In this document: in pieces, positions 1-64,000 of the stretch | Layout of the letters: each line of letters opens with the position of its first letter | Position numbering within the stretch: the first letter of the stretch is position 1 | Source: a virus | Length of the DNA: 64,000 bases | Reading direction: 5' to 3' (one strand) | Virus record (IMG/VR): IMGVR_UViG_3300046810_000166 | Coordinates: 29,689-93,688 of that record | Notes under the pieces: model-generated | Told to the model about the DNA's origin: nothing | What the model saw: only the letters and a program-made list of their open reading frames with translations | Databases searched by the model: none | Translations under genes and position numbers: made by a program

Positions 1-71
1 GGCGGTGACGATTTTGTGGCTCTTGAAGCGTTGCATGCTAGGGGCCTTTGGTGGTGATTATCAAGGCCTCC

Positions 72-87
72 AGCATGTTGTCACGAC
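72..87 (-). promoter_or_regulatory. Late-promoter-like element, copy 1
   Basis: Read on the minus strand it is GTCGTGAC, two bases, then CATGCT. The box overlaps the stop codon of the DUF3307 gene (TCG TGA). It would drive a leftward operon beyond the window edge. It belongs to the family of eleven such elements described in the findings. Promoter function is inferred. Confidence 0.6.
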
Positions 88-410
88 TGCAGGAGCACCA
101 CCAAGGCCCAGCAGACTTTGCAGGCCACGTGCGCCAGCTGGTCATCGTGCAGGGTGATCGAGCCCTCGCACTTGAGGAAGTCGATCCATGCGTGCAGCGC
201 GGCCTCGCACAGGCCCAGCACCACCGAGCCGGTGGCCAGCGCCACGGCGCCGCCATGGATCAGCGCATGCGACGACAGCGCCCACGGCCAGAACTGCGCG
301 CCGATCGCCGTGTGGCGGCTCTTGCCCTCGGCGAGGAAAGGCCCCTGCAGCGGGTAGTCGGCCAGCGCGTGGCCCACCAGCATCCAGAACAGCGCGGTCA
401 GGGCGATCAT
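81..410 (-). CDS. DUF3307-like small membrane protein
   Basis: 109 aa. The N-terminal hydrophobic stretch followed by ADYPLQ, HALIHGG and a C-terminal HAWIDFLKC motif matches the DUF3307 family as I know it: small phage and bacterial membrane proteins of unknown role. I see two or three hydrophobic segments (about residues 3-18, 50-70 and 90-107). The start overlaps the stop of the upstream gene as ATGA, so it is the last gene of a translationally coupled chain. Its stop codon lies inside a promoter-like box for the next operon. The function is unknown; an envelope location is inferred from hydrophobicity. Confidence 0.75.
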   Translation of the reverse strand: MIALTALFWMLVGHALADYPLQGPFLAEGKSRHTAIGAQFWPWALSSHALIHGGAVALATGSVVLGLCEAALHAWIDFLKCEGSITLHDDQLAHVACKVCWALVVLLQS

Positions 411-619
411 GGCGCACCCTCGGCGTCGGCCCGCATGATTTCCGCCTGCAGGTAGTTGGCAAGGTCTAGCGCCTCCTCCAGCGCGTGCTGCAGCAGCTGG
501 CGCCGCGTGAGGGTGGTGCCGGCCAGCGCCACGCCATACTTGACCATGCCGACCCGCGAGCGCTGCAGGAGCAGCTGGCGATTGGCCTCTACAACTGCGT
601 CAGGGGCAATCTCGCTCAT
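407..619 (-). CDS. MazG/dATP-pyrophosphohydrolase-like small protein
   Basis: 70 aa. The core GMVKYG-x5-TLTRRQLLQHALEEALDLANYL resembles the short helical 'KYG..L...HALEEALDLA.YL' segment of phage MazG-like or dATP/dGTP pyrophosphohydrolase-domain proteins, where the EExxD acidic residues bind metal. Only one such helix pair is present, so catalysis is uncertain. The start is the ATG at 619, which overlaps the upstream stop (ATGA); longer in-frame extension upstream reads as a shadow of the previous gene. It may modify the nucleotide pool during infection (inference). Confidence 0.6.
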   Translation of the reverse strand: MSEIAPDAVVEANRQLLLQRSRVGMVKYGVALAGTTLTRRQLLQHALEEALDLANYLQAEIMRADAEGAP

Positions 620-1008
620 GGGCGCACCAGCAGGTAGAGATCCCATTCGGCCGGGTCGCCAGCAAGGCCGGCGCGCGACGGGTGCGGATCGTGCAGAATC
701 TGGCCATTCCGGCCCACCACGGCATGGTGCCCGGCCGGGTCGCGCGGCGATGGCCCGCTGATGATGTGGTGGATGGCGTCCTCGGCCCACACGATCCGGC
801 CGCGCATCATCACGAAGGCATAGCCGCGTGCGCGGCAGAACTCGGCCACCATCAGCCAGAAGTTGCCATTTCCCTCGGCATCGAGCTGGGCGAAGTGCGG
901 CACCTCGGCGATCGGCAGGTCCAGCACCGAGGCGAGGCACGCGCGCATGCAGTCGCCTTGCTGGCCCTGCTCGGGCAGGTGCATGAACTCCTGATCAGTC
1001 GGCGTCAT
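616..1008 (-). CDS. Papain/C39-like cysteine-histidine protein
   Basis: 130 aa. It shows the order GDCMRACLASVLDLP (Cys near residues 20 and 24), then GHHAVVG (His about 94) and ILHDPHPS (Asp/His about 106). This matches the Cys...His...Asp layout of small papain-fold or C39-like proteins common in phages. Whether it cleaves peptides is unknown. It sits in an overlapping gene chain and shares 14 bp with the gene upstream. No signal peptide is seen, so it is probably cytoplasmic. Confidence 0.5.
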   Translation of the reverse strand: MTPTDQEFMHLPEQGQQGDCMRACLASVLDLPIAEVPHFAQLDAEGNGNFWLMVAEFCRARGYAFVMMRGRIVWAEDAIHHIISGPSPRDPAGHHAVVGRNGQILHDPHPSRAGLAGDPAEWDLYLLVRP

Positions 1009-1267
1009 GCATCACCGCGTAGTAGTGGATGACCTGCGCGCCGTAGGAGCTCACCACGTGGCCCAAGTACAGGGCGACACCTGCCGGCACCGGGCCGCCG
1101 GGCAGCACCACGTGAACGGTGTACTCGACATAGCGAAGGGTCGGCATCGCCTCGATGTGGGCCTCATGGTTGCCCATCACGTCGACCACGGCGCGCGGCT
1201 GCAGGCCGATCGGGGCGTGGAATTTGTTGCCGCTTGCCAGCGGGATCATCAGCATTACATTGGCCAT
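995..1267 (-). CDS. Hypothetical protein (90 aa)
   Basis: I do not recognise this protein. It has a valine- and histidine-rich sequence (YTVHVVLPGG, YLGHVV, QVIHYYAVMHD) that looks beta-rich and soluble. The ATG at 1267 has only a weak GGACAG upstream. It follows a 118-base gap, so it may begin a sub-operon or be read from the upstream genes. Confidence 0.6.
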   Translation of the reverse strand: MANVMLMIPLASGNKFHAPIGLQPRAVVDVMGNHEAHIEAMPTLRYVEYTVHVVLPGGPVPAGVALYLGHVVSSYGAQVIHYYAVMHDAD

Positions 1268-1385
1268 TCTATTCTGTCCAGTTAGGGTCTATACCTTGAC
1301 ACTTATGTGTCCGAGAAAACGTTTTGCTGCCCTATTCGTACGCTATCGAGCGTCCAGCTGGACGCCCGGCTACGGTAGAGCCTAT
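1268..1385 (-). other. Intergenic gap with a 16-bp perfect palindrome
   Basis: The gap contains GCGTCCAGCTGGACGC at 1350-1365, a perfect palindrome. It could be an operator or a small hairpin in the transcript. No T-run follows, so it is not a standard terminator. I see no open reading frame and no copy of the late promoter box here. Confidence 0.4.
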
Positions 1386-1736
1386 TCAGGCGGCGGCCCG
1401 GTTGGCCCGGTCGATCGCCTGCAGGAAGGCCGGCCAGTCCGGGCGCCGGTATTCCCAAAAGCGCGCATAGGTCGGGTGCAGCACGGTGAACGCGCGCGCC
1501 AGATCCGGGGCATGGTGGTCGTTGATCTTGAGCGAACACTGGCCAGCCTCGCGGTGGCGGGTGTAGTGGCGCAGCTCCTCCACGATCGTGCGCGAGCTGA
1601 ACCGCTTCCAGCCCTTCTCGATCAGGCGCAGGGACTGCTGCTCGAAGGCCTCGTAGATCGACCCGTTCAGGGCCAGCCAGTCGAGGAAGCCGGGACGGAA
1701 GAAGGCCGCATAGGGCGTCAGGGCGGTGATGTTCAC
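1386..1736 (-). CDS. Conserved phage hypothetical (KIN-H motif family)
   Basis: 116 aa from a GTG at 1736 that overlaps the upstream stop (GTGA). The pattern of an aromatic N-terminus, a 'GSIYEAFEQQSLRLIEKGWKR' helix, SSRTIVEELR, then SLKINDHHAPDLAR and a C-terminal 'FWEYRRPDW' recalls a widespread family of small phage proteins of unknown function with the core FKINN..SP.YAR. An upstream ATG extension to 1883 reads as a shadow of the Zn-finger gene, so I reject it. Role unknown. Confidence 0.6.
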   Translation of the reverse strand: MNITALTPYAAFFRPGFLDWLALNGSIYEAFEQQSLRLIEKGWKRFSSRTIVEELRHYTRHREAGQCSLKINDHHAPDLARAFTVLHPTYARFWEYRRPDWPAFLQAIDRANRAAA

Positions 1737-1987
1737 AGCACTGGCTCCTCGGGCAGGTAGCCGACCAGCAGCGCGCGCAGGCGGCCCCATGGGTGCTGCT
1801 CGCCGAAGTTCGGGCAGTCCGCCACGTGCTGGATCTGGTGGCCATCCTGCGTGATCGGCAGGCCGCGACCGCAGACCCGGCACACCATGCTGTGGCCACG
1901 GAAGTCGAACAAGCCGCGCAGCTGCATCAGGGCGTCGGCGGTGGGCTTCTCCAGTGGCTTGTCGTGAAATACGGCGGTGATTGTCAT
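1733..1987 (-). CDS. Small zinc-finger-like protein
   Basis: 84 aa. CRVCGRGL around residue 37 and a later DCPNF give three cysteines plus nearby histidines, consistent with one zinc site. Nothing else identifies it. It overlaps the methyltransferase upstream (ATGA) and the next gene downstream (GTGA), so it is co-translated with them. A nucleic-acid or protein-binding role is a guess. Confidence 0.6.
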   Translation of the reverse strand: MTITAVFHDKPLEKPTADALMQLRGLFDFRGHSMVCRVCGRGLPITQDGHQIQHVADCPNFGEQHPWGRLRALLVGYLPEEPVL

Positions 1988-3177
1988 AGCAAACTCATCT
2001 GAGGGGTGGCTGGGACCGCATCAGCGGGCGCTGGCGGCGTTTTCTGGATGCGGATGGGCGCAGACACCGGCGCGGGTGCGATCGCCGCCTGCGGGGCCGC
2101 CTTGGCCTCTGCAGCAGCAATCCGGCGCCGGGAGATCCCGGTGAACTCGGGCGACAGGTCAAAGCCGATGAAGCGGCAGCCCTCCATGCGGGCGCCACGG
2201 CCGGTCGAGCCAGAGCCCATGAACACGTCCAGCACCACGCCGCCCGGCGGGCAGACCAGCCGGACCAGATAGCGCATCAGCTCGGTGGGCTTGACGGTCG
2301 GGTGCGGGTTGCCGTTCCGGGCGCTCCAGTCGGCAGTCTCGCAATGACGCATGGTGGCGTCCTTGGCGACCACTGGCGCATCGCCGCTTTCCACGCCATC
2401 GTTGCGATCGGCGCGCGACGGCTTCGGGCAGTAGAAGAAACGGGCCGCGTCGCCGGGGAACAGCGCTTCGACCTCGGGCGAGCCGTCATGCAGCAGGTTG
2501 GCGGGCCAGCGGCCGACCGCCTCGGTGCCGGGCACGTCCGCGCCCATCTTGAAGCCGCCAGCCTGCGCCGGGCCGGTCGCGGTGTCCGGGTTGCGGGCAT
2601 TGCCGGCGGGCGGGTTGTAGCGCACCTCATCGCCCACGCGGCAGCCGTCGATGTTCAGGGCGCCCACGCCATGCTGCAGCAGGTTCTGCGCCACGGTACC
2701 GGCCAGCGGCTTGCGGGCCACGGCGATCGGCTCATGGGATGGTTTCAGGCAGGTGCCCCAGCCGGCCCAGCGCTCGGCGTCCTCGCCCTGCAGGTCGTAC
2801 TTGGCCACGTTCCGGCTCTTGGGCATGCCGCTGCCGTACAGCCACAGCGCCTGATCGCGGATCTCGAAGCCGGCGTCCTCGATCGCGCAGGTCATCCGGT
2901 GGTAGGTGCGCGAGCCAGAGAACGCCAGCAGGTGGCCGCCCGGCTTGAGCACGCGCAGGCACTCGGCCCACAGCTCCACGTCGAAGGCGATGCCGGACTT
3001 GTCCCAGCCACGGCCCATGAACCCCAGCTCGTAGGGCGGGTCCGTCACGATCGCGTCGATGCAGGCATCCGGCAGCAGGCGCAGCATGGACTTGGAATCG
3101 CCACACTCGGCCGCGAAGCCAGCCCGGCCCAGCAGAACGTCGATCATGCGCTGCTGATTCAGGTGCACCAGCTCCAT
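1984..3177 (-). CDS. DNA methyltransferase, beta-type (N6-adenine or N4-cytosine)
   Basis: 397 aa. The catalytic motif DPPY lies at residues 46-49 and is followed by a long variable middle region (probable target recognition) and then the AdoMet-binding motif VLDVFMGSGSTG near residue 335. Catalytic-first, cofactor-last order is that of beta-class amino-methyltransferases. The C-terminal 45 residues are Ala/Pro-rich. The start is the ATG at 3177 overlapping the upstream stop (ATGA). No restriction enzyme is adjacent, so it is probably an orphan enzyme protecting phage DNA or affecting packaging (inference). The target sequence cannot be read from the gene. Confidence 0.88.
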   Translation of the reverse strand: MELVHLNQQRMIDVLLGRAGFAAECGDSKSMLRLLPDACIDAIVTDPPYELGFMGRGWDKSGIAFDVELWAECLRVLKPGGHLLAFSGSRTYHRMTCAIEDAGFEIRDQALWLYGSGMPKSRNVAKYDLQGEDAERWAGWGTCLKPSHEPIAVARKPLAGTVAQNLLQHGVGALNIDGCRVGDEVRYNPPAGNARNPDTATGPAQAGGFKMGADVPGTEAVGRWPANLLHDGSPEVEALFPGDAARFFYCPKPSRADRNDGVESGDAPVVAKDATMRHCETADWSARNGNPHPTVKPTELMRYLVRLVCPPGGVVLDVFMGSGSTGRGARMEGCRFIGFDLSPEFTGISRRRIAAAEAKAAPQAAIAPAPVSAPIRIQKTPPAPADAVPATPQMSLL

Positions 3178-3767
3178 CAGCCGCGCTCCAGCACAACGAC
3201 CGTCTTTTCCTCGTTCTCGGGCTTGTCGAGGCCCCACGCCTTGCGTTCGGCGGTCTGGACGATGGACAGCGCCTCGGCGAGGATCTTGGCGCGCTTGCCC
3301 ATGGCGAAGCCCTTTTCGTGGTCCTGCTCGCGCAGCGCCTCATACACGCGGATGCGCACCGAGTTCATTTCGTCGCGGTGGCGGGTCAGCACCTCGGCGC
3401 GGCGGCTGATGGCCAGCTGCTCGGCTGCTTGCTCGGGCGTCAGCCCGGTCAGGTCGGGCGGGGAAGGGTCCGCGTTTTTGAACGGGGCGCCGTCAACGCC
3501 CGGCGCTTGGCCGGACTCGTTTGCAGCAAAAGTTGCCAAGCGTAAGCCATCACGAACACCTGCACGATCAGCGGCCTGATGCGCCTTGTTGACCACCTTG
3601 TCGAGGTCCATGCGCTTGAGCCACTTCTGCTCCTTTGCTTTCTTTGCAACAGCCTGCTTTGAGATTCCGAGCGGACCACCCACATCGGCGTAGGAGACTT
3701 TCGGATCGCTCTCCCACATCGCGCGGGCGCTTTCCCATTGTTCGGGAGTGATGGGCGTGCGTGCCAT
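3177..3767 (-). CDS. HTH DNA-binding protein, small-terminase-like
   Basis: 196 aa. An N-terminal helix-turn-helix (VSYADVGGPLGISKQAVAKKA, residues about 24-45) precedes a linker. A C-terminal helical region follows, with HRDEMNSVRIRVYEALREQD, AKILAEALSI and AERKAWGLD, which resembles the C-terminal part of many phage small terminase subunits. I chose the ATG at 3767; a TTG 15 bases upstream has no better ribosome site. It is first in its operon, 27 bases downstream of a late promoter-like element, which fits a packaging role. The large terminase is not in the window, and the protein could instead be another DNA-binding factor. Confidence 0.55.
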   Translation of the reverse strand: MARTPITPEQWESARAMWESDPKVSYADVGGPLGISKQAVAKKAKEQKWLKRMDLDKVVNKAHQAADRAGVRDGLRLATFAANESGQAPGVDGAPFKNADPSPPDLTGLTPEQAAEQLAISRRAEVLTRHRDEMNSVRIRVYEALREQDHEKGFAMGKRAKILAEALSIVQTAERKAWGLDKPENEEKTVVVLERG

Positions 3768-3794
3768 GGTGCTGACTTTCAATAAGATGCAGTC

Positions 3795-3810
3795 AGCATG
3801 GCGTCACGAC
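3795..3810 (-). promoter_or_regulatory. Late-promoter-like element, copy 2
   Basis: Minus strand: GTCGTGAC, GC, CATGCT. The predicted start of transcription is near 3788, leaving a leader of about 20 bases before the HTH/terminase-like gene. A 6-bp inverted repeat (GTTGAC/GTCAAC) lies just upstream. Promoter role inferred. Confidence 0.7.
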
Positions 3811-3873
3811 TTGTTGACGGGGCAGGAGTCAACGGTTGACGTTGACGGCGGCGACAACCGACAACGAGCGGGC

Positions 3874-3900
3874 AAAAGAAAAGCCGCTACAGGAGCGGCT
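3874..3900 (-). terminator. Rho-independent terminator
   Basis: On the minus strand AGCCGCT-CCTGT-AGCGGCT is followed by TTTCTTTT. It ends the operon of small genes running from 5920 to 3922 and insulates the late promoter-like element just downstream. Confidence 0.85.
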
Positions 3901-3921
3901 GATAGGCGAGGTATAAAGGGG

Positions 3922-4203
3922 TCAAGCGGGAGGATCGGCCGGCTTGGGCGTCGAGGTGGACTTGCCACAGAAGGGGCAGTAGGAGGCAACCACAGGCATT
4001 TCCTTTCCCTTCTCGCTGGTGAAGCCCTTCCCGGTGCCACGGATGCGGAACGGGATGTTGATGACGAGCTTGAGGCCCATATCGTCGGTCAGCTGGAAGC
4101 CGGTCGCCGCGCAGGTGACCTTGATGTTCTCGCCGGCCTTCTCCTTCACGAATGGAACCTCGGCCAGCTCGCCCTCGATGCGCTTGATGCATTCACAGTT
4201 CAT
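3922..4203 (-). CDS. Hypothetical protein with C-terminal Zn-ribbon-like YCPFCG
   Basis: 93 aa. CECIK at the N-terminus and YCPFCGK near residue 75 provide two Cys pairs that could bind one zinc. The middle is beta-rich (IKVTCAATGFQL, LKLVINIPFRI). I do not recognise the family. Its ATG overlaps the upstream stop (ATGA). It is the last gene before a strong terminator. Confidence 0.65.
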   Translation of the reverse strand: MNCECIKRIEGELAEVPFVKEKAGENIKVTCAATGFQLTDDMGLKLVINIPFRIRGTGKGFTSEKGKEMPVVASYCPFCGKSTSTPKPADPPA

Positions 4204-4529
4204 TCGATCCTCCCAGCAGCATCCACGGCGGTGCGCATGCGATCGAGGGCCGGGATCAGCACGCTATCCTTCCATGCCACGTTGATCAGATTGTCGGACG
4301 CAGCCAGCAGCTCCTTGTTGGCGTTCAGGATCGTCAGGGCATGCTCGATCGGGCCGGCCACCCACGTGCGCATGTACAGCCTTACCTGCTCCTTCACGAA
4401 GGCGTCGACCTCGTCACGGTTGTGCAGGGTGATCTCCGGGTGGTGGATGCCGCCAAAGCCAGCGCTCTCCATCCGGGCAGATTTCAGGGCGTCCTCCAGC
4501 AGTTCAGCGATCTTGGTAATGGACTTCAT
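4200..4529 (-). CDS. Hypothetical helical protein
   Basis: 109 aa from ATG 4529, preceded by AAGGAGAAACACCCGT, a good ribosome site. It is strongly helical (KIAELLEDALKSARMES, DEVDAFVKEQVRLYMRTW) with no recognisable motif. An in-frame upstream extension to 4607 runs into the intergenic CCTTGGCAAG repeat and is rejected. Function unknown. Confidence 0.65.
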   Translation of the reverse strand: MKSITKIAELLEDALKSARMESAGFGGIHHPEITLHNRDEVDAFVKEQVRLYMRTWVAGPIEHALTILNANKELLAASDNLINVAWKDSVLIPALDRMRTAVDAAGRIE

Positions 4530-4598
4530 ACGGGTGTTTCTCCTTATGGGTGCGGACTCTGCCTCTATTGCGGGCGAGCCCATGTGGTGGTTTACGGG

Positions 4599-4614
4599 AC
4601 TTGCCAAGGGTAAA
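4599..4614 (-). repeat. CCTTGGCAAG intergenic repeat, copy A
   Basis: Minus strand reads TTTACCCTTGGCAAGT. Related copies lie at 6167-6182 and 21147-21162, all between genes. The core CTTGGCAAG is nearly palindromic, as expected for a dimeric regulator site. Function unknown. Confidence 0.45.
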
Positions 4615-4615
4615 G

Positions 4616-4804
4616 CTATTCAGGCTTCGGGCCCCGGATCTCATGGAAAACCATCGTGCGGCCCGCCAGTTCTTCCTCGGGGATGCCCATCGCCTCGGCT
4701 ATCTGGCGCTTGAGTTTCGCGCCCGCCACGAACTGGCGGCCAGTCAGCAAGAACGGCGGGTCGCTGGGCGTATCATCGGACGGCGGCAGTTTATCGGTGG
4801 CCAC
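4616..4804 (-). CDS. Hypothetical protein (62 aa)
   Basis: GTG start at 4804, with GGAGG seven bases upstream. Sequence is soluble and acidic, with FLLTGRQFVAGAKLKRQIAEAMGI and a conserved-looking EELAGRTMVFHEI. No family is recognised. It sits three bases after the preceding gene in an operon of small proteins. Confidence 0.6.
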   Translation of the reverse strand: MATDKLPPSDDTPSDPPFLLTGRQFVAGAKLKRQIAEAMGIPEEELAGRTMVFHEIRGPKPE

Positions 4805-4807
4805 GGC

Positions 4808-5104
4808 TCAGCCTCCCACCTTGTCCAGCGCTGCCTTGGCGCGCTCAACGTCCGCCATCCGGGCGCCGGCGCGCAGTTCATCCATGCGCTCGGCGATCAT
4901 GTAGCGGTTCAGGTGCTGGTCGATGATGGTTTCCTCGGCGTCGATCACGTGCCGGTCCTTCGTCATGGTCCGGGCGGCCGCTGCGATCGCGATCCCGGCG
5001 CACAGCAGGCCCTTGAGCATGCCGAACTCCTCGGGCAGGCCACGCCAGCCGTCAATAATCGCGCGGGTGCGCTCCTCGGCCGTCATCAGCGGTTTCTTCT
5101 TCAT
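4808..5104 (-). CDS. Hypothetical protein (98 aa)
   Basis: Helical protein beginning MKKKPLMTAEERTRAIIDGW, with a short hydrophobic stretch (LLCAGIAIAAAART, about residues 33-46) that may be a buried helix rather than a membrane segment. No known family is seen. Part of the 5920-3922 operon. Confidence 0.6.
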   Translation of the reverse strand: MKKKPLMTAEERTRAIIDGWRGLPEEFGMLKGLLCAGIAIAAAARTMTKDRHVIDAEETIIDQHLNRYMIAERMDELRAGARMADVERAKAALDKVGG

Positions 5105-5116
5105 GGTGTTTCCTTG

Positions 5117-5395
5117 TCAGAATGGAATGATGTCGTTCATGCCCGCGTAGATCGGGTCCACCACCTTCGGGCGGGCCTTGAACTCGGCCAGCTCGCGGGC
5201 CAGCAGCTCCACACCTTCCGGCTCGCGCTCCAGCTCGCGCAACAGGTCGTTGTAGTGGATGGTCAGGCGGCACTCAGCACAGTAAATATCACCCACCTGA
5301 TAGCTGCAGGTGCAGGCGACGCCCTCGCGGCGCTTGATGATGGCGCGCACGCTGATGATGTGGTCGACCACGGAATAGGTCGTGTTCTGGTCCAT
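5117..5395 (-). CDS. Cys-rich hypothetical protein
   Basis: 92 aa. CTCSYQVGDIYCAECRLTIH gives a CxC...CxxC arrangement around residues 28-45, likely one zinc site, followed by an acidic helix (LLRELEREPEGVELLARELAEF). It ends two bases before the neighbouring start. Possibly a small nucleic-acid-binding protein; not recognised. Confidence 0.6.
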   Translation of the reverse strand: MDQNTTYSVVDHIISVRAIIKRREGVACTCSYQVGDIYCAECRLTIHYNDLLRELEREPEGVELLARELAEFKARPKVVDPIYAGMNDIIPF

Positions 5396-5397
5396 GC

Positions 5398-5787
5398 TCA
5401 GCCGCCGATGTAGGCGTCAGCGATCGCGCGCACCAGCTCGCCACGTGCAAGCGGCGGGTTGCTGATCCAGCCACGCATGACGGTGACGCTGTAGCCGCGC
5501 AGCATATGCGCCACGCGAGTGCGGAAGATCGCGCGGTCTTGGGCGATGCTCAGGTCCAGCCCTTCGGCCTTCGGGGCGAGGAAGGACAGGTCGGACTCGG
5601 TGCACAGCATGTCGATCGCGCGCTTGGCCACCTTCCCCATATCCTCGGGCTTGTCGTGCTTGACGGCCATGGCCAGCTCGGTCAGGGTGGTTTCCAGATC
5701 GGTGTAGCTCGGCAGGCCCGCACCCTTGGCCAGTTCGTTCATTTTCAGGATCGCGCTGACTTGCTTGAGGCTGGCATTCGGTTTCAT
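5398..5787 (-). CDS. Hypothetical helical protein
   Basis: 129 aa. I start at ATG 5787 (MKPNASLKQ), preceded by CAGGGGAATCCA; an upstream in-frame ATG lies inside the previous gene. Predicted mostly alpha-helical (ILKMNELAKG, ETTLTELAMAVKH). No motif recognised. Second gene of its operon. Confidence 0.65.
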   Translation of the reverse strand: MKPNASLKQVSAILKMNELAKGAGLPSYTDLETTLTELAMAVKHDKPEDMGKVAKRAIDMLCTESDLSFLAPKAEGLDLSIAQDRAIFRTRVAHMLRGYSVTVMRGWISNPPLARGELVRAIADAYIGG

Positions 5788-5800
5788 TGGATTCCCCTGA

Positions 5801-5920
5801 TTAGCGAGCAGCGACGAAGGCCAGCGGCACACCGATGATCAGCGCGGCGTAGACCACAGCCGCCCAAGCCACCACCTTGCCCTCGTTTTCTTCGATGTAC
5901 TCAATGATTGCGTTGAACAC
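5801..5920 (-). CDS. Tiny single-pass membrane protein
   Basis: 39 aa. The GTG start at 5920 is preceded by GGGAG at six bases. An acidic N-terminus (EYIEENEGK) is followed by one transmembrane segment (AWAAVVYAALIIGVPLAFVAA). It is the first gene after a sigma70-like promoter, so it should be expressed early. Longer forms starting at 5989 would begin upstream of the promoter's -10 region and are unlikely. It may act on the host membrane (inference). Confidence 0.6.
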   Translation of the reverse strand: MFNAIIEYIEENEGKVVAWAAVVYAALIIGVPLAFVAAR

Positions 5921-5955
5921 TTTGATCTCCCGTCTGCGTTGTGTTTCGATGGAAG

Positions 5956-5984
5956 AATCATATAACGCATTGCGGTAATATGCA
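5956..5984 (-). promoter_or_regulatory. Sigma70-like early promoter with ACGCAWTGCGT-type operator
   Basis: Minus strand: TTGCAT (5979-5984), 17 bases, TATGAT (5956-5961). The spacer holds CGCAATGCG next to the -10. A 10-bp palindrome TTCATATGAA (5991-6000) lies just upstream of the -35. It should drive the seven-gene operon ending at 3922. Confidence 0.85.
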
Positions 5985-6010
5985 AGCACTTTTCATATGA
6001 ATTTCAGGCG

Positions 6011-6038
6011 AAAAAAAGGGCCGCTGTTTAGGCGGCCC
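6011..6038 (-). terminator. Rho-independent terminator
   Basis: Minus strand GGGCCGC-CTAAACA-GCGGCCC followed by TTTTTTT. It ends the transcript of the structured-RNA locus and separates it from the next promoter. Confidence 0.9.
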
Positions 6039-6185
6039 GAACGGGTAGTGTGTTTACGATCACGAAGCTAAGCAGGCTCCGTGCAGAGGACCACCGGCAC
6101 CGGGGCGGAATGCCCTATGCCACGATTCGCGGTGCCCTGCGGGAGGCATTCTGCCTCAGTTCACCGGACTTGCCAAGGATTAAGT
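6039..6185 (-). other. Structured 3' tail of the RNA locus
   Basis: Between the 54-aa gene and the terminator there is no gene. The minus strand contains GAGGCA-GAA-TGCCTC and other short hairpins, as well as copy B of the CCTTGGCAAG repeat. It is probably the transcribed 3' end of the RNA locus. Confidence 0.4.
6167..6182 (-). repeat. CCTTGGCAAG intergenic repeat, copy B
   Basis: Minus strand TTAATCCTTGGCAAGTCC. It continues as GGTGAAC, against CGTAAAC in copy A, so similarity spans about 18 bases. It lies just after a small gene. Confidence 0.45.
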
Positions 6186-6350
6186 TTACTTTCCCTCAAC
6201 ATCCACGCGATCGGCTACCTTCATCCAGAACAGCTCCACCTCCAGTTCAAGTACGCGGCTCTGCAGCGCGGCCTTGTCCTTGGCGTGCTGGGCCAGCTGC
6301 TTGGCCAGCTCCAGCGGCGTGAGGGTTTGGATGAGGTGATCTACAAGGCT
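6186..6350 (-). CDS. Small coiled-coil protein at the 3' end of the RNA locus
   Basis: 54 aa from ATG 6350. The sequence (LELAKQLAQHAKDKAALQSRVLELE) is a convincing amphipathic helix with leucine heptads. There is no clear ribosome site. It is the only credible protein between 6040 and 8970. It could be translated from the long structured transcript. Function unknown. Confidence 0.45.
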   Translation of the reverse strand, partial: SLVDHLIQTLTPLELAKQLAQHAKDKAALQSRVLELEVELFWMKVADRVDVEGK

Positions 6351-6741
6351 CATGTACGAATAGGATGGGCAAATACATCGGTTCCGACAGCTTCGCACGG
6401 TTTCGCGGCCGCGTACTCCCTGACCTGTCAGCCGGATTACGGTTCACCCACTCGGCTGGATTCTGACCGGGCCTCGACCTTCCTTTCTGCTTGTGGCGCG
6501 AACCTACAGCGGCAGCTGATTCGGTCTATCTGTAGCCAGTCTCCAGCCGAATGGGGCCTCTTTCGAGGCTCCACCGGGGCATGTTGCCTTTACGCGGAAC
6601 TGTTCATGCCCTTCCCCGCGCACAGGCGTGTCGACCCGCCTGCTAGTGATGCCGGGCTATTTTCACCGGCTACGTGTTCGCGCGATCTGATCGCGTCGAT
6701 CTTGACGGCTCGACCAATGCCGAGCGGCTACGATCATGCGG

Positions 6742-6945
6742 CATCACATAAAGAACGGCTGAGGACGATTCAGCAGCATCCAACCATTCACATCCCCTCA
6801 CAAGGGCGGGAGAGCGTAGGAACTTAATCTACGGGTTCACCGGGTTGGTCGTATAGCTTGGCCCATCTACTTTGTTTCGCACCAGCGTGGTTTTCCGGTC
6901 CCGCGCCTTAGCTACTGATTTCAATTGCCCGTTCTTTATGTGATG
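6742..6945 (-). ncRNA. Hairpin domain closed by a perfect 17-bp stem
   Basis: CATCACATAAAGAACGG and its exact complement enclose 170 bases. It is preceded on the transcript by a GCCGGG-GGTTACGG-CCCGGC hairpin. This is the longest perfect stem of the locus. No coding potential inside. Confidence 0.5.
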
Positions 6946-6996
6946 GCCGGGCCGTAACCCCCGGCGTTGACTCCCTGCCCTTCTCGGGTTTTCAGG

Positions 6997-7123
6997 CATC
7001 ACAGCCCTGCATCCTGTTCCGCGTGGCCGGAGTCGAACCGGGCTACCATCACGCTGGGACCGCGCCGCGCTTGCAAACGCATTGCGGTGTTCGGCCGAAC
7101 TTACAAGACGCAGGGCTGTGATG
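6997..7123 (-). ncRNA. tRNA-like domain closed by a 14-bp stem
   Basis: CATCACAGCCCTGC and its exact complement enclose 99 bases. Inside is a T-arm-like hairpin, CCCGG-TTCGACT-CCGGC, and a possible anticodon loop GTCCCAG (CCC, glycine) on an imperfect stem. D-arm and acceptor are poor, so this is tRNA-like at best. Confidence 0.35.
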
Positions 7124-7242
7124 GCCGACTTGCAAGGCCGGCTTTAGCTAGGGGGCCGCAGATCAAAGACTAGAACTTTCCAATCTAGGCTTAGTCACCC
7201 CCTCATCACACAGCTTGACCCTTCGCCGATCGTCACCGGCAC

Positions 7243-7315
7243 GATTGAGGCAGGGACTCGAACCCCGCAATGCCGCCCTTCTGGAGCGCCGCTGTACCAC
7301 TTCGCGTTCTCAATC
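7243..7315 (-). ncRNA. tRNA-like element, 73 nt
   Basis: A perfect 7-bp acceptor (GATTGAG/CTCAATC) and a good T-arm (GCGGGG-TTCGAGT-CCCTGC) at standard spacing suggest a tRNA. The D-arm is weak, with GTGGTA in the loop. The anticodon stem is only four pairs around CCAGAAG, without U33, so identity cannot be assigned and CCA is not encoded. A further 12-bp stem (7206-7217/7323-7334) clamps it. Confidence 0.35.
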
Positions 7316-7720
7316 TAAAGACCAAGCTGTGTGACGGCCGGGTCGCAACCCCGGCGTGAGCTGTCGATGCATGACGCCCATATAGCGTTATCGACAAGAA
7401 CTACTCTGTCATGCATCCGCCACACTGCGGTGGCCGGGGCGCAACTCCCGGCTGAGCTGTAGAGGTGCCGGCAATCTATTGGCGAGATTCCGTGACACAA
7501 ACAACAAAATGGCACCTCACACCACACTGCTGGAAGCTGGAGGCAGTCCCGTCATCGCCGGTCAATCCCGACAAATCCAACTCCCAGCAGTGTGGTGGCT
7601 CGCCCTGCCCGAGCCGGCCGGGCGTTGGCACCCGGCGTCGTTCGATGATCCCACCCGCTCGTCGCGGTCCCTTTTTGGAGTGCCTTGCGGCGCCACCGGG
7701 ATACTGGCGGCTTCTCATTA

Positions 7721-7827
7721 CCACACACATGCACCCGGCCTGCTGTCACAGCCGAATGACGCCTCACAGGCCGCCAGCGAGCAAACCGGCATTCAAGCGC
7801 GACCATCAGCAAGGTGCATGTGTCTGG
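7721..7827 (-). ncRNA. Hairpin domain with a tRNA-sized (77 nt) loop
   Basis: A 15-bp stem with one mismatch (CCACACACATGCACC and complement) encloses 77 bases. No standard T-loop is visible inside. On the transcript it follows a GCCGGG-GGGAAAGAA-CCCGGC hairpin, the same order seen at other units. Confidence 0.4.
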
Positions 7828-8936
7828 TGCCGGGTTCTTTCCCCCCGGCGTAAGTCAGGCCAGTAGCTTGCCAGAGCGCCCTTCTCACACCGCGCAACGT
7901 CCATAGCCGCCTCGTTGACGAGGTTCCTCACCTCGATTCCCTGCCGCGCGCGTCACATGCCGGTGACTGTTGAAGCCTTGTGTTCATGCCGCTACTTTTC
8001 CGGCTGGCCACCCACTATTGATCATGCATCATCGTAGGTTCGGCTCCTTGGTAGACATTTACTATGACCGTCTTGAAGGGGCAAAGCCATCCAGTCATCC
8101 ATCACCACTGCTGTTCGGTGCCGCTATTTCCCGGCTGCCAGCCTTATTTCCACCGACTCATGACGCCTCGGCGTGCGTCGCAATATCCCGTCCGGCTTGG
8201 GTCCGAGGCCTATCTACTTACTCCTCGACATTGCACCGTGTTGTTCCGGCTCTCGCCGGCACGTGTAGAGCAACCATCCTTCGTGGTTTCCCACATGGAT
8301 GGAACTGGTTGACCCAGCGCGGCGCTGTCGGGCCCCTACTTTACCTGCGCAGAGATCCATGTTGACCGCTACCGCTTGGCAGTCCCATCCATGTGAGGCC
8401 TCTTGCGAAGCTGCACACGCCCGTCTAATGGCACACTCGGGTCCGCCTAATCGCTTGTTTCCATCGACGCACTGGTCAGGTCGGCCCCCTGAAACATGCC
8501 GCCTGAGCCTAGCCGCCGCCGTTGTAGCCGCGATGCTTTGCTGGTCACCCCTGCCTTTCGTGACAGGAACACGGTTGATGAATCGTGGCGCCACGGTTCC
8601 CGCGTGCTTACATTTACACCACTGACCAGCTGATAAGCCGACTTCCTTCCACGCCCGAGGCTATAGTGCTCGGTGCCTTTCCAGATGATGGCTTGTCAGC
8701 TGGGACTGTTGCCAGTCCAAGCCTAGATCACTCGAAGTCCATGCCTGAATGGGGCATGAAAGTTGGAGCCGATCTGGATGTGTCTTTCATCACCCCCCTG
8801 CAGCACAGGGCCATCGTATGGTGAATAAGCTACGGCCTTGTCGGTGCCCATCCGCACCTACGGCCTGTTCTGCCCTGATAAGCACCTTTGCGCTTATCGG
8901 GACATGCTGCTTTGCTGCTGAACTTCAATGGAATTC

Positions 8937-8965
8937 ATCATAGCGGCATTACGCATTGCGTGCAA
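8937..8965 (-). promoter_or_regulatory. Sigma70-like promoter of the RNA locus
   Basis: Minus strand TTGCAC (8960-8965), 17 bases, TATGAT (8937-8942). The operator-like ACGCAATGCGT directly abuts the -35. Predicted transcription start is near 8930, at the edge of the structured region. Confidence 0.85.
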
Positions 8966-8974
8966 GTCCTTTGT

Positions 8975-9064
8975 TCAACTTTTTTTGCGGCAATGCATCA
9001 GATGCCGCTCGACCTGCGCCTGCAGCTGGCGCAGCCGCTCGCCCTGCTCCCGTACCTTGTCCAT
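8975..9064 (-). CDS. Tiny coiled-coil protein (29 aa)
   Basis: ATG 9064 is preceded by GAGGA at five bases. The sequence (VREQGERLRQLQAQVERHL) is an amphipathic helix ending in Cys and lysines. Too short to assign. It ends just upstream of the RNA-locus promoter. The alternative frame through the same DNA gives an Arg/Ala/Pro-rich shadow and is rejected. Confidence 0.45.
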   Translation of the reverse strand: MDKVREQGERLRQLQAQVERHLMHCRKKS

Positions 9065-9084
9065 ATCCGTCCTCGCAAATAGGT

Positions 9085-9104
9085 GCCGGGCCCGAAGGCC
9101 CGGC
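9085..9104 (-). other. UUCG-capped 8-bp hairpin
   Basis: Minus strand GCCGGGCC-TTCG-GGCCCGGC without a T-run. It lies downstream of HU and may stabilise the HU mRNA 3' end or pause polymerase. A second hairpin (TGCCTGCA...TGCAGGCA, about 9124-9158) lies beside it. Confidence 0.5.
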
Positions 9105-9198
9105 GGGTGGCGCCATCCGCCTATGCCTGCAGCGCTTCCCGTTAAAGCGGTGCAGGCAACGTCGCAACTAGGCGACGCTGGCGCCAGCGGTGAACCAC

Positions 9199-9501
9199 CT
9201 ATGCAATCTGTGCGGTCTTCTCGGCCTCGAACTTGGCCTTGAGCGGGGCGGATGCGCTGATGCGGATGCGCACGGCCTCGGGGATGATGCAGGCTTCCAT
9301 GGTGCGCAGGTTACGGCCCGGACGCGCGGCGCACTGCTTGGCGGCGATGTTGGCCAGCCCCGGAACGCGCACGGCGCCATCGGCGGCCAGCTGGCGCGCG
9401 GCCACGACGCCAATGGCGTCAATCGCGGCCTCGGCCTGCACCGTCGACACATTGGCCTGCTTGGCGACCGCCGCGATGAATTCGTCCTTGTTCATTGCCA
9501 T
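9199..9501 (-). CDS. HU/IHF-like DNA-bending protein
   Basis: 100 aa, the usual HU length. MNKDEFIAAVAKQANVS and AIDAIGVVAARQLAADG match the N-terminal helices. VRVPGLANIAAKQCAARPGRNLRTMEACIIPEA covers the saddle and arm, with the RxGRN motif but Gly-Leu-Ala in place of GFGxF. SAPLKAKF is the C-terminal helix. It probably condenses or bends phage DNA during replication or packaging. GGGAG lies nine bases upstream of ATG 9501. It has its own late promoter-like element, so it is likely made with the virion proteins. Confidence 0.85.
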   Translation of the reverse strand: MAMNKDEFIAAVAKQANVSTVQAEAAIDAIGVVAARQLAADGAVRVPGLANIAAKQCAARPGRNLRTMEACIIPEAVRIRISASAPLKAKFEAEKTAQIA

Positions 9502-9534
9502 TTGGCACTGCTCCCTGTTGATCTGATGGGAGGC

Positions 9535-9550
9535 AGTCTGTTGTCACGAC
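9535..9550 (-). promoter_or_regulatory. Late-promoter-like element, copy 3
   Basis: Minus strand GTCGTGAC, AA, CAGACT. Predicted start near 9528, giving a leader of about 27 bases with a GGGAG ribosome site before HU. A 7-bp inverted repeat (TTGATAA/TTATCAA) lies immediately upstream. Confidence 0.7.
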
Positions 9551-9569
9551 TTGATAATCACCAGCTTTA

Positions 9570-9968
9570 TCAAAGCTCCCGCGTGCCGACCGGCTTGGCC
9601 CTGCCTTCCGCGCGCCGCTCGACCGCCGGGCGCTCGCGCACCAGCACCTCCTGCGGCAGCGTCGGCGACACGTTCGGGTTACGGAAGCATTCGAGCACGT
9701 GGCCGATCGTGCCGCACGTGGCGCCGCAGCAGCACACGTCAACGATCTCGCCGAAGGAGTGGGCGCCGCACTCGGCGCACCTAGCCTCGATGGTCTTGCC
9801 GCGCGCACGGCGCACCAGCACCCGACCGAGGCAGTGCTGGCAGGCGTGGTCGACCAGATCCCAGCCGCCGGCGCCGGTATCGCGGCGGACCTTCTTGGGC
9901 GCCGGGATCGCGGGCGCCGGGGTGTCGCCGAACAGGTTCAGCTGCAGCAGCTGGGTCAGGACGCTCAC
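9570..9968 (-). CDS. Cys-rich zinc-binding protein
   Basis: 132 aa from a GTG at 9968 that overlaps the upstream stop (GTGA). It contains CQHC, CAEC, CCCGATC and a later C, enough for two zinc sites (residues about 43-90). Between them HSFGEIVDV could bind nucleic acid. It is the last gene of the 13461-9570 operon. Function unknown; single-stranded DNA or RNA binding is a guess. The upstream ATG extension reads as a frame shadow. Confidence 0.6.
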   Translation of the reverse strand: MSVLTQLLQLNLFGDTPAPAIPAPKKVRRDTGAGGWDLVDHACQHCLGRVLVRRARGKTIEARCAECGAHSFGEIVDVCCCGATCGTIGHVLECFRNPNVSPTLPQEVLVRERPAVERRAEGRAKPVGTREL

Positions 9969-10531
9969 AGAACTGCCTCCACCCGCTGGATCGAACGGGC
10001 CGAGCTCCACGCGACCACCTTGGGGCCGGACTTGCGGCGCAGCATGGTCAGCACCGCCTCCAGCCGGTCGCGCACCGGGTGGTCGAAGCGCTCGATCGTC
10101 ATCTGGCCATCGGTGACGCACCCAATCTGGACATCATGCAGCAGCTTGCTCCACTTCTTGGGGCGGGCGCCCTTGGCGTTGCGGCCCTTCCTGACCTCGC
10201 TCTCGCGGTTGTAGCAGCTCACGCAGATCGTGTGGTCGCGCACCAGCCGCTTGCGGCCCAGCCCCACCTCGCTGCCGCGCCGGCAGCGCACGCACACCTG
10301 ACGATAGGTGAGGGCCTGCAGGGACTGCAGCTGCTGCGGTGGCGCCGCCGGGTGGGCGTGCTGCTGGCCCACCACGCAGCCAATGCAGCCCTCCAGCCGG
10401 CCACTGGTGCGCACCGACTCGGGCGCCGCCGCGTAGTTCTTGGCGCAGGACGCCGGCGACATGGTGCCGTAGCGCTGGCAGGCGAAAAACTTCCCCTCGA
10501 AACCGTCGACCTTGAAGTAGATGTCCTGCAT
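9965..10531 (-). CDS. Cys-rich hypothetical protein
   Basis: 188 aa. An N-terminal CQRYGTMSPASCAKNY with GCIGCVVGQQHAH and a middle VCVRCRRGS...ICVSCYNRE form two likely zinc sites. The second resembles the 'CxxC...CxxCYNRE' segment of phage Cys-rich homing or DNA-binding proteins. The basic segment RKGRNAKGARPKKWSKLL supports nucleic-acid binding. Not assigned to a family. Confidence 0.6.
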   Translation of the reverse strand: MQDIYFKVDGFEGKFFACQRYGTMSPASCAKNYAAAPESVRTSGRLEGCIGCVVGQQHAHPAAPPQQLQSLQALTYRQVCVRCRRGSEVGLGRKRLVRDHTICVSCYNRESEVRKGRNAKGARPKKWSKLLHDVQIGCVTDGQMTIERFDHPVRDRLEAVLTMLRRKSGPKVVAWSSARSIQRVEAVL

Positions 10532-10538
10532 GATGGCC

Positions 10539-11006
10539 TTATGTGTACTGCAACAGTTGATTGACGACCGCGTCGACCTCCTCGGGCGAGCGGTAGTTGG
10601 CCTGCTTCATGACCCGCTCCCACACCACGTCGAGGACGTTGCGGTAGACCTTCTGGAACTCGTATTCGCCGCAGTTGGCAAAGGCGATCGAGCGCGCCTT
10701 GTGGGTGAACGTGCCGTCCAGATTCCACACCACGTCGCAATGGCCGGCGAGGATCAGCACGCGCTCGCGGAAGCTCTCGAAGTCCTTGGCCGGGATGATG
10801 CCGTCGACCGGCTCGCCGGCCGGCACCCACAGCTCGAACGCGGTGCGGATCAGCTTGAGGCATTTGCGGTGGAAACCGGGGTTGCGCACCTTGGTCACGT
10901 CGACCTTGATGCCGGCGCCGGGCTTGAGGCTGGCCACGTAGGCCTCGGCATCCTCGCCGACCGGGCGCAGCCAGCCGCCGGGCACCTTCTCGAACAGCAC
11001 CTGCAT
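10539..11006 (-). CDS. DUF1367-family protein
   Basis: 155 aa. The segment AYVASLKPGAGIKVDVTKVRNPGFHRKCLKLI is the signature of DUF1367 (core 'K.G....V...RNP.FHRK'), found beside recombination and replication genes in lambdoid and other phages. The second half (DGTFTHKARSIAFANC, EFQKVYRNVLDVVW) also fits. Function unknown in the family. The ATG at 11006 overlaps the upstream stop. Confidence 0.75.
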   Translation of the reverse strand: MQVLFEKVPGGWLRPVGEDAEAYVASLKPGAGIKVDVTKVRNPGFHRKCLKLIRTAFELWVPAGEPVDGIIPAKDFESFRERVLILAGHCDVVWNLDGTFTHKARSIAFANCGEYEFQKVYRNVLDVVWERVMKQANYRSPEEVDAVVNQLLQYT

Positions 11007-11212
11007 CAGTGGGCCTCCGCTTTCGAGTACAGGAAGCAGCCGCTGGCCGCCGGGCGGTAGTCCAGCGCCACGCCGAGCACTTCCATGGCCTCGTCCTCGT
11101 CGCATTCCAGCTCGGCGGCAAGATAGGCGGGGTCGATGTGCTCGCGGCCGGCCGACAGCATGGCGACGGCGCGCGCGACGGCCCAGTGCGGCCAGAGAGA
11201 GGTGGCGGACAT
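11006..11212 (-). CDS. Hypothetical protein (68 aa)
   Basis: ATG 11212 to a stop overlapping the DUF1367 start. SATSLWPHWAVARAVAMLSAG and AAELECDEDEAMEVL look like a small helical bundle, possibly an HTH-like fold (helix ending at AELECDEDEAMEVL). Not recognised. Translationally coupled on both sides. Confidence 0.6.
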   Translation of the reverse strand: MSATSLWPHWAVARAVAMLSAGREHIDPAYLAAELECDEDEAMEVLGVALDYRPAASGCFLYSKAEAH

Positions 11213-11727
11213 CAGAACTCCTCCCGCTTCCAGCCGCCGCCGTTCTTCTTCGACTGCTTGGTCATCTTCACCATCACGAACACCGGCAGCACCTCGGCGC
11301 ACAGCTTGATCTTCATTTGCCCCTTGTCCGTCACGTATTCGCCCTTGGTTTCGTGGATCTCCAGCACCATGTCGCTGCGCAGGACCAGAAAGTCGATGCG
11401 GTAGAAGGTGTCGTCGGCCAGCCGCACGTTGAACGGGTGCGCCTTCCACCACAGGATCTCGCCGGCCGCGCGCTTCTGTTCGAGGATGTCGGCCCACTCC
11501 TGCTCGGTCTTGTTCAGCTTCTTGGCCGGGGCGCGGCCGATCGCCTGAAAGCGCTGCAGGCCGCCCTGCGGGCCGCTGCTGATCGCGACATCGGTGATCG
11601 TGACGCCGGCCGGGTTCGGGCCCGCCACGGTCAGCAGGGCAGCGGCCGACTCCCTGCCCGCCCTCACCTTGGCCTGATGGGCGTCTACTGCCTCCTGCGA
11701 CAGGCGAATCGCGCCACCCTTACCCAT
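11212..11727 (-). CDS. DUF1064-like nuclease (possible Holliday-junction resolvase)
   Basis: 171 aa. The C-terminal domain has a PD-(D/E)xK-like layout: FYRIDFLVLRSDMVLEIHETKGEYVTDKGQMKIKL with Asp about 127 and the E-x-K pair about 138-142, then the GGWKREEF ending typical of DUF1064. An N-terminal Lys/Gln helix precedes it. These are small phage nucleases thought to act on recombination intermediates. It fits with the DUF1364, DUF1367 and O-like genes of the operon. The substrate is inferred only. Confidence 0.72.
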   Translation of the reverse strand: MGKGGAIRLSQEAVDAHQAKVRAGRESAAALLTVAGPNPAGVTITDVAISSGPQGGLQRFQAIGRAPAKKLNKTEQEWADILEQKRAAGEILWWKAHPFNVRLADDTFYRIDFLVLRSDMVLEIHETKGEYVTDKGQMKIKLCAEVLPVFVMVKMTKQSKKNGGGWKREEF

Positions 11728-12040
11728 TGGCCTGCCCCTTGTCGAGTTCTTCCTTAGCCATGACCTTGAGCGCTTCCAGATCCGCCGGCAGCCAGCCATC
11801 GCGCATGGCGCGGCGGTAGGCGATCTGGCGCGCATCCTTCGTCATCCGGCCCATGCGCATCGCGATCGAGCGCAGCACCGCCGTGCGCAGTTCCGCAGGC
11901 CCCGCCGACAGGGCGGCCATGCGCGCGGCCGCGATCATCTTGGATACACGGCGCGCGATGCAGCAGGGGCGCGTGGCATGCGTGCGGCCGGAATCGGCCA
12001 CGCACCAGTCACACCACTCGATGACGGCGAACTCGCTCAC
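11720..12040 (-). CDS. Hypothetical protein (106 aa)
   Basis: Contains an N-terminal CDWCVADSGRTHATRPCC Cys/His cluster, probably a zinc site, then basic helices (IAAARMAALSAGP, RTAVLRSIAMRMGRM, RQIAYRRAMRDG). The MTKDARQIAYRRAMRDGWLP stretch may contact DNA. Overlaps both neighbours. Not recognised. Confidence 0.6.
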   Translation of the reverse strand: MSEFAVIEWCDWCVADSGRTHATRPCCIARRVSKMIAAARMAALSAGPAELRTAVLRSIAMRMGRMTKDARQIAYRRAMRDGWLPADLEALKVMAKEELDKGQANG

Positions 12041-12288
12041 AGCGTCTTGATCCCCATCCAGCCGCGCAGCTGCGACACCGGCACCTTGGTCGTTTCATGC
12101 ATGCGCAGCAGCAGGCCGGCGGTCACCGGGGCCTTCTGGTGCCGCACCTTGGAGAGGATCGCGTGGTCGACCCGCAGAACGCGCGCCAGCGCGGCCACGT
12201 TTTTCAGCTGCAGCGCGCTCACCAGCGAATCCACCAGCGCCACCGGGTTGTAACCCGGCTCATCGTCATACTTTTGAAGTAGTGCCAC
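12037..12288 (-). CDS. XRE-like helix-turn-helix protein
   Basis: 83 aa. LVDSLVSALQLKNVAALARVLRVDHAILSKVRH has the four-helix pattern of Cro/XRE DNA-binding domains, with LARVLRVDHAILSKVR as the likely HTH. I prefer GTG 12288 (AAGGG seven bases upstream); TTG 12291 is possible. Its 3' end overlaps the next gene. A candidate early regulator, perhaps of the ACGCAWTGCGT sites, but that link is untested. Confidence 0.6.
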   Translation of the reverse strand: MALLQKYDDEPGYNPVALVDSLVSALQLKNVAALARVLRVDHAILSKVRHQKAPVTAGLLLRMHETTKVPVSQLRGWMGIKTL

Positions 12289-13060
12289 CAACGATCCCTT
12301 TCATTTTTCCAAGTTCGGCCGCGATGCTGGCCCCCATGCTCTTGAAGCCCTCGCCGCTCGGGTCCGGCGCCCTGTAAATCTTCTTGCGCCATGGGCCGTC
12401 GCCGGCCTGCATGAACACGCGGTCGCGCCACTGCATCCACTGCTCGCCGTCGATCCGCTGCAGGCCCAGCTCGGCGCCCTTGCGGTCAATCGCGGCCGAG
12501 GATTCCCACCATGCGCCAGCCTGCTGGCCGGGCGAGGCCACCGGCGGCACGGCCGGCTCGCGGCGGCACCAGTTGCGCCACGTGGACTCCCATTCCATTT
12601 TGCTGGCGGACTGGCCGCTGGCCGACAGCCAGTGGTCCTTGAAGCGCTTGGCCACCTCCACCACCCACGCGGTGGTCCACGCCGGGAACTCCTTGATCGC
12701 CCACGCACACCACTCGTCGGGCAGGGTCCAGTCGATCGGCAGGCGGGTACCGCGCTTGCGCACCACCTTGGCGCCATCCTCGGGCGCCTTGGCCGGCGTC
12801 GGGGCGCCGCCCATCCATTCAGGGGAAATGCAGAAGGTGGGCAGGCCTTCCATCTGGCGCAGCCATTCATCGTCGGCCAGCTGGCGCAGCTGCTTGCGCA
12901 CGGTGGCCTCGGCCTGCCGGGTTTTCTTGGCCAGCCGCTCGATATCGATGGCGATGTACTCGCCGGCATCGTTGGCGATATCGGCCAGCGCCAGCGCCAG
13001 CAGCATCGGGCCGCCCTCGGGGAAGCGGGCCCACACCACGGCGGTCGCGCGCGCGCTCAC
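12266..13060 (-). CDS. Replication protein, O/DnaT-like with winged HTH
   Basis: 264 aa from GTG 13060 (GTGA overlap). The N-terminus (FPEGGPMLLALALADIANDAG ... IERLAKKTRQAEATVRKQLRQLADDEWL) is a winged-helix domain like those of phage O-type replication proteins. A second region (WVVEVAKRFKDHWLSASG, KMEWESTWRNWCRR) resembles the DnaT-like single-strand-binding segment 'F..yW......K.dW...WrnW'. It likely recruits host helicase to phage DNA (inference). Another candidate initiator is encoded at 19793. Confidence 0.65.
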   Translation of the reverse strand: MSARATAVVWARFPEGGPMLLALALADIANDAGEYIAIDIERLAKKTRQAEATVRKQLRQLADDEWLRQMEGLPTFCISPEWMGGAPTPAKAPEDGAKVVRKRGTRLPIDWTLPDEWCAWAIKEFPAWTTAWVVEVAKRFKDHWLSASGQSASKMEWESTWRNWCRREPAVPPVASPGQQAGAWWESSAAIDRKGAELGLQRIDGEQWMQWRDRVFMQAGDGPWRKKIYRAPDPSGEGFKSMGASIAAELGKMKGIVGGTTSKV

Positions 13061-13461
13061 TTGCCACTCCCCTGCGCCATGCGCTGCAGGCTGGACAGCC
13101 CGGTCACCGGGATCTTCTTGGACTTGGCGGGGCGCTTCTCGGCGCGCGGGGCGTCGGTCTTGCCATCCCACAGGCCGAGCCGGATCAGGATGGACTGCGA
13201 GCGCGCCATGGCGACGGCGAACGCACGCTCGACCATGGCCAGCGTCAGCCCGGCCGGGCGCGAGTACTGGCGGTCATAGACCATGTGGCAGTAGTAGCAG
13301 GCGTAGCAGCCATTGTGGTCGAACGCCTTGAGGGCGCCGCCCTTGCCATGCTGGTGGCTGTTCGAGTGCGCCCACACGGTTTTTTCCGGGTCGCCGCAGC
13401 ACACGCCCGGCAGTTTCAGCTCGCACTCGCGGCCGCGTGCGGAATCAGTAATGCGGCTCAT
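13057..13461 (-). CDS. DUF1364 (YbcO-like) putative nuclease
   Basis: 134 aa. ARGRECELKLPGVCCGDPEKTVWAHSNSHQHGKGGALKAFD followed by GCYACYYCHMVYD is the DUF1364 signature: zinc-binding CHCC core of an HNH-like putative nuclease found in the nin region of lambdoid phages. Catalysis is unproven in my knowledge of the family. It is first in the leftward operon downstream of a sigma70-like promoter. Confidence 0.8.
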   Translation of the reverse strand: MSRITDSARGRECELKLPGVCCGDPEKTVWAHSNSHQHGKGGALKAFDHNGCYACYYCHMVYDRQYSRPAGLTLAMVERAFAVAMARSQSILIRLGLWDGKTDAPRAEKRPAKSKKIPVTGLSSLQRMAQGSGK

Positions 13462-13520
13462 TTGGCGGCCCCGGCGTCATGCTTCTCAGCAGCAACTTTC
13501 CAGCTGTAAATCTTGTGCAA
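13458..13520 (-). CDS. Possible micro-protein (20 aa)
   Basis: TTG 13518-13520 is preceded by AGGAG at six bases. The frame reads on to a stop overlapping the DUF1364 start (ATGA). The upstream open frame also looks protein-like but lacks an ATG. It may be a leader peptide coupling translation. Low confidence. Confidence 0.25.
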   Translation of the reverse strand: MHKIYSWKVAAEKHDAGAAK

Positions 13521-13589
13521 CACTTGCTCCTGAAAATCACCGGGTTTTGCTCTGCTGAATAATTTATATCCAGCAGTAAATGAACTACA

Positions 13590-13618
13590 ATTGTGTCAAA
13601 GCAAGTTCTGTCAGTCAA
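13590..13618 (-). promoter_or_regulatory. Leftward sigma70-like promoter
   Basis: Minus strand TTGACT (13613-13618), 17 bases, CACAAT (13590-13595). It lies in the AT-rich gap between divergent operons and should drive 13461-9570. It has no ACGCAWTGCGT site. Confidence 0.55.
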
Positions 13619-13707
13619 TGCCTACAAAAACTATTTTTCCAGATCAATACGGAAAGCCAACAAGGAAGGTTTTTTCCTGTATATCAGGGGAAATTTCTAC
13701 GAATCTA

Positions 13708-13736
13708 TTGACGCAATGCGTTATGGCAGGTAATAT
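13708..13736 (+). promoter_or_regulatory. Rightward sigma70-like early promoter
   Basis: TTGACG (13708-13713), 17 bases, TAATAT (13731-13736). The operator-like ACGCAATGCGT overlaps the -35. It leads into a leader of about 100 bases before the gene at 13846. Confidence 0.85.
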
Positions 13737-13808
13737 ACGACTCACTGGAATCAGCTTCACAGGCAGGACGGGAGAAGCCGGTAAAACACCTCGGTGCATA
13801 GCGCCGGC

Positions 13809-13845
13809 CTCCCGATAACAACAACGTCAACAATCGGGAGTTTTT
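13809..13845 (+). other. Leader hairpin that includes the ribosome site
   Basis: CTCCCGAT, 16 bases, ATCGGGAG, then TTTTT directly before ATG 13846. The right arm contains the GGGAG ribosome site. It looks like a terminator and could act as an attenuator or block initiation. Confidence 0.5.
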
Positions 13846-13974
13846 ATGGATCGCACCTACCAGATCAACGAATTCAGCGTGACCCGCACCACGCGCCGCC
13901 GCCAGCGTATCGGTGGCACCATCCTCAAGGCCATCGTCCTGATCGCCGCCGTCGCCTTCGTGGTGTGGAAATGA
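13846..13974 (+). CDS. Small basic membrane-anchored protein (42 aa)
   Basis: ATG 13846 to TGA 13974. The N-terminus is Arg-rich (RTTRRRQRIGG). The C-terminus is one transmembrane segment (ILKAIVLIAAVAFVVW). The stop overlaps the next start (ATGA). As the first gene of the rightward early operon it may be an early host-acting protein. Function unknown. Confidence 0.6.
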   Translation: MDRTYQINEFSVTRTTRRRQRIGGTILKAIVLIAAVAFVVWK

Positions 13975-14264
13975 TCGTCGCCCCTGCCTACCCTCGCATC
14001 CGCCGCGCCGGCCGTGTGCGCCGCGTCTTCCTGTCGCTGCACCGTGCGCGCCTGATCTGGAATATCACCGGCGCCGGCATCGAGCTGGCATCCCTGCAGC
14101 GCATCATCGACAACGATGTGACCGTGATCTACACCTACCCGCACCTGCGCCCGAAGCTGCTGCCGACGATCGACGCCCGCTACATCGAGCGCGAAGCGAT
14201 CGAGAAGGATCTGGCCAAGTGGAACCGCACCCTCAAGGTGATCGAGCAGGAGCTGCACCAGTGA
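13971..14264 (+). CDS. Hypothetical protein (97 aa)
   Basis: ATG 13971 overlaps the upstream stop. A basic N-terminus (RIRRAGRVRRVFLSLHRARL) is followed by TVIYTYPHLRPKLLPTIDARY and an acidic helix at the C-terminus. No known motif. It directly precedes, and overlaps, the RecB/Cas4-like nuclease (GTGA). A longer frame starting at 13794 is a shadow of the small membrane gene. Confidence 0.6.
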   Translation: MIVAPAYPRIRRAGRVRRVFLSLHRARLIWNITGAGIELASLQRIIDNDVTVIYTYPHLRPKLLPTIDARYIEREAIEKDLAKWNRTLKVIEQELHQ

Positions 14265-15082
14265 ACCGAGTTGTGACCATCCGCGCCTCGTCTTGGGGCG
14301 CTTTGTTTGACTGCGCCTACAAGTGGGAAGGCGAGCACCTGCTGGGCATGCGCCGGCCGTCCGGCCTGCGCGCATCGCTCGGCACCGCGATCCACGCCGG
14401 CACCGCCGCCTTCGACCAAGCCCGCATCGACGGCAAACCAATCCGCATTGACGACGCCGGCGAGTACTTCGTGGACGCGCTACTGAACCCGACCGACGAG
14501 GTCGACTACAAGAGCGACACCACGATCACCCTGAGCGAAGCGGAAACCATCGGCCTCGCGCTGGTGGCCAAGTACTGCCATGAGATCAGCCCGCGCTTCA
14601 CGTTCACCTCGGTGGAAATGAAGCTGGAGCCGTACGAGATCGACTGCGGCAACGGCATCACGATCCGCCTGACCGGCTCCATGGACCGCGCCCGCACCGC
14701 CTACGCTGGCCAGATGCTGCCGGGCGGCCTCGAAGTCATCCCCGACATCAAGACCGGCGCCCGCATCATCGAGAACGGCGAGGTGGCCTTGAAGGGCAAG
14801 GGCGCGCAGCTGGGCGCCTACCAGCTGATGCACGAAAACACCACCGGGCGCCTGACCGGCGGCGGCCAGATCATCGGCCTGCAGACCACCAAGCAGGCCA
14901 TCGTCGCCGTGTCGCGCCTTGTCGACGGCAAGCGTGTGATGATCGGCACCGAGAACGAAAAAGGCTTGATCGAAATGGCGGCGATCATGCTGCAATCCGG
15001 GTTCTTCCCGCCTAACCCCCAATCCCAGCTGTGCAGCGAGAAGTTCTGCGCCCGCTGGTCCACCTGCATTTACCACGACTAG
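14261..15082 (+). CDS. PD-(D/E)xK exonuclease, RecB/Cas4-like with likely Fe-S cluster
   Basis: 273 aa from GTG 14261. It has the order of the PDDEXK_1 family: RASSWGALFDCAYKW (start of the fold, with Cys18), LGTAIHAG (His45), VIPDIKTG (metal-binding Asp and catalytic Lys, about 165) and QLGAYQLM (QxxxY motif). Three C-terminal cysteines in CSEKFCARWSTC plus Cys18 reproduce the one-plus-three arrangement of Fe-S nucleases such as Cas4 and AddB. It is followed by RecT-like and SMC-like genes, so it probably resects phage DNA ends for annealing recombination. Confidence 0.82.
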   Translation: MNRVVTIRASSWGALFDCAYKWEGEHLLGMRRPSGLRASLGTAIHAGTAAFDQARIDGKPIRIDDAGEYFVDALLNPTDEVDYKSDTTITLSEAETIGLALVAKYCHEISPRFTFTSVEMKLEPYEIDCGNGITIRLTGSMDRARTAYAGQMLPGGLEVIPDIKTGARIIENGEVALKGKGAQLGAYQLMHENTTGRLTGGGQIIGLQTTKQAIVAVSRLVDGKRVMIGTENEKGLIEMAAIMLQSGFFPPNPQSQLCSEKFCARWSTCIYHD

Positions 15083-15093
15083 GAGATCCACCC

Positions 15094-16302
15094 ATGACCA
15101 CCAACCTCGCAGCCCTGAAATCCCAGCAAGGCGCCGTCACCGATATGTCCAAGATGAAGCCGAAGGAGCAGATCGCCCACCTGCTGACCACCAAGCGCGC
15201 CGAAATCGAGAAGATGCTGCCGAAGCACCTGAACGCCGAGCGCCTGCTGAAAGTGGCGCAGATCGCCGCCACCACCACCCCGGCCCTGCTCAAGTGCGAC
15301 GTGCCCAGCCTGATCGGCGCGATCGGCCAGTGCGCGCAGATGGGTCTGGAGCCGAACACGGTGCTGGGCCACGCCTACCTCGTCCCGTTCAAGGTCAAGC
15401 GCAAGCGCGATCTTGGCAACGGCCGCTCGGCCGATGAGTGGGTCGACTCGGTGCAGGTGGTGGTCGGCTACAAGGGCCTGATCGACCTCGCCCGCCGCTC
15501 GGGCCAGATCATCAGCCTGACCGCGCACGAAGTCTGCAAAGACGACCACTTCGAGCTGGTGTATGGCCTCGATGAAAAGCTGAACCACAAGCCCCGCATG
15601 GACGGCCCGCGCGGCGAGATCATCGGCTTCTACGCGATCGCCAAGTTCAAGGATGGCGGCCACGCCTTCGAGTTCATGAGCCGCTATCAGGTCGAGCAGA
15701 TCATGGAAGGCACGCAGTCCAAGGGCAAATACGGTCCATGGAAGGACCACTTCCCCGAAATGGGCCGCAAGACCGTGATCCGCCGCTTGGCCAAGTACCT
15801 GCCGCTGTCGATCGAGTTCCAGACCGCCGTGGCGCTGGACGATGCCGCCAGCAGCGACCGCGACCAGAAGCTGGACAACAACGTGTTGGACGGCGACTTC
15901 TCGTTCGTCAACGACGCCGACGCGAGCGCCGATGGCGCCATGCTGGGCGCGCCGGAAGGCCCGGATGACGCCGCCTTCGAGGCGCAGGTGCGCGAGGTCG
16001 AGCAGGCCGCCGGCGCCACCGCAGCCGCTCCGGCCACCACCCAGCAGGCCACGCAGCACATGGACGAGCGCAGCCCGGCAGACAAGCTCAAGCACCGCCT
16101 GTCGACCCTGACCGACCCCGACATGCTCGATATCGAGGCCGACCTGATCAACGATGTCACCGATGATCCGGGCGTGCGCGCCGACCTGCGCAACACCTAC
16201 AACGCGCGCCGCGCAGCCCTGACCGAAGCCCAGCAGTCCACCCAGCAGCAGGCCCCGGCAGCACGCCCGGCCCGCCAGCGCGGCGGCATGCAAGTCGAAT
16301 AA
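15094..16302 (+). CDS. RecT-family single-strand annealing protein
   Basis: 402 aa. AGGAG precedes ATG 15094. Residues about 20-260 show RecT features: LLKVAQIAATTTPALLKCDVPSLIGAIGQCAQMGLEPNTVLGHAYLVPFK, VVVGYKGLIDLARRSG, and KTVIRRLAKYLPLS. The C-terminal 140 residues are Ala/Asp/Gln-rich and probably disordered, perhaps a partner-binding tail. Together with the upstream nuclease it forms an exonuclease/annealing pair like RecE/RecT. Expected to coat and anneal single-stranded DNA in the cytoplasm. Confidence 0.9.
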   Translation: MTTNLAALKSQQGAVTDMSKMKPKEQIAHLLTTKRAEIEKMLPKHLNAERLLKVAQIAATTTPALLKCDVPSLIGAIGQCAQMGLEPNTVLGHAYLVPFKVKRKRDLGNGRSADEWVDSVQVVVGYKGLIDLARRSGQIISLTAHEVCKDDHFELVYGLDEKLNHKPRMDGPRGEIIGFYAIAKFKDGGHAFEFMSRYQVEQIMEGTQSKGKYGPWKDHFPEMGRKTVIRRLAKYLPLSIEFQTAVALDDAASSDRDQKLDNNVLDGDFSFVNDADASADGAMLGAPEGPDDAAFEAQVREVEQAAGATAAAPATTQQATQHMDERSPADKLKHRLSTLTDPDMLDIEADLINDVTDDPGVRADLRNTYNARRAALTEAQQSTQQQAPAARPARQRGGMQVE

Positions 16303-16314
16303 GCATCACTGGAA

Positions 16315-16334
16315 GGGCGGCGGAAATGCCGCCC
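16315..16334 (+). terminator. Intercistronic hairpin (attenuator-like)
   Basis: GGGCGGC-GGAAAT-GCCGCCC followed by a weak CCTTTT further on. It probably stabilises the upstream mRNA or lowers expression of the ATPase; not a full terminator. Confidence 0.5.
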
Positions 16335-16364
16335 CACTTAATACCCTTTTAATTGGAAAATAAT

Positions 16365-18155
16365 ATGAAGATCACTCAAATCCGCGTCCGCAACGTCCTC
16401 GGCGCCCGCGACATCAGCGTCCAGACCGGCCCGGTGAATCTGTTCTGCGGCCTCAATGGCCAAGGCAAGAGCTCGATTCAGGAAGCCGTGCGCCTTGCCC
16501 TGCAGGGGGAAACCGTGCGCGTCGGCCTCAAGAAGGACTACCCGCTGATGGTGACCGATGGCGCCAAGGAAGGCTTCGTCAAGCTGACGGCCGATGGCGC
16601 GGGCTATGAGTACCGCCTGCCGGCCGGTGAGCACATCACCCCGGACGGCTGGACCGAAAACCTGCAGGTCAAGTGCGTGCTGGACGCCCAGCGCTTCACC
16701 GCCATGAGCGCCGACGATCGCCGCGCGTTCCTGACCATCCTGACCAAGGCCAAGCCGAACAAGGAGAAGATCAAGGAGCTGATGCTGGAAGCCGGTATCG
16801 ATGAGCACCGCATTGAACTGGCCATCCCGATGCTCACGTCCGGCTTCCCGGCCGCCTGCGAGATCGCCAAGCAGAAGGCCACGCAAGCCAAGGGCGCATG
16901 GAAGGAAGTGGCCGGCGGCGTGTGGGGCGCCAAGAAAGGCGAGGAGTGGACCGCGCCGGAAGTCGAGGCCCCGGCACAGGCCGATATCGATCTGGCCGCC
17001 AGCACCGTGGCCCAGCTCGAACAGGACCATGAGCAGCTGCAGCAGGCCCTCGGCGTCGCGATCGAGAAGGTCAACGCCAGCAGCCAGCAAAGCGCCAAGA
17101 TCGAGGCCGCCAAGGCCAACGCCGCCAAGCTGCCGCGCCTGCGCGAGAAGCTGACGCGCGACGAGGAGGATCTGGCCGGCTACGAGGTCGAACTGGAGAA
17201 GCTGCAGAATCTGGCCGGCACCGCGCCGCGCGAGGGCATGGTGCACGACATGGCGCGCTTCATCGACCGCGTGGTGCCCGAGGTGTCGGCCCTGTCGAAA
17301 GAGCAGGCCGCCGCGATCGCCACCGAGCAGGCCAAGCTGCTGGCCGCCTACACCCGCGAGTTCGGCCCGATCGGCGCCGCCGGCGACCCGGAAGCGCTGG
17401 CCAAGATCCCGGCGATCCAGAAAAGCGTCGATCTGATGCGCACCTGCGTGGCCAACGACAAGCGCGACATCGCCGCCGCCGAGCAGGCCGAGGCCAATCT
17501 GGCGGTGCTGGGCGGGCTGGAGGAAGTGGCCGGCAACCTGATCGAGGATGCCAAGCGGGACGTGGCCGAGGCCAAGCGCCAGCTGGACGAGGCGCGCGCC
17601 GACCACGCCGGCCTGCTGGAGCTGCAGAAGGCCGCCACCGAACGCGACGCCAAGACCGCCAAGGCCAAGACCCACCACCTCGATGTGGTCGGCTGGCTGG
17701 CCGTGGCCGAGCAGTTCGCCCCGGATGGTCTGCCGAGCCAGATCCTGTCCAAGGCCCTGCAGCCGATCAACAACCTGCTGCGCGAGTACGCCACCAGCAC
17801 CGAATGGTTCCAAGTGTCGATCCGCCCGGACATGGAGATCCTTGCCAACAACCGCCCGCTGACCCTGCTGTCGGAATCGGAGACTTGGCTGGTGAACGCG
17901 CACATCGCCGCCGCGATCGCCGAACTGTCGGGCATCAAGATGCTGGTGCTGGACCGCTTCGACGTGCTCGACGTGACCCACCGCGCGCCGCTGCTGTACT
18001 GGCTCGATGACATGGCCTACACCGACCGCATCGACACCGCGCTGGTGTTCGGCACCCTCAAGGAAGCGCCGAAGGGCCTGCCCGACATGATCCGCAGCTT
18101 CTGGATCGAGGCCGGCGAGCTGGCTGGCGAGCAGTCGATCGCCAAGGCGGCATAA
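16365..18155 (+). CDS. SMC/RecF-like AAA ATPase
   Basis: 596 aa. Walker A is GLNGQGKSS (residues 29-37) after MKITQIRVRN, the usual beta-hairpin start of RecF/SbcC/SMC proteins. The middle (about 210-440) is an Ala/Glu/Lys-rich coiled coil. Walker B is near MLVLDRFDVLD (about 527-537). ATG 16365 is preferred to TTG 16353. No separate SbcD-like nuclease is adjacent; the Cas4-like nuclease may be its partner. Likely role: ATP-dependent handling of DNA ends during recombination-coupled replication (inference). Confidence 0.82.
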   Translation: MKITQIRVRNVLGARDISVQTGPVNLFCGLNGQGKSSIQEAVRLALQGETVRVGLKKDYPLMVTDGAKEGFVKLTADGAGYEYRLPAGEHITPDGWTENLQVKCVLDAQRFTAMSADDRRAFLTILTKAKPNKEKIKELMLEAGIDEHRIELAIPMLTSGFPAACEIAKQKATQAKGAWKEVAGGVWGAKKGEEWTAPEVEAPAQADIDLAASTVAQLEQDHEQLQQALGVAIEKVNASSQQSAKIEAAKANAAKLPRLREKLTRDEEDLAGYEVELEKLQNLAGTAPREGMVHDMARFIDRVVPEVSALSKEQAAAIATEQAKLLAAYTREFGPIGAAGDPEALAKIPAIQKSVDLMRTCVANDKRDIAAAEQAEANLAVLGGLEEVAGNLIEDAKRDVAEAKRQLDEARADHAGLLELQKAATERDAKTAKAKTHHLDVVGWLAVAEQFAPDGLPSQILSKALQPINNLLREYATSTEWFQVSIRPDMEILANNRPLTLLSESETWLVNAHIAAAIAELSGIKMLVLDRFDVLDVTHRAPLLYWLDDMAYTDRIDTALVFGTLKEAPKGLPDMIRSFWIEAGELAGEQSIAKAA

Positions 18156-18162
18156 GCCCCAC

Positions 18163-18182
18163 GCGGCCGGTTCGCCGGCCGC
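18163..18182 (+). terminator. UUCG-capped intercistronic hairpin
   Basis: GCGGCCGG-TTCG-CCGGCCGC after the ATPase stop, followed by ATCTTCCCC rather than a T-run. A likely partial terminator or mRNA stabiliser. Confidence 0.5.
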
Positions 18183-18221
18183 ATCTTCCCCTGTATTTCA
18201 TAGCAAGTTCATACGAATATC

Positions 18222-18611
18222 ATGCCAAATTACACCCGCCGCCCGTTCACCCCGACGCGCTTGGCCCTGCAGACCTCGCTGTCGGCGCGCCGCGTGAGCG
18301 ACACCATCAAGCTGGCCGCCCGCCTGCAGGAAGATCCCGACCGCGAGAAGCGCCTGCAGCAGCAGCTGTGCATCGCCTGCCACTACTTCCACCGCATCGC
18401 CGGGCAAGCCTTCACCGACCAGCCGTGCGCCTGCTGCGCCAAGCCCCAGCGGTTCAGCAGCACCGCGACCGATGACCTCTGCCAGCCCTGCGCCGAGAAG
18501 AACAAGCTGTGCAAGCGCTGCTCGGGCGACATCGACATGCGCACCGGCCGCCGCACGTGGCCAGATGGCCCCACCGCCCCGAACGAGGTGCCCGCATGCC
18601 CCGCAGCCTGA
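18222..18611 (+). CDS. Cys-rich zinc-binding protein
   Basis: 129 aa. Four CxxC pairs: CIAC, CACC, CQPC and CKRC (residues about 50-102), enough for two zinc sites. The N-terminus is basic (TRRPFTPTRLALQTSLSARR). It overlaps SSB by 16 bases. A possible DNA-binding helper of the recombination module; not recognised. Confidence 0.6.
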   Translation: MPNYTRRPFTPTRLALQTSLSARRVSDTIKLAARLQEDPDREKRLQQQLCIACHYFHRIAGQAFTDQPCACCAKPQRFSSTATDDLCQPCAEKNKLCKRCSGDIDMRTGRRTWPDGPTAPNEVPACPAA

Positions 18612-18907
18612 ATCGTTGCACCTTCATCGGCCGCCTCGCCAACAACCCGACGCCGGGCACCGCGCCGGATGGCGTGGCCGCCACCACGATGTTCATCCTT
18701 GCAGTGCCGGACTCTGACACGCAATCGACCCTGATCCCGGTCACCGCGATCGGCCGCGTGGCGGACGTGTGCAACCGCATCCTGCGCGAGGACACCGAGG
18801 TTTATATCGAGGGCAAATACCACACGCGCCGCTCGCAGATCGGCGACGTGCTCACCATCATCACCGAGGTGCAGCTGGAAAACATGCAGCTCCTCGGCAA
18901 GAAATAA
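18596..18907 (+). CDS. ssb: Single-stranded DNA-binding protein
   Basis: 103 aa, shorter than cellular SSB (about 170) because the acidic tail is absent. The OB fold is visible: RSLNRCTFIGRLANNPTPGTAPDG (strand 1 with the usual N-x-x-x-F-I-G-R-L), ATTMFILAV, TLIPVTAIGRVADVCNRIL and EDTEVYIEGKYHTRR. Without the tail it probably does not recruit host SSB partners. It binds single strands exposed by the nuclease and RecT-like proteins. Starts inside the preceding gene. Confidence 0.85.
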   Translation: MPRSLNRCTFIGRLANNPTPGTAPDGVAATTMFILAVPDSDTQSTLIPVTAIGRVADVCNRILREDTEVYIEGKYHTRRSQIGDVLTIITEVQLENMQLLGKK

Positions 18908-18926
18908 CGTTACGCATCACGGAAAT

Positions 18927-19523
18927 ATGGGCAAGAAATCACGCATGAAAGCCGAGCGCCGCACCAACGGCCCGGAAGCAAAGAAACCCTCGATCGGCCA
19001 GATCATGAAGGCCGCCGAGGACGCCCGCATCATGGGCATCTACCACGAACTGCAGGACGCCATCGCGCACAAGCGCAAGGTCGAACTGAATGACGAGCTG
19101 TTTTCGCACCCCGAGAACGCCCACCGGATCGACAAGACGTTCCAGCCGCTGGAGGTCTGGCTGGACGAGCAGGTGCGCACTGGTGAGGCCGACGCGCTGC
19201 CGGATGGCACCGTGATCATCCAGCCGGACGGCGAACAGGGCGCCTACTACCCGGTGCATGAAGCGTTCCTTGCCATGGCCGAAACCTATGAACTGATCGC
19301 CTCCGACCGCAAGATCCCCGACCAGACCGATGGCGTGCGCAAGCTGGGCAATCGCCTGAAAGCCCATATGCCGATCGACCTGCCGGCCGTCACCGCCGCG
19401 CGCGAGTCGCTTAACTGGATGAGGTCGGTTACTATGCAGCTTTCGCCGAACACTTATCACCCCTATCTTGAGCTTATTTCCATGCGGGATGATTTGCGCA
19501 AATGGGGCCTGATCGCGGAATAG
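18927..19523 (+). CDS. Hypothetical protein (198 aa)
   Basis: Basic N-terminus (MGKKSRMKAERRTNG), then mixed helices and a beta region (LPDGTVIIQPDGEQGAYYPVHEAFLAMAETYELIAS). No family is recognised. Last gene of the recombination cluster, before a strong terminator. Confidence 0.65.
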   Translation: MGKKSRMKAERRTNGPEAKKPSIGQIMKAAEDARIMGIYHELQDAIAHKRKVELNDELFSHPENAHRIDKTFQPLEVWLDEQVRTGEADALPDGTVIIQPDGEQGAYYPVHEAFLAMAETYELIASDRKIPDQTDGVRKLGNRLKAHMPIDLPAVTAARESLNWMRSVTMQLSPNTYHPYLELISMRDDLRKWGLIAE

Positions 19524-19647
19524 GTGGTGATTTTCAGAAAGATATATTCCCGCTGGATAGTTTTCAGGCTAGAATCCCCCGGTACTCATGTGTAAGAACT
19601 TGCCGACAGAGGCTGTTATGAAATAAGCAATAATACAGGCAATAAAA

Positions 19648-19673
19648 AAGCCAGCGGTTCCAGCCGCTGGCTT
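19648..19673 (+). terminator. Rho-independent terminator, possibly bidirectional
   Basis: AAGCCAGCGG-TTCCAG-CCGCTGGCTT followed by TTG. It has A-rich sequence upstream, so it could work on both strands. Ends the 13846-19523 operon. Confidence 0.85.
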
Positions 19674-19753
19674 TTGTATTCCGTCGCTAGGCAGCAACAT
19701 CGAATCACTAGACAGGCTCGATGTTATGTGTATGTGACGGACGTGTCAACTCC

Positions 19754-19782
19754 TGCGCGCTTTATTTTTGATGCGCGCTTTA
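19754..19782 (+). repeat. Direct repeat TGCGCGCTTTA, two copies
   Basis: Two exact 11-base copies spaced 18 bases apart, immediately upstream of the winged-helix initiator-like gene. They could be iteron-like or operator sites. The second copy runs into the ribosome site. Confidence 0.5.
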
Positions 19783-19792
19783 AGGTGTCGCT

Positions 19793-20836
19793 TTGACAAC
19801 ACATATCCCGTCATTATCAGAACTGATCGAGCCATACCAGCACTACCCGAAGGCCATCCAGAAGGCCCTGCTGCTGGTCGAATCGCATCCCTCCCTCACC
19901 CTCGTCCTGACCCGGTCCTATCGCCGCGTGCTGCGCATTCTCGTCAGCCGCGTGCCCAAGGCCAACGGCTGCGCCCCGATCGAGCAGGTGGCCGCTGACT
20001 GGCTGGCCAAGATGGCCGAGGTCAGCACCAAGACCGTCGAACGTGCGCTCAAGGCCCTGACCCAGCTCGGCCTGATCAAGGTGGGCGACCGCCGCGATGA
20101 CACCGGCCTGTTCGTGCGCCCGACCTACCAGCTCACCCCGGAACTGGCCAACCTGCTGCAGCTACCGGCAAAAAGTTTCTCGCGCCATAAGACAATTCTG
20201 TCTGATGACCTAATAGTAGAACTGGACTTTAAGAAAGATCACCCGGAGATTCATGAGAAAAAACCGGAAACCAGAAAACCCATCGAGCTGCCGCCTGATC
20301 TGGCCGAAGCCGGCGAACAGCTGGAAATCAGCCCCAAGGGCATCGCTGCGCTGCGTGGCGAAGCATGCCGCGCTGGCTACAACTTGGCTCACATCGTGGC
20401 CTGCGCACGTCAGCACATGCTCAAGGTCGGCGCCAAGGGAAACCGCGCCTACCGCTACCTGCAGACCATGATCGCCAAGCCCGAGGTCGACTATGCCGGC
20501 AGGGCCGCGCAGGAGGGCCGTGAGGCCGAGCAGCGCGATTACGAGCACCGCGCCATCACCGCAGCCAAGAAACTCGCTGGACGGGCCTACGCGGGCCATG
20601 ACGGCCTCACCTACCGCTTCCTGAGCGATGGCCGGGTAGAGCAGCTGGACGGCGGCCTGATGCTCGGCTACGTGTCGGTCGACCAGATCGAACAGCTGGT
20701 GGACCGCATCGGCATGGGCATGGGCATGACCGAGGGCGCGATCGTGCCGCCGCCAGCGCCGCCAGTACCGGCCGCCAGCGCCAAGCAGCATCTGGCCTCG
20801 ATGTTGAGCATGCTCAAGCTGCGCCGCCCTATCTGA
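19793..20836 (+). CDS. Winged-helix protein, possible replication initiator
   Basis: 347 aa from TTG 19793 (TAAGG seven bases upstream; no nearby ATG). Residues about 20-110 form a winged helix: QVAADWLAKMAEVSTKTVERALKALTQLGLIKVGDRR with DDTGLFVRPTYQLT as the wing, as in O-type or RepA-type initiators. The middle is helical (GIAALRGEACRAGYNLAHIVACARQHMLK); the C-terminus is Pro/Ala-rich. Direct repeats just upstream could be its binding sites. Regulator rather than initiator is possible. Confidence 0.55.
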   Translation: MTTHIPSLSELIEPYQHYPKAIQKALLLVESHPSLTLVLTRSYRRVLRILVSRVPKANGCAPIEQVAADWLAKMAEVSTKTVERALKALTQLGLIKVGDRRDDTGLFVRPTYQLTPELANLLQLPAKSFSRHKTILSDDLIVELDFKKDHPEIHEKKPETRKPIELPPDLAEAGEQLEISPKGIAALRGEACRAGYNLAHIVACARQHMLKVGAKGNRAYRYLQTMIAKPEVDYAGRAAQEGREAEQRDYEHRAITAAKKLAGRAYAGHDGLTYRFLSDGRVEQLDGGLMLGYVSVDQIEQLVDRIGMGMGMTEGAIVPPPAPPVPAASAKQHLASMLSMLKLRRPI

Positions 20837-20900
20837 ACACATAGGGCGCAAGCTTTCCGGTGATAATCAAGGCATAATGCCGTTTTTACCGGAGGATGCC

Positions 20901-21143
20901 ATGCCCGAACGAATCTTGCGCTGGGAGAGCCCGCAATCGCAACGCTACTACGCCGCCCGCGTCCAGCAGGATCTGCTGGGCGACTGGATTCTGGCCTGCG
21001 CATGGGGCGGCCTGCACAACGGGAACGGCAATATGCAATCGCTGCCGATCCCCGACAAGAAGATGGCCGACGCCTTTGTGCAGGCCGTGCACGACAGACG
21101 GGTCAAGCACCACTACCAGCTGGTCAGCGATCGCACCGTCTAG
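20901..21143 (+). CDS. Minimal WGR-domain-like protein
   Basis: 80 aa from ATG 20901, which has GGAGG at the right distance; ATG 20877 lacks a ribosome site. RYYAARVQQDLLGDWILACAWGGLHNGNGN is the 'y....Q.DL.G.W.....WGR.G..G' pattern of WGR domains, here WGG. The VQAVHDRRVKHHY end also fits. WGR domains bind nucleic acid ends in PARPs and also occur alone in bacteria. Role here unknown. Confidence 0.55.
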   Translation: MPERILRWESPQSQRYYAARVQQDLLGDWILACAWGGLHNGNGNMQSLPIPDKKMADAFVQAVHDRRVKHHYQLVSDRTV

Positions 21144-21146
21144 GGA

Positions 21147-21162
21147 ATTTGCCAAGGGTAAT
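21147..21162 (+). repeat. CCTTGGCAAG-type repeat, copy C (inverted)
   Basis: Plus strand ATTTGCCAAGGGTAAT, the reverse complement of copies A and B with one core change. It lies ten bases upstream of the -35 of the next promoter. Confidence 0.4.
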
Positions 21163-21172
21163 GAAAAAGTCC

Positions 21173-21201
21173 TTGCAACACTAACGCATTGCGTATATAG
21201 T
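21173..21201 (+). promoter_or_regulatory. Sigma70-like early promoter with operator
   Basis: TTGCAA (21173-21178), 17 bases, TATAGT (21196-21201). The spacer ends with ACGCATTGCGT beside the -10. It drives the genes from 21227. Confidence 0.9.
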
Positions 21202-21226
21202 CCTCCCATCGACAACGGAGGACTAC

Positions 21227-21499
21227 ATGAACACCATCACCGCTGCAACCCTGATCGAAGCCACCGCCCTGCTGCTGGAAGTCGCCAGCGGCGAAGCCGA
21301 AACCTGCGCGCGCAAGCCGCTGGTCCGCATCGGCAGCCTGCTGCGCAAGGCCGCTGAGCAGGGCACCGAGAGCATGGCCAAGCTGGCCACCGCCGGCCAA
21401 TTCATGATCGACTACGCCCAAGGCCTCGCATTGTTCGGCGACGCCAACAAGGCCATGGCCGACATCGCCGAATTCGCCGCCGGCGTGGCTGTAGCGTGA
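21227..21499 (+). CDS. Hypothetical protein (90 aa)
   Basis: ATG preceded by GGAGG. Helical and Ala-rich (TAATLIEATALLLEVASGEAE, SLLRKAAEQG, MADIAEFAAGVAVA). First gene after a strong promoter, so it is likely abundant early. No family recognised. Its stop overlaps the next start (GTGA). Confidence 0.65.
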   Translation: MNTITAATLIEATALLLEVASGEAETCARKPLVRIGSLLRKAAEQGTESMAKLATAGQFMIDYAQGLALFGDANKAMADIAEFAAGVAVA

Positions 21500-22128
21500 G
21501 CGGGGCGGCCGTGGAAACGATCAAGCCCACTATCCCGGTCGCGGTCATCGCGACCGAGCACGCCGAGGCGCTGGCGTGGATCATCGCCAACGATGGCAAG
21601 AGCACCTTTGCCACCAGCCTGCACACCCGCCTCAAGTCGCTCAAGAACCTGACCGATGGCCAGCTGGGCGCGGTCCAGAAAATCCTGACCAAGGGCGCTG
21701 CCCCGGCGCCAGTGCCGGCCGAGGTGAGTGCCAGCGGCATGGCCGCCGTGCAGACTGCGTTCGACTCGGCGATCGGCTCGGGCATCAAGCGACCCAAGCT
21801 GCGCCTTGCCACCTTCCTGCTCTCCCCGGCGAAAGCTGGCGGGAACAACACCGGCGCAATCTATGCGAATGACGCCGAGCAGCTGGACGCCGACCACAAG
21901 CCGCTCTATCTCGGCAAGATCATGGCGGGAAAGTTCATCGCCTCGAAGGCTTGCATGCCCGACCGTCGCGAGGCACTGCTGGAAGCCTGCGCCGACCCGC
22001 TCAAGGAGGCGATCGCCTACGGGCGCCGCACCGGCTCCTGCGCGTGCTGCGGCCGTGAGCTGACCGATTCCGCGTCGATCGAGCAGGGCATCGGCCCCAT
22101 CTGCCTGAGCAAGTGGTTCGGCGGCTGA
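21496..22128 (+). CDS. DUF6011-like zinc protein
   Basis: 210 aa from GTG 21496. The C-terminal GSCACCGRELTDSASIEQGIGPICLSKW is the short zinc motif (CxCCGR.LTD..S...GIGP.C) that I associate with DUF6011 proteins of phages and plasmids. The upstream region has IKPTIPVAVIATEHAEALAWIIAND and a Lys-rich LKSLKNLTDGQL segment. DNA- or RNA-binding is likely; function unknown. Confidence 0.7.
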   Translation: MSGAAVETIKPTIPVAVIATEHAEALAWIIANDGKSTFATSLHTRLKSLKNLTDGQLGAVQKILTKGAAPAPVPAEVSASGMAAVQTAFDSAIGSGIKRPKLRLATFLLSPAKAGGNNTGAIYANDAEQLDADHKPLYLGKIMAGKFIASKACMPDRREALLEACADPLKEAIAYGRRTGSCACCGRELTDSASIEQGIGPICLSKWFGG

Positions 22129-22165
22129 AAATAATATTAAAACAACGTGAATTTCATAGGAAACC

Positions 22166-22390
22166 ATGGCATCCATGACCTTTAAGCCGCGCTTCAACAT
22201 CGAGCTCGACAGCCCCGAAATGCGCCTCGTCATCCTCGCCCTGACCGGCCGGATCGACTTCAAGCACGAAAACGGGAAGGATCAGGCCGCAGCGATCGAG
22301 CTGGGCAACCAGCTGTTCCAGATGCGCGCCCATGAAACCAGCCACTGCGCCAAGGTTCACCAGCAGAAGCCCGAGGCCCCGGCCCCATGA
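22166..22390 (+). CDS. Hypothetical protein (74 aa)
   Basis: TAGGAAACC precedes the ATG. Contains FNIELDSPEMRLVILALTGRIDFKHENGK, which looks like a small beta-alpha unit, then a helix with HETSHCAKVH. Not recognised. Ends four bases inside the next gene. Confidence 0.6.
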   Translation: MASMTFKPRFNIELDSPEMRLVILALTGRIDFKHENGKDQAAAIELGNQLFQMRAHETSHCAKVHQQKPEAPAP

Positions 22391-22875
22391 ATAACCTGAC
22401 CCACTTGTCGGCCGCCATGTCGCTGTCGGGCACCGTGCCCGGCACCGGCACGTGCTTTCACCGCTCCGCTGCCCTGATGCTGGATCTGCCGGCCGATGCC
22501 GTCATGGTGTTTGGCGTGCTCCGGGCGGCGACGCCCGAGGAGATCGAAAAGATGCCGAACGCCTCCCCGGTGCCCTTCATCCACTCATGGGTCGAGTTCC
22601 GGGGCATGCTGCTGGCGCCCACCACCATGGAACGCACCGGCGGCGAGCTGCGGCCCATGCCACTGGAAGACTACTACACCGTCAACGCCATCACCCGCAC
22701 GTGGCGCCTGACATCGACGCCATTCCAGCAGGTGGCGCGCCGCTTCAAGCTGTCGGCCGCGTTCAAGCACGGCTCCGCGCGGGCCGGCAAGGGCGAGATC
22801 ATCGACGCCCTGCTGCAGGCCGCCGGCGTGCGCTACAAGCTGAGCGAGCGCCGCACCGTGCTGCCAGTCGATTAA
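22387..22875 (+). CDS. Hypothetical protein (162 aa)
   Basis: Contains GTCFHRSAALMLDLP, PVPFIHSWVEFRG and LEDYYTVNAITRTW. Conserved-looking Cys/His/Trp residues in this order resemble small enzymes of papain-like or toxin fold, but I cannot assign it. ATG overlaps the upstream gene end. Followed by an inverted repeat and promoter. Confidence 0.6.
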   Translation: MNNLTHLSAAMSLSGTVPGTGTCFHRSAALMLDLPADAVMVFGVLRAATPEEIEKMPNASPVPFIHSWVEFRGMLLAPTTMERTGGELRPMPLEDYYTVNAITRTWRLTSTPFQQVARRFKLSAAFKHGSARAGKGEIIDALLQAAGVRYKLSERRTVLPVD

Positions 22876-22876
22876 A

Positions 22877-22897
22877 TTCACATGAAAATCATGTGAA
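22877..22897. promoter_or_regulatory. Inverted repeat upstream of promoter
   Basis: TTCACATG-AAAAT-CATGTGAA, a perfect 8-bp inverted repeat ending six bases before the -35 at 22904. A candidate regulator site. A comparable palindrome (TTCATATGAA) lies six bases before the -35 of the promoter at 5956-5984. Confidence 0.55.
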
Positions 22898-22903
22898 AAT
22901 CAC

Positions 22904-22932
22904 TTGCACAGCTAACGCATTGCGTATATTAT
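22904..22932 (+). promoter_or_regulatory. Sigma70-like early promoter with operator
   Basis: TTGCAC (22904-22909), 17 bases, TATTAT (22927-22932), with ACGCATTGCGT beside the -10. It drives the gene at 22969. Confidence 0.9.
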
Positions 22933-22968
22933 CCCTTCATCGCAACCAACTTTGAAGGGATCACCACC

Positions 22969-23712
22969 ATGGCCGCCACCCACACCGGACACTGCCAAAT
23001 CTGCGGACGACAGCACAAGGTCACCGGCACCCGCATCGCCAAGCACGGCTTCACCATCCGCTTCGGCTGGCAGGAAGGTGCCTGCTTCGGCTCGGGCGGC
23101 AAGCCGTACGAGCTGTCCAACGACCTGCTGCTGCGTGCGATCGAGTCGGCCAAGCGCTACATCGCCGACACGAACGTCAAGATCCGGGGCGTCAAGGCGC
23201 GCCCGGTGGACGAGGAAGGCTATGTCAAGGCGCGCGTGGCCGAGCAGCGCTACAGCCCGGACACCTACTATACCGAGGTCAAGATCACCGAGGTGGACGG
23301 CAAGATCGAGGCCCGCACCCGCAGCGACCGCCGCGTGTTCCTGCAGGACGCGCCGCGCCACAAGGAGGAGCTGGCCAAGGTCATCGAGATCGTGAGCGGC
23401 AAATATGTGGCCTACCTGCAGCACACCGTCAAGGAAACCCAAGCCGCGATCCCGCACATGCAGGAGCGTCATGACAGCTGGAAGTTGGCCGAACTGACCC
23501 CGATCAGCGCCGAGGAAGCCGCCGCCAGCGCGCCCAAGGTCCACTATCAGGTCAAGCGCTACGGCTACACCACGACCGCCTGCAGCGCCTCGGCGACGGC
23601 CTCCCAGCGCAACGCCTCGCGCATCAAGACAACCGACGCCAGCAAGGTGACCTGCGCCGCCTGCGCCAAGGAAGCGGCGCGCCTCGCGGCGAAGGCGGCC
23701 GCCGCAACTTAA
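22969..23712 (+). CDS. Zinc-finger-containing hypothetical protein
   Basis: 247 aa. HCQICGRQH at the N-terminus and CAACAKEAARL at the C-terminus provide cysteine pairs. The middle (KITEVDGKIEARTRSDRRVF, LAKVIEIVSGKYVAYLQHT) is mixed alpha/beta. The last 30 residues are Ala/Lys-rich. Monocistronic, with its own strong promoter and terminator, so probably highly expressed early. Not recognised. Confidence 0.65.
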   Translation: MAATHTGHCQICGRQHKVTGTRIAKHGFTIRFGWQEGACFGSGGKPYELSNDLLLRAIESAKRYIADTNVKIRGVKARPVDEEGYVKARVAEQRYSPDTYYTEVKITEVDGKIEARTRSDRRVFLQDAPRHKEELAKVIEIVSGKYVAYLQHTVKETQAAIPHMQERHDSWKLAELTPISAEEAAASAPKVHYQVKRYGYTTTACSASATASQRNASRIKTTDASKVTCAACAKEAARLAAKAAAAT

Positions 23713-23738
23713 TCGGAATTTACGAGGAAAATCAGATG

Positions 23739-23759
23739 AAGCCCGCCGTGCGCGGGCTT
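23739..23759. terminator. Bidirectional terminator between converging operons
   Basis: AAGCCCGC-CGTGC-GCGGGCTT, followed by TACTTTTT on the plus strand; A-rich sequence before it gives a T-rich tail on the minus strand. It separates rightward early genes from leftward virion genes. Confidence 0.85.
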
Positions 23760-24223
23760 TACTTTTTGCGGGCTTCCTCGCGCACGTCCAGCAGCTGCTT
23801 CTCCATCTGGTCGATGCGCTGCTGCTGCACGGCGTTGATCTCGGTGTTCTTGCCGACCTGCGCGAAGATCCAGCCGCCGGCGGCGAACACGATGGCCGAG
23901 AACACGCCGCAGAACCAGACCGCGACGCGCAGCCCGGCGGTAGCCTTGGACTCCAGCGCGGACGCCTGCTTCGACACGGCGTCGATGCTGGTGGTCAGCG
24001 CCTTGGTCGAGGCCTTGTGGCCCTCGTTGCACGCGGCGGTCTGCTCGCGCGTATCCTGCAGTTTCTCGTCCATGTGGCGGACGTTCATCTGTAACTCAGT
24101 CAGGTTCCGATCAATCGGCCCCATCAGGCGCTGAATGGCGCTCTCAATGCGCTGCACGCTTTCAGATACGGATTCCATTTTCCCTTCGAGCCGGGCAAGG
24201 CGCTGAACTCCGTCATCGGTCAT
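23759..24223 (-). CDS. Coiled-coil protein with one transmembrane segment
   Basis: 154 aa. A long N-terminal coiled coil (LARLEGKMESVSESVQRIESAIQRL, NVRHMDEKLQDTREQ) precedes a membrane segment (LRVAVWFCGVFSAIVFAAGGWIFAQV, about 98-123) and a short C-terminal helix. Such proteins are frequent at the end of tail or lysis regions; a holin-accessory or superinfection role is possible but not shown. It has a separate variant late promoter-like element. Confidence 0.65.
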   Translation of the reverse strand: MTDDGVQRLARLEGKMESVSESVQRIESAIQRLMGPIDRNLTELQMNVRHMDEKLQDTREQTAACNEGHKASTKALTTSIDAVSKQASALESKATAGLRVAVWFCGVFSAIVFAAGGWIFAQVGKNTEINAVQQQRIDQMEKQLLDVREEARKK

Positions 24224-24299
24224 GGGGAGCCCCTGCGCGTGTGGTAATTGGTGGTGAAGTGCATCTTGGCATCCCCGGTAGTATTAAGCGATGCCTCCC

Positions 24300-24315
24300 A
24301 CGTTACCGTCACGAA
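24300..24315 (-). promoter_or_regulatory. Late-promoter-like element, variant copy
   Basis: Minus strand TTCGTGAC (one change from the consensus), GG, TAACGT. It keeps the invariant A and T of the hexamer. Predicted start near 24293 gives a 70-base leader before the coiled-coil gene. Confidence 0.45.
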
Positions 24316-24332
24316 TCAGTATCGGAACAGTC

Positions 24333-24896
24333 CTACAAGAGCAGGGGCGGCGCGACTACGTGGCGGATGCTCCACAGCGTGGTTTCGGTGATGAAGCCGC
24401 AGTCAGAGAGCACATCCGAGCCGGCCGCCGTGATGGTGCCGGCGCAGCCCTCGTAGCAGCTCCATTTCGATGGGTCTTGCCAGTCGCGATCCGGGGCGAA
24501 GCCCATGCCGAACGCGCCCTTGAAATCGTAGTTGTTGTTCAGCAGGTACAGCGGGATCTCCAGCACCTTGCGCAGCCAGCCCGGCACCCACGCCTTGAAC
24601 TGCGGCACATAGGCGCACTTCTGGCCGCGATACCAGTCCAGCCCGGCCTTGGCGTCCCGCACCGGGTAGTAGGCCTCGCGCACGATGCGCGCGCCCTTGA
24701 TGGCCACGGCCAGCGGCACCTCGCGCACGCCGTAGATCATGTTCGCCTCGATCGCACTGTCGCCGTCGACCACGATGCCGTGCGAGGACTTCTGGAACGA
24801 GAGTTTGCTGGGCCCGACCATCCAGCGGATGAGCCAGCTCAGCGGGTTCCATAGCCGGGCCGTGTAGATAACGCGAATGTACTGCTGACGTGGCAT
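24333..24896 (-). CDS. Permuted-papain (NlpC/P60-superfamily) fold protein
   Basis: 187 aa. Order of motifs: SHGIVVDGDSAIEANMIYGV (His about 39, Glu about 51), YDFKGAFGMG (about 123) and WSCYEGCAGTI (Cys about 146 or 150). His before Cys is the permuted papain layout of the YiiX/NlpC group. Members hydrolyse peptide or lipid amide bonds, but targets of phage versions are unknown. SD GGAGGA lies four bases before ATG 24896. It is separated from the upstream gene by a terminator and a late promoter-like element. Confidence 0.6.
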   Translation of the reverse strand: MPRQQYIRVIYTARLWNPLSWLIRWMVGPSKLSFQKSSHGIVVDGDSAIEANMIYGVREVPLAVAIKGARIVREAYYPVRDAKAGLDWYRGQKCAYVPQFKAWVPGWLRKVLEIPLYLLNNNYDFKGAFGMGFAPDRDWQDPSKWSCYEGCAGTITAAGSDVLSDCGFITETTLWSIRHVVAPPLLL

Positions 24897-24907
24897 GACT
24901 CCTCCGA

Positions 24908-24937
24908 AAAGAAAATGGCGGCATTGCTGCCGCCATC
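24908..24937 (-). terminator. Rho-independent terminator overlapping a promoter element
   Basis: Minus strand ATGGCGGC-AGCAAT-GCCGCCAT then TTTTCTTTT. The left arm begins inside the hexamer of the late promoter-like element at 24936-24951, so termination of the upstream operon and new initiation would share this DNA. Confidence 0.8.
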
Positions 24938-24951
24938 ATGTCGTCACGACA
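24936..24951 (-). promoter_or_regulatory. Late-promoter-like element, copy 4
   Basis: Minus strand GTCGTGAC, GA, CATGAT. Here the box extends to a perfect 15-base palindrome ATGTCGTGACGACAT. Predicted start near 24929, inside the terminator stem; the ribosome site GGAGGA is 30 bases further on. Confidence 0.65.
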
Positions 24952-24960
24952 TCCTGAACG

Positions 24961-25563
24961 TTATGGAATGTAGACTGCCGCGATCTGGCTAAGGATGTCG
25001 GTGGTCCGGCCCTGCGCCTCGCTGGGCGTCGCGGCCCGCTCCACCTCGTATTTGCGCATGCGCAGGTCGGCCAGCTGGCCCAGCGCCGCACGGATTGCGT
25101 CGGCCTGCTTCACGGTGAGCTGGGCCGCCTCGTACGGGTCCAGCTGGGCAGCCTTGGCGAATCCGGCGATACGCGGCGGCACCTGCAAGGTCTTGCCGGC
25201 GGCCGGGTTGGCGCTGTAGTCGTTCACATACGCGCGGGCCTGCGCCTCGCGATCCTGATACTCGACAACGAACCGCTGCGGCGGCGCGCAGCGCTCGGCC
25301 ACGGCATTGTCGATCAGGTCGATCATCTGCTTCTTCATGACCTCATCGCAGGCCGCGATCGACTCGGCAGAAATGCCGGCTTTTTTAAGGCGATTCGGCG
25401 TCAGGAAGCCGTAGCCCGGCACCCCGAACTGGCCAAGATCCGCAAGGTGTTCATCCGGCATTGCATCGAGGCCGGTGATCCGGTTGGCAAACGTGCTGGG
25501 CTTGGGCATCACGGAAATTGCGGCCTTCGCATTCAGGTCGCACAGGTAGTAAAACTGCGTCAT
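24961..25563 (-). CDS. Hypothetical protein, possible tail-fibre assembly factor
   Basis: 200 aa. Contains FANRITGLDAMPDEHLADLGQFGVPGYGFLT and a C-terminal helix LGQLADLRMRKYEVERAATPSEAQGRTTDIL. Placement at the end of the fibre operon, the length, and a helical C-terminus resemble fibre chaperones, but no signature is decisive. ATGA overlap with the upstream gene; terminator follows. Confidence 0.45.
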   Translation of the reverse strand: MTQFYYLCDLNAKAAISVMPKPSTFANRITGLDAMPDEHLADLGQFGVPGYGFLTPNRLKKAGISAESIAACDEVMKKQMIDLIDNAVAERCAPPQRFVVEYQDREAQARAYVNDYSANPAAGKTLQVPPRIAGFAKAAQLDPYEAAQLTVKQADAIRAALGQLADLRMRKYEVERAATPSEAQGRTTDILSQIAAVYIP

Positions 25564-26282
25564 GGTGTTCCCCTCATTTCATAGCGTTTTTTGCGGTGGT
25601 GGACCTTCCGGTAGTATCCCTTGACGCGCGAGGGCATCTGGAACGTGAAGCGGTCCTTGGCGTCCTGATCCCCATTGCCGCACGTTGCCTCGAACGTGTG
25701 CTGGTGGAAGGGGATCACTTGCAGCAGCGGGGTGCCGGCCGGGATCGTGAACTCGCACTCCTTGAGCACCGAAAACATCAGGTTCAACGTGTGGAAGGTT
25801 TCATAGTCGACCGCGCCCGGATAGACGTAAATCTTGTCCAGAAAGTCCGAGTGCATCAGGGCCGGGACCACGTAGCAGGACACGCCGGGCGCGGTTTGCA
25901 CGGACCATGGGCCGGGCAGCTTGAATGCGCGCCGCTGCACCGAGTCCTCGATCGGCGCCAGTCCGTCGATGATCGAAAAGTCCATCGGCAGGGCGCTCAG
26001 GCCCGGCAAGGACGCAAGACTGCCGTCCAGCTGGATCACGACCCCTGCCCGGTTCGCCTTGATGTGGATATCGCACCACGCCGGCACGATGTAGCCGGCA
26101 TGCGCGAAGTCGAACATGCCGGGGCACTGCGCCAGATTCACCTTCTTGCTCGCCTCGCGCTGGCGGCGCGCCCATTCGGGGCACACCTTGCGCGCCGGGA
26201 CGATCGGCGCATACAGGTCAGGGCGCCCGATCACGGCCTTGAACTCGATGTCGGGGCGCTTTCTCTTGAAGGGCCAGATCAT
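25560..26282 (-). CDS. DUF6065-like protein, paralog 1
   Basis: 240 aa. CPEWARRQ, CPGMFDFAHAGYIVPAWCDIHIKANRAG, WSVQTAPGVSCYVVP, KIYVYPGAVDYETF and AGTPLLQVIPFHQH follow the same order as in the next gene upstream, so the two are paralogs. The pattern recalls DUF6065, a beta-rich family of unknown function seen in phages. It lies next to a 2OG oxygenase. Function unknown. Confidence 0.5.
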   Translation of the reverse strand: MIWPFKRKRPDIEFKAVIGRPDLYAPIVPARKVCPEWARRQREASKKVNLAQCPGMFDFAHAGYIVPAWCDIHIKANRAGVVIQLDGSLASLPGLSALPMDFSIIDGLAPIEDSVQRRAFKLPGPWSVQTAPGVSCYVVPALMHSDFLDKIYVYPGAVDYETFHTLNLMFSVLKECEFTIPAGTPLLQVIPFHQHTFEATCGNGDQDAKDRFTFQMPSRVKGYYRKVHHRKKRYEMRGTP

Positions 26283-26995
26283 TTTTTCACCCGCACATCG
26301 TCGGTGTAATAGCTGCGCCGGGACGCCTGAATGCGCTCGGTCTTGCGCACCTGCTCCACCTCGCGCGGGCTTGCGACGCGCACGACCGGGTCGGCCTTGG
26401 CGTCGGCGCGCCGGATCGGGATCACCGTGACCAGCGGCGTGCCCGCCTTCACCACATCATCGAAGTCGGGCAGGTGCCACACGGCCGGGAAGTTGATGTA
26501 GTTCGGATAGCGGTCGGTGTCGACCAGCGCGCCAAGGCAGGTGAACCGCTCATCGAAGTGGTTCATGGGCGGGATGAACAGCGATGACACGCCGGGTGCG
26601 GTGCGGATCAGCCAGCGGTTATGGAACTTGATCGCCGGGCCCCGGCCGGTCGGGCTGCTGGGCCCGAGCTGGGCCGCGTCATGGAAGCTGGCGGCCGGGC
26701 CAATCGGTGGGTTCGACACCTCCATGAACTGGCCGGTTTCGCTGGTGCGCACGTTGAGGTCAGCGAACAGCGGGATCGTAAAGCCCAAGGCCATGCCGTC
26801 GACCAAGGGCGAGCACTTCTTGGCCCCGAACGACTTGGCGCCGAAGTGATCGCGCCCCTCGATCTTGCGCGGTGCCCGCTTGAACCAGTCAGCCATCTGC
26901 TGGCCAGCCGGCACCGGCTCGGGGATCACGCCGAAATCCTCCTCGGCACACAGGAACTCGATCAGCGGCGTCCTGAAAACGGAAAGCAGCCTCAT
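26279..26995 (-). CDS. DUF6065-like protein, paralog 2
   Basis: 238 aa from ATG 26995 (ATGA overlap). RAPRKIEGRD, CSPLVDGMALGFTIPLFADLNVR, WLIRTAPGVSSLFIPPMNHFDERF, GALVDTDRYPNYINFPAVW and AGTPLVTVIPIRR parallel the downstream paralog. Retention of two copies suggests a heterodimer or different substrates (inference). An upstream in-frame ATG (27019) lies inside the oxygenase gene and is not chosen. Confidence 0.5.
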   Translation of the reverse strand: MRLLSVFRTPLIEFLCAEEDFGVIPEPVPAGQQMADWFKRAPRKIEGRDHFGAKSFGAKKCSPLVDGMALGFTIPLFADLNVRTSETGQFMEVSNPPIGPAASFHDAAQLGPSSPTGRGPAIKFHNRWLIRTAPGVSSLFIPPMNHFDERFTCLGALVDTDRYPNYINFPAVWHLPDFDDVVKAGTPLVTVIPIRRADAKADPVVRVASPREVEQVRKTERIQASRRSYYTDDVRVKK

Positions 26996-27591
26996 CGAAT
27001 TTTCTCCCCCATCGCCCACGTGACCAGCGTCAGGCGCTGGCCCTTGGTCACTGGCGCGACCATGTGCGGCAGGTGCGAATAGAAGAACAGGATGTCGCCC
27101 TGATTGCCGCGCAGGCGCTCGACCTTGTCCGGGTTGCCATCCACGTTAATCAGGACATCGCCGCCTTCGTACTCGCTCGGGTCGGACAGGAACATGATCA
27201 ACGACAGCTTGCGGAAGCGCGCAGGGTTTGGCGGCGCGTGGTCGATGTCCACATGCCATGTGTAATGCTGACCCTCACGATAGCGCCCGTACTGGAAGCC
27301 GTCAAACTCGTCCAGCGACAGCTGGAACATCTCGAAATTCACCCGCCCGGTGACGCCCGAAATGCGCTCGAAAATCCAAGCGGTATCCGGGTTGTATTCG
27401 ATCCACGTGATGTCGGTGTCGCGCGTGGCCGCATCCTCGGCACTGGCGCCGCCGCTGCCGACGCGCCCCTTGGCGAACTGAAGCAATTCGCCAAGGTCGC
27501 GGATCTTCTGGCACTCCTCGGGCGTGAAGGCGCCGCGCCAACAGGCGAACGGCGTATATTGTGGCATGTAGTAGGAAACGGGAAAGCCCAT
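26992..27591 (-). CDS. 2-oxoglutarate/Fe(II) oxygenase (prolyl-4-hydroxylase-like)
   Basis: 199 aa. The metal triad is YTWHVDIDH (His113, Asp115) and LPHMVAPVTKGQR (His177), with Arg187 for 2-oxoglutarate. The FRKLSLIMFLSDPSEYEGGDVLI strands complete the double-stranded beta-helix core. Members hydroxylate proteins or nucleic acids. It is coupled to the two DUF6065-like genes, which may be partners or substrates, and lies just after the fibre genes. Phage targets are unknown. Confidence 0.85.
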   Translation of the reverse strand: MGFPVSYYMPQYTPFACWRGAFTPEECQKIRDLGELLQFAKGRVGSGGASAEDAATRDTDITWIEYNPDTAWIFERISGVTGRVNFEMFQLSLDEFDGFQYGRYREGQHYTWHVDIDHAPPNPARFRKLSLIMFLSDPSEYEGGDVLINVDGNPDKVERLRGNQGDILFFYSHLPHMVAPVTKGQRLTLVTWAMGEKIR

Positions 27592-27596
27592 GTGCT

Positions 27597-28220
27597 TTAC
27601 GAGTTGGTGATGTTGACGTAGCCACCCGAGGGCACGGTTACGGCGGCCGAGGTGGTGCTGGCAGGAATAATCACAGGAACATTCGTGATCGCGGTTGCCG
27701 GGCCGCCGGCACCGCCGGGGAACGTCACCCCTAGGAAGGTCGACGGGCTGCCGGTGGTAGCTGCCACATATGGGTTGTAACCCGTTGCATACGTGGTGCT
27801 GGAATACGAGTAGTTGATGCTCTGATATCGCGTCCCGCTGGCATCGAGCTGGCCCGTGCCGTTGGCGTTGTCGTACGCATACGCGAAAGTGCCGTGGTCG
27901 TATGAGCTGGTCGGCGCCGGCGTAGTCGCCCCCGTACCAGTAGAATTGCTGCTGCCCGGCGAGGAATTCGTCCTATATGAAATATTGCCCGATGGGGATG
28001 GGGCGCCATAACTGGAATACGTGGAAATGTTGTATCTGACGCCGGTCGCGTAGGCATACGAGTTCCCGCCGCTGGCGGCTTTCCCGTCCGCGCCCTTCCC
28101 GCTGACGGTGAACTTGCTTTTGCCGTACGGGACCGGATAGCTGGCGGGCGCATTGTATGGGACCGTGCTTCTGGTTTTGACGAGCGTCTTTTCGCGCCAA
28201 AGTGACATAGAGAGCGGCAT
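27597..28220 (-). CDS. Gly/Ser/Tyr-rich tail-tip or fibre protein
   Basis: 207 aa. GGAGG four bases before ATG 28220. The sequence is low in charge and rich in Ser, Thr, Gly and Tyr (NSYAYATGVRYNISTYSSYGAPSP, SYSSTTYATGYNPY), ending in GGYVNITNS. The KSKFTVSGKGADG segment is like the start of glycine-rich tail-tip domains. It follows the main fibre gene, so it is probably a receptor-binding or tip protein. Confidence 0.6.
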   Translation of the reverse strand: MPLSMSLWREKTLVKTRSTVPYNAPASYPVPYGKSKFTVSGKGADGKAASGGNSYAYATGVRYNISTYSSYGAPSPSGNISYRTNSSPGSSNSTGTGATTPAPTSSYDHGTFAYAYDNANGTGQLDASGTRYQSINYSYSSTTYATGYNPYVAATTGSPSTFLGVTFPGGAGGPATAITNVPVIIPASTTSAAVTVPSGGYVNITNS

Positions 28221-28242
28221 GCTTCCTCCTTCCGGTTATCTA

Positions 28243-30099
28243 TCAGCCGCCAGCAGCTTGAATCGCCAAGGAGCCAAACCAAGTCGCGCCGCCGTCCGTG
28301 GTGAAGAACGTCCACACGTCGATCTGGTTTGCTCCGGTGGAGCGTGGTGGAATGGTGTTGCCAGACCATTGCGTCACCGGCCACGTAACCCCGTATCCTG
28401 CCGCGCTGTTCTTCGTGATGACCGTGAACGACTGGACGTTATTGCCCGCGATCGCGTTTGTGAACGAGAAGGTGGTGGTGGCGGAAATCGTTACAAAGAA
28501 CACCGCCGCCGTCCGCAGGTCGAGCGCAATGGCCGCGCCCGAGGCGGTTGCCGTGGCCATGACCTCCACGAAGGCCTTGGACGTTTGGATGCTTGACGTG
28601 ATCGCGTCGGCGATCAGGCCGCCGGTAACGCTTGGCGACGTGAGCGCTGGCGAATTGGTGATGTCCGTGATCAGCGCCAGCATGCCATCCTTATCCGGCA
28701 TGGAGAAAGTGCGCTTGGCCGTACCCGCGTGCGTGATGATGCTGCCGGCCGCACCGGGGATCAGGATCTCGCCGCTGTTGCCGATGGCCACCACGCCATT
28801 CACGGCATTGCGCGCGCTTGCCGCCACCGCATCGGTGATGCCGTAGCCGTTCAGGGTCGTGGGCTTGCCGGTGACGTTCGACCAATCCGGCTTGATGGTG
28901 ATGGCCTGCGCCGCCGTCAGCCGGCCCTGCTGGTCGACCGTGAAGGCGGCGACCGCCGTGGCCGAGCCATACGAACTCGGGGTCACAGCGGTGTTGGCCA
29001 GCGCGATGGCGGGATTGCCGGCGATGCCGTCGCCATTGGCCACCGAGATCCCGGTGCTGGCGGTGATCGAGCGCGCGGCCGCCGTACCATTGCCGGTACG
29101 GGCGAGGAAGCCGCTGGCGGCGATCGCCGCGATCGCGGTCAGGTCGGAATCCAGCGGCTGGGCATCGGTGATGCCGAAGCCGGCGATCGTGGTGGGCTTG
29201 GCCTGCAGGTTGGCCCACGTGGGGTCAGCCAGCGCGGCGGTGCTGGCGGCCGTGATGCGGCCGTTGGCGTCGACGGTCAGCACCGGGATCGCGTTGGTGC
29301 CGCCATAGCTGCCGGCCGCCACGCCGCTGTCGGCCAGCGAGAACGTGGGGTTGCCGGCTACCGCGTCGCCGTTGGTGATCACGATGCCATCGGTGCCCAC
29401 CAGCGTGCGCGCGGCAGCGGTGCCGGCGCCGGTATGCGCCAGCAGGCCGGACGTGGCGATCGCTGCCAGCGCGGTCAGATCGTCGTCCAGCGGTTGCGCA
29501 TCGGTGATGCCGAAGCCGGCGATCGTGGTGGGCTTCTGCTGCAGGTTCGCAAACGTGGGTGCCGGGATTGCCACCTTGCCGGCAGCCGTCAGCCGGCCCT
29601 TGGCGTCGACCGTGAAGGTCGGGATCTCGGTACCAGATCCATACGAGCCGGCCACCACGGCGGTGTCCTTGAGGCTGGCGTTGATGCTGATGTTGGCCGA
29701 GCCGTCGAAATCGGCCTGCCCGGACAGCACGCCGGCCAGCGCGATGGTGCGCGAGCTCTGCAGCTTGCTGGCGGTGTCCACGTTGCCGCTGATCTGGCCG
29801 CTGGTCGAGATCGTGATGGTGTTCGAGGCGTTGTCGAAGGCCAGCGCCACGTTGGCGCCGGCAACGACATTCAGCCGCTCATCGGTGTCGACCTCGATCT
29901 TGGTGATCGTGCCGTCGCCGATGGCGAGCGTGTGCTGGTGGCCGATCATTCCCTGCGCGACCGCCGCGCCATCCAGCGCGACCTGCATATCGGCGTCGAT
30001 CGCCGCCAGCGCCGCGCGCAGGCGCGGGTTGTCATACGCAAGGACGTTGTCCGGGTGCGGCAGCGGATACTGCCGCAGGTTGGTGAGTTGATCGTACAT
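28243..30099 (-). CDS. Tail fibre protein with internal repeats
   Basis: 618 aa. The N-terminus (MYDQLTNLRQYPLPHPDNVLAYDNPRLRAALAAIDADM) probably attaches to the baseplate. Then come three units containing KPTT-x-GFGITDAQPLD, each with TVDAKGRLTAA-type strands; two are nearly identical and one (KPTTLNGYGITDA) is diverged. The C-terminal domain (TTFSFTNAIAGNN, GYGVTWPVTQWSGNTIPP) is beta-rich and likely binds the receptor. Repeats make this gene prone to recombination. Confidence 0.88.
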   Translation of the reverse strand: MYDQLTNLRQYPLPHPDNVLAYDNPRLRAALAAIDADMQVALDGAAVAQGMIGHQHTLAIGDGTITKIEVDTDERLNVVAGANVALAFDNASNTITISTSGQISGNVDTASKLQSSRTIALAGVLSGQADFDGSANISINASLKDTAVVAGSYGSGTEIPTFTVDAKGRLTAAGKVAIPAPTFANLQQKPTTIAGFGITDAQPLDDDLTALAAIATSGLLAHTGAGTAAARTLVGTDGIVITNGDAVAGNPTFSLADSGVAAGSYGGTNAIPVLTVDANGRITAASTAALADPTWANLQAKPTTIAGFGITDAQPLDSDLTAIAAIAASGFLARTGNGTAAARSITASTGISVANGDGIAGNPAIALANTAVTPSSYGSATAVAAFTVDQQGRLTAAQAITIKPDWSNVTGKPTTLNGYGITDAVAASARNAVNGVVAIGNSGEILIPGAAGSIITHAGTAKRTFSMPDKDGMLALITDITNSPALTSPSVTGGLIADAITSSIQTSKAFVEVMATATASGAAIALDLRTAAVFFVTISATTTFSFTNAIAGNNVQSFTVITKNSAAGYGVTWPVTQWSGNTIPPRSTGANQIDVWTFFTTDGGATWFGSLAIQAAGG

Positions 30100-30114
30100 G
30101 AGCCGCCGTCAGGT

Positions 30115-31320
30115 TCAGGTGAGCGAAATGCGCAGGTTGCGCAGGCGCGGACGCGCTGCCGGGGTGCCGTTCAGCACCAGCTTGAAGCGCAGTTTCGCCT
30201 CGGTGACGCCGGTGGCCTTGAACGAGTACTCGTACAGGTTATTGCCCAGCGGGACCGGGGCCACGTCTGCGACCAGCTGCACCCATGCGTCGCCGGCATC
30301 GGCGCCGCTGTACCACGCCGTAAAGCTGGCGCCGGACGGCACGATGCCGTCGATCAGCAGCTTGATGTTGGTGCCGGTGACATCGGCCTGCATCACCGGG
30401 GTGACGTAGTCGGCGGTCGCGGCGACCGCGCCGGCGCCCAGCTGGCTGCCCGGCTGCAGGACTGCGCTGTGCGAGGCCACCGCGTTCAGCGCGGCCTTGA
30501 TGCCCACGTTGCCGCTGATCTTGGCGCCCAGCGAGATCACCTGCCCCGGTGCGGCGTTGTAGACGGTGCCGTCCGGCAGGGTCAGCACGTAGTTGCCGAC
30601 CGCGCCCGGCAGCGGCGAATCGATGATGCCGGCCACCTGCAGTTCGCTGACGTTGGCCACGGCGACGGTGCCGAGGTCGATCAGGCGCGAGGTTTCGGTG
30701 TAGCGCATCGCCAGCAGGCGGAAGGTCAGGTCGCGGTCCTGATGCGGGGTCCACGTCGAGGCGTTCGAGGACGACAGCATGACGCCCACTTGGAAGGGCT
30801 GCACGGTCACCCAGCGCGCCGAGGAGGAGTCGTACTTGCCCAGCTCGGCCACGCCCACCGCCGGCACCGCGTCGTTGGTCAGCACCACGATCGCATACTC
30901 GACGTTCGGCGCCAGCGCCACCGGGGCAGCAAACATGAAGCGGTTCATCGCGTTCGGCGTCATCGCGCTGGCCTGCATGATCGACTCGCCCAGCACCACC
31001 TGCGACGGCACGCCATAGCCGGTTTCGCGCAGCTGCACGCGCACCGGCTTGGTGCCGATCGCGGTCATGAACACGTCCACGCCCGGCACCTGCTCGGGGC
31101 TGTTCAGCGTGAAGGTCTGCGCCAGCGGGTCGTAGCGGTTGATGATGGTGGTGGTCAGCTTCTGCAGCACCGAGTCGGTGATGGTGCCATCGCCGACGAA
31201 CATGGCGCCACCAAGGCTGCCCTGCTCGCCCAGCACGCGCACCTCCTTGCGGCCGGCCGGAACGTTGGCCGGAATCGTGAACTTGCCGGTGATGCGGCCG
31301 TTGTTATCTGCTTTCAACAT
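30115..31320 (-). CDS. Tail/baseplate adhesin, DUF4815-associated
   Basis: 401 aa. Beta-rich: NRYDPLAQTFTLNSPEQVPGVDVFMTAIGTKPVRVQLRETGYG and repeated VGVMLSSSNASTWTPHQDRDLTFRL. This is the kind of region that follows the DUF4815 domain in single large proteins of other phages; here it is a separate gene right after it. The C-terminus (LRFKLVLNGTPAARPRLRNLRISLT) looks like a jelly-roll strand set. Probably a virion surface protein. Confidence 0.6.
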   Translation of the reverse strand: MLKADNNGRITGKFTIPANVPAGRKEVRVLGEQGSLGGAMFVGDGTITDSVLQKLTTTIINRYDPLAQTFTLNSPEQVPGVDVFMTAIGTKPVRVQLRETGYGVPSQVVLGESIMQASAMTPNAMNRFMFAAPVALAPNVEYAIVVLTNDAVPAVGVAELGKYDSSSARWVTVQPFQVGVMLSSSNASTWTPHQDRDLTFRLLAMRYTETSRLIDLGTVAVANVSELQVAGIIDSPLPGAVGNYVLTLPDGTVYNAAPGQVISLGAKISGNVGIKAALNAVASHSAVLQPGSQLGAGAVAATADYVTPVMQADVTGTNIKLLIDGIVPSGASFTAWYSGADAGDAWVQLVADVAPVPLGNNLYEYSFKATGVTEAKLRFKLVLNGTPAARPRLRNLRISLT

Positions 31321-31336
31321 GGTCTATGTGCTCCGC

Positions 31337-33325
31337 TTAGACTGCGACCGGCGCCACCGGGATGCCGTCGAAGGTGATGGTGGAAAGATTCTCGTTCGGC
31401 GAGAAGCCGTCGATGGAGAAGGTCACGTCGATCTGGCGGATGTACTGCGCCGCGCGCGTGGAGCTCGACACCACCTTCGTGGTTGTGGTGGTCCCCAGCA
31501 CCTCCTTGAGCACGCCCGAGCCCTGATACAGCACGGCGGTGGCATCGCTGGTGAACACGCTATGGCTTTCCGTGTAGTGGTCCGCCGGCGGGTTCAGCAC
31601 CAGCGTGGCCGGGATCGGGTCGAAGGCGCTGTAGGGGTTCACGGCCATCGAGCCGGTGCGCGCGGTCTGCTCCAGCACCGGGGTGATGTTGGCGTTCAGC
31701 GCCACCGGGCGCACCACATCGTTGCTCAGGCGAGTGAAGGTGCCAGTGATCGGCAGCACCAGCTCGCCGCCGACGATCGCGGCGGTCTGCGCCACGCCGG
31801 CATCGCGCAGGCTGTCGTTGGTGAAGGGGTCGACAAACAGGCCCTTCTTGGCCGCCGCAGAGCGCGAGTTCGCGTCCGCCGTCAGGCGCTGCTGGGCGAT
31901 CAGATCGGTCAGCACGTCGAGGCGCGCGCCCAGCTGCTCGATGTCGCTCATGGGCACCACGCGCGAGCCATCCTGCTGGATGGTGGTGGTGTCGTCCCAA
32001 TTCTGGTCCACGCGGGCGATCGGCAGGTACAGCGACGGCACCTGCGGCGCCACCGGGTAGAAGTCGGTAGAGGTGCCGGCGATCCACTGGAACGAGCCGT
32101 CCTGCGTGATGCACAGGCGGTCGATGCGCGGCAGCTTGACCTCATACGAGGTCAGGATCAGGGAGCCCGCCACGGCGCCGGCGACGGTGAAGCCGGTGCC
32201 GTCCACATCGGTCGGCGCGACCGTGGTGATGTAGCGGTAGATCGCCTTGTAGCTCGAACCGATGTTCGGCTCGACGCCATCGAGCGACCAGTCGATCTTT
32301 TGGCCGGTCAGCTTGTAGTCGACGCCCACGGTGTAGGTGGTGCCGCCGGTGAAGCCCGACAGGTCCGCATTGGGCGCACCGCCCTGATTGATCGCCACCA
32401 GCTCAACGATCGAGCCGTCCGGCAGCGGATCTTGGGAGCCGAGGAACGAGCCATGGATGATGTCGGCGACCTTCTGCGCGGTGATGCGCACCTGCGTGAT
32501 GCGGTTGACCGGGGTGCGGTCAAAGGTAACGCGCTGCGCAGCCACGCCGGCGGACAGCCACGGCTCGGAGTCGATCAGGCGCAGCTCGGGCGCGGCCGGG
32601 TAAGGCAGGCGGCGCGAGGTCGGCAGCTCGACGGCATAGCCGTTCACGCGGGCCGAGCCCGAGTCGATGCTGTACTGCTGGACGCCGCCGCTGTCGGCCA
32701 GTTTGGTGACTTTCAGGCCCGACACGACATAGTCGCCGCCGGTGGAGTCGCGGTCATAGCGCGCGATCGCCTGCGACACGGAATCCAGCTCGGGCGGGGT
32801 GACCTTGACGCGCATGACGCCATAGTCGGCGGTGTAGACCGGGTAGAACTCGCCGGCTTGGCCATCGCTCGAACCGGCAGCCTGCCAGCCCCACGAAGTG
32901 GCCACCTGCAGGCGGCCGGCGCCCGGCTCCTGATAGTTGCGCACTTCCTGCGCCGGATCGCGCAGCGACGGGTCTTGCAGCTCGGTGACGGTGGTGTCGA
33001 GCAGGTAGATGCCGATGATGACGGTCTTGTCGATCGGGATGGAGAACTGCTTTGCGTCGATGGTGCGCACGGTGCCGCGCAGGTAGACCGAGCCGGCAGC
33101 GCACTGCGCCGCGCCGGTGACCGGGTCGAGCACCAGCTGGCCGTCCTTGATCAGGTCACCATCCTTGAAGATGGCGTCGGCCACGCGCTTGAGGCGATCG
33201 ATCGATGAGGACTGGATCTCGTTGAGCTCGGCGCCCTGCAGGACGTAGCCCGAGCGGAACATCAGGCGCTCGTAGTTCTTCGAGGGGTCGAAGCGGTTGT
33301 AGTAGTGAAGAAGGCTATCGGCCAT
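31337..33325 (-). CDS. DUF4815-domain tail/baseplate protein
   Basis: 662 aa. The N-terminus YYNRFDPSKNYERLMFRSGYVLQGAELNEIQSSS is the hallmark of DUF4815, a family found in baseplate-distal tail proteins. The rest is beta-rich with many short loops. GAGGAAACC precedes the ATG. It lies between baseplate genes and fibres and probably connects them. Enzymatic motifs are not seen. Confidence 0.8.
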   Translation of the reverse strand: MADSLLHYYNRFDPSKNYERLMFRSGYVLQGAELNEIQSSSIDRLKRVADAIFKDGDLIKDGQLVLDPVTGAAQCAAGSVYLRGTVRTIDAKQFSIPIDKTVIIGIYLLDTTVTELQDPSLRDPAQEVRNYQEPGAGRLQVATSWGWQAAGSSDGQAGEFYPVYTADYGVMRVKVTPPELDSVSQAIARYDRDSTGGDYVVSGLKVTKLADSGGVQQYSIDSGSARVNGYAVELPTSRRLPYPAAPELRLIDSEPWLSAGVAAQRVTFDRTPVNRITQVRITAQKVADIIHGSFLGSQDPLPDGSIVELVAINQGGAPNADLSGFTGGTTYTVGVDYKLTGQKIDWSLDGVEPNIGSSYKAIYRYITTVAPTDVDGTGFTVAGAVAGSLILTSYEVKLPRIDRLCITQDGSFQWIAGTSTDFYPVAPQVPSLYLPIARVDQNWDDTTTIQQDGSRVVPMSDIEQLGARLDVLTDLIAQQRLTADANSRSAAAKKGLFVDPFTNDSLRDAGVAQTAAIVGGELVLPITGTFTRLSNDVVRPVALNANITPVLEQTARTGSMAVNPYSAFDPIPATLVLNPPADHYTESHSVFTSDATAVLYQGSGVLKEVLGTTTTTKVVSSSTRAAQYIRQIDVTFSIDGFSPNENLSTITFDGIPVAPVAV

Positions 33326-33332
33326 GGTTTCC

Positions 33333-33815
33333 TCAGAAGGTGACGACGAACTCGAACGACTGGCGCACGGCCGCGTTACGGGTGAATTTCTGGACGCGCT
33401 CCAGCGCCAGCATCTGGCCGGTGTTTTCCAGCTCGGCCAGCGTGAAATACTTCTGCCCCGGCGGCAGGCCTTCCTTGATCACCGTGCCGAGGAATACCGC
33501 GACCTCGCGGATGTCGCTCGCCGAGGCATCGGTGAAATCAAAGTTGAACCGCATATAGAGGTTGTTGGTCGGCGCCTCGCTGATGGAGAAGCGGCCGTTC
33601 GGGACGATGATGTCGCCCGCCGGATCGGGCTTGCAGTACAGGGTCTGCGTCACCTCGCGGCGGCCGATCTCCGACTCAAGGCCCTCGGCCAGCGTCGATT
33701 CCGGCTCGGGCGTGAAATCCCACTCCTCGCGGCCGGTGCCCCATGCCATGTGCAGGGGCATGCTCCTGATGGCCATCGCGACGGCGGCGCGGCCCGAGTT
33801 GGTAAGAATTGCCAT
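33333..33815 (-). CDS. Baseplate/tail protein (160 aa)
   Basis: Begins MAILTNSGRAAVAMAIRSMPLHMAWG and contains NLYMRFNFDFTDASASDIREVAVFLGT, which resembles small baseplate-associated proteins adjacent to DUF4815 genes in other myophages. AAGGAG precedes the ATG by ten bases. First gene after a late promoter-like element. Confidence 0.6.
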   Translation of the reverse strand: MAILTNSGRAAVAMAIRSMPLHMAWGTGREEWDFTPEPESTLAEGLESEIGRREVTQTLYCKPDPAGDIIVPNGRFSISEAPTNNLYMRFNFDFTDASASDIREVAVFLGTVIKEGLPPGQKYFTLAELENTGQMLALERVQKFTRNAAVRQSFEFVVTF

Positions 33816-33839
33816 GTGGTAGAGCTCCTTTTACTGTTG

Positions 33840-33855
33840 AGTATGTAGTCACGAC
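33840..33855 (-). promoter_or_regulatory. Late-promoter-like element, copy 5
   Basis: Minus strand GTCGTGAC, TA, CATACT, overlapping the stop codon of the gpI-like gene (TCG TGA). Predicted start near 33833; leader of about 18 bases with AAGGAG. Confidence 0.7.
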
Positions 33856-35309
33856 TGCGGCTTGATGCCCTCGCCGGAAGGGGTTTCTTCGCCCCATCCG
33901 GTGGTGGTGTCTTGCGCCCATGGACCGGCGCCAGAGAAGCCCCACAGGCTGACTTCCGGGGCCGGGATCGACAGGGCCGAGTAGTGCACTTCCTCGATCG
34001 CCAGCGAGCCGATTTGCGTGGGCAGGCCCATATCGATCGGCCCGAAGGCCCGGATCTCCTCGATGCCGAAGGTGGCGCGTGCGCCGCTGAAATCCTCGAA
34101 CGACACCGACCCGGCCATCAGGGTGATGATCTCGTTGACCATGCCGAGGTAGATCCGGCCCTCGTAGTCCGACAGGCCGTGTACCGACAGCGTCATGAAG
34201 TCGGGCGGCTGAATCCAGTAGGAGCGCGGCAGCACCGCGTTGATGGCGCCCAGCGGATCGCTATCGGACAGCACCACGTTGGCGCGGCGGATGTTGCGGC
34301 GGGTGGCGTCGAACGAGGACGGGTTGGCCAGCGGGTCGTTGTTGTGCACCGTGATCAGCTGGGCCATCGCGACCTTCCAGTTCACGGCGGACGGCTCGCT
34401 GTCACCGAGGGCGAAGCCGTCGAGGCGGCCGTTCACGTCCGAGAAGGCCTGCAGGCTCATGGTGTGCGTCTGCGCGCTCAGCACCACCGGCTCGATCGTG
34501 GCGTCGACCGACAGGCGCGCATCGAAGCGCGGCGGCGCCACGATGACGCCGGCGGCGCGCGAACGCTCGACCACATTGAGAATTTCGGTCCAGTCCACCT
34601 CCTCGCTGGTGACCGGCTGGATTACGTTGTGGGTCCAGTAGGTGCCATCGGGGATGTGATCGTCGCCGTCGACCTTCGACTGGCTCAGCACGAAGGTGTT
34701 GCGCCATGGCTCATACAGCTCGACCGTGTGGCCGGTGGTGGCCTTGATCGCGTCCTCGATCGCGAGCTTGCTCACGCGCGGGCGCAGGGTTTCGGCGATG
34801 ATGCGCAGCCGGTAGACCTCATCCGGCTCGCCCTCGTTGCGCACCAGCCCGAAGTAGTCGCCCCACACGTCCAGCAGCTCATCGGTGGCGGTGCCGAGGT
34901 ACAGCTGGCGCAGCGCCGTCACCACGTCCTCCTGCGCGTCCTCCAGCACCACCGCGAAGGCGTCCAGCACGGACCACAGCAGCGAATCGTAGGCGCGCAA
35001 GGCGTCGCCGTTCGCGTCCGACTGGCGCGCGCTACCGGCCAGCAGGCTGTCGGCCGCGCGCTGGGCCATATCGAGGTTCAGGTAGACGATCTGGCAGCCA
35101 GCCTCCTCGATCAGGCCGGCCAGCTCGATCATGGTGCGATCGCGCAGCTCGATGGTGACCAGTTCCGCCCCGGCCTCGGTACCGAGCGTCAGCACGCGAT
35201 CGGCGACGCGCCACGTGGCGCGATCCGGGTGCTTGATGCGCAGCGCGATCTGCGCGTTCGGGTTCTTGTCGAAGGCGCTGTAGGTCGACCCGAGCAGGCG
35301 ATCAAGCAT
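33849..35309 (-). CDS. Tail protein I-like baseplate protein
   Basis: 486 aa. The segment LRQLYLGTATDELLDVWGDYFGLVRNEGEPDEVYRLRIIAETLRPRVSKLAIEDAIKATTG matches gpI/DUF2313-type proteins (compact wedge component after gpJ). The C-terminal 200 residues form an extra beta-rich part. It overlaps the J-like gene by eight bases, as in other myophages. Confidence 0.75.
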   Translation of the reverse strand: MLDRLLGSTYSAFDKNPNAQIALRIKHPDRATWRVADRVLTLGTEAGAELVTIELRDRTMIELAGLIEEAGCQIVYLNLDMAQRAADSLLAGSARQSDANGDALRAYDSLLWSVLDAFAVVLEDAQEDVVTALRQLYLGTATDELLDVWGDYFGLVRNEGEPDEVYRLRIIAETLRPRVSKLAIEDAIKATTGHTVELYEPWRNTFVLSQSKVDGDDHIPDGTYWTHNVIQPVTSEEVDWTEILNVVERSRAAGVIVAPPRFDARLSVDATIEPVVLSAQTHTMSLQAFSDVNGRLDGFALGDSEPSAVNWKVAMAQLITVHNNDPLANPSSFDATRRNIRRANVVLSDSDPLGAINAVLPRSYWIQPPDFMTLSVHGLSDYEGRIYLGMVNEIITLMAGSVSFEDFSGARATFGIEEIRAFGPIDMGLPTQIGSLAIEEVHYSALSIPAPEVSLWGFSGAGPWAQDTTTGWGEETPSGEGIKPQS

Positions 35310-36405
35310 TGGTCCACTCCACGGTCAGGGCGCCCAGCTTGAGCACTTCGCTGGCGCCGCACAGGATGTTCTCGTTGTTGTCGGCCGATACCTTGAGGAC
35401 GCCGGCCAGCGTCAGCGCCGCGTTGGTGAGCTGGGACACCTGCAGGATCTCGCCGGATGCGATCGCGTCGAACTGCGCGGCCAGCAGGGTGGCGATCTGG
35501 TTCTTCATGGAGGCCGTGCCGGTCAGCCCGGCCATCAGGGTGATGTGCAGCGCCACGTTGACCACGCGCTCGGTCATCGGCAGCACGCGCGCCTCGATGC
35601 CGGCGGCGACGTAGCCCTGCACCGCCGCGCCGTTGGCGTCGCGGTAGCCCTCCACCACGCGCTGCGCGGCCGCCAGCAGGTCATTGGAGGGCACGCCCGA
35701 GGAGCCGTACAGGTAGACATCGACCCGCCCCGGAATCTCGGCCACGCCCACGCGCGACACGTACTCGATCAGCTGGCCGGCGGCATTGGTGATGCGGGCC
35801 TGCTTGACGGCGTAGCGGATCGACTCGCTGGTGCCACGCGACAGGCTGCGGATGAACTCGGCGAAACGCGCCTTGCGCTCGGCCTCGGTCTGGCCATCGT
35901 TGCCGCTGGTGAAGGCCGGGTTGGCGAAGGTCGACCCGCCGGGGAAGGAAAAGCCCTCGGTGCCGGTGATCGCGTCGGCGCCGATGTTGCCCACCGAGCC
36001 CTCGGTGCTGCAGACCACCACCACGTTCGCGCTCATGGCGCCGACCGGCACATCGACGGCGCCGATGCTGGTGAATTTCAGGGCGCCGGCAGCGAAGACA
36101 GTGCCGGCCGGGACCACGAACGGGTCGAGCACCGGGCCGCCGAACTGCACCTGCACGGTGCCGCGCGCGGCGGCCGGGCCGACCAGCTCGAAATCGAAGG
36201 TCTTGTAGATGCTGGTCGGGATCGCATCGAGGGTGCCGGCCAGCATGCGCTGGTACAGCTCCTCCATTTCGATGGCGCCGGCCTCCAGCAGGGTGCGCAC
36301 GGCCGATCCGACATTGAAATCGGTGACCCGGCCCTGCGAGGCCTTCATCTGGTTGATCATGGCCGCCGTAATCGACGCCATGTCCTTGAGCTGGAAGGAC
36401 GACAT
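35302..36405 (-). CDS. Baseplate J/gp47-like protein
   Basis: 367 aa. FNVGSAVRTLLEAGAIEMEELYQRM, DFELVGPAAARGTVQVQFGG, VPAGTVFAAGALKFTS, GSVGNIGADAITG and ERKARFAEFIRSLSRGTSESIRYAVKQ are the standard sequence of features of the baseplate J family. It forms the wedge of the contractile baseplate with the W- and I-like neighbours. Confidence 0.92.
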   Translation of the reverse strand: MSSFQLKDMASITAAMINQMKASQGRVTDFNVGSAVRTLLEAGAIEMEELYQRMLAGTLDAIPTSIYKTFDFELVGPAAARGTVQVQFGGPVLDPFVVPAGTVFAAGALKFTSIGAVDVPVGAMSANVVVVCSTEGSVGNIGADAITGTEGFSFPGGSTFANPAFTSGNDGQTEAERKARFAEFIRSLSRGTSESIRYAVKQARITNAAGQLIEYVSRVGVAEIPGRVDVYLYGSSGVPSNDLLAAAQRVVEGYRDANGAAVQGYVAAGIEARVLPMTERVVNVALHITLMAGLTGTASMKNQIATLLAAQFDAIASGEILQVSQLTNAALTLAGVLKVSADNNENILCGASEVLKLGALTVEWTNA

Positions 36406-37019
36406 TAAATCACCGTAGAGAAGTTGAGCGGGCGCCCGGAAATGGGCACCACCTTGGCGTCGACGTGCAGCGCGTCACCCACCACCGTGGCCACGCACTC
36501 GGGCACCGTGCCCACGCGCGGGTCTTCCAGCAGCGCGGACCTGACGTACAGCGCTGCCAGCTGGGCCACGGCCGGGCCGAGCTTGCGGCCCTTGAGCTGC
36601 GGCGCGTAGTTGCCGAACTCGGGGTGGTAGGCCAGCTCGCGCTTGGCCACGTCGACGCGGGTTTTCAGGGCCTGCATCAGGTTGTCCATGCCGGCCACCA
36701 GCGCCAGATCGCCGCCGGCGCTCTGCAGCTGGCCGGCGCTGATGCGGATGTCGCGCCCGAACACGCCATCGGGGTCGGCCGACGCGCTCACGAAGGCATT
36801 GGCGGCCGGGATCTTGATCAGGTCACCGGCCACCAGCACGCCCTCGGCGCGCTCGGCCTCGGTCTTGACGATGTATGGCGGGCGCAGGCCGTTCAGGATG
36901 GCCAGATCGGCCCACACGGCAGCGGTGCCCAGCTCGCGCAGCGCGATGCGGCGCAGGTCGTCGCCAAAGCGGACCTCAGACAGCCGGACGCTGGGCGCCT
37001 GTTTTTCAAACGTAGGCAA
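36405..37019 (-). CDS. LysM-like plus baseplate W/gp25-like protein
   Basis: 204 aa from TTG 37019, with GGGGG upstream; no suitable ATG. Residues about 15-55 (FGDDLRRIALRELGTAAVWADLAILNGLRPPYIV) look like a LysM domain. The second half (FGRDIRISAGQLQSAGGDLALVAGMDNLMQALKTRVDVAKRELAYHPEFG) resembles gpW/gp25 wedge proteins. The fusion couples a tail-axis LysM-like module to a wedge module. It overlaps the upstream gene stop by 14 bases. Confidence 0.7.
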   Translation of the reverse strand: MPTFEKQAPSVRLSEVRFGDDLRRIALRELGTAAVWADLAILNGLRPPYIVKTEAERAEGVLVAGDLIKIPAANAFVSASADPDGVFGRDIRISAGQLQSAGGDLALVAGMDNLMQALKTRVDVAKRELAYHPEFGNYAPQLKGRKLGPAVAQLAALYVRSALLEDPRVGTVPECVATVVGDALHVDAKVVPISGRPLNFSTVI

Positions 37020-38208
37020 CGGACGCCCCCATGATCTTGGTTTGCGCGGCGCCGGCGATCGCCTTGTCCACGGCATCCGAGGAAATGCTGGCGCCGCCAG
37101 CGATCGCGTTCAGCATGCCGGCCACGTCCACCATCGGCGGCGGCGCCAGCACATCGACGGCGGCCAAGCTGGCCACGGCCGACTCGGCCTGCGCGCTCAT
37201 GGTGACGGGCGAGGCCGAGGCCGGGAACAGCTGCGGGAAGACGTTGGTGTCGGCGAATTCCGAGGCTGGGCGGCCAAACGAGGTCGAGGAGCAGTTCGAG
37301 GCGCCGTACAGGCTCGTATAGTCCGGCAGCATGTCCGGGCCCTTGATCGCATTGCTCAGCAGGCAGTGGGCGTTGTTCAGGGCGGACTTCACCTCCAGAA
37401 TGTCGCGCTTGACCGACAGCGGCAGGCCCTTGATCGAGGCCGCGATGCCCATCACGTTCGTGGACACCTTGGTCAGATCCTGCGTGATCTCCATCACCGG
37501 CTCCAGCGCGCTGTGGACCACGTTGTGGCCGGCGGCGGTCAGCTTGCGCACGCTATCGAGCCCGCTGGCGGTCAGCGCCAGCACGCCGCCCACGCCGGCC
37601 TTGAGCGGGCCCAGCGCGGTGGCCACGCCGCCCTTGAGGTTGGCGGCGAACTGGTTGATCTTGTCGATCGAGCGGTCCAGCGAGGACTTGGCAGCGCCCA
37701 AATTGCGCTTGCTCTCGGCCTGCAGTACCACGTCATCGGCCAGCTTGACCATGGCGATGCGATACTGCGACAGCAGAGGACGCGCGCGGTTGCGGCGCAG
37801 GTCGAACACCTGCGGGGCGACCACCCATGCGAATTCATCCAGCCCATCGGAGAAGATCAGCTTGATGCCATCCGGGTCTTTGCCCTCGGCGGCGACCTCC
37901 GCGCGCAGCTGGTGGAAGCGCTCGAACACGGTTTCATGCAGCTGCAGGAAGTGCTCGAAGCCATCCGGCAGGTTGCCGGCGCCCCAGCCGGTATGCCCCG
38001 AGATCGTGCAGGTGGCCAGCCCGGCGCCGCTGATGTCGGCCCACGCGCCGCCAAGGGTCTGCACCACGGCCATGTTGGACGGCTCCGAACGCGCCAGATC
38101 CTCCGGGCGGATCGCGAGCTGGAAAATGTCGGGCGCATCGCCCCGCACGGTGTCATGCAGGACGAAGGCGATTGGGCGGACGCTGGCGCGCTGGTCGGTC
38201 TTTGGCAT
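37006..38208 (-). CDS. Tail/baseplate structural protein
   Basis: 400 aa. The N-terminus (IFQLAIRPEDLARSEPSNMAVVQTLGGAWADISGAGLATCTISGHTGWG) has the 'RPEDL...' plus jelly-like pattern of proteins next to baseplate hubs. The middle is helical (AAKSSLDRSIDKINQFAANL). There is no ribosome site before ATG 38208. The ATG lies exactly seven bases after the hexamer of a late promoter-like element, so a leaderless mRNA is predicted. Confidence 0.6.
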   Translation of the reverse strand: MPKTDQRASVRPIAFVLHDTVRGDAPDIFQLAIRPEDLARSEPSNMAVVQTLGGAWADISGAGLATCTISGHTGWGAGNLPDGFEHFLQLHETVFERFHQLRAEVAAEGKDPDGIKLIFSDGLDEFAWVVAPQVFDLRRNRARPLLSQYRIAMVKLADDVVLQAESKRNLGAAKSSLDRSIDKINQFAANLKGGVATALGPLKAGVGGVLALTASGLDSVRKLTAAGHNVVHSALEPVMEITQDLTKVSTNVMGIAASIKGLPLSVKRDILEVKSALNNAHCLLSNAIKGPDMLPDYTSLYGASNCSSTSFGRPASEFADTNVFPQLFPASASPVTMSAQAESAVASLAAVDVLAPPPMVDVAGMLNAIAGGASISSDAVDKAIAGAAQTKIMGASVAYV

Positions 38209-38214
38209 GAACCC

Positions 38215-38230
38215 ATGGTGGAGTCACGAC
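38215..38230 (-). promoter_or_regulatory. Late-promoter-like element, copy 6 (leaderless type)
   Basis: Minus strand GTCGTGAC, TC, CACCAT, then six bases GGGTTC and ATG. The predicted transcription start coincides with the A of the start codon. Confidence 0.7.
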
Positions 38231-38252
38231 CGACCAGCCGGGAAGCCCTTGA

Positions 38253-39074
38253 TCAGCCCGGCGGGCCGGACTTGTCAGTGCCCGCCTTCACCAGCATGTG
38301 CTTATGGCTGATCAGCGAAATGCCGCCGCCGACCACATCGTCATGCGCCGTGACGCCAGCGCCCACATCGACACCTTCGCCCACCGTCAGGCCTCCATCG
38401 ATCGTCACGTTCCCGGTAAAGCGGGAACTCGCCGCATCGACCAGCGCCGATGGCGCCTTGATGCTGGCGGCGCCGCCAGCGTTGACCGTGACCTTGCCTT
38501 CGATGTCTGCCTGCAGGTCGGCCTTGCTGGTGATCGTGATTTTCCCGTCCGGCGCAATGTCAACCGCCGCTACGCCACCGGCCTGTTCGATGTGGATATG
38601 CACCTTCTGGTCGCGGTTCCGGCGCGGGGTGAACTTCCGGTGGTAGTCCTTGCCGGTCAGATCCTCATGCGCCGCGCTGGTGCCGATGCGCACGTAGGCG
38701 CCGGACGGGTGAAACCATTCGGCGTTCGCCTTCCCGTCCACCGTGTGGTAGAAGTCCGAGGGCGTGCGGTCCATCACCCGGTCATGGTCGGCGAACATCA
38801 GCTCGGAATCGGCCGGCTGCAGGAAGCCCTGCACCACCGGCACGCCGTCATAGTAGGCCACGCAGGCGATCAGCGCGCGCTCGCCGGCGGCCGGTACCGC
38901 GAGCGGGTTGGCGCCATTCTGGCCATCAGGGATCGCCTGCCCCACCCTGCCCGAGCTGGTGCTGGCGTGGGCGCCCATGACGCGCACGCCCGGCACGCGC
39001 CGGTTGTCGGCCAAGAACAGCAGGTCGACCTTGTTGGTTTCCGGGTGGTAGGCGGTGACGCGGGCGAGGTTCAT
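38253..39074 (-). CDS. Baseplate spike/assembly protein V-like
   Basis: 273 aa. ARVTAYHPETNKVDLLFLADNRRVPGVRVMG and VPAAGERALIACVAYYDGVPVVQGFL form the N-terminal OB fold. Repeated short strands (DIAPDGKITITSKADLQADIEGKVTVNAGGAASIKAPSALV) make the beta-helix spike. The C-terminal SLISHKHMLVKAG with HxH is the metal-binding tip. It pierces the host outer membrane. Confidence 0.85.
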   Translation of the reverse strand: MNLARVTAYHPETNKVDLLFLADNRRVPGVRVMGAHASTSSGRVGQAIPDGQNGANPLAVPAAGERALIACVAYYDGVPVVQGFLQPADSELMFADHDRVMDRTPSDFYHTVDGKANAEWFHPSGAYVRIGTSAAHEDLTGKDYHRKFTPRRNRDQKVHIHIEQAGGVAAVDIAPDGKITITSKADLQADIEGKVTVNAGGAASIKAPSALVDAASSRFTGNVTIDGGLTVGEGVDVGAGVTAHDDVVGGGISLISHKHMLVKAGTDKSGPPG

Positions 39075-40549
39075 GCGGTGCCTTTCATGTTGCGCTCGGA
39101 CTGGTATTGCGCATCCTGACGCTGGGCGCGCGCGGCGAAGCCGGTGCCGCGCTCGAACGACACCGAGGTCTTGAACGGGCCGAAGGGCACGAAGGAATGG
39201 GTGACGGCGGTGACGTAGTGCAGGGATGGATCGCCACCGCCGAAGGCCGCGCGCACGTAGCCGCCCCGGCGCACGCGCTCGTTGCCGGCGATCGTCATCT
39301 GGCCATCCTCCAGCACCGCGTTATCCTTGTTCTGCTCGGCGAGGATGCGGCGGCGCTCGGTCAGCCATGCGATCAGGCGGTCGGTTTCCACCTTCGATTC
39401 CGGCACCTGCAGCGCGTCACCGTACTGGCCGCCCGGCGGCCCGAGGGCGCTGGACACCTCCATCTTGCGGAAGCCGAAGCGCGCCGCGCTGGCGTTCTCG
39501 TATTCCATCAGCGCGTAATCGTCCTTGTTACCGGCGGCCGCCAGCTGGCTGACCTCGATCGTGTCGCGGATCTGCCAGCCGAAGTTGTTGACCCAAAAGT
39601 AATTGGCCACGCCGGCGTCGGTGCGCCCTTCGCTGATGCTCTCGATGTCGACGGCAGGCACGTCCACGATCGAGGCCAGCCAGTCCTCCAGCGCCGCGTC
39701 GGTTTCTTGGATCAGGTGGCCGTGCAGGTCGACAAAGCGGTTCGGCCGGATCACCAGCACCGAGGTGGTGTCGCGGTCGTCCACGAACATTTCGTTGAAG
39801 GCGCCCACGTCGAGGAACTGGCTCAGGAAGCTGCGCACGCTGCCATCGTTGAACAGCGCCACCGACAGCGGCGACACGGTGCCCTCGATCGTCACCTCGG
39901 CCTCCAGCTGGACCAGCACCTGCGCGCCGACGATCACGCCGGTCGAGTTGCGGGTCAGGCGCGCAATGAACGGGTTGATCACCTTGTCCAGCACCAGCTC
40001 GGCGAACTCCTTGGCGCTCATGATCTTGGCGTCGCTCAGGCTGGCATATTTCTCGAAGAATCCCAGCTCGGTCAGGATGTTGTCGCCCACCACCGAGTTG
40101 TTCAGGTAGTAGATGCGGATGATGTCGAGGATCTTGGAAAAGTCGCTGCCGGCCAAGTGCACGCGGCGGTGCGGATGGCCGCCCATGTTCGAGCGCGTGC
40201 GGTCGATCGAGGACACGAAGCCGCGCAGCACCACCGGCAGCCCGCTGTGGCCGTATTCGTGCGGAGAGCGCGCCATGCGGATCTCGATGATGTCGTTGGC
40301 CTCGATCATCGCGTACAGCGTTTCCCCCTCGTCCGGCATCATGCGGTCGACCAGCGTGAGGCTCCACGACCCGGCGCCACCCAGCTGCTGGCGGATGGTG
40401 ACGGGCTCGCCCTCGGCGAGGTAGGGCGTCAGGTCGATCCCGGTGATCTCGCCGTAGCGCGCGGCCACCGGCACGCCGGGCACCAGCTCGGTGCGGCGTG
40501 CGGTCTTGATCAGGCGGACCTCGATCTGCGGGCTGTAGGTGCGGATCAT
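39071..40549 (-). CDS. Tail hub protein (gpD/gp27-like)
   Basis: 492 aa. RTYSPQIEVRLIKTARR at the N-terminus, the WSLTLVDRMMPDEGETLYAMIEANDIIEIRM hub-like barrel, and the SVRSFLSQFLDVGAFNEMFVDDRDTTSVLVIRP region fit hub proteins that sit above the spike. ATGA overlaps with both neighbours. Position between tape measure and spike supports the call. Confidence 0.75.
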   Translation of the reverse strand: MIRTYSPQIEVRLIKTARRTELVPGVPVAARYGEITGIDLTPYLAEGEPVTIRQQLGGAGSWSLTLVDRMMPDEGETLYAMIEANDIIEIRMARSPHEYGHSGLPVVLRGFVSSIDRTRSNMGGHPHRRVHLAGSDFSKILDIIRIYYLNNSVVGDNILTELGFFEKYASLSDAKIMSAKEFAELVLDKVINPFIARLTRNSTGVIVGAQVLVQLEAEVTIEGTVSPLSVALFNDGSVRSFLSQFLDVGAFNEMFVDDRDTTSVLVIRPNRFVDLHGHLIQETDAALEDWLASIVDVPAVDIESISEGRTDAGVANYFWVNNFGWQIRDTIEVSQLAAAGNKDDYALMEYENASAARFGFRKMEVSSALGPPGGQYGDALQVPESKVETDRLIAWLTERRRILAEQNKDNAVLEDGQMTIAGNERVRRGGYVRAAFGGGDPSLHYVTAVTHSFVPFGPFKTSVSFERGTGFAARAQRQDAQYQSERNMKGTA

Positions 40550-43413
40550 CAGCGCACCCCCGCCGGACGCGGGCCACCACCCACCTGCAGGCGCACAGGA
40601 TCGGCCATGGCGGCGCCGCTCTTGTCGCGCAGGGTGATGCTGACCTCTTGCACCGGCAGCGCGCCAGCGCCCGCCTGCGTGGCCTTGGCGCCGGCCGGCA
40701 GCGGCGTGGCGCCGAATTTCTCGGCCGTGTTGATGGCGCCCAGCAGACTGCCGTTGTAATTCTTGTCAGTGGCATACCCGGATTCACTGACGCGGCGCGC
40801 AAAGTCCGCCTTGGAATCCGCATCCTTGACCCCGAAGAAGCGCCAGCTGTTCATCAGGTCGCCGTAGTCGTTTGCGAACTCGTCGGTGTTCTTGTAGGTG
40901 CGGAATCGCGACGGCACCATGTGCATGGTGCCATCCGGGTACTGCTCGGGCGCGTTGAACACCTTGCCGTTCTTGCCGCCCTTGATATTGCCGAGGTTGT
41001 TGGTGCCCTTGAGCACCTTCTTTCCCCAGCCGGTTTCGAGGCCCCACTGGCCCTGAATCCATTCCGGCTTGATTTTGCCGCCCATCTTCGCCGCCGCGAT
41101 CTCGGCCGCGCGCCGGGTCTTGCGCATGAACTCGGCCGGGTCGCCAGAGAACGATTCCATTTCGGCGGGGAGTGCGCCGGCCGCGACCGGGCCGACATTC
41201 GTGGGGCCGACCTTGTCGCCGGCATCGGCGAGCTGGGCGTTGATCTTGTCGCGATATTCCTGCGTGTAGGCGCCCCGGTTGCCGTTCACCTTGTCGGCCT
41301 CGGCTTTCAGCCGGTTATAGCGCTCGGCGGTATTGTTGCCGATCTTGCCGAGGTCGTCATCGAGCGCAGAGGATGCCTTGGTCGAGTTGCCGAACGTGTC
41401 GTTGTAGTTGGCGCCGAAGCGGTTGGCCAGCGACGTGATCCCTTCGCGGATCGAGTTGGTCAGCGGGATCAGCTTGGTGGCCACGTCGTTCGCCAAGTTC
41501 TCCATGTTGACCATGTTCTTGCGCGACTCGTCGCCGGCGGTCATTTCCATGTTATAGCGGCCGGCCAGCTTCATCAGGGCGTGTTTCAGCTCCTCGTTGC
41601 CCACGCCCGGCGCCGCTTCCGCCTTCTTGAGCTCGCGGTCATCGTCGGACGACAGGCCCTGCGTGCGAAACCATGCCGCCTTGCTCTTGAGCTGGGACGA
41701 GTCGCCGTACTCGATGTCCAGCATGTTGCGCATCGAGGTGCCGTTCAGCTTGGTGGGGTCGACGCCGTATTTGTCCTTGATGCTGAGCATGGTCTGGCTC
41801 AGGTTGCCGCCGTGCAGCGCCACAGTCTGCTGCAGCGCCGCCGCGTGCGAGTCGTTCAGGCCAAACAGGCCCATCATGTTCTTGCGCTGCAGGTCCGAGC
41901 TCATGCCGGACATTTGACCCATGGCGAGGTCGAAGAAGGTGCGATCGCCGCCCTGCTTGGCCAGCTTGTCGTAGCGCGCCTGCGTGGCCGGGTCGGCGGC
42001 CTGATAGGCGGCGCCGTCCTTGCCGAATACGCTGCTGGCCGTGGCGAACATGCCCTTGTCCTGCATGAAGCCCATGTCCACAGCGGTCATGCCCGGCATC
42101 GCCTTCTGCAGGGCGCCCAGCAGGAAATTGCGCTGCGCCTCGCCGCCGCCATGGCGGAACGAGTTGTCGACCGTGCCCAGCATGCTGGCGGCGCCATTCG
42201 GATCGAGGCCGGCCTGTTTCAGGTTGAGCAGGTTGCCCAGCGCGCCGATATAGCCCTCGCTATTGGCCGGGCTCAGCGAGGCGCTGGTGGCCAGCTTGGT
42301 GTAGTTCTCGACGGCGGCCATGACCTCGTCGGCCTTCGAGAACACGCCGGCACGCGCCACTGCCTCGCCGATCAGCATGGCGAAGCGCTTGTTGTCGGCG
42401 TCGCCGCCGCTGACCTTGTTGTGGCGCAGCGCACCGAACAGGCCGGCGCTGGCCTCCGGGTCGATGCCCATGACGCGCGAGAAGTTGCCGGCGGTCATCA
42501 GCTCCTTGCGGAACGCGCTGGAGCCGATGCCGTCCGCCCCCGAGGCGTGCAGGTAGGTGCCGGCCATCTTGGCGCCATCGCCGAAGGACAGGTCGAGATT
42601 CTTGGAGGCAGTGCGCACGGAATCGCGCAGCTGGTCGAAGGTGCTGCTGGTCGCGCCCATCTTGCGCAGCATGTCCGAGTAGGCCACCTGCTCATCCTCG
42701 GCCGAACCGATCTTGGCGCGCGCCGCGCCGATGCCGCGCGCGATCCCATAGGCGCCCACGGCAAGCGCACCGCCACCGAGCAGGCGGGCCATGCCCATGC
42801 GCGAGAACACGCCGCCAGCACCACCACCAGCGGCCGCCTGCGCGGCGATCTGCTGCGCGAGGCCACCGCCGGCGCCGAAGCCGCCCGCCACCGTGCTGGC
42901 AGCGCCACCGAAGGCGCGGCGCATGAAGGCGCCGAAGCCGGGCGAGCCACCACCCGGCAGGGCTACGTCGCCCATGCCCATCTGGCGCATCAGGTCTTGG
43001 AATTGACGCCGGGATGCCGTTTCGTTGTTGGCCATGTTGCGCCAGCCGCCGCCCAGCAGCGAGTCGAAGCTGGTGCCGGCCAAGCGCCGGCGCATCGCTG
43101 GGCTGGCGGTGTTGTCGCGCCAGTAGTCGTAATCCTTGACGCGCTCGCCGGCGTCGTGCGTGGACACCCGGCTGCCCAGCTTGGCCAGCTCGGCCTGCGC
43201 GCGCTTGGCGCGCTCCAGCTGCTCGGCGACCTTCTTGGCTGCCAGCGAGGCCTTGTCCATGCCGTTGCCGAGCTGCGAGCCGACGCCGGTGGCGGCCTGC
43301 TGCAGCTGCTTGGCGCTCTGCGTGACCTTGTTGACGCCGCTGGCCATCGCATCGGTGGCCTGTTGGAAGCCAGAAGGGTCCGCGCTGATGGGGATCTTAA
43401 TTCCGCCGGTCAT
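40549..43413 (-). CDS. Tape measure protein with glucosaminidase-like domain
   Basis: 954 aa, the longest gene. Long helical and Gly/Ala-rich segments are typical of tape measures. Near the C-terminus (about 765-905) WIQGQWGLETGWGKKVLKGTNNLGNIKGG and KNTDEFANDYGDLM match FlgJ/glucosaminidase domains, with Glu in GLETGWG as likely catalyst. It would set tail length (very roughly 140 nm at 1.5 angstrom per residue, family rule of thumb) and open peptidoglycan at entry. Confidence 0.9.
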   Translation of the reverse strand: MTGGIKIPISADPSGFQQATDAMASGVNKVTQSAKQLQQAATGVGSQLGNGMDKASLAAKKVAEQLERAKRAQAELAKLGSRVSTHDAGERVKDYDYWRDNTASPAMRRRLAGTSFDSLLGGGWRNMANNETASRRQFQDLMRQMGMGDVALPGGGSPGFGAFMRRAFGGAASTVAGGFGAGGGLAQQIAAQAAAGGGAGGVFSRMGMARLLGGGALAVGAYGIARGIGAARAKIGSAEDEQVAYSDMLRKMGATSSTFDQLRDSVRTASKNLDLSFGDGAKMAGTYLHASGADGIGSSAFRKELMTAGNFSRVMGIDPEASAGLFGALRHNKVSGGDADNKRFAMLIGEAVARAGVFSKADEVMAAVENYTKLATSASLSPANSEGYIGALGNLLNLKQAGLDPNGAASMLGTVDNSFRHGGGEAQRNFLLGALQKAMPGMTAVDMGFMQDKGMFATASSVFGKDGAAYQAADPATQARYDKLAKQGGDRTFFDLAMGQMSGMSSDLQRKNMMGLFGLNDSHAAALQQTVALHGGNLSQTMLSIKDKYGVDPTKLNGTSMRNMLDIEYGDSSQLKSKAAWFRTQGLSSDDDRELKKAEAAPGVGNEELKHALMKLAGRYNMEMTAGDESRKNMVNMENLANDVATKLIPLTNSIREGITSLANRFGANYNDTFGNSTKASSALDDDLGKIGNNTAERYNRLKAEADKVNGNRGAYTQEYRDKINAQLADAGDKVGPTNVGPVAAGALPAEMESFSGDPAEFMRKTRRAAEIAAAKMGGKIKPEWIQGQWGLETGWGKKVLKGTNNLGNIKGGKNGKVFNAPEQYPDGTMHMVPSRFRTYKNTDEFANDYGDLMNSWRFFGVKDADSKADFARRVSESGYATDKNYNGSLLGAINTAEKFGATPLPAGAKATQAGAGALPVQEVSITLRDKSGAAMADPVRLQVGGGPRPAGVR

Positions 43414-44045
43414 TGATCACTTCCTCGAATTCATCTTCTGGTTGCGGGGCCGGCTGGCCCTGCTCCTCAACGCCAAACAGCTCATCGATGTTATCCACGT
43501 TCTCATCGAAGTTTTCGTCCACCACCTCGTTCGGCACGCCGTTCTCGGCATAGTGGTGGCTCAGGTAGATCGCGATGACCTGCTCATCGTCCAGCGCGAG
43601 CCAGCGCGGATCAGTCGGCAGCACCCGGTAGTGATTCCGCACCCAAAACTGCATCGTCTTGTGCGTCGCCCGCGCCTGCTGCGACGCCCGCTTGTGCTGC
43701 GCCTGCAGTTCCTTGGGCGACTCGAAAGGAGTCTAATTTTTCCTTCAAGGCCACATACAGGTTGAAGATCACGGCTTCCTTGTCCGGGTCTTCGCTCAGG
43801 TCCATTTCCTCCAGATCCTCCCAGCCGGGCGGGCAGTCGACCATCAGGGCGTTGTAGCAGCCCACCAGATCGGCATGCGTGCGCATCACGGCGTCCTGCT
43901 CGACCGAGCCGCCATTCGGGCCGAGGATGCGCGCCACGGTGGCGTCGATCCTGATCTGCGCGCCGTAGTGCTTGCGGTTGAAGCGGAAGGTGCCGGCACC
44001 GTCCACCACGATCTCGAAGTTATTCTTCCTTGCGGGGTTTTTCAT
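43397..44045 (-). CDS. Tail assembly chaperone, frameshifted long form (predicted)
   Basis: About 215 aa if the ribosome shifts +1 at TTT CGA (43722-43727). Frame 0 is read from 44045 to 43725, base 43724 is skipped, and the +1 frame from 43723 to 43397 follows. The +1 frame between 43723 and the ATG at 43654 has no stop and reads as natural protein (ESPKELQAQHKRASQQARATHK), continuing into MQFWVRNHYRVLPTDPRWL. Two overlapping reading frames directly upstream of a tape measure are the hallmark of the G/GT chaperone pair. Shift type and site are inferred. Confidence 0.65.
43611..44045 (-). CDS. Tail assembly chaperone, short form
   Basis: 144 aa from ATG 44045. Beta-rich N-terminus (FEIVVDGAGTFRFNRKHYGAQIRIDATVARILG) followed by an acidic helical part (PPGWEDLEEMDLSEDPDKEAVIFNLYVALKEKLDSF). 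After the shift site the frame-0 tail is Ala/Gly-rich and looks unselected. It is expected to bind the tape measure with the long form during tail assembly. Confidence 0.75.
   Translation of the reverse strand: MKNPARKNNFEIVVDGAGTFRFNRKHYGAQIRIDATVARILGPNGGSVEQDAVMRTHADLVGCYNALMVDCPPGWEDLEEMDLSEDPDKEAVIFNLYVALKEKLDSFRVAQGTAGAAQAGVAAGAGDAQDDAVLGAESLPGAAD
43722..43730 (-). other. Predicted +1 frameshift site
   Basis: Minus strand TCC TTT CGA. A P-site tRNA-Phe could slip from TTT to TTC while the slow CGA codon waits in the A site. The switched frame leads into the downstream chaperone segment. Confidence 0.55.
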
Positions 44046-44062
44046 AGGATTTTGCAGTGAAG

Positions 44063-44365
44063 TTAATATGAAGAATTGCCACGAATCCGGGCCGCGCGGG
44101 CGCGCTTTTCCCAATCCTCGGCGCATTCCTTGCAGCAGAAAACGTCCTCGTTCTCGACGCCCAGCGGCTCGCCGCAGTCGTTGTGACAGGACAGGCCCAG
44201 CGCCTGCACTTCGGGGTCGTCGCGGCCACGCTGGGATGCGAGCGCACGCGCCTCGGCCAGCGCACGGCGCTTGAACTCGATGGGGCTGATGGGGCGACGC
44301 GCTGCCTCGATGTTGGCGGCGCGTTCGACTTCTTCGTAGAGGGTGGCGCGGTCAGTGTCATCCAT
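44063..44365 (-). CDS. Small zinc-finger protein (DksA/TraR-like finger)
   Basis: 100 aa. An acidic helix with PISPIEFKRRALAEARALA precedes LSCHNDCGEPLGVENEDVFCCKECAEDWEKR, a C-x3-C...C-x2-C finger of the TraR/DksA type. The start codon lies in one arm of a perfect 14-bp inverted repeat. It may act on host RNA polymerase or in assembly; not known. Confidence 0.6.
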   Translation of the reverse strand: MDDTDRATLYEEVERAANIEAARRPISPIEFKRRALAEARALASQRGRDDPEVQALGLSCHNDCGEPLGVENEDVFCCKECAEDWEKRARAARIRGNSSY

Positions 44366-44400
44366 GATGGGATTCCGTTACAACATGGAATCCCATCATG
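44363..44400. repeat. Perfect 14-bp inverted repeat covering promoter hexamer and start codon
   Basis: CATGATGGGATTCC, ten bases, GGAATCCCATCATG. On the minus strand the first arm contains the hexamer of the late promoter-like element and the second arm contains the start codon of the zinc-finger gene. It is either an operator or a translational control hairpin. Confidence 0.7.
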
Positions 44401-44410
44401 CCGTCACGAC
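44395..44410 (-). promoter_or_regulatory. Late-promoter-like element, copy 7
   Basis: Minus strand GTCGTGAC, GG, CATGAT. Predicted start near 44388, within the inverted repeat that follows. Confidence 0.65.
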
Positions 44411-44955
44411 CGGGGATATTGAAGCAGGTAAATCAGGCGCTCCATGGCGCGCCGTGCGGTCAGGCCGGCCAGCACGCGGCCGCCCGCCTTGTTCCACAGC
44501 CGGAAGGCGTCAGCGGCCGCCTGCAGCTGGCCGCGCGTGGTGAAGCGGCAGACCGAGGAGGCGCCGAACGCGCCCAGCCCGATGTTGTAGGCGAGGCTGG
44601 TGCAGGCGGATGCGCGCTCGGGCTCCAGCTGGTGCAGGGCCGGGCACTTCGCATAGACCTTGGCGAGGAACAGCACCAGCTTGTGCCGCAGGCGCAGCTC
44701 GGCGTAGTCGCGGGTCCACACGTCGCCCTCCTTGACGCCCTCGGTTTCGCCGTAGCCGTTGGTCCACGGCGCCCCGGACAGGTCGCGCAGGTCGGCCGGG
44801 ATCTCGGCCTTGCCGGCCATGTAGGCCCGGATCAGGCCAGCCTTGGCCAGCGCCACGTAGAGCGGCGAGGCCGGGTCCGGGTAGGCGCGCAGCGCCAGCC
44901 CCTCGGACCCCTTGACCGATCCCACCAGCAGCTCGAAGGCTTCGGAGGGCTTCAC
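44404..44955 (-). CDS. Endolysin, GH24-like lysozyme
   Basis: 183 aa from GTG 44955, which overlaps the holin stop (GTGA). VKGSEGLALRAYPDPASPL has the catalytic Glu (about 18) and Asp (about 27) of GH24. GYGETEGV replaces the usual GYGHT. ACTSLAYNIGLGAFGASSVCRF and AFRLWNKAGGRVLAGLTARRAMERLIYL are the conserved C-terminal lobe. No signal sequence, so release by holin is expected. Degrades peptidoglycan at lysis. Confidence 0.85.
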   Translation of the reverse strand: MKPSEAFELLVGSVKGSEGLALRAYPDPASPLYVALAKAGLIRAYMAGKAEIPADLRDLSGAPWTNGYGETEGVKEGDVWTRDYAELRLRHKLVLFLAKVYAKCPALHQLEPERASACTSLAYNIGLGAFGASSVCRFTTRGQLQAAADAFRLWNKAGGRVLAGLTARRAMERLIYLLQYPRS

Positions 44956-45461
44956 TTCTTGCCCTTCTCGAACGTGCGCCCCACGAACCAGAAGCCAAGG
45001 ATGCCCCACAGGATCGCAGCATCATCCGGGCTCCAGCACTGGATGATCGACACCCATGGGTCGGTCGTGCGCAGCGCCACCACGATCATGGCTGTCTTGA
45101 CGATGCCGTAGCAGCCGAGGAAGTAGTAGGTGGTGAGCGGGCGCACCAGCACGTTGAGGGCGTCGACCCACCACACGCCCACCTTCTGCATCTGGTCGTG
45201 CAGGGCCTGCGCGGTGGCGTCCATCGCCTTGAGGGCGAAGTTGATGTCGCCGGTCAGCTGGGCCTCGCTCATGGCGGCGGCGTGCTGCGCGCCGATCTCG
45301 GCGGTGCGATTGGCGCCTTTCAGCTGTTCCAGCTGGACCTGCTTGTCCATCATGGCCAGCTCATGGCTGTTATCGGTTTTCTTGTTGAGGAGCGCCAGCA
45401 GCTCGGGCAGCAGGCGCAGCAGGCCGCCACCGAGGGCGGACAGGATGGAAATCAAGGTCAT
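44952..45461 (-). CDS. Holin, GTA_holin_3TM-like
   Basis: 169 aa. Hydrophobic segments at about 3-25 (ISILSALGGGLLRLLPELLALL), 98-128 (WWVDALNVLVRPLTTYYFLGCYGIVKTAMIVVAL) and 146-162 (AAILWGILGFWFVG) with a charged helix between the first two. NVLVRPLTTY is the family signature. Overlap with the endolysin gene supports a lysis cassette. SD GGAGGACTCC region precedes the ATG. Confidence 0.75.
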   Translation of the reverse strand: MTLISILSALGGGLLRLLPELLALLNKKTDNSHELAMMDKQVQLEQLKGANRTAEIGAQHAAAMSEAQLTGDINFALKAMDATAQALHDQMQKVGVWWVDALNVLVRPLTTYYFLGCYGIVKTAMIVVALRTTDPWVSIIQCWSPDDAAILWGILGFWFVGRTFEKGKK

Positions 45462-45480
45462 GGAGGACTCCAGAAAGACA

Positions 45481-45502
45481 CCGCCCCGGCGAACCGGGGC
45501 GG
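45481..45502 (-). terminator. Strong UUCG-capped hairpin, attenuator-like
   Basis: Minus strand CCGCCCCGG-TTCG-CCGGGGCGG followed by TGTCTTT. It lies between the abundant tube gene and the holin and may reduce readthrough into the lysis genes. Confidence 0.65.
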
Positions 45503-45512
45503 GAGGTTTGAC

Positions 45513-45947
45513 TTACAGGCCGGTGCCGGATACGTCGATCGCCATGAATTGCGCGTTCGAGGTCACGATGCGGTGCGCCACCACCTCGGTGTCGCCGGAC
45601 ACGTAGGTGCAGCCGGTGTACTTGCGCAGCACGTCGCTTTCGTCCTTGCCGTAGGTGGTGATGTCGAACACGCGGCCCTTGAGCACGGCGTCGGCATTCT
45701 CGGCGTAGATGCCCGCGTTGCGGGTCAGCTCCTTGAGCAGCACCATCTTGGACACGCTGACCGAGTGGCGCGCTTGCCCCGGCACGTACTCGACCACGTG
45801 GGCGTCGCCGATGCCGCTGGCGCCTTCGTGGCCGTAGTCGTCGCTGGAGCGCACGCTTTGGACCAGTCCGATATCGATGCCGCCGAACGAAATCACGGTG
45901 CGATTGCCCGAGCGGACCTTGAGGTTAGTTTGCAGGTTTGCAGACAT
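45513..45947 (-). CDS. Tail tube protein
   Basis: 144 aa, a common tube length. VRSGNRTVISFGGIDIGLVQSVRSSDDYGHEGASGIGDAHVVEYVPGQARHSVSVSKMVLLK shows the beta-barrel with the 'G.g...V.....y....a.GIGd' pattern of DUF3277-type tubes. It directly follows the sheath gene, the usual order. CGGAG precedes the ATG. Confidence 0.82.
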   Translation of the reverse strand: MSANLQTNLKVRSGNRTVISFGGIDIGLVQSVRSSDDYGHEGASGIGDAHVVEYVPGQARHSVSVSKMVLLKELTRNAGIYAENADAVLKGRVFDITTYGKDESDVLRKYTGCTYVSGDTEVVAHRIVTSNAQFMAIDVSGTGL

Positions 45948-45961
45948 TCTTTACTCCGGTG

Positions 45962-47677
45962 TTATGCCGAGGCCGTGCCGCTGTACGGGACAGCGGAAAC
46001 GGTCTGCAGCACGTAGTTGGCGGGCAGCACGATGCTGGCCTCGTATTGCACCTTGATGGCGGTGCCTTCGATGTAGCCGCGCAGCTTGCGATACGGCGGG
46101 TTGGCTTCGTCGCCGACCAGCACGCCCGGACCCATCGGTTCCGGCACGGCGGCCGCTTTCAACGCGCCCTCGGCACGCGCCAGCGCATCCTGCAGCGCCA
46201 GCGGTCCCAGCTTGCCGCCACGGACGCCGTCGACGGCTTCCTGCACGCTACGGCGCACGAAGTCGGCACCGGCGCCCACGGACACCTCGGTGCGGGTGTA
46301 TTCGTCGCCCGAGGTGTAGGTGGTGATGGACTGGACCACCTTGACGGTGCCGTTGTCGTTCTCCAGCGGCAGCACGCCGGCCTGCAGCAGCAGGTCGGTG
46401 TCGGTCGGCACGGACAGCTCGCGCTCGACACCCTGCACCTTGATCGACTTGCCGGTCAGCGGGGTGCCCGGCGTGACGCCGGCGGCCATGCCAGCCAGCA
46501 GCGCGGCGGTGACGTAGGCCGGGTACAGCGTGAGCTTGTTCTGGCCGTTGTAGTCGTAGATGCCGAGGTGCGCATGGGCGACGCGCTCGGCGTTCAGCAC
46601 GCGCGCGGCGTCCATCGCGACGGTGTCGGCGATGCCGATGTCGCCGCCGGTGAAGGCGCGACGGAAGCGCTTGGTGGTGCCGGACACGAACGCGCAGTGC
46701 GCGCTGGCCATGGCCCACACGGCCGGCAGCGGCGACAGCGGGGCGATCCACTGCACGTCCGCCTTCTTGAGCTCATCGAACGCGGCCTGCCATTCGGCGT
46801 TGGTCACCACGCCATCGGAAGCGCCCGACAGGTAGGTGAAGGCGATGTTGGCTGGGACCGCGCCCGCGCCGACCGCGCGTTCGGCGGTGACGAAGCCTTC
46901 GCCGGCACTGTTCAGCCAGTCGATGCAGGCCTGCAGGTGGGCGGTGACGACCACCAGCGCGCCCTTGGCGTCGGCGTTGGCGGCGAAGTCCAGACCGTTC
47001 AGGGCCGGCTGGGTGCCGCTGCCATCGAGCACGTTGGCGGTGAAGCCCGGCACGGTGTTGATGCGGTCGACCAGCTCCTGCACGGTCGGGAAGTCGTTCA
47101 GGTCCAGCGCGGCGGTGTTGGCGCCATAGGCGAGCGTGACGGCATCGGTGGCCACGGTAACGGTGGCAGTCGCCTCCGCGCCGGCGTAGCGCACCGAAAA
47201 GGCGTTGCGCGCGACGTTGTCGGCGCTGGCGTAGTTGTTGCCCAGCTGGGTGGTCAGCTTCTTGCCGGCGATCGAGCCGGATTCCACCTTGACCTTGATC
47301 TGGTTGTTCGGGCGGCCGTAGTCGGTCGACTTGAGGTTGATCGCGGCGGTGTTGGCGCCATCCTTGAGCACCAGCGCGGCCTGCGTCGCCGGGTTCACGC
47401 GGACGAATGCGAGCTTCGAGGGCACGCCGGTTTCGCTGGACGGATCGAAGGCCTTTTCGATCGCTTTCAGCAGGATGTCGTCGCCCTTGAGGGCGGCGCG
47501 CGCTTCCTCGGCCGAGCCGAAGTAAAGCACGGTGAGCGGCTTGCCGCCATTGGCGCGGCCGATCAGCGCGGCCACGTTGCCGGTGCCGGCGCCACGGTTA
47601 TACATGGCCGAATCATCGATGATCGACGCACTTGCGGGCGTGATCAGCTGGCGGCCGCCAAAAAATACTTTGGACAT
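45962..47677 (-). CDS. Tail sheath protein
   Basis: 571 aa. It begins FFGGRQLITPASASIIDDSA and has ALIGRANGGKPLTVLYFGSAEEA, as in DUF2586-type sheaths. A central variable insert follows. The conserved C-terminal half (WIAPLSPLPAVWAMASAHCAFVSG, RFRRAFTGGD, DAARVLNAERVAHAHLGIYDYN, KVVQSITTYT) is the sheath core. AAGGGG precedes the ATG. Defines the virus as a contractile-tailed phage. Confidence 0.92.
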   Translation of the reverse strand: MSKVFFGGRQLITPASASIIDDSAMYNRGAGTGNVAALIGRANGGKPLTVLYFGSAEEARAALKGDDILLKAIEKAFDPSSETGVPSKLAFVRVNPATQAALVLKDGANTAAINLKSTDYGRPNNQIKVKVESGSIAGKKLTTQLGNNYASADNVARNAFSVRYAGAEATATVTVATDAVTLAYGANTAALDLNDFPTVQELVDRINTVPGFTANVLDGSGTQPALNGLDFAANADAKGALVVVTAHLQACIDWLNSAGEGFVTAERAVGAGAVPANIAFTYLSGASDGVVTNAEWQAAFDELKKADVQWIAPLSPLPAVWAMASAHCAFVSGTTKRFRRAFTGGDIGIADTVAMDAARVLNAERVAHAHLGIYDYNGQNKLTLYPAYVTAALLAGMAAGVTPGTPLTGKSIKVQGVERELSVPTDTDLLLQAGVLPLENDNGTVKVVQSITTYTSGDEYTRTEVSVGAGADFVRRSVQEAVDGVRGGKLGPLALQDALARAEGALKAAAVPEPMGPGVLVGDEANPPYRKLRGYIEGTAIKVQYEASIVLPANYVLQTVSAVPYSGTASA

Positions 47678-47686
47678 GGGTTCCCC

Positions 47687-47896
47687 TTATGCCGGGCGGT
47701 TGATGAACTGGTCGAAGCGGGCCGAGTAGGCCGGTGCCGTGTCGACCGTGCGGCCGGCGGCTGCTTCTTCCGAGTGGAAGGCGCCGATCAGCTCGACGCG
47801 GCGGTCGGATGCGGACAGGCGGGTGCAGTACTCGTCCAGCGACAGGGGGATCTCCTCGTCACCTTGGGGCGCTGCCTTGGCGGTTTCTTTTGCCAT
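47687..47896 (-). CDS. Hypothetical protein (69 aa)
   Basis: From ATG 47896 with AGAGGAA upstream. LDEYCTRLSASDRRVELIGAFHSEEAAAGR and YSARFDQFINRP resemble small proteins encoded just before sheath genes in other myophages. A neck or sheath-terminator partner is possible. An upstream in-frame ATG lies in the previous gene. Confidence 0.6.
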   Translation of the reverse strand: MAKETAKAAPQGDEEIPLSLDEYCTRLSASDRRVELIGAFHSEEAAAGRTVDTAPAYSARFDQFINRPA

Positions 47897-47918
47897 TGCG
47901 TTCCTCTTAAAATCAGGA

Positions 47919-48746
47919 TTAATAAAAATCTGCCTCGGCGTCCCGCACAATCGGGGTCCGGGTTTCCACGGCAGCAGGAGCGACGCAGGTGAGCGTGCAC
48001 GTGGTCTGGTACATCGGGATCTCGTAGGTGTTCACATCGTCTATGTCGGCGAAATTCGGCTCGATCAGCGACAGGCCGGCGCCTTCGAGCACCGGCAGGT
48101 TGATCATCACGATCGCGTTCAGGGCCTTGCGCAGCAGGTTGCGGGCGTCGCCGTTGTTGCTCCAGACGATGATCAGGATCTGCACGCGCGCCAGCCAGCC
48201 CTCATTCGAGGCCACCATAGCGTCGTCACCGATCCCCACTGGCATGTCGCCGGCCAGCTGCTCGCCCACGAAGCGCTCGGCCGGGGCGTTGTTCTGCAGG
48301 TGCACCGACACGAACGGGAAGCTGGCGTTCTCCAGCGTCGGCGTGGCCAGCAGCACCGGGATATGCCCCTGCGGATGGCGCAGCGCGCCGCTCTTGACGA
48401 AGGCGGCGAAGCCGAGGTCCAGCCGCTCGCGCACCAGATCGAGGGCGTCCGGCGACAGGTCCGTGAAGGCGGCCGCCGGCGTCACGCTGCGCGATGGCAT
48501 CGCCACCCACTCGGTGCCGAACAGGTAGAAGGCGCGGTAGAAGTACTCGGTGTCATTGACCAGCGCGGTGGTGTCGATGAACTGGCGCTCCAGACCATCG
48601 AACACCACGTTGGCGCCGGCGTCGTCGGCGGCCGCGATCGTGTCGGCCCGCTTGCGCAGCACGCGGCAGCGCTCTGCCCCATCCGGCGGGGCGAGAAACA
48701 CCTGCACGGCATTACCGGCTGGCAGAGGGGCGAGGTAAGTGATCAT
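47919..48746 (-). CDS. Neck/tail-terminator-region protein
   Basis: 275 aa. The N-terminus (VQVFLAPPDGAERCRVLRKRAD, DTEYFYRAFYLFG) looks like a fibronectin-III-type sheet. The C-terminus (FPFVSVHLQNNAPAERFVGEQLAG, VQILIIVWSNNGDARNLLRKALNAIV) has the ferredoxin-like pattern of tail terminators. Start has no ribosome site and lies seven bases after a late promoter hexamer (leaderless type). Confidence 0.6.
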   Translation of the reverse strand: MITYLAPLPAGNAVQVFLAPPDGAERCRVLRKRADTIAAADDAGANVVFDGLERQFIDTTALVNDTEYFYRAFYLFGTEWVAMPSRSVTPAAAFTDLSPDALDLVRERLDLGFAAFVKSGALRHPQGHIPVLLATPTLENASFPFVSVHLQNNAPAERFVGEQLAGDMPVGIGDDAMVASNEGWLARVQILIIVWSNNGDARNLLRKALNAIVMINLPVLEGAGLSLIEPNFADIDDVNTYEIPMYQTTCTLTCVAPAAVETRTPIVRDAEADFY

Positions 48747-48752
48747 GCTGGC

Positions 48753-48768
48753 AGTGTCGCGTCACGAC
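48753..48768 (-). promoter_or_regulatory. Late-promoter-like element, copy 8 (leaderless type)
   Basis: Minus strand GTCGTGAC, GC, GACACT, then GCCAGC and ATG. Predicted start coincides with the start codon. Confidence 0.7.
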
Positions 48769-48781
48769 TTGCCAGCGGGGC

Positions 48782-49597
48782 CTATTTGAGGTGGGCGATC
48801 GCCTGCTCGAATACCTTGGGCGCCTCGATCGCCATGGCGTCGCGCACGTTCTTGGCGATGTACAGGCCCGGCTTGGCCGGCACGATCCAGCGGTCGGACT
48901 GCCACTCGCCCATGATGCGGAAGGTGAGGTAGGCGCTGCTCTTGCCCTTGCCGGCGCTGGTCTTGAAGCGCACCATGCCCGCATACAGGTCGGTCGCGTG
49001 GTGCGGCTTGGCCTTTTGGGCGAGGCCTGCCGGCAGCCGCCCTCCCCACTCGTAGGTCTGCTGCGGCACCATCACCGGCTTCTTGGTCTTGAGGCTGATG
49101 GCGCCGGTACCGGACGCGCGCTGCACGGTGCCGGTGATGATCGACGGGTCGAGCCGCTTGGCCTTGGCGTAAACCTCCTTCGGCATCGCCGGCGCCAGCG
49201 CGATGTTGCCGGGCGTGTTGTGCCGGAACGGGATGATCAGGTAGCGCTGGCCGGCATGCTTGCCGTGCTTGGCGATCCGCACCCGGCTGGAGGTGTTGAG
49301 GATCTTTTTCAGGTCGCGCGCCGGGCGCCCGCTCTCGATCGCCTCGGCCTGATCGTAGGACGCCATCACCACGCCCTCGAAGTCACTGGTGAGAATCCAG
49401 TTGATCGAGTCGATATAGGGCTGCTTCTCGCCCTGCCATAACTTGGCCTTGGCCACCGCATCCTTCCAGCGGTAGGCGGTTTCGGCCGCCACCGCCTTCA
49501 CCGCCTGATGGATGGTGGGCAGCACGTAGGCGTTGATCATGCTGCCGGCGCCACCCATCAGGCCGGATAGGTCGATCTTGACGCTGATTTTCTCCAT
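48782..49597 (-). CDS. Neck-region virion protein
   Basis: 271 aa from ATG 49597 (ATGA overlap). ETAYRWKDAVAKAKLW, PYIDSINWIL and RYLIIPFRHNTPGNIALAPAMPKEVYAKAKRL resemble HK97 gp10-like head-tail proteins, with a C-terminal FRIMGEWQSDRWIVPAKPGLYIAKNVRDAM. Position between connector and terminator genes fits. Not a firm family match. Confidence 0.55.
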   Translation of the reverse strand: MEKISVKIDLSGLMGGAGSMINAYVLPTIHQAVKAVAAETAYRWKDAVAKAKLWQGEKQPYIDSINWILTSDFEGVVMASYDQAEAIESGRPARDLKKILNTSSRVRIAKHGKHAGQRYLIIPFRHNTPGNIALAPAMPKEVYAKAKRLDPSIITGTVQRASGTGAISLKTKKPVMVPQQTYEWGGRLPAGLAQKAKPHHATDLYAGMVRFKTSAGKGKSSAYLTFRIMGEWQSDRWIVPAKPGLYIAKNVRDAMAIEAPKVFEQAIAHLK

Positions 49598-50238
49598 CAG
49601 CTGTTGGCCAGCATGTCGAAGCGGCGCAGCACCACCTTGCGCGGCAGGCGCGCGCCGGCGTGGTGCGGGCGGTCCCACGGCGTATCGGGCAGGCAGAAAT
49701 ACTCGGCGCGGCGGCGCCCGGTGATGGCGAAGGTGACGCCATCGGGCACTTCGACGCCGGACCAGTCCAGCGAGCCGTCCGGGTTGATCATCGGCAGCGC
49801 GGCGTCGACCAGCTGGCCGCCCTGCAGGTACAGCACCTTTTCCAGCTCGACCACAGGGAAGTTGATGCGCTCGTTGACGCCCTTGACCACGTTCTGGCTG
49901 AATGGCTCGGTGCGATTCAGGAACAGCACGCGGTCGAATGGGCCGATGTCGTACAGGGGCGAGTCCTCGGGTACCGACACCACGATGTCGCCGCTGGCGT
50001 ACTGGCCGAAGTTCAGCCACTGCTTCTGCACGTTGCCGCCGGCGACGCCGGTGCGCGCGCCCACCTCGCCCTGCCACAGCCTGCCCTTGCCGGCGCAGTG
50101 GTCGCAATACGGGTCAGGCTGGCCCGAGGACGGGCTGACGCAGGGGCAGGCGGACGCCCGGCGCCAGCGCACGTCCTGCCCCATATCGTTGAGCAGGGTG
50201 TTAAATTCGCTTGGCTCGAAGTTCACAGAATCCCCCAT
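49597..50238 (-). CDS. Head-tail connector-region protein with zinc-like motif
   Basis: 213 aa. ACPCVSPSSGQPDPYCDHCAGKG near residue 30 is a four-Cys motif. The rest is beta-rich (GDIVVSVPEDSPLYDIGPFDRVLFLN). ATG 50238 (AAGG upstream) and GTG 50226 (GGGGG, GTGA overlap) are both possible starts. Likely a head-completion or stopper protein by position. Confidence 0.55.
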   Translation of the reverse strand: MGDSVNFEPSEFNTLLNDMGQDVRWRRASACPCVSPSSGQPDPYCDHCAGKGRLWQGEVGARTGVAGGNVQKQWLNFGQYASGDIVVSVPEDSPLYDIGPFDRVLFLNRTEPFSQNVVKGVNERINFPVVELEKVLYLQGGQLVDAALPMINPDGSLDWSGVEVPDGVTFAITGRRRAEYFCLPDTPWDRPHHAGARLPRKVVLRRFDMLANS

Positions 50239-50975
50239 ACCGGGCCTTTGATGCGCTGGGCCAGCACTTCCAGCTCGGCGTCCAGCTCCTCGCGGAATTT
50301 GCCGGCGTCGATGCTCTTGGACTGCGACATGCCATCGGCCGAGATCGAGGCCGACTGCGGCGTGAATTTCAGGTAGCGCAGCATCGCCATGCGGTGAATC
50401 AGGTCCATGATGGCCGGCATGAACTCGCTCTCGGGCGTCAGGCCCGCGCGGTAGCGCACGCGCACCAGCTGCGGCACGTTGCCGCCGCGCGCCATCAGGT
50501 TGGCCGCCACCAGCGACGGCGCCAGCCCGGACGGCGTCGGCTTCGGTGCGAACTGGATCATGCCGGCTTTCAGGTCCGGGTAGATCCAGTCCAGCGGCAC
50601 GTCATAGATCGGCTCGTTGAAGGTCGGGTAGACGAATTTGACCGAGTGCACCTTGATCAAGGGGCGGCGAGCCAGCTTGATGGTGCCCCACTGGAAGCTG
50701 CCCAGCATGGCGCCGTCCAGATCGTAGCCGGGCTCCACCTCCCACTTGACGCCGTCCAGCGCCGCGATCTCGTCCTCGGTCGGCGGCACTACCGGGAACA
50801 CCTCGACCGGCTCCAGCGACACCATCAGGCGAGCCGCCACGTCGACCTCGGCGGCCTGCAGGTTGCGCCAGATCGAGGCGACGCCGGGCGTGACGCCGCC
50901 CATCAGGCCCTTGATCAGCGGCAGGCGCTCTTTTTCCATTTCCTCGATTGCCGAGGCCTTGTCCAGAATACTCAT
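50223..50975 (-). CDS. Head-tail adaptor-region protein
   Basis: 250 aa. An N-terminal helix (ASAIEEMEKERLPLIKGLMGG) is followed by VASIWRNLQAAEVDVAARLMVSLEPVEVFP and a beta-rich centre. SEFMPAIMDLIHRMAMLRYLKF and FREELDAELEVLAQRIKG are helical. Placement right after the capsid-proximal genes suggests an adaptor. Not assigned to a family. Confidence 0.5.
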   Translation of the reverse strand: MSILDKASAIEEMEKERLPLIKGLMGGVTPGVASIWRNLQAAEVDVAARLMVSLEPVEVFPVVPPTEDEIAALDGVKWEVEPGYDLDGAMLGSFQWGTIKLARRPLIKVHSVKFVYPTFNEPIYDVPLDWIYPDLKAGMIQFAPKPTPSGLAPSLVAANLMARGGNVPQLVRVRYRAGLTPESEFMPAIMDLIHRMAMLRYLKFTPQSASISADGMSQSKSIDAGKFREELDAELEVLAQRIKGPVWGIL

Positions 50976-51538
50976 TGATTTTCATCCCTATAGGCGAGGA
51001 ACTTGGGCAGCGTGAGCACCAGATTGATCAGGCGCCCGATGGTGCCGGTGCGGTTGTAGGTGGCGGCCGGGGCGTTCAGCACGGCGTCGGCGATCTCGGT
51101 GGCGCTCGGGCCGGACGTGCCGCCGCCGGCGCCGGTCGCGCTGGTGGTGGCGAAGGCGAGCGCCTTGGTCTGCATGACGAACACGCCCGGCACGCCGATC
51201 ACCTCGGCGCCCACGTTGCCGGTGATGACGTAGTTGCCCGGCTGCGGGAAGCGCAGACGCCAGCCGTTGAGCAGGTCGAGCGCATAGAAGCTGCCGCCGC
51301 CGCCCACGTCGATCGCGCGGAACGTGTGGATCACCGGCACACGCATCCCGAGCGGCGAGGCCTCCAGCACCCGCAGATCCTTGTGGAAGGCCACGATGTC
51401 GGTGATGCTGGCATTGCAGTCGATGATCCGGTTGTCCCAATCCGGCACCAGCTGGAAGGCGGCAGGGCTCATGGCGCTGTCCTCCGCGCCAATCACCTGC
51501 CCATCCCATGCGGGGATCTCGGGAGAGGTCACCTGCAT
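50972..51538 (-). CDS. Virion-associated hypothetical protein
   Basis: 188 aa. GMRVPVIHTFRAIDVGGGGSFYALDLLNGWRLRFPQPGNYVITGNVGAEVIGVPGVFVMQTKALAFATTS resembles a common phage protein with the pattern 'vl...yi.WqdLY.....g....p.pGnYvi.GN..A' usually encoded with tail-fibre or head-fibre genes. It ends four bases inside the next gene. Confidence 0.55.
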   Translation of the reverse strand: MQVTSPEIPAWDGQVIGAEDSAMSPAAFQLVPDWDNRIIDCNASITDIVAFHKDLRVLEASPLGMRVPVIHTFRAIDVGGGGSFYALDLLNGWRLRFPQPGNYVITGNVGAEVIGVPGVFVMQTKALAFATTSATGAGGGTSGPSATEIADAVLNAPAATYNRTGTIGRLINLVLTLPKFLAYRDENQ

Positions 51539-51539
51539 G

Positions 51540-52970
51540 TTACTGGTCGCTGTTGCGGATCACGTTGATGGAGCCGCCGCTGGCGCCGACCGGGAAGGTC
51601 GTTTCAAACGGCTGGATCACCGCATCGTTGTTCCGCACGATCAGGCGCGCAGTGAACGGTGCGTTGTACAGGAAGGACGCCGACTCGCTGGTGGCCTGCG
51701 CCTTCTTGTAGATGAAGGGCACGAAGGCCGCCGTGTTGGCCGCCAGTGCGGTGCCGGTGGCGGCTTTCAGCGTGAACACCTTGCCGGCGCGGCTGCTGTA
51801 GTCGAAAGCGTAGTTGCCCACGCAGATCGTGCCGGCGTCCGGGGTATCGGCCGCCACGGCCTCGTTCACCGTGATTGCGGTGGCGGCGGCCGTGTGCGCA
51901 CCGGCCAGCGTGTACTCGTTCTGCAGGAAGGTGGCGCCGGTGTCGCGGCCGACCACCACCGCATCGCCCACGACAAGGTTGGAAATCTGGATCGAGACAC
52001 GGTTCGGCGGGGTCTGCGGGGTGCCGTCCGAGGCGGTCAGCTGGTAGTTCAGCGATTCGGACGGCAGCACACCGGCGATCTTCCAGCCGCGCGCCAGCAG
52101 CCACTTACCGCCCGAGAAGGAGCCCATCGGCGCCGCATCGTTCGGGGTGTAGTTGGCCAGCGCACGGAAGCGCCAGCCCTCGATGCCGTTGACCATCACC
52201 GCGCTGGTTTCCGAGCAGATCGCTTGGCAGTACTGGTAGGCCTCCTGCAGCGTGCAGCCGTTGGCCAGCGTGATGGTGGCGTCGTAGTTCTTGACGCCGT
52301 TGCCATTGCCGAGATCCAGCGTGGTGGCGCCGAAGCTGATGCTGACCTTGGGCGTGCCGCCGGCGCCCAGCGCCAGCGCGTTGGCCAGCGTCAGGGTGGC
52401 CGCGTTGTCGACGCTGGTGGCCAGTGCCGCCGAGTTCTCGCCGCCGGCGGTGAGGTCCACGTCGAAGGCCGAGAAGGTGTTGCCCCACTGGCGCGAGAAC
52501 ACGGTGACGGCGCCGCCGCTGATGAAGTTGCCGGCGGTCTTGGTCTTGACCATGATCTGGATATGGTCGTTCGGCCAGTACTTGCTCAGCTTGCCGGTGC
52601 CCTGCACCACGTAGATCGAGGAGTTCGGCACGATCGAGCCGATCGACTTGAGGCCCGAATACAGGGTGTTGCCGCTGGCCTGCTTGATCGAGCCCTTGCT
52701 GATGAACTGCGCCACCGAGTCGTCGATGTTGTAGCCGTTGATCAGGTTCAGGCGCGAGGCCACCAGTGGGTCGCGCGGGCCGTCCAGCTTGGACGGATTG
52801 GCCGAGCGGATCGACACCGCATCGTCGCCGCTGGAGGTCAGGTTATCGGCCAGATCCTGCAGGAAGGTATGCAGGTCCAGCACGCTGTAGATGGCCGCCG
52901 AAAACGGCGCCGCCGCGCGGCGGATGTTACCGGCCGCGTCGATTTGAAAGTCACGTGCATCAATAGCCAT
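51540..52970 (-). CDS. Large structural protein (476 aa)
   Basis: IRRAAAPFSAAIYSVLDLHTFLQDLADN, SNPSKLDGPRDPL-like and YNIDDSVAQFISKGSIKQASGNTLYSGLKSIGSI precede beta-rich repeats. The segment is typical of a structural protein that pairs with the downstream 188-aa gene in several phages. I infer a head fibre or decoration role from position; the family name is not known to me. Confidence 0.55.
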   Translation of the reverse strand: MAIDARDFQIDAAGNIRRAAAPFSAAIYSVLDLHTFLQDLADNLTSSGDDAVSIRSANPSKLDGPRDPLVASRLNLINGYNIDDSVAQFISKGSIKQASGNTLYSGLKSIGSIVPNSSIYVVQGTGKLSKYWPNDHIQIMVKTKTAGNFISGGAVTVFSRQWGNTFSAFDVDLTAGGENSAALATSVDNAATLTLANALALGAGGTPKVSISFGATTLDLGNGNGVKNYDATITLANGCTLQEAYQYCQAICSETSAVMVNGIEGWRFRALANYTPNDAAPMGSFSGGKWLLARGWKIAGVLPSESLNYQLTASDGTPQTPPNRVSIQISNLVVGDAVVVGRDTGATFLQNEYTLAGAHTAAATAITVNEAVAADTPDAGTICVGNYAFDYSSRAGKVFTLKAATGTALAANTAAFVPFIYKKAQATSESASFLYNAPFTARLIVRNNDAVIQPFETTFPVGASGGSINVIRNSDQ

Positions 52971-52973
52971 GCG

Positions 52974-53384
52974 TCATTCATCCAGAAGTTGGTTAATAAA
53001 GATCGACTGCGCCCCGACTGTTGCCGTGGTCTGTGTCTCGTAGGGCTGGTAATACGGCGAGGAGCTGCCCTTGCGCGCCTTGATGCGAAGCTCGTTGCGC
53101 GGGCTGCCGGACGGGTACACCGGGATCGTGAGCGTGACGGCGGCGCCGGTCGCGATGTCCGCCACGACCAGCTCGCCGGTGGATATGACCTCCACTTCGT
53201 AGGTCGATCCGGCCACGATGTTGCGCAGGACCAGCGTCATCGTGCCGGTCGAGTCGGTGTCCAGCAGCTCGTTGGCGATCGAGAACAGGCCGCCCGACTC
53301 GGCGCGGCCGCGCACCCCGTCCGGCGGCTCATAGACTGTGCTGGACAGCACTGGAATAAACGGGATGATGGCGAAGTGCGTCAT
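52974..53384 (-). CDS. Small beta-rich virion protein (136 aa)
   Basis: AGGAGTAAGGC precedes the ATG. A beta-sandwich-like sequence (TGTMTLVLRNIVAGSTYEVEVISTGELVVADI, VTLTIPVYPSGSPRNELRIKARKG) suggests an Ig-like or carbohydrate-binding fold. It lies between two large structural genes. Confidence 0.55.
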   Translation of the reverse strand: MTHFAIIPFIPVLSSTVYEPPDGVRGRAESGGLFSIANELLDTDSTGTMTLVLRNIVAGSTYEVEVISTGELVVADIATGAAVTLTIPVYPSGSPRNELRIKARKGSSSPYYQPYETQTTATVGAQSIFINQLLDE

Positions 53385-53387
53385 GCC

Positions 53388-55421
53388 TTACTCCTGCGTC
53401 AGCAGCGGATATGGGTCGATGAACAGCTGTTGCTCAGCCCTCGCCGCCGGGGTCATAGTCCTGACGGACACGATCACGTCCGAGCCGACCCGGATCGGGA
53501 AGCGAGTCTTGAGCTTCATTTCGTACCTGTTCAGCCAGATCGTGTCGTTGGCGTAGCTCACCCTGATGGCGCTATCGGCAGGGTCAGACGCCAGTTTCGT
53601 CCACGCCGCCGCGTTCGGCGTCAATGCTTGGCCAAAGCCCGGCGCGGCCCAATTGGTTTCCTCATGCGGCGCGCCATCCGCATCCTCGTAGAGCACCGTC
53701 ATTGCCACCTCCGAAGTGGTCCACCCCATCGATTTCTCCATCAACAAGTTGAGGGTGACGGTGTTGGCGCTCGCATTCGTGCGGGTAGCGAAGCGCGGCG
53801 TTTCCAGCGCATAGGACGGCGCTGACGTAGTGGCGGTCACGTTGGGCGCGATCCGGTACGAGTATGGCGTGCCATCACGCAGACGGGCATTCAGCGTCGG
53901 GTACCCGCCGGACGGCCACCACCCCACCAGACCTTGCACACTGTCCACGATGGTTTCCTGCTTGCCGCCCGAGTTGCTGATAATGACGTTGCCTTGGCCG
54001 AACTGGTTATTGAAGCCAACGAGGGCATTGATGGCCGAGCGCCAGTTCGGGCCGGGGTCATTGATGCCATCAGCAAACTTGCAGTTCTGGAAGATGTGCG
54101 TGCCGATCGCCCACGTTGCGCCTGTCGCCATCAGGCGGCTACCCGTTGCAAAGCCCTTGAATTCAGTCCCGGTAAATACGAGTCGAGCCGTGTTGTTGGT
54201 GCTCATGCCGAAGATGGCGTCTTGGGCCTGAATTGCGCCGCGCTGCTCCATAACACCACCGTGAAAGTTCACTCGGTGGACAGTGTTTGAGTTGATGAGA
54301 GCGAAGCGATTGCCGGTCTTGCTGAACGGCCAAGAAAAACGGCAATCATAGAGGTCCGCCGCATGCCATGCCCCCTGATTACCAATGGCCTGCACATTGA
54401 GATACGGAGTGGCATAGCCGAGGCCATACCAATCGAAACAGTCGATACGAGAGCCCGCGCTCATTTGGACGCTCATGGCGCTCGCATAGTCGCCCCCGGA
54501 AGTCAGCTCGAACACGACATTACGCTGCCCGCCCGAGTACCGCGTTCCCTTGTGATAGACATAGGCGCCGCTGTACCAGGCCCATATGGCAGCGCTAGAA
54601 AGGTTTGTTACCGCAATTCTCAGGACCGGCTCCGGGCCATCTTCGGGCCACTCAGTGCCGTCGTCATATACATACGTCACCAAGTTGTTGTACGCCCCCA
54701 GCTCGGGAGCTGAGGTAGAGGTATTCGGGCCGTTTGCCGGGATGCTTTTGTTCGAGCGTACCGAAACAATGTCTCCCGGCTGCACCGGGAAGCCCATCGA
54801 GTTGACGTTCGCCCACAGCCCGTACTGGTAGGCGCCGACACTCTGCGGCCACATGGTAGCGACGGTGAACAGGTAGCCGTAGCAGCCGGACAAGCCCCCC
54901 TTGAACTGCTGGTCGGCCAGCGTGCTGCTGATGTTCGTCACCGCCGAGGTGACGATCATGTTCTTCACGTTGGCCGTGTAATTCAGGTTGACCGAGCCCA
55001 CGCGCGTCATGATCTGGCAGGTGCCGGCCGGCGCCGGGTTGCCGGCGGTCTTGGGGCCGCGTGCGTACACCAGACTGCGCAGCTGCACGTAGGCCGTGGC
55101 GGGAGTTGCCACGATGTTCGGCGTGACATCGACCGGCACCAGCACGGTCGACGCATTGATGGCGGTTGCCAGCGCCTCGGCGGCCGAGTCGGCGTCGGCG
55201 GCGGCGCCCAGCGTGGCGATCGAGGCAAGCGTGGCGCCGAAGATCGTGATGCTGCCACCGGACACGCCGGGCACGGCCGAGAACTTGATCTGCGCCACGG
55301 CGGACGCGGTCGACGCCCCTTTGGCCAAGCCATCGCCATCCTGCGGGATACCCCACTGCGCGGCCGGCGGGATGGCGGCATAGGCGGCATAGATGCCGTG
55401 ATCGACCCAGCGCCTAACCAT
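53388..55421 (-). CDS. Large surface protein, beta-helix-like
   Basis: 677 aa from ATG 55421 (GAGG seven bases upstream); ATG 55436 is also possible. Residues about 30-150 resemble a phage head-fibre shaft region. About 310-500 have repeated short strands with N, G and F turns (RLVFTGTEFKGFATGSRLMATGATWAIGTHIFQNCKF) as in right-handed beta-helix spikes. Its base composition at 53.8-54.6 kb is less GC-rich than the neighbours. It may be a capsid fibre or a spike acquired by transfer (inference). Confidence 0.5.
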   Translation of the reverse strand: MVRRWVDHGIYAAYAAIPPAAQWGIPQDGDGLAKGASTASAVAQIKFSAVPGVSGGSITIFGATLASIATLGAAADADSAAEALATAINASTVLVPVDVTPNIVATPATAYVQLRSLVYARGPKTAGNPAPAGTCQIMTRVGSVNLNYTANVKNMIVTSAVTNISSTLADQQFKGGLSGCYGYLFTVATMWPQSVGAYQYGLWANVNSMGFPVQPGDIVSVRSNKSIPANGPNTSTSAPELGAYNNLVTYVYDDGTEWPEDGPEPVLRIAVTNLSSAAIWAWYSGAYVYHKGTRYSGGQRNVVFELTSGGDYASAMSVQMSAGSRIDCFDWYGLGYATPYLNVQAIGNQGAWHAADLYDCRFSWPFSKTGNRFALINSNTVHRVNFHGGVMEQRGAIQAQDAIFGMSTNNTARLVFTGTEFKGFATGSRLMATGATWAIGTHIFQNCKFADGINDPGPNWRSAINALVGFNNQFGQGNVIISNSGGKQETIVDSVQGLVGWWPSGGYPTLNARLRDGTPYSYRIAPNVTATTSAPSYALETPRFATRTNASANTVTLNLLMEKSMGWTTSEVAMTVLYEDADGAPHEETNWAAPGFGQALTPNAAAWTKLASDPADSAIRVSYANDTIWLNRYEMKLKTRFPIRVGSDVIVSVRTMTPAARAEQQLFIDPYPLLTQE

Positions 55422-55878
55422 GACCGCCCTCGCCATTGAAATAAGTGGTGCGCAGCGCGAAGTTCTCGCTCAGCTGCACCGGCGGCTTGAGGACGTTGTA
55501 GGCGACTTGCGCCGTCACCTCGGGCAACAGTGCTTGCAGCGTGGCGACGCCGCGCTTGGCCGGCTCGCCGGCGATATCGATGTACTTGCGCGCGGTCATA
55601 TCCTCGTAGACGGCGGCCACATCGTCATTCGTTTTCTTGGCCTTGAGGATAGCGAGCTTCGCATCCCCGAAGCGGTCCATGAATGGCCCGATGTCGATCA
55701 GGTTCAGCCACTTGGGCACCTCGCTCGACTCGGGGATGACAGGCGTCACCGGCTCGGGCTGCGCCACATGGTCGTGGGTATCGAAGCCGAAGAAACGCAG
55801 GTTCGGGTCGACGGCTACCGCATCGTAGCGGTAGTCCTCAACCCCGGTTTCCTTGTTAATGCAGAGGAAGATAGTCAT
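55414..55878 (-). CDS. Hypothetical protein (154 aa)
   Basis: From ATG 55878. FLCINKETGVEDYRYDAVAVDPNLRFFGFDTHDHV looks like the N-terminus of a fibre-associated protein. The C-terminal part (GPFMDRFGDAKLAILKAKKTNDDVAAVYEDMTARKYIDIAG) resembles the helical segment found in phage tail or head-fibre chaperone-like genes. It overlaps both neighbours. Confidence 0.5.
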   Translation of the reverse strand: MTIFLCINKETGVEDYRYDAVAVDPNLRFFGFDTHDHVAQPEPVTPVIPESSEVPKWLNLIDIGPFMDRFGDAKLAILKAKKTNDDVAAVYEDMTARKYIDIAGEPAKRGVATLQALLPEVTAQVAYNVLKPPVQLSENFALRTTYFNGEGGHG

Positions 55879-56284
55879 AGCTTGCTCGTTTGCTCCAGAT
55901 CGATTCAAATTTGTCGGTACCGCCGGCCCACGCGATCACCGGGCCGCCATCGGCATCGATGGAGATCCTGCGGATGCGCCATGCCGGCGCTTCATCCAGC
56001 GCGCCCAGCGCCGCCTCGGCGCGGTAGGCCACGTCATCGGCGGCCACGTCGACGCGGCGCTCGTAAACGACTGGCGCCGGGGCAGTCCCACCGCCGCCGG
56101 GCAGCACCACCTCGATCAGGTCGATCTTGGCCGGCTCCTGCACGATCACCAGCGGCGCATCGGCCGGGCAGACCTCGATCACCAGCTGCACCTCGGTGAT
56201 GTTGACGGCCAGCGCCGATTCGGGGCTGACCGATTCGAGCACCAGCTGGGCGCCGGGCAGAATGCTGACGGCGAGATCGTTCAT
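55856..56284 (-). CDS. Hypothetical protein (142 aa)
   Basis: Beta-rich N-terminal half (LAVSILPGAQLVLESVSPESALAVNITEVQLVIEV) and a Gly/Pro linker, then YERRVDVAADDVAYRAEAALGALDEAP. No family is recognised. ATGA overlap with the upstream gene indicates coupling. Confidence 0.55.
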   Translation of the reverse strand: MNDLAVSILPGAQLVLESVSPESALAVNITEVQLVIEVCPADAPLVIVQEPAKIDLIEVVLPGGGGTAPAPVVYERRVDVAADDVAYRAEAALGALDEAPAWRIRRISIDADGGPVIAWAGGTDKFESIWSKRASYDYLPLH

Positions 56285-56652
56285 GGCTTGCGGGTCACCG
56301 GGGTGAGCGGGCTGCAGGGGCCGTAGATGATGCGGGTGCCCTGCTCGTCGGCGTCGTACAGCATCAGGTCATACTCACCCGGCAGCGTGAAGCCGCTGGT
56401 GACCTCGGTGCGGAAGATCAGGGTGACGGTGCCGGTGGGCGCGTCGATCTCGATGCCGCCGTTCTCGGTCGACAGCTCCATCAGGACGGCGGGAGACTTG
56501 GCCTCCTCGCGCACCTGCAGCAGTGCTGTGTAGCCGGCCAGCGGCACCGGCTCGCCGCGCATTTTCAGGCGCATCGGCACGCGCTTGATGGCGCCGCGCA
56601 CGATCGTGAGCGGGAACAGGATGGCGTTGTCGGCGGATGGGATCTGGTTCAT
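56281..56652 (-). CDS. Conserved phage beta-sandwich protein
   Basis: 123 aa. FPLTIVRGAIKRVPMRLKMRGEPVPLAGYTALLQVREEAKSPAVLMELSTENGGIEI matches a widespread small phage protein with the pattern '...PvdLtGyta..qvR......vl..lst.nGgi', encoded with head or tail-fibre genes, function unknown. There is no ribosome site; ATG 56652 lies seven bases after a late promoter hexamer. Confidence 0.65.
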   Translation of the reverse strand: MNQIPSADNAILFPLTIVRGAIKRVPMRLKMRGEPVPLAGYTALLQVREEAKSPAVLMELSTENGGIEIDAPTGTVTLIFRTEVTSGFTLPGEYDLMLYDADEQGTRIIYGPCSPLTPVTRKP

Positions 56653-56658
56653 GTCTTG

Positions 56659-56674
56659 ATTTTCGTGTCACGAC
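56659..56674 (-). promoter_or_regulatory. Late-promoter-like element, copy 9 (leaderless type)
   Basis: Minus strand GTCGTGAC, AC, GAAAAT, then CAAGAC and ATG. It follows a terminator directly. Confidence 0.7.
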
Positions 56675-56677
56675 ATG

Positions 56678-56704
56678 AAAAAGGGCGAGCCTTGGCCCGC
56701 CCTT
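56678..56704 (-). terminator. Rho-independent terminator
   Basis: Minus strand AAGGGCG, ten bases, CGCCCTT then TTT. It ends transcription from the head genes directly before the late promoter-like element. Confidence 0.8.
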
Positions 56705-56724
56705 CATCTGGCCCGTTCGGGCGC

Positions 56725-57123
56725 TTACTTCTTGGCTGCTGCGGTCTTCTTGGCGGCCGGCTTTTCGGTCGGCTGTTCGACCGGCTGTTCGACCGGCGGC
56801 TGCTCGGTGGCGGTGCCTTCCGGCTGCTCGCTCACGGCGCCAGTGTCACCAGCTGCGGCGGCTGCATCGGCGCTGCCGGCGTCGGCGGCGACTTCACTGG
56901 CCGGCGGCTGCGCCGGTTGCTCGGGCTGGGCTTTCGCGACGGCGGCCTGCTCGGGCCCCTTGGACTGCTCCAGAATGAAGAAGCCGGGCACGTTGAGGAA
57001 GATATCGAGGGCTTCGCCGCCCACCGGCTGAACGGATACAAGGCGGCCTTCCTCATCGCGCGTGAACTCGACGCCGTTGACGTTGGTGGAAGAATTCGGG
57101 TTGGTATTGACGATGTGGTGCAT
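56725..57123 (-). CDS. Ala/Glu/Pro-rich head-region protein
   Basis: 132 aa. The first 50 residues (GVEFTRDEEGRLVSVQPVGGEALDIFLNVPGFFILEQ) are folded-looking; the rest is low-complexity (EQPPVEQPVEQPTEKPAAKK). GGAG precedes the ATG. It lies between capsid and connector genes and could be a minor head or decoration protein. Not recognised. Confidence 0.6.
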   Translation of the reverse strand: MHHIVNTNPNSSTNVNGVEFTRDEEGRLVSVQPVGGEALDIFLNVPGFFILEQSKGPEQAAVAKAQPEQPAQPPASEVAADAGSADAAAAAGDTGAVSEQPEGTATEQPPVEQPVEQPTEKPAAKKTAAAKK

Positions 57124-57145
57124 GTTGATCTCCAGAGGATGGTCG

Positions 57146-57170
57146 AAAAAAGCGGGACCGAAGCCCCGCC
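57146..57170 (-). terminator. Terminator after the capsid gene
   Basis: Minus strand GGCGGG-GCTTCGGT-CCCGC followed by TTTTTT. It probably allows partial readthrough so that the capsid gene is expressed at a higher level than later genes. Confidence 0.8.
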
Positions 57171-57198
57171 TTTCAGGTCACATCAGGCCGGGGCCCGA

Positions 57199-58656
57199 TT
57201 AAAACGGCTGCCAGACTTGCGAGGCCGGCACGATGTTCTTGATGACCACGTGCTGGCGACGCTTGGTGATGCGCAGGTAACCGCAGATCATTTGCAGCCA
57301 CGGATCGATCGGCGAGTTCACGGCGGCCATCGGGATCTTGATCATCGGCATGTACTGCTTCCAGCTGATGGCGTGGTCCGATGCGCGCATGTTCAGCATG
57401 TACGCGGTGGTCGAGCCCGGAATCTCGCGATTCTTGTCCTCGAACACGGTGGTGGCGCCGGTCTTCGGGATGCGGCACATTTCGCGCATATCCGCCAGAT
57501 CGTTGGTGCCGCCGCGCTTCGAGCGGTAGATCACGTAGCCGGTTTCATCGCCGCCCAGCGAGCCGGTGATGGTCAGCGTAACCTTGCCGCCAGCTGCCAC
57601 GGCTGCCTGCGCGGTGACCACCGGGGTCGACTGGCCCGACTTGTTGATCGAGGTGACGGCGTAGAAGAATTGGCCGGCCTGCGGCGCGGTCCATGCCGAA
57701 TCCGAGCCACCCGAGGCCTGCGCGGCGACAGCGACGCCCTGCGGTGCCATGGTGGCCAGCTTGGCCGCGACCTTGGCGTGGGCCTTGTTGCGCAGCTGGA
57801 AGACCTTCTTCATCTTCTCATCGCGGATGAACACGTCCTGATTGGTCTTGATCACGCCGAAGGCGGTCTTGATCGCCGACACGTGCGCGCCGTAGCTGAT
57901 GTCCTTGCCGCTGCCTTCCAGCACGACACGGAAGGCCGGGTCCAGCTTGTTGTTCAGGTCGGTCTGAGCCGAGCCCGACAGGAACAGGTCGGTCGAGGTG
58001 CCGAAGCTCTCGATGCCCCACACGGTTTCAGCGGCTTGGCTGATCGGTGCGATGTTGTCCAGCGGTGCGCCGGCCATATCGATCACGTGGTCGACCGAAT
58101 CCAGCAGCTCGATCTGGCGCTTGATGCCGTTGAACTCGGTCGGCACGACCGCATCGTTACCCTCGAAGGACAGGTACTCGATGTCCGACAGCAGCTGCAG
58201 CGCGCCGTTGGCGGCTTCGACAGCCTTGGCCGACACGATGTTGTTCTGCGCGTTCAGGACCAGCGACACTTTGCGGTAGGTCGACAGGTATTTCACCTGA
58301 CCGACTTGGCGAGCGTAGTCGCCTTCCGCTTCTTCGGCTTCGCCGGCTTCGGTGTTGGTCGAACCACCCAGCACGCCGCCGATGCCGTACTGCTCGGTCC
58401 ATTCATCGACCGTCGCGGTTGCCGAAGGCTTCGGCAGGCGGTTGAACAGCACGAAGTGGCTGTTGTCCTGAATGGTCGCCTGCATGGTGGTGTCCAGCGA
58501 CTGGATGCGCAGCGCGGCGCCGCCTTCCAGACCGGCGGAATCCGAGCCATAGCCCGCTTCCAGCGCTTTGTTGAGAGCGGTCAGCTCGGTCATGCCAAAC
58601 GCGCCGGTGAGCGTTTCCCCTTCGCCCGCGTTCTTGATGATGTTATCGATACTCAT
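57199..58656 (-). CDS. Major capsid protein
   Basis: 485 aa. The features and position (after protease and scaffold) indicate the HK97-fold capsid protein of the long myophage type: YLSTYRKVSLVLNAQNNIVSAKAVEAANGALQLLSDIEYLSFEGNDAVVPTEFNGI is the P-loop/E-loop region. The C-terminus (AISWKQYMPMIKIPMAAVNSPIDPWLQMICGYLRITKRRQHVVI) is the A-domain. Residues about 330-400 (FFYAVTSINKSGQSTPV ... GYVIYRSKRGG) look like an inserted Ig/FnIII domain. Residues about 31-60 share a segment with the protease. Confidence 0.88.
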   Translation of the reverse strand: MSIDNIIKNAGEGETLTGAFGMTELTALNKALEAGYGSDSAGLEGGAALRIQSLDTTMQATIQDNSHFVLFNRLPKPSATATVDEWTEQYGIGGVLGGSTNTEAGEAEEAEGDYARQVGQVKYLSTYRKVSLVLNAQNNIVSAKAVEAANGALQLLSDIEYLSFEGNDAVVPTEFNGIKRQIELLDSVDHVIDMAGAPLDNIAPISQAAETVWGIESFGTSTDLFLSGSAQTDLNNKLDPAFRVVLEGSGKDISYGAHVSAIKTAFGVIKTNQDVFIRDEKMKKVFQLRNKAHAKVAAKLATMAPQGVAVAAQASGGSDSAWTAPQAGQFFYAVTSINKSGQSTPVVTAQAAVAAGGKVTLTITGSLGGDETGYVIYRSKRGGTNDLADMREMCRIPKTGATTVFEDKNREIPGSTTAYMLNMRASDHAISWKQYMPMIKIPMAAVNSPIDPWLQMICGYLRITKRRQHVVIKNIVPASQVWQPF

Positions 58657-58671
58657 TGATTTCCCCGAAGG

Positions 58672-59457
58672 TTAATTGGAAAACACTTTGGCGCGGATGC
58701 TGTCAGGGACAGCCAGACCGCTACCGATTGCAGCCTCGGCCATTGCCACGTCCTGCAGGGACATCTTTCCCTCCTTCTGCAGGGACAGGCACTTGCCGAG
58801 GAATTCTTGAGGCGGCAGACCCTTCTGGTCCGCATCGCCGTTGTTCAGGGACTTCACCATCGGCTCGCCGCCGGTGACGTGGCCCGGATTGGCCACGCTC
58901 TTGCGGCCGGCCGGCTGGTTGCGCAGGGCGTCGATATCCGAGCGCAGGCCGGCGATGGTTTCGCCCTGCGACTGACCCAGCGCCACGGCCTCGCCCAGCG
59001 ACTTGGTCAGGGCTTCGATCTCGCCGCTTTGCTTGCTCAGCAGCATGATGGATTGGCCCAGCAGCTGCTTGACCACGGTTTCGGTACCGTCCAGACGATC
59101 GCCCAGCGCTTTCAGCATTTCGCCGCCGTCGAAGGCTTCGATCTCGTCGCCGTTTTCCAGCGTCAGCGTGATCTTGGCCGGGGCAGCGCCGCCGATGCCG
59201 TCGCCGGCAGCCTGCGACTTGGCCAGCTCGGCAGCTTCTGCGGCAGCAGCTGCAGCGGCCTCCTCGGCTTCCAGCTGCTCGGGCGTCTTGTCGCCGTTGC
59301 CTTCGCCTTCACCTTCGCCAGCGGCGGCAGTGGTGGTCGTGGTCGTGGTCGTAGTGGTCGTGGTGATTGCGCCGTCAGTGCCGTTCTCGGCCGGGGCGCC
59401 CAGACCATGAGCGGCCGCGAGGGTGCCCATGGACTTGATCAAAGCTTCAAAGCTCAT
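58672..59457 (-). CDS. Capsid scaffolding protein
   Basis: 261 aa. It has a run of 12 threonines after residue 30, an Ala/Glu-rich part, a coiled-coil-like centre (MLKALGDRLDGTETVVKQLLGQSIMLL, LTKSLGEAVALGQSQGETIAGL) and a C-terminal LPPQEFLGKCLSLQKEGKMSLQDVAMAEAAIGSG that may bind capsid. Position between protease and capsid genes is classic for a scaffold. The poly-Thr tract is encoded by a repeated ACC/ACG DNA run near 59320-59370 and may vary in length. Confidence 0.78.
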   Translation of the reverse strand: MSFEALIKSMGTLAAAHGLGAPAENGTDGAITTTTTTTTTTTTAAAGEGEGEGNGDKTPEQLEAEEAAAAAAAEAAELAKSQAAGDGIGGAAPAKITLTLENGDEIEAFDGGEMLKALGDRLDGTETVVKQLLGQSIMLLSKQSGEIEALTKSLGEAVALGQSQGETIAGLRSDIDALRNQPAGRKSVANPGHVTGGEPMVKSLNNGDADQKGLPPQEFLGKCLSLQKEGKMSLQDVAMAEAAIGSGLAVPDSIRAKVFSN

Positions 59458-60341
59458 TGGCTTTCCTTTGTTAATGCAAATTGCAGGTCGTTGAGGAATC
59501 GCTGCACGTACCGGGCCGCATGGGCCGCCGGGATGGCGAACAGCTTCTGCGCCGCAGCGACGAATCCCTGCTGCGACATATCGGCCACCGATCCCGTCTG
59601 GATCGCGTTGGCGAATTGGTCACGGAAGTCCCAATAGCTCATCAGCTTGGTGTCGAGCGACTGCACGCGCAGGGCGGCGCCGCCGGTGAGCGATGCGGAG
59701 TCGGTGCCGTAGCCGGCCTCCAAGCCCTTCATCATCGCGCCCCAGCTCTTGGCCAGCGGCCCGAACGCGGTGGTGCCCACCGTGCTCAGGTTGTCGTTGA
59801 CCGGCGTCTTGGAAAATCCGATGTTGGTCCAGCGCACGCCGGTGATCACGGCGGTCTTGTTGCCCCTGCCGTCGAGCTCCACCGCCTTGCCGGTCACCGC
59901 GCCGCCCACCGAGGGATACCAGCGCTCGGGCGGGCTGACCTCGGTAAGCGAGGACCAGAACAGGTCCGCCTTCTGCGCGGCGGCGCCGCTGCCGGCCTTG
60001 ATGTGGCCCTTGACGAAGGTGGTCCCGTTCTCGATGCGCACCGCGACCGGCACGCCGATCTCGTAGGCCATGTAGTCGGGGATGCCCCGCTTGGCGCCGA
60101 TCTGCGTGTAGTGGTCAATATCGAGGTTGCCGAACTTGAGGTAGTAGTCGGCCGAGTTGGCCAGCGCCTGCGCCAGCACCTTCTCGCCCTGCTGATCCTT
60201 CGCCTCGTTGCTGGCCTCGATATACACGAAGCGCTCAGCCCCTTCCGTGGCGGGCGTTGCCTTGAGCATCTGGCCGCCCACCGCGAGGTGAACGGGCAGC
60301 GTGTCGAGCAGCAAAATATCGTTGTCGTGGCCGGTGTCCAT
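59454..60341 (-). CDS. Prohead (capsid maturation) protease
   Basis: 295 aa. GNLDIDHYTQIG carries the catalytic His and SSLTEVSPPERWYPSVGG the nucleophile Ser, the layout of herpesvirus/HK97-type prohead proteases. C-terminal residues about 207-236 (LEAGYGTDSASLTGGAALRVQSLD) are nearly the same as residues 31-60 of the capsid protein. ATG 60341 has AAGG upstream and lies eight bases after a late promoter hexamer; longer frames upstream cross a terminator and are rejected. Confidence 0.85.
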   Translation of the reverse strand: MDTGHDNDILLLDTLPVHLAVGGQMLKATPATEGAERFVYIEASNEAKDQQGEKVLAQALANSADYYLKFGNLDIDHYTQIGAKRGIPDYMAYEIGVPVAVRIENGTTFVKGHIKAGSGAAAQKADLFWSSLTEVSPPERWYPSVGGAVTGKAVELDGRGNKTAVITGVRWTNIGFSKTPVNDNLSTVGTTAFGPLAKSWGAMMKGLEAGYGTDSASLTGGAALRVQSLDTKLMSYWDFRDQFANAIQTGSVADMSQQGFVAAAQKLFAIPAAHAARYVQRFLNDLQFALTKESQ

Positions 60342-60348
60342 GAACAAC

Positions 60349-60364
60349 ACCTTATTGTCACGAC
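60349..60364 (-). promoter_or_regulatory. Late-promoter-like element, copy 10 (near-leaderless)
   Basis: Minus strand GTCGTGAC, AA, TAAGGT, seven bases, ATG. It directly follows a terminator and starts the protease-scaffold-capsid operon. Confidence 0.7.
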
Positions 60365-60387
60365 TTTTTCCGCGCGAAAATTTGCAC

Positions 60388-60412
60388 AAAAAAAAGCCCA
60401 CCGGGTGAGGGC
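60388..60412 (-). terminator. Rho-independent terminator
   Basis: Minus strand GCCC-T-CAC-CCG-GTG-GGC followed by eight T. It ends transcription from the portal/MuF genes before the protease promoter-like element. Confidence 0.8.
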
Positions 60413-60453
60413 GGGCCGAAATCGGGTGGAACCCGATGGACAAGTTCAGCGTA

Positions 60454-61023
60454 TCACTGTCGGGGCCGCCAGAATAGGGTCAGGGACTTGATCATTCCGG
60501 GGTGGGTACGGGTCCGTTTGACCTTGCGCACGAATTCGGCCACCGGCATGGCCACGATGCCGCCGAAGAAGCGCGGGTCGTTGTAGTGTTCGAGGTAGGC
60601 GGCCTCGGCGGCATCCTGCGAGGGGAAGTCGATCATGACCTTGTCCTCGTCGTAGGCGCTCCAGTCATTGCGGCGCATCTGGCGCACGATGTAGACCTGC
60701 TCGGCGTCGGCATAGGGCCCGATGTACACGTCGACCGGGTCGCCATCGGCGCCGCAGGTGGCCTCGATCTCGCCATACGCATAGCGGAACTCGGTGCGCC
60801 ATGGCGCGCCGCCTTCATCCACGCCCTCGCGTACGGTGCCCACCGGGTTCTCGATGTTCACCTGCAGGCCCTGCCAGTCCATGCGCGGCTTGTAGTAGTC
60901 GCCGGTCTTGGCCAGCTCGGGCGGCGGCTGGCTCCACTTCGGGTCGGTGGTGGCTTCGAGCGCGCGCTTGGCCGAGTCGAGCAGCAGCTGCTGCGGGATG
61001 GCCTTGAGGAGCAGGATGGTCAT
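60454..61023 (-). CDS. Inorganic-pyrophosphatase-like (InPase) phage protein
   Basis: 189 aa from ATG 61023 (ATGA overlap). ENPVGTVREGVDEGGAPWRTEFRYAYGEIEATCGADGDPVDVYIGPYADAEQVYIV is the phage InPase-type domain (core 'enP.G..R.G.......m...YGyi..t.GaDGd.vDv.iGp'). DEDKVMIDFPSQDAAEAAYLEHYND completes it. In other phages this domain is part of large 'polyvalent' proteins injected with the genome. Here it is next to the MuF-like gene, so it may be packaged. Activity is unproven. Confidence 0.75.
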   Translation of the reverse strand: MTILLLKAIPQQLLLDSAKRALEATTDPKWSQPPPELAKTGDYYKPRMDWQGLQVNIENPVGTVREGVDEGGAPWRTEFRYAYGEIEATCGADGDPVDVYIGPYADAEQVYIVRQMRRNDWSAYDEDKVMIDFPSQDAAEAAYLEHYNDPRFFGGIVAMPVAEFVRKVKRTRTHPGMIKSLTLFWRPRQ

Positions 61024-62219
61024 GACTGTGCCTTGTTGCCCTTGGTGGGCGAGGTGCGGTGCTTGTGGAAGTGCTGGTCGAGCCACTTCTGGAAGTCGGG
61101 GTCGTCGTGCGGGCCGGCCTCGGGCAGCGTGTCCCACGTGCCCCGGCAGTGCGGGTGCACGGTACCGGCCGGAATCCACCACATTTCGGACGGCATGCGC
61201 TCGACCAGCTCATTCCCCACGCGCTTGCGGCCGGCGCTGGAGCGGCCGATGTTGTTCTTGCCCGGCCAGACCTGCGTGTCGCCGTCCTTGTCCGGGGCGT
61301 CCGCCGGCACCACTTCCATGGTGACGCCGTCGATGCGCTTGCAGAAGGGGCAGGCGCCCTTGTACTGCTCGATGCGCTTGACGCGCGAGCCGGGCGTCAG
61401 GGAGGCCAGAAAGCCCTGATTGGCGTTCTCCCCGGCCTCGGTGAGGGCGATGCGGCGCCAGTCGCGGTTCAGGGCGGCGAATTCATCGAACAGCTTCTGC
61501 TGCAGGTTTTCGCGGCTGGCCACCGGGTCGCCCTGCGCCTTGTCGAACGTGTGCTGCAGGATGACTTTCTTGACCCGCTGGCGCGCCGACGCGGTCAGCG
61601 CCACCACCTGCTCCATGCACCGGGCCTGCCCGAATTCCATGATGGCGTCCAGCTTGGTGAACTTGAACGCCTGCTGCGCGGCCGCGACCGTGACCGGCAG
61701 GGCCGCCACGACCGGGTCGAGCTCGGGCACGGTCGGCGCCTGCCCGTTCATCACCGCCTGCACCCGGCCGAGGATCGAGGCGCGCACCGCGAACCACTCG
61801 GCCTCGGTGCGCAGCACGGCCTCGGGCATGTAGGAGTGCAGCAGGTAGTCGACCACCAGTGACCAGTCCGAGAACGTGAACGCCTCCACCGGCAGGCTGG
61901 TGAGGTACAGGTGCGCCAGCGCCGACTCCTCGGCCGTCCAGTTCTCCACGAAGCCGGGCTTGGCCACGTGCTTGGCGGCCGGGTCGTGCATCTTGCCATC
62001 GGCCCACGCCATCAGGCCATGCTGCACGTGCTGCAGCATGGTCAGGCCGCGCGCGGTGAACAGCTCGATGATGCGGGCGATGAACGGGCTCTGGTGCGGC
62101 TCCCAAATGTCATGCGCGTCGCCATCCTCGCCCGAAATGGCCTTGGCCAGCCCTTCCAGCGCGTGGTCCGTGCAGCAGGCCGACAGGCCGCCGAGGTCGA
62201 CCAGCAGCGGCGTGCTCAT
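61020..62219 (-). CDS. MuF-like minor head protein
   Basis: 399 aa. The C-terminal half has RVKRIEQYKGACPFCKRIDGVTMEVV and GTVHPHCRGTWDTLPE, the Cys/His signature of Mu gpF-like head morphogenesis proteins. The N-terminal half is helical (DAIMEFGQARCMEQVVALTASARQRVKKVILQHTF). It lies directly after the portal region as expected. Usually a minor capsid component bound near the portal. Confidence 0.75.
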   Translation of the reverse strand: MSTPLLVDLGGLSACCTDHALEGLAKAISGEDGDAHDIWEPHQSPFIARIIELFTARGLTMLQHVQHGLMAWADGKMHDPAAKHVAKPGFVENWTAEESALAHLYLTSLPVEAFTFSDWSLVVDYLLHSYMPEAVLRTEAEWFAVRASILGRVQAVMNGQAPTVPELDPVVAALPVTVAAAQQAFKFTKLDAIMEFGQARCMEQVVALTASARQRVKKVILQHTFDKAQGDPVASRENLQQKLFDEFAALNRDWRRIALTEAGENANQGFLASLTPGSRVKRIEQYKGACPFCKRIDGVTMEVVPADAPDKDGDTQVWPGKNNIGRSSAGRKRVGNELVERMPSEMWWIPAGTVHPHCRGTWDTLPEAGPHDDPDFQKWLDQHFHKHRTSPTKGNKAQS

Positions 62220-62443
62220 CGAACGATCCTTACCTCGGACTCGGTTTCGATCCAGACCCGCGCGCCACAGCTCAGCGGCTTCTCGGGCGAGTGCACGATC
62301 TTCGAGGGCCCAAGGATCTCGACTTCGTGCGCGTACTGGTTCGACTGGTAGGTCTTGACCGTGATGGTCGGATCATGCGCCTCGGGCGGCTTGCGCAGGT
62401 TGGCGCGGATCACATGCTGGTTGACGTGGATGATGGTTTTCAC
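62216..62443 (-). CDS. Conserved small phage protein
   Basis: 75 aa from GTG 62443 (GTGA overlap). TIIHVNQHVIRANLRKPPEAHDPTITVKTYQSNQYAHEVEILGPSKIVHSPEKPLSCGARVWIETE is a pattern I recognise as a widespread 60-80 aa protein near portal genes, function unknown. Coupled to both neighbours. Confidence 0.7.
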   Translation of the reverse strand: MKTIIHVNQHVIRANLRKPPEAHDPTITVKTYQSNQYAHEVEILGPSKIVHSPEKPLSCGARVWIETESEVRIVR

Positions 62444-62805
62444 TTCTTCCCTTCCTTCTTCTTGCCCGGCTGGTGGCCGGTGACTTCGTGCCAGTGCACC
62501 CGGTGCTCGCGCCCGGTGTCGTCCTTCACGGTGGGGCCGTGCTCGCCGGCGGCGATCACTTCGCCCGAGCCGGCGAAGGCGCCGGCGTTGAAGGCCACGG
62601 TGTCGCCCTCGCCCACGTTGTGCTTGCCGAATTCGCCGCCGGCGGCGCACTGCTTGAGCAGCGCCAGCAGGCCCACGAAATTCGGGCTGGCCAGATCCAC
62701 CTGCTTCGGGTCCGGCTTGGAGGTAGGTTTGGCTGACGGCGCGGCCTTGGCGGCCGGCTTCTTCTTGTCGCCGGGCTTGGGCAGCGCCTTGAACAGCATC
62801 TTCAT
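62440..62805 (-). CDS. SH3/KOW-like domain protein next to portal
   Basis: 121 aa from ATG 62805 (ATGA overlap). A Lys/Ala/Pro-rich N-terminus is followed by VGEGDTVAFNAGAFAGSGEVIAAGEHGPTVKDDTGREHRVHWHEVTGH, an SH3-like barrel found in portal-adjacent phage proteins, and a Lys-rich tail. It could bind DNA or the portal. Function unknown. Confidence 0.6.
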   Translation of the reverse strand: MKMLFKALPKPGDKKKPAAKAAPSAKPTSKPDPKQVDLASPNFVGLLALLKQCAAGGEFGKHNVGEGDTVAFNAGAFAGSGEVIAAGEHGPTVKDDTGREHRVHWHEVTGHQPGKKKEGKK

Positions 62806-64000
62806 GGCATCAGATCCTTGGGCTGGTAGATCGGGAGGTTGAACGACTTGCCGAAGTCGAAGTCGCCGCCGGTTTCGGTGGGCGGGGCGCTGGTGACGGG
62901 CTCCTTGCCCTTCTTGGCGGCGCCTGCAGGCTTGTCCTCGCCGCCCTTGGGGCCATCCTCGCCATCCTCGCCCTCGGCGCCCTGCTGGGCCTCCTGCGGC
63001 GTCAGCACGCCCTGCTCCTGCAGGCTGGCCATGTACACCTGCATCAGGGCCGGGTTGACCGGGGCCTTGCCGATAATCGGGTCTTCGTGCTCGGGCTGGC
63101 CGTCGCGCGCGCGCATTTCGTTGACCGTCATGGTCAGCTTGCTGCGTTCGTGGCGCTTGTCCAGATCCTCGGGGTCCAGCCCGGTGAAGCGGAACACCAG
63201 ATCGGGCGAGAATTCGCCGACGATGAAGTCCGTGATCAGGTTCTGGAAGTAGGTCAGCAGCGGACGCAGGCCCGAGTCCTTCGACGCGGTCAGCTTCTCC
63301 TCGGTGTCCGAGCCGGCCAGCGGGCTGGTGTTGCCGCCGCTGAACGAGTCGAAATTGATCTCGGCCGGGCTGATGCCGTAGATGGCGCAGATCAGCGAAG
63401 TGAGGAAGGTCATCCACTTGCTGAAATACATTTCATTAAATTCAACGTCGAACTTCTCGAAGCTGGCCTTGGAGTGCTCGTCCGGCGAGGTCATGATCGG
63501 CAGCGTCCACGCATTGTTCACGCCGCGCACCATGGCGTTCCAGTAGCGGCGGAAGGCGGCCAGATCCTTGTCGTCGTACTTGCCGACGAGGTGGAGCATG
63601 CCCTTCGGGATCGCGTTGGAGTCGAAGCCCTTGATGTTGTACGTCATGGCGTTCAGGTAGCCAGTGACGGTCTTGACCAGCAGCTCGACCTCGGAATGGC
63701 CATAGCCGGCCACCAGCACGTTCGAGCGCGGGTTGCGCGGCTCATAGATCAGGTCATCGTGGGTGTAGGGCGTGCAGATCCGGCCCTGCACCACCTGCAG
63801 CGCGAAGATATCCGGGTTGCCTTGGTAGCCCTTGTCGGTGCACAGGCGGACGGTGGCGCCGTCGACGGCGTAGAAGCCAGACACGCCCAGCCCCTTGTCC
63901 TTTTTCCACTCCAGCTCGATCGCGGCCGAGTCCATCGACAGCGAGTCGCGGGTCAGCTTGCCCATGAACTGCGAGAAGGCGTCGCGGCCCAGCTTCTTGC
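62802..64000 (-). CDS. Portal protein, 5' end beyond the window
   Basis: About 398 aa visible; the frame stays open to the right edge (KKLGRDAFSQFMGKLTRD), so the start is outside. VELLVKTVTGYLNAMTYNIKGFDSNAIPKGMLHLVGKYDDKDLAAFRRYWNAMVRG, SFEKFDVEFNEMYFSKWMTFLTSLICAIYGISPAEINFDSFSGGNTS and FQNLITDFIVGEFSPDLVFRFTGLDPEDL are the clip, wing and stem features of portals. The tail is acidic and Lys/Gly-rich. Large terminase is expected just upstream, beyond the window. Confidence 0.88.
   Translation of the reverse strand, partial: KKLGRDAFSQFMGKLTRDSLSMDSAAIELEWKKDKGLGVSGFYAVDGATVRLCTDKGYQGNPDIFALQVVQGRICTPYTHDDLIYEPRNPRSNVLVAGYGHSEVELLVKTVTGYLNAMTYNIKGFDSNAIPKGMLHLVGKYDDKDLAAFRRYWNAMVRGVNNAWTLPIMTSPDEHSKASFEKFDVEFNEMYFSKWMTFLTSLICAIYGISPAEINFDSFSGGNTSPLAGSDTEEKLTASKDSGLRPLLTYFQNLITDFIVGEFSPDLVFRFTGLDPEDLDKRHERSKLTMTVNEMRARDGQPEHEDPIIGKAPVNPALMQVYMASLQEQGVLTPQEAQQGAEGEDGEDGPKGGEDKPAGAAKKGKEPVTSAPPTETGGDFDFGKSFNLPIYQPKDLMP

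What the first reader, a model, noticed from the sequence alone, without database searches (positions are those of the whole stretch)
57199..60341. Capsid protein and maturation protease share a 24-residue segment
Capsid residues about 31-54 (LEAGYGSDSAGLEGGAALRI, then QSLD) and protease residues about 207-230 (LEAGYGTDSASLTGGAALRV, then QSLD) differ at few positions, while the rest of the two proteins is unrelated. It could be a common cleavage or docking signal so that the protease is incorporated into the prohead and cuts itself and the capsid at the same motif.
Basis: partly seen in the sequence, partly recalled or inferred. Interest (0 to 1): 0.68.

Follow-up and report, generated by a model that had tools for sequence, protein, structure and literature searches.

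The report
Phage protease carries copied capsid arm
In this phage and its relatives, the enzyme that trims the immature head carries near its end a copy of the first stretch of the mature shell protein, starting at the predicted cut site shared by both proteins, and the two copies change together in evolution, which suggests how the enzyme is brought into the head and then cut loose.

Summary
Capsid protein (MCP) residues 32-55 and protease residues 207-230 share 19 of 24 residues (local E=4e-11); the rest is unrelated. 36 of 38 genomes checked have the pair: ~90-kb Gram-negative phages, Herelleviridae (SPO1, Sb-1, Listeria, Enterococcus, Lactobacillus phages) and Thermus phage Cumys. Thermus Lalka27b has only a trace; Bacteroides DAC16 lacks it. 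Within a genome the copies co-vary (AG/AS, ALR/ALG, QSL/ESL, Cumys TAGDPHALD, LP65 AANR): partial r 0.53, against at most 0.27 for control windows. Synonymous sites show no general recent copying. The segment starts at a lysine. Scaffold proteins are packed with the same core, hydrophobic-x-K|[S/A/G]-hydrophobic (156 observed, 8.9 expected), and a deposited Kayvirus-type MCP chain starts exactly there. So the core looks like the cleavage site, shared by scaffold, MCP and protease. The longer segment, which the scaffold lacks, is the first 25-45 residues of the mature capsid arm. Best reading: the protease's C-terminal propeptide carries a capsid-arm mimic that docks it in the prohead, and the same cut frees capsid and enzyme. 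Sequence facts are shown; capsid cleavage is well supported; self-cleavage and docking are inferred.

The parts
57199..58656 (-). Major capsid protein (MCP), 485 aa, SPO1 gp6.1 / HK97-type
   Evidence: phrog_752 E=4e-84; PDB 9vel Gp6.1 E=4e-32, 5lii, 9row
58567..58656 (-). Predicted MCP N-terminal propeptide, residues 1-30, ending at K30 (cut predicted K30|A31)
   Evidence: Only hydrophobic-x-K-[SAG]-hydrophobic site in this MCP; Kayvirus-type MCP chain 9row starts at the equivalent residue
58492..58563 (-). Shared segment in MCP, residues 32-55 (LEAGYGSDSAGLEGGAALRIQSLD)
58672..59457 (-). Scaffold protein, 261 aa, with predicted cut sites after K8, K116, K152 and K202; lacks the extended segment
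   Evidence: Position between protease and MCP; profile match of the Gram-negative scaffold C-termini to SPO1-type scaffolds, probability 96%; sites
59454..60341 (-). Prohead protease, 295 aa
   Evidence: phrog_1028 E=5e-30; Foldseek best match T4 gp21 5jbl, E=7e-5, probability 1.00
59808..60341 (-). Protease catalytic domain, residues 1-178 (invariant H77 and S144 are likely catalytic)
   Evidence: AlphaFold2 model; invariant columns; catalytic roles inferred
59727..59750 (-). Protease linker with two predicted self-cleavage sites, K198|S199 (LAKSW) and K205|G206 (MMKGL)
   Evidence: Motif scan; conserved in relatives
59652..59723 (-). Shared segment in the protease, residues 207-230 (LEAGYGTDSASLTGGAALRVQSLD); modelled as disordered
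59460..59636 (-). C-terminal small helical domain of the protease, residues 236-294
   Evidence: AlphaFold2, pLDDT about 82-86 over most of it

Best explanation
The protease is made as [catalytic domain]-[linker with K|S/A/G cut sites]-[copy of the mature capsid N-arm]-[small helical domain]. The C-terminal ~90 residues are a propeptide. Its N-arm copy binds what the MCP N-arm binds in the prohead (neighbouring MCP subunits, or the scaffold), which brings the enzyme into the assembling head. On maturation the enzyme cuts hydrophobic-x-K|[S/A/G]-hydrophobic sites: many in the scaffold, one in the MCP exactly at the start of the N-arm, and its own linker just before the N-arm copy. One reaction thus trims the shell, destroys the scaffold and frees the catalytic domain from its anchor. 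Shown: the segment, its conservation and position, the co-variation, and the enrichment of the cut core in scaffolds. Well supported: cutting of the MCP at the start of the segment. Inferred: self-cutting of the protease, and the docking role.
For: 36 of 38 genomes have the pair, MCP copy near the N-terminus and protease copy about 80-130 residues from the C-terminus. Own-pair identity 0.69 against 0.54 for foreign pairs; partial Mantel r=0.52, p=0.0002; r=0.53 with 33 genomes, 125 control windows reach at most 0.27. Between distant phages own pairs (0.64) are more alike than orthologues (0.42-0.44). Codons at identical residues agree only as codon usage predicts, so protein-level selection. 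Cut core: 156 vs 8.9 expected in scaffolds; KS the top dipeptide. Kayvirus-type MCP chain 9row begins right after the lysine. The stretch extends to about 45-55 residues in Herelleviridae, far beyond an active-site peptide. Segment modelled as a disordered linker. SPN3US gp245 removes its own C-terminal propeptide at the same motif as its substrates (PMC10052503).
Against: No binding or cleavage data. The binding partner was not found: no other window in MCP or protease co-varies strongly, and the scaffold lead is weak (0.34-0.36, its own divergence not controlled). DAC16 lacks and Lalka27b nearly lacks the copy. A few proteases have no lysine at the expected place (Mecenats66, LfeInf). Phylogenetic dependence is controlled only partly.
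Confidence: 0.5

Rival explanations
1. Exosite and self-inhibition: the protease recognises the MCP at an extended surface through the 24 or more residues after the cut, and its own copy occupies that surface in cis, keeping it inactive until assembly. The two copies match because both fit one groove on the enzyme.
For: Explains co-variation of the two copies and why only these two proteins carry the long segment. Proteolysis of prohead proteins must be delayed until assembly (general knowledge).
Against: No catalytic-domain window co-varies with either copy (maximum 0.19). Scaffold sites apparently need only the short core. The model shows no docking of the segment on the catalytic domain (pLDDT about 25), though a shallow alignment could miss it.
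Confidence: 0.25
2. Only a shared cleavage site: the segment is simply the recognition sequence of the protease, in its capsid substrate and in itself.
For: The segment starts at the predicted scissile lysine in nearly all copies, and the core is shared with the scaffolds.
Against: Scaffold sites lack the remaining 20 or more residues, yet the distal part GG-A-L-R-x-[QE]-S-L is the most conserved. In Herelleviridae the likeness runs about 45-55 residues.
Confidence: 0.15
3. Recent copying between the neighbouring genes (gene conversion or duplication) without function for the likeness.
For: The genes are close together. L034 and L037 use the same codon more often than expected (16 vs 7.5; 18 vs 12.8).
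Against: Overall same-codon use is at chance (251 vs 240, z=1), and in the window 11 vs 11.7. Conversion confined to exactly this stretch in many lineages would itself need selection.
Confidence: 0.05

Closest known systems
Head module of SPO1 and other Herelleviridae (protease gp3.2, scaffold gp3.3, MCP gp6.1)
   Same: Same gene order, homologous MCP, protease and scaffold, and the same shared segment.
   Different: The window belongs to a separate lineage of ~90-kb phages whose named members infect Gram-negative hosts; in Herelleviridae the likeness extends further. No description of the shared segment was found.
T4 prohead protease gp21 with MCP gp23 and scaffold gp22
   Same: Same fold by Foldseek (5jbl, E=7e-5); protease-scaffold-MCP gene order; motif of the form hydrophobic-x-charged| (L/I-x-E, PMC9026906); targeting by gp21 propeptides proposed there.
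   Different: Lys rather than Glu before the cut (predicted); gp21 and gp23 share no comparable segment.
SPN3US gp245 / phiKZ gp175 giant-phage prohead proteases
   Same: Self-cleavage removes a C-terminal propeptide (64 residues in gp245) at the motif used on the MCP; Ser preferred after the cut (PMC10052503).
   Different: Motif A-x-E. Whether these propeptides resemble the capsid arm was not tested here.
T4 capsid targeting sequence (CTS) of internal proteins
   Same: A removable peptide that brings a protein into the prohead and is cut off by the prohead protease (PMC9026906): same logic.
   Different: CTS is N-terminal and about 10 residues; here it would be C-terminal and a copy of the shell protein's arm.

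Membership tests
T4 gp21-type / herpes-type prohead serine protease | gp21 fold | tested here: met
   Foldseek: 5jbl chains are the only matches below 0.001, E=7e-5, probability 1.00; TM-score modest, 0.48-0.51 on the target
T4 gp21-type / herpes-type prohead serine protease | Conserved catalytic His and Ser | tested here: inconclusive
   H77 and S144 invariant in 15 relatives; not mapped residue by residue onto gp21
T4 gp21-type / herpes-type prohead serine protease | Cleavage after hydrophobic-x-Glu as in T4 | tested here: not met
   The enriched core has Lys, not Glu, at P1; prediction from sequence. Specificity differs between members, so it does not exclude the fold family
T4 gp21-type / herpes-type prohead serine protease | Self-cleavage of a terminal propeptide | not testable with these tools
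   Two predicted sites in the linker, K198 and K205; needs an experiment
SPO1-type head module | Homologous MCP, and protease-scaffold-MCP gene order | tested here: met
   MCP to Gp6.1 E=4e-32; gene order as in SPO1; scaffold C-terminus profile match
SPO1-type head module | MCP processed right before the shared segment | tested here: inconclusive
   Chain start of 9row and a tryptic phage K peptide agree; no data for this phage
Capsid targeting sequence (T4 CTS) | Short N-terminal peptide sufficient for encapsidation | tested here: not met
   The segment is C-terminal in the protease and resembles the shell protein; works-like only

The most novel reading that the evidence does not exclude
Prohead proteases of Herelleviridae and their Gram-negative relatives enter the head by molecular mimicry: a C-terminal copy of the mature capsid N-arm takes an N-arm place in the prohead lattice, with a co-evolving cut site in both proteins, so that shell trimming and enzyme release are one switch.
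Probability: 0.4. Interest if true: 0.78.

Novelty: new variant of a known kind. Interest (0 to 1): 0.63.

Why it matters
How prohead proteases are brought into heads and why they cut off their own ends is described as a major gap even in T4 (PMC9026906). A capsid-arm copy in the protease tail, conserved from a Kayvirus (Sb-1) and SPO1 to environmental Gram-negative-type phages and co-varying with the capsid, gives a concrete, directly testable answer for a phage group used in therapy. It also predicts a Lys-specific cleavage motif for annotating mature head proteins across Herelleviridae.

Tried and rejected
Gene conversion as the general cause: rejected by codon use. Scaffold carrying the extended segment: no. 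Homology of the protease's helical tail with the scaffold C-terminus: none by profile comparison. Homology of the protease tail with the MCP beyond the shared stretch: none. Same feature in T4: no. MCP structure model failed (pLDDT 42), so the arm could not be placed. Literature: no paper in the open-access library was found that describes the shared segment; subscription papers on A511, phage K and SPO1 were not available, so a prior mention cannot be excluded. A tree-based count of joint changes (77 vs 42 expected; 30 to the same residue vs 3.4) agrees, but its column-shuffle null ignores column-specific rates, so I rely on the window control instead. In L035 and L036 the scaffold ORF was picked in the wrong frame; they were left out of the scaffold counts. 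The EF24C protease was read only from an internal Met.

Full report
Observation. The genes are on the minus strand: protease 59454-60341, scaffold 58672-59457, MCP 57199-58656. MCP residues 32-55 and protease residues 207-230 match at 19 of 24 positions, with further matches around them; BLASTP E=4e-11, and nothing else in the two proteins matches. A segment profile run over the whole 93.7-kb contig finds only these two places.

Relatives. The MCP has 486 relatives among phage records and the protease 33; a Herelleviridae protease finds 611. I extracted MCP, protease and scaffold from named phages and IMG/VR contigs. In 36 of the 38 genomes compared (a few are near-identical contigs), own MCP and own protease share this stretch, E from 2e-14 to 0.002. 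Lalka27b shows a weak trace (E=4e-5, shuffle p=0.0005) and Bacteroides DAC16 none, although both keep a lysine core. In MCPs the stretch lies near the N-terminus, in proteases about 80-130 residues from the C-terminus. LfeInf has a rearranged gene order (MCP before protease) but keeps both copies. In T4, gp21 and gp23 share nothing of the kind.

Cut site. The stretch starts at a lysine found in nearly all copies (27 of 28 MCPs, 24 of 28 proteases). The Kayvirus-type MCP is deposited as 463 aa (5lii) and, in 9row/9rox/9roz, as a 439-aa chain beginning at S25, the residue after that lysine. Phage K virions contain the tryptic peptide SFQTGYGITPDTQIDAGALR (PMC5258805), which agrees but cannot prove it, since trypsin also cuts after lysine. 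In the scaffolds KS is the most over-represented dipeptide (208 vs 60.6), with L/M/V enriched two before K; hydrophobic-x-K-[SAG]-hydrophobic occurs 156 times against 8.9 expected, at chance in the MCP outside the segment (10 vs 10.9), and 36 vs 5.4 in the protease upstream of its last 120 residues. In the window the MCP has one such site, K30, and the protease two, K198 and K205, both in the linker. I take this as the cleavage motif; it was not assayed. It resembles the T4 motif L/I-x-E| (PMC9026906) with Lys for Glu.

More than a cut site. The scaffold does not have the longer stretch. In Herelleviridae the likeness runs about 45-55 residues, in the Gram-negative group 31. It therefore covers the first part of the mature MCP, the N-terminal arm of an HK97-type capsid protein (arm assignment from general knowledge).

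Co-variation. Across 28 genomes, own-pair identity is 0.69 against 0.54 for foreign pairs; a partial Mantel test controlling for MCP and protease bodies gives r=0.52, p=0.0002. With 33 genomes r=0.53; 125 control windows elsewhere in the two proteins reach at most 0.27. Between distant phages (<25% MCP-body identity), own pairs are 64% alike but orthologous segments only 42-44%. If the likeness were an old duplication drifting freely, own pairs should not be more alike than orthologues. Examples: AS in both proteins of six phages with ALG-type endings; TAGDPHALD in both proteins of Cumys; AANR in both of LP65. Codons at identical residues agree no more than codon usage predicts, 251 vs 240, so selection on the protein, not general recent copying, keeps them alike; L034 and L037 may be exceptions.

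Architecture. AlphaFold2 gives a catalytic domain (1-178), a linker with the segment at very low confidence (180-233, pLDDT about 25) and a confident small helical domain (236-294). Foldseek puts T4 gp21 first. [quoted passage not shown] This phage group fits that scheme and adds what the propeptide looks like: the capsid's own arm.

Verdict. The shared cut core is well supported; docking by mimicry of the capsid arm is the most likely role of the rest (about 0.5), with an exosite or self-inhibition role the main rival (0.25).

Noticed in passing
window 60454-61131(-), 61020-62219(-), 62802-63965(-): Neighbouring head genes also carry the predicted cut core near their ends: K43 and K215 in the InPase-domain protein, K26 in the 399-aa protein, and the site at 373 near the C-terminus of the portal; they may be processed too.
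   Followed up: partly
window 60454-61131(-): A Pfam InPase domain (PF18823, E=2e-39) sits just upstream of the protease; elsewhere it occurs in very large phage polyvalent or structural proteins.
   Followed up: no
window MCP residues ~300-410: The MCP has a confidently modelled beta-sandwich insertion (pLDDT about 80-90) that weakly matches FN3 monobodies in sequence: an Ig-like capsid domain.
   Followed up: no
L034 and L037, protease and MCP segments: Same-codon use above expectation (16 vs 7.5, 18 vs 12.8), possibly recent gene conversion in these lineages.
   Followed up: no
window scaffold residues ~93-136: A scaffold stretch co-varies weakly with both segments (partial r about 0.31-0.36, scaffold divergence not controlled): a possible docking partner.
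   Followed up: no
window 62802-63965(-): The portal gene looks cut by the contig end: the profile match starts at position 150, and the window ends where the contig ends.
   Followed up: no
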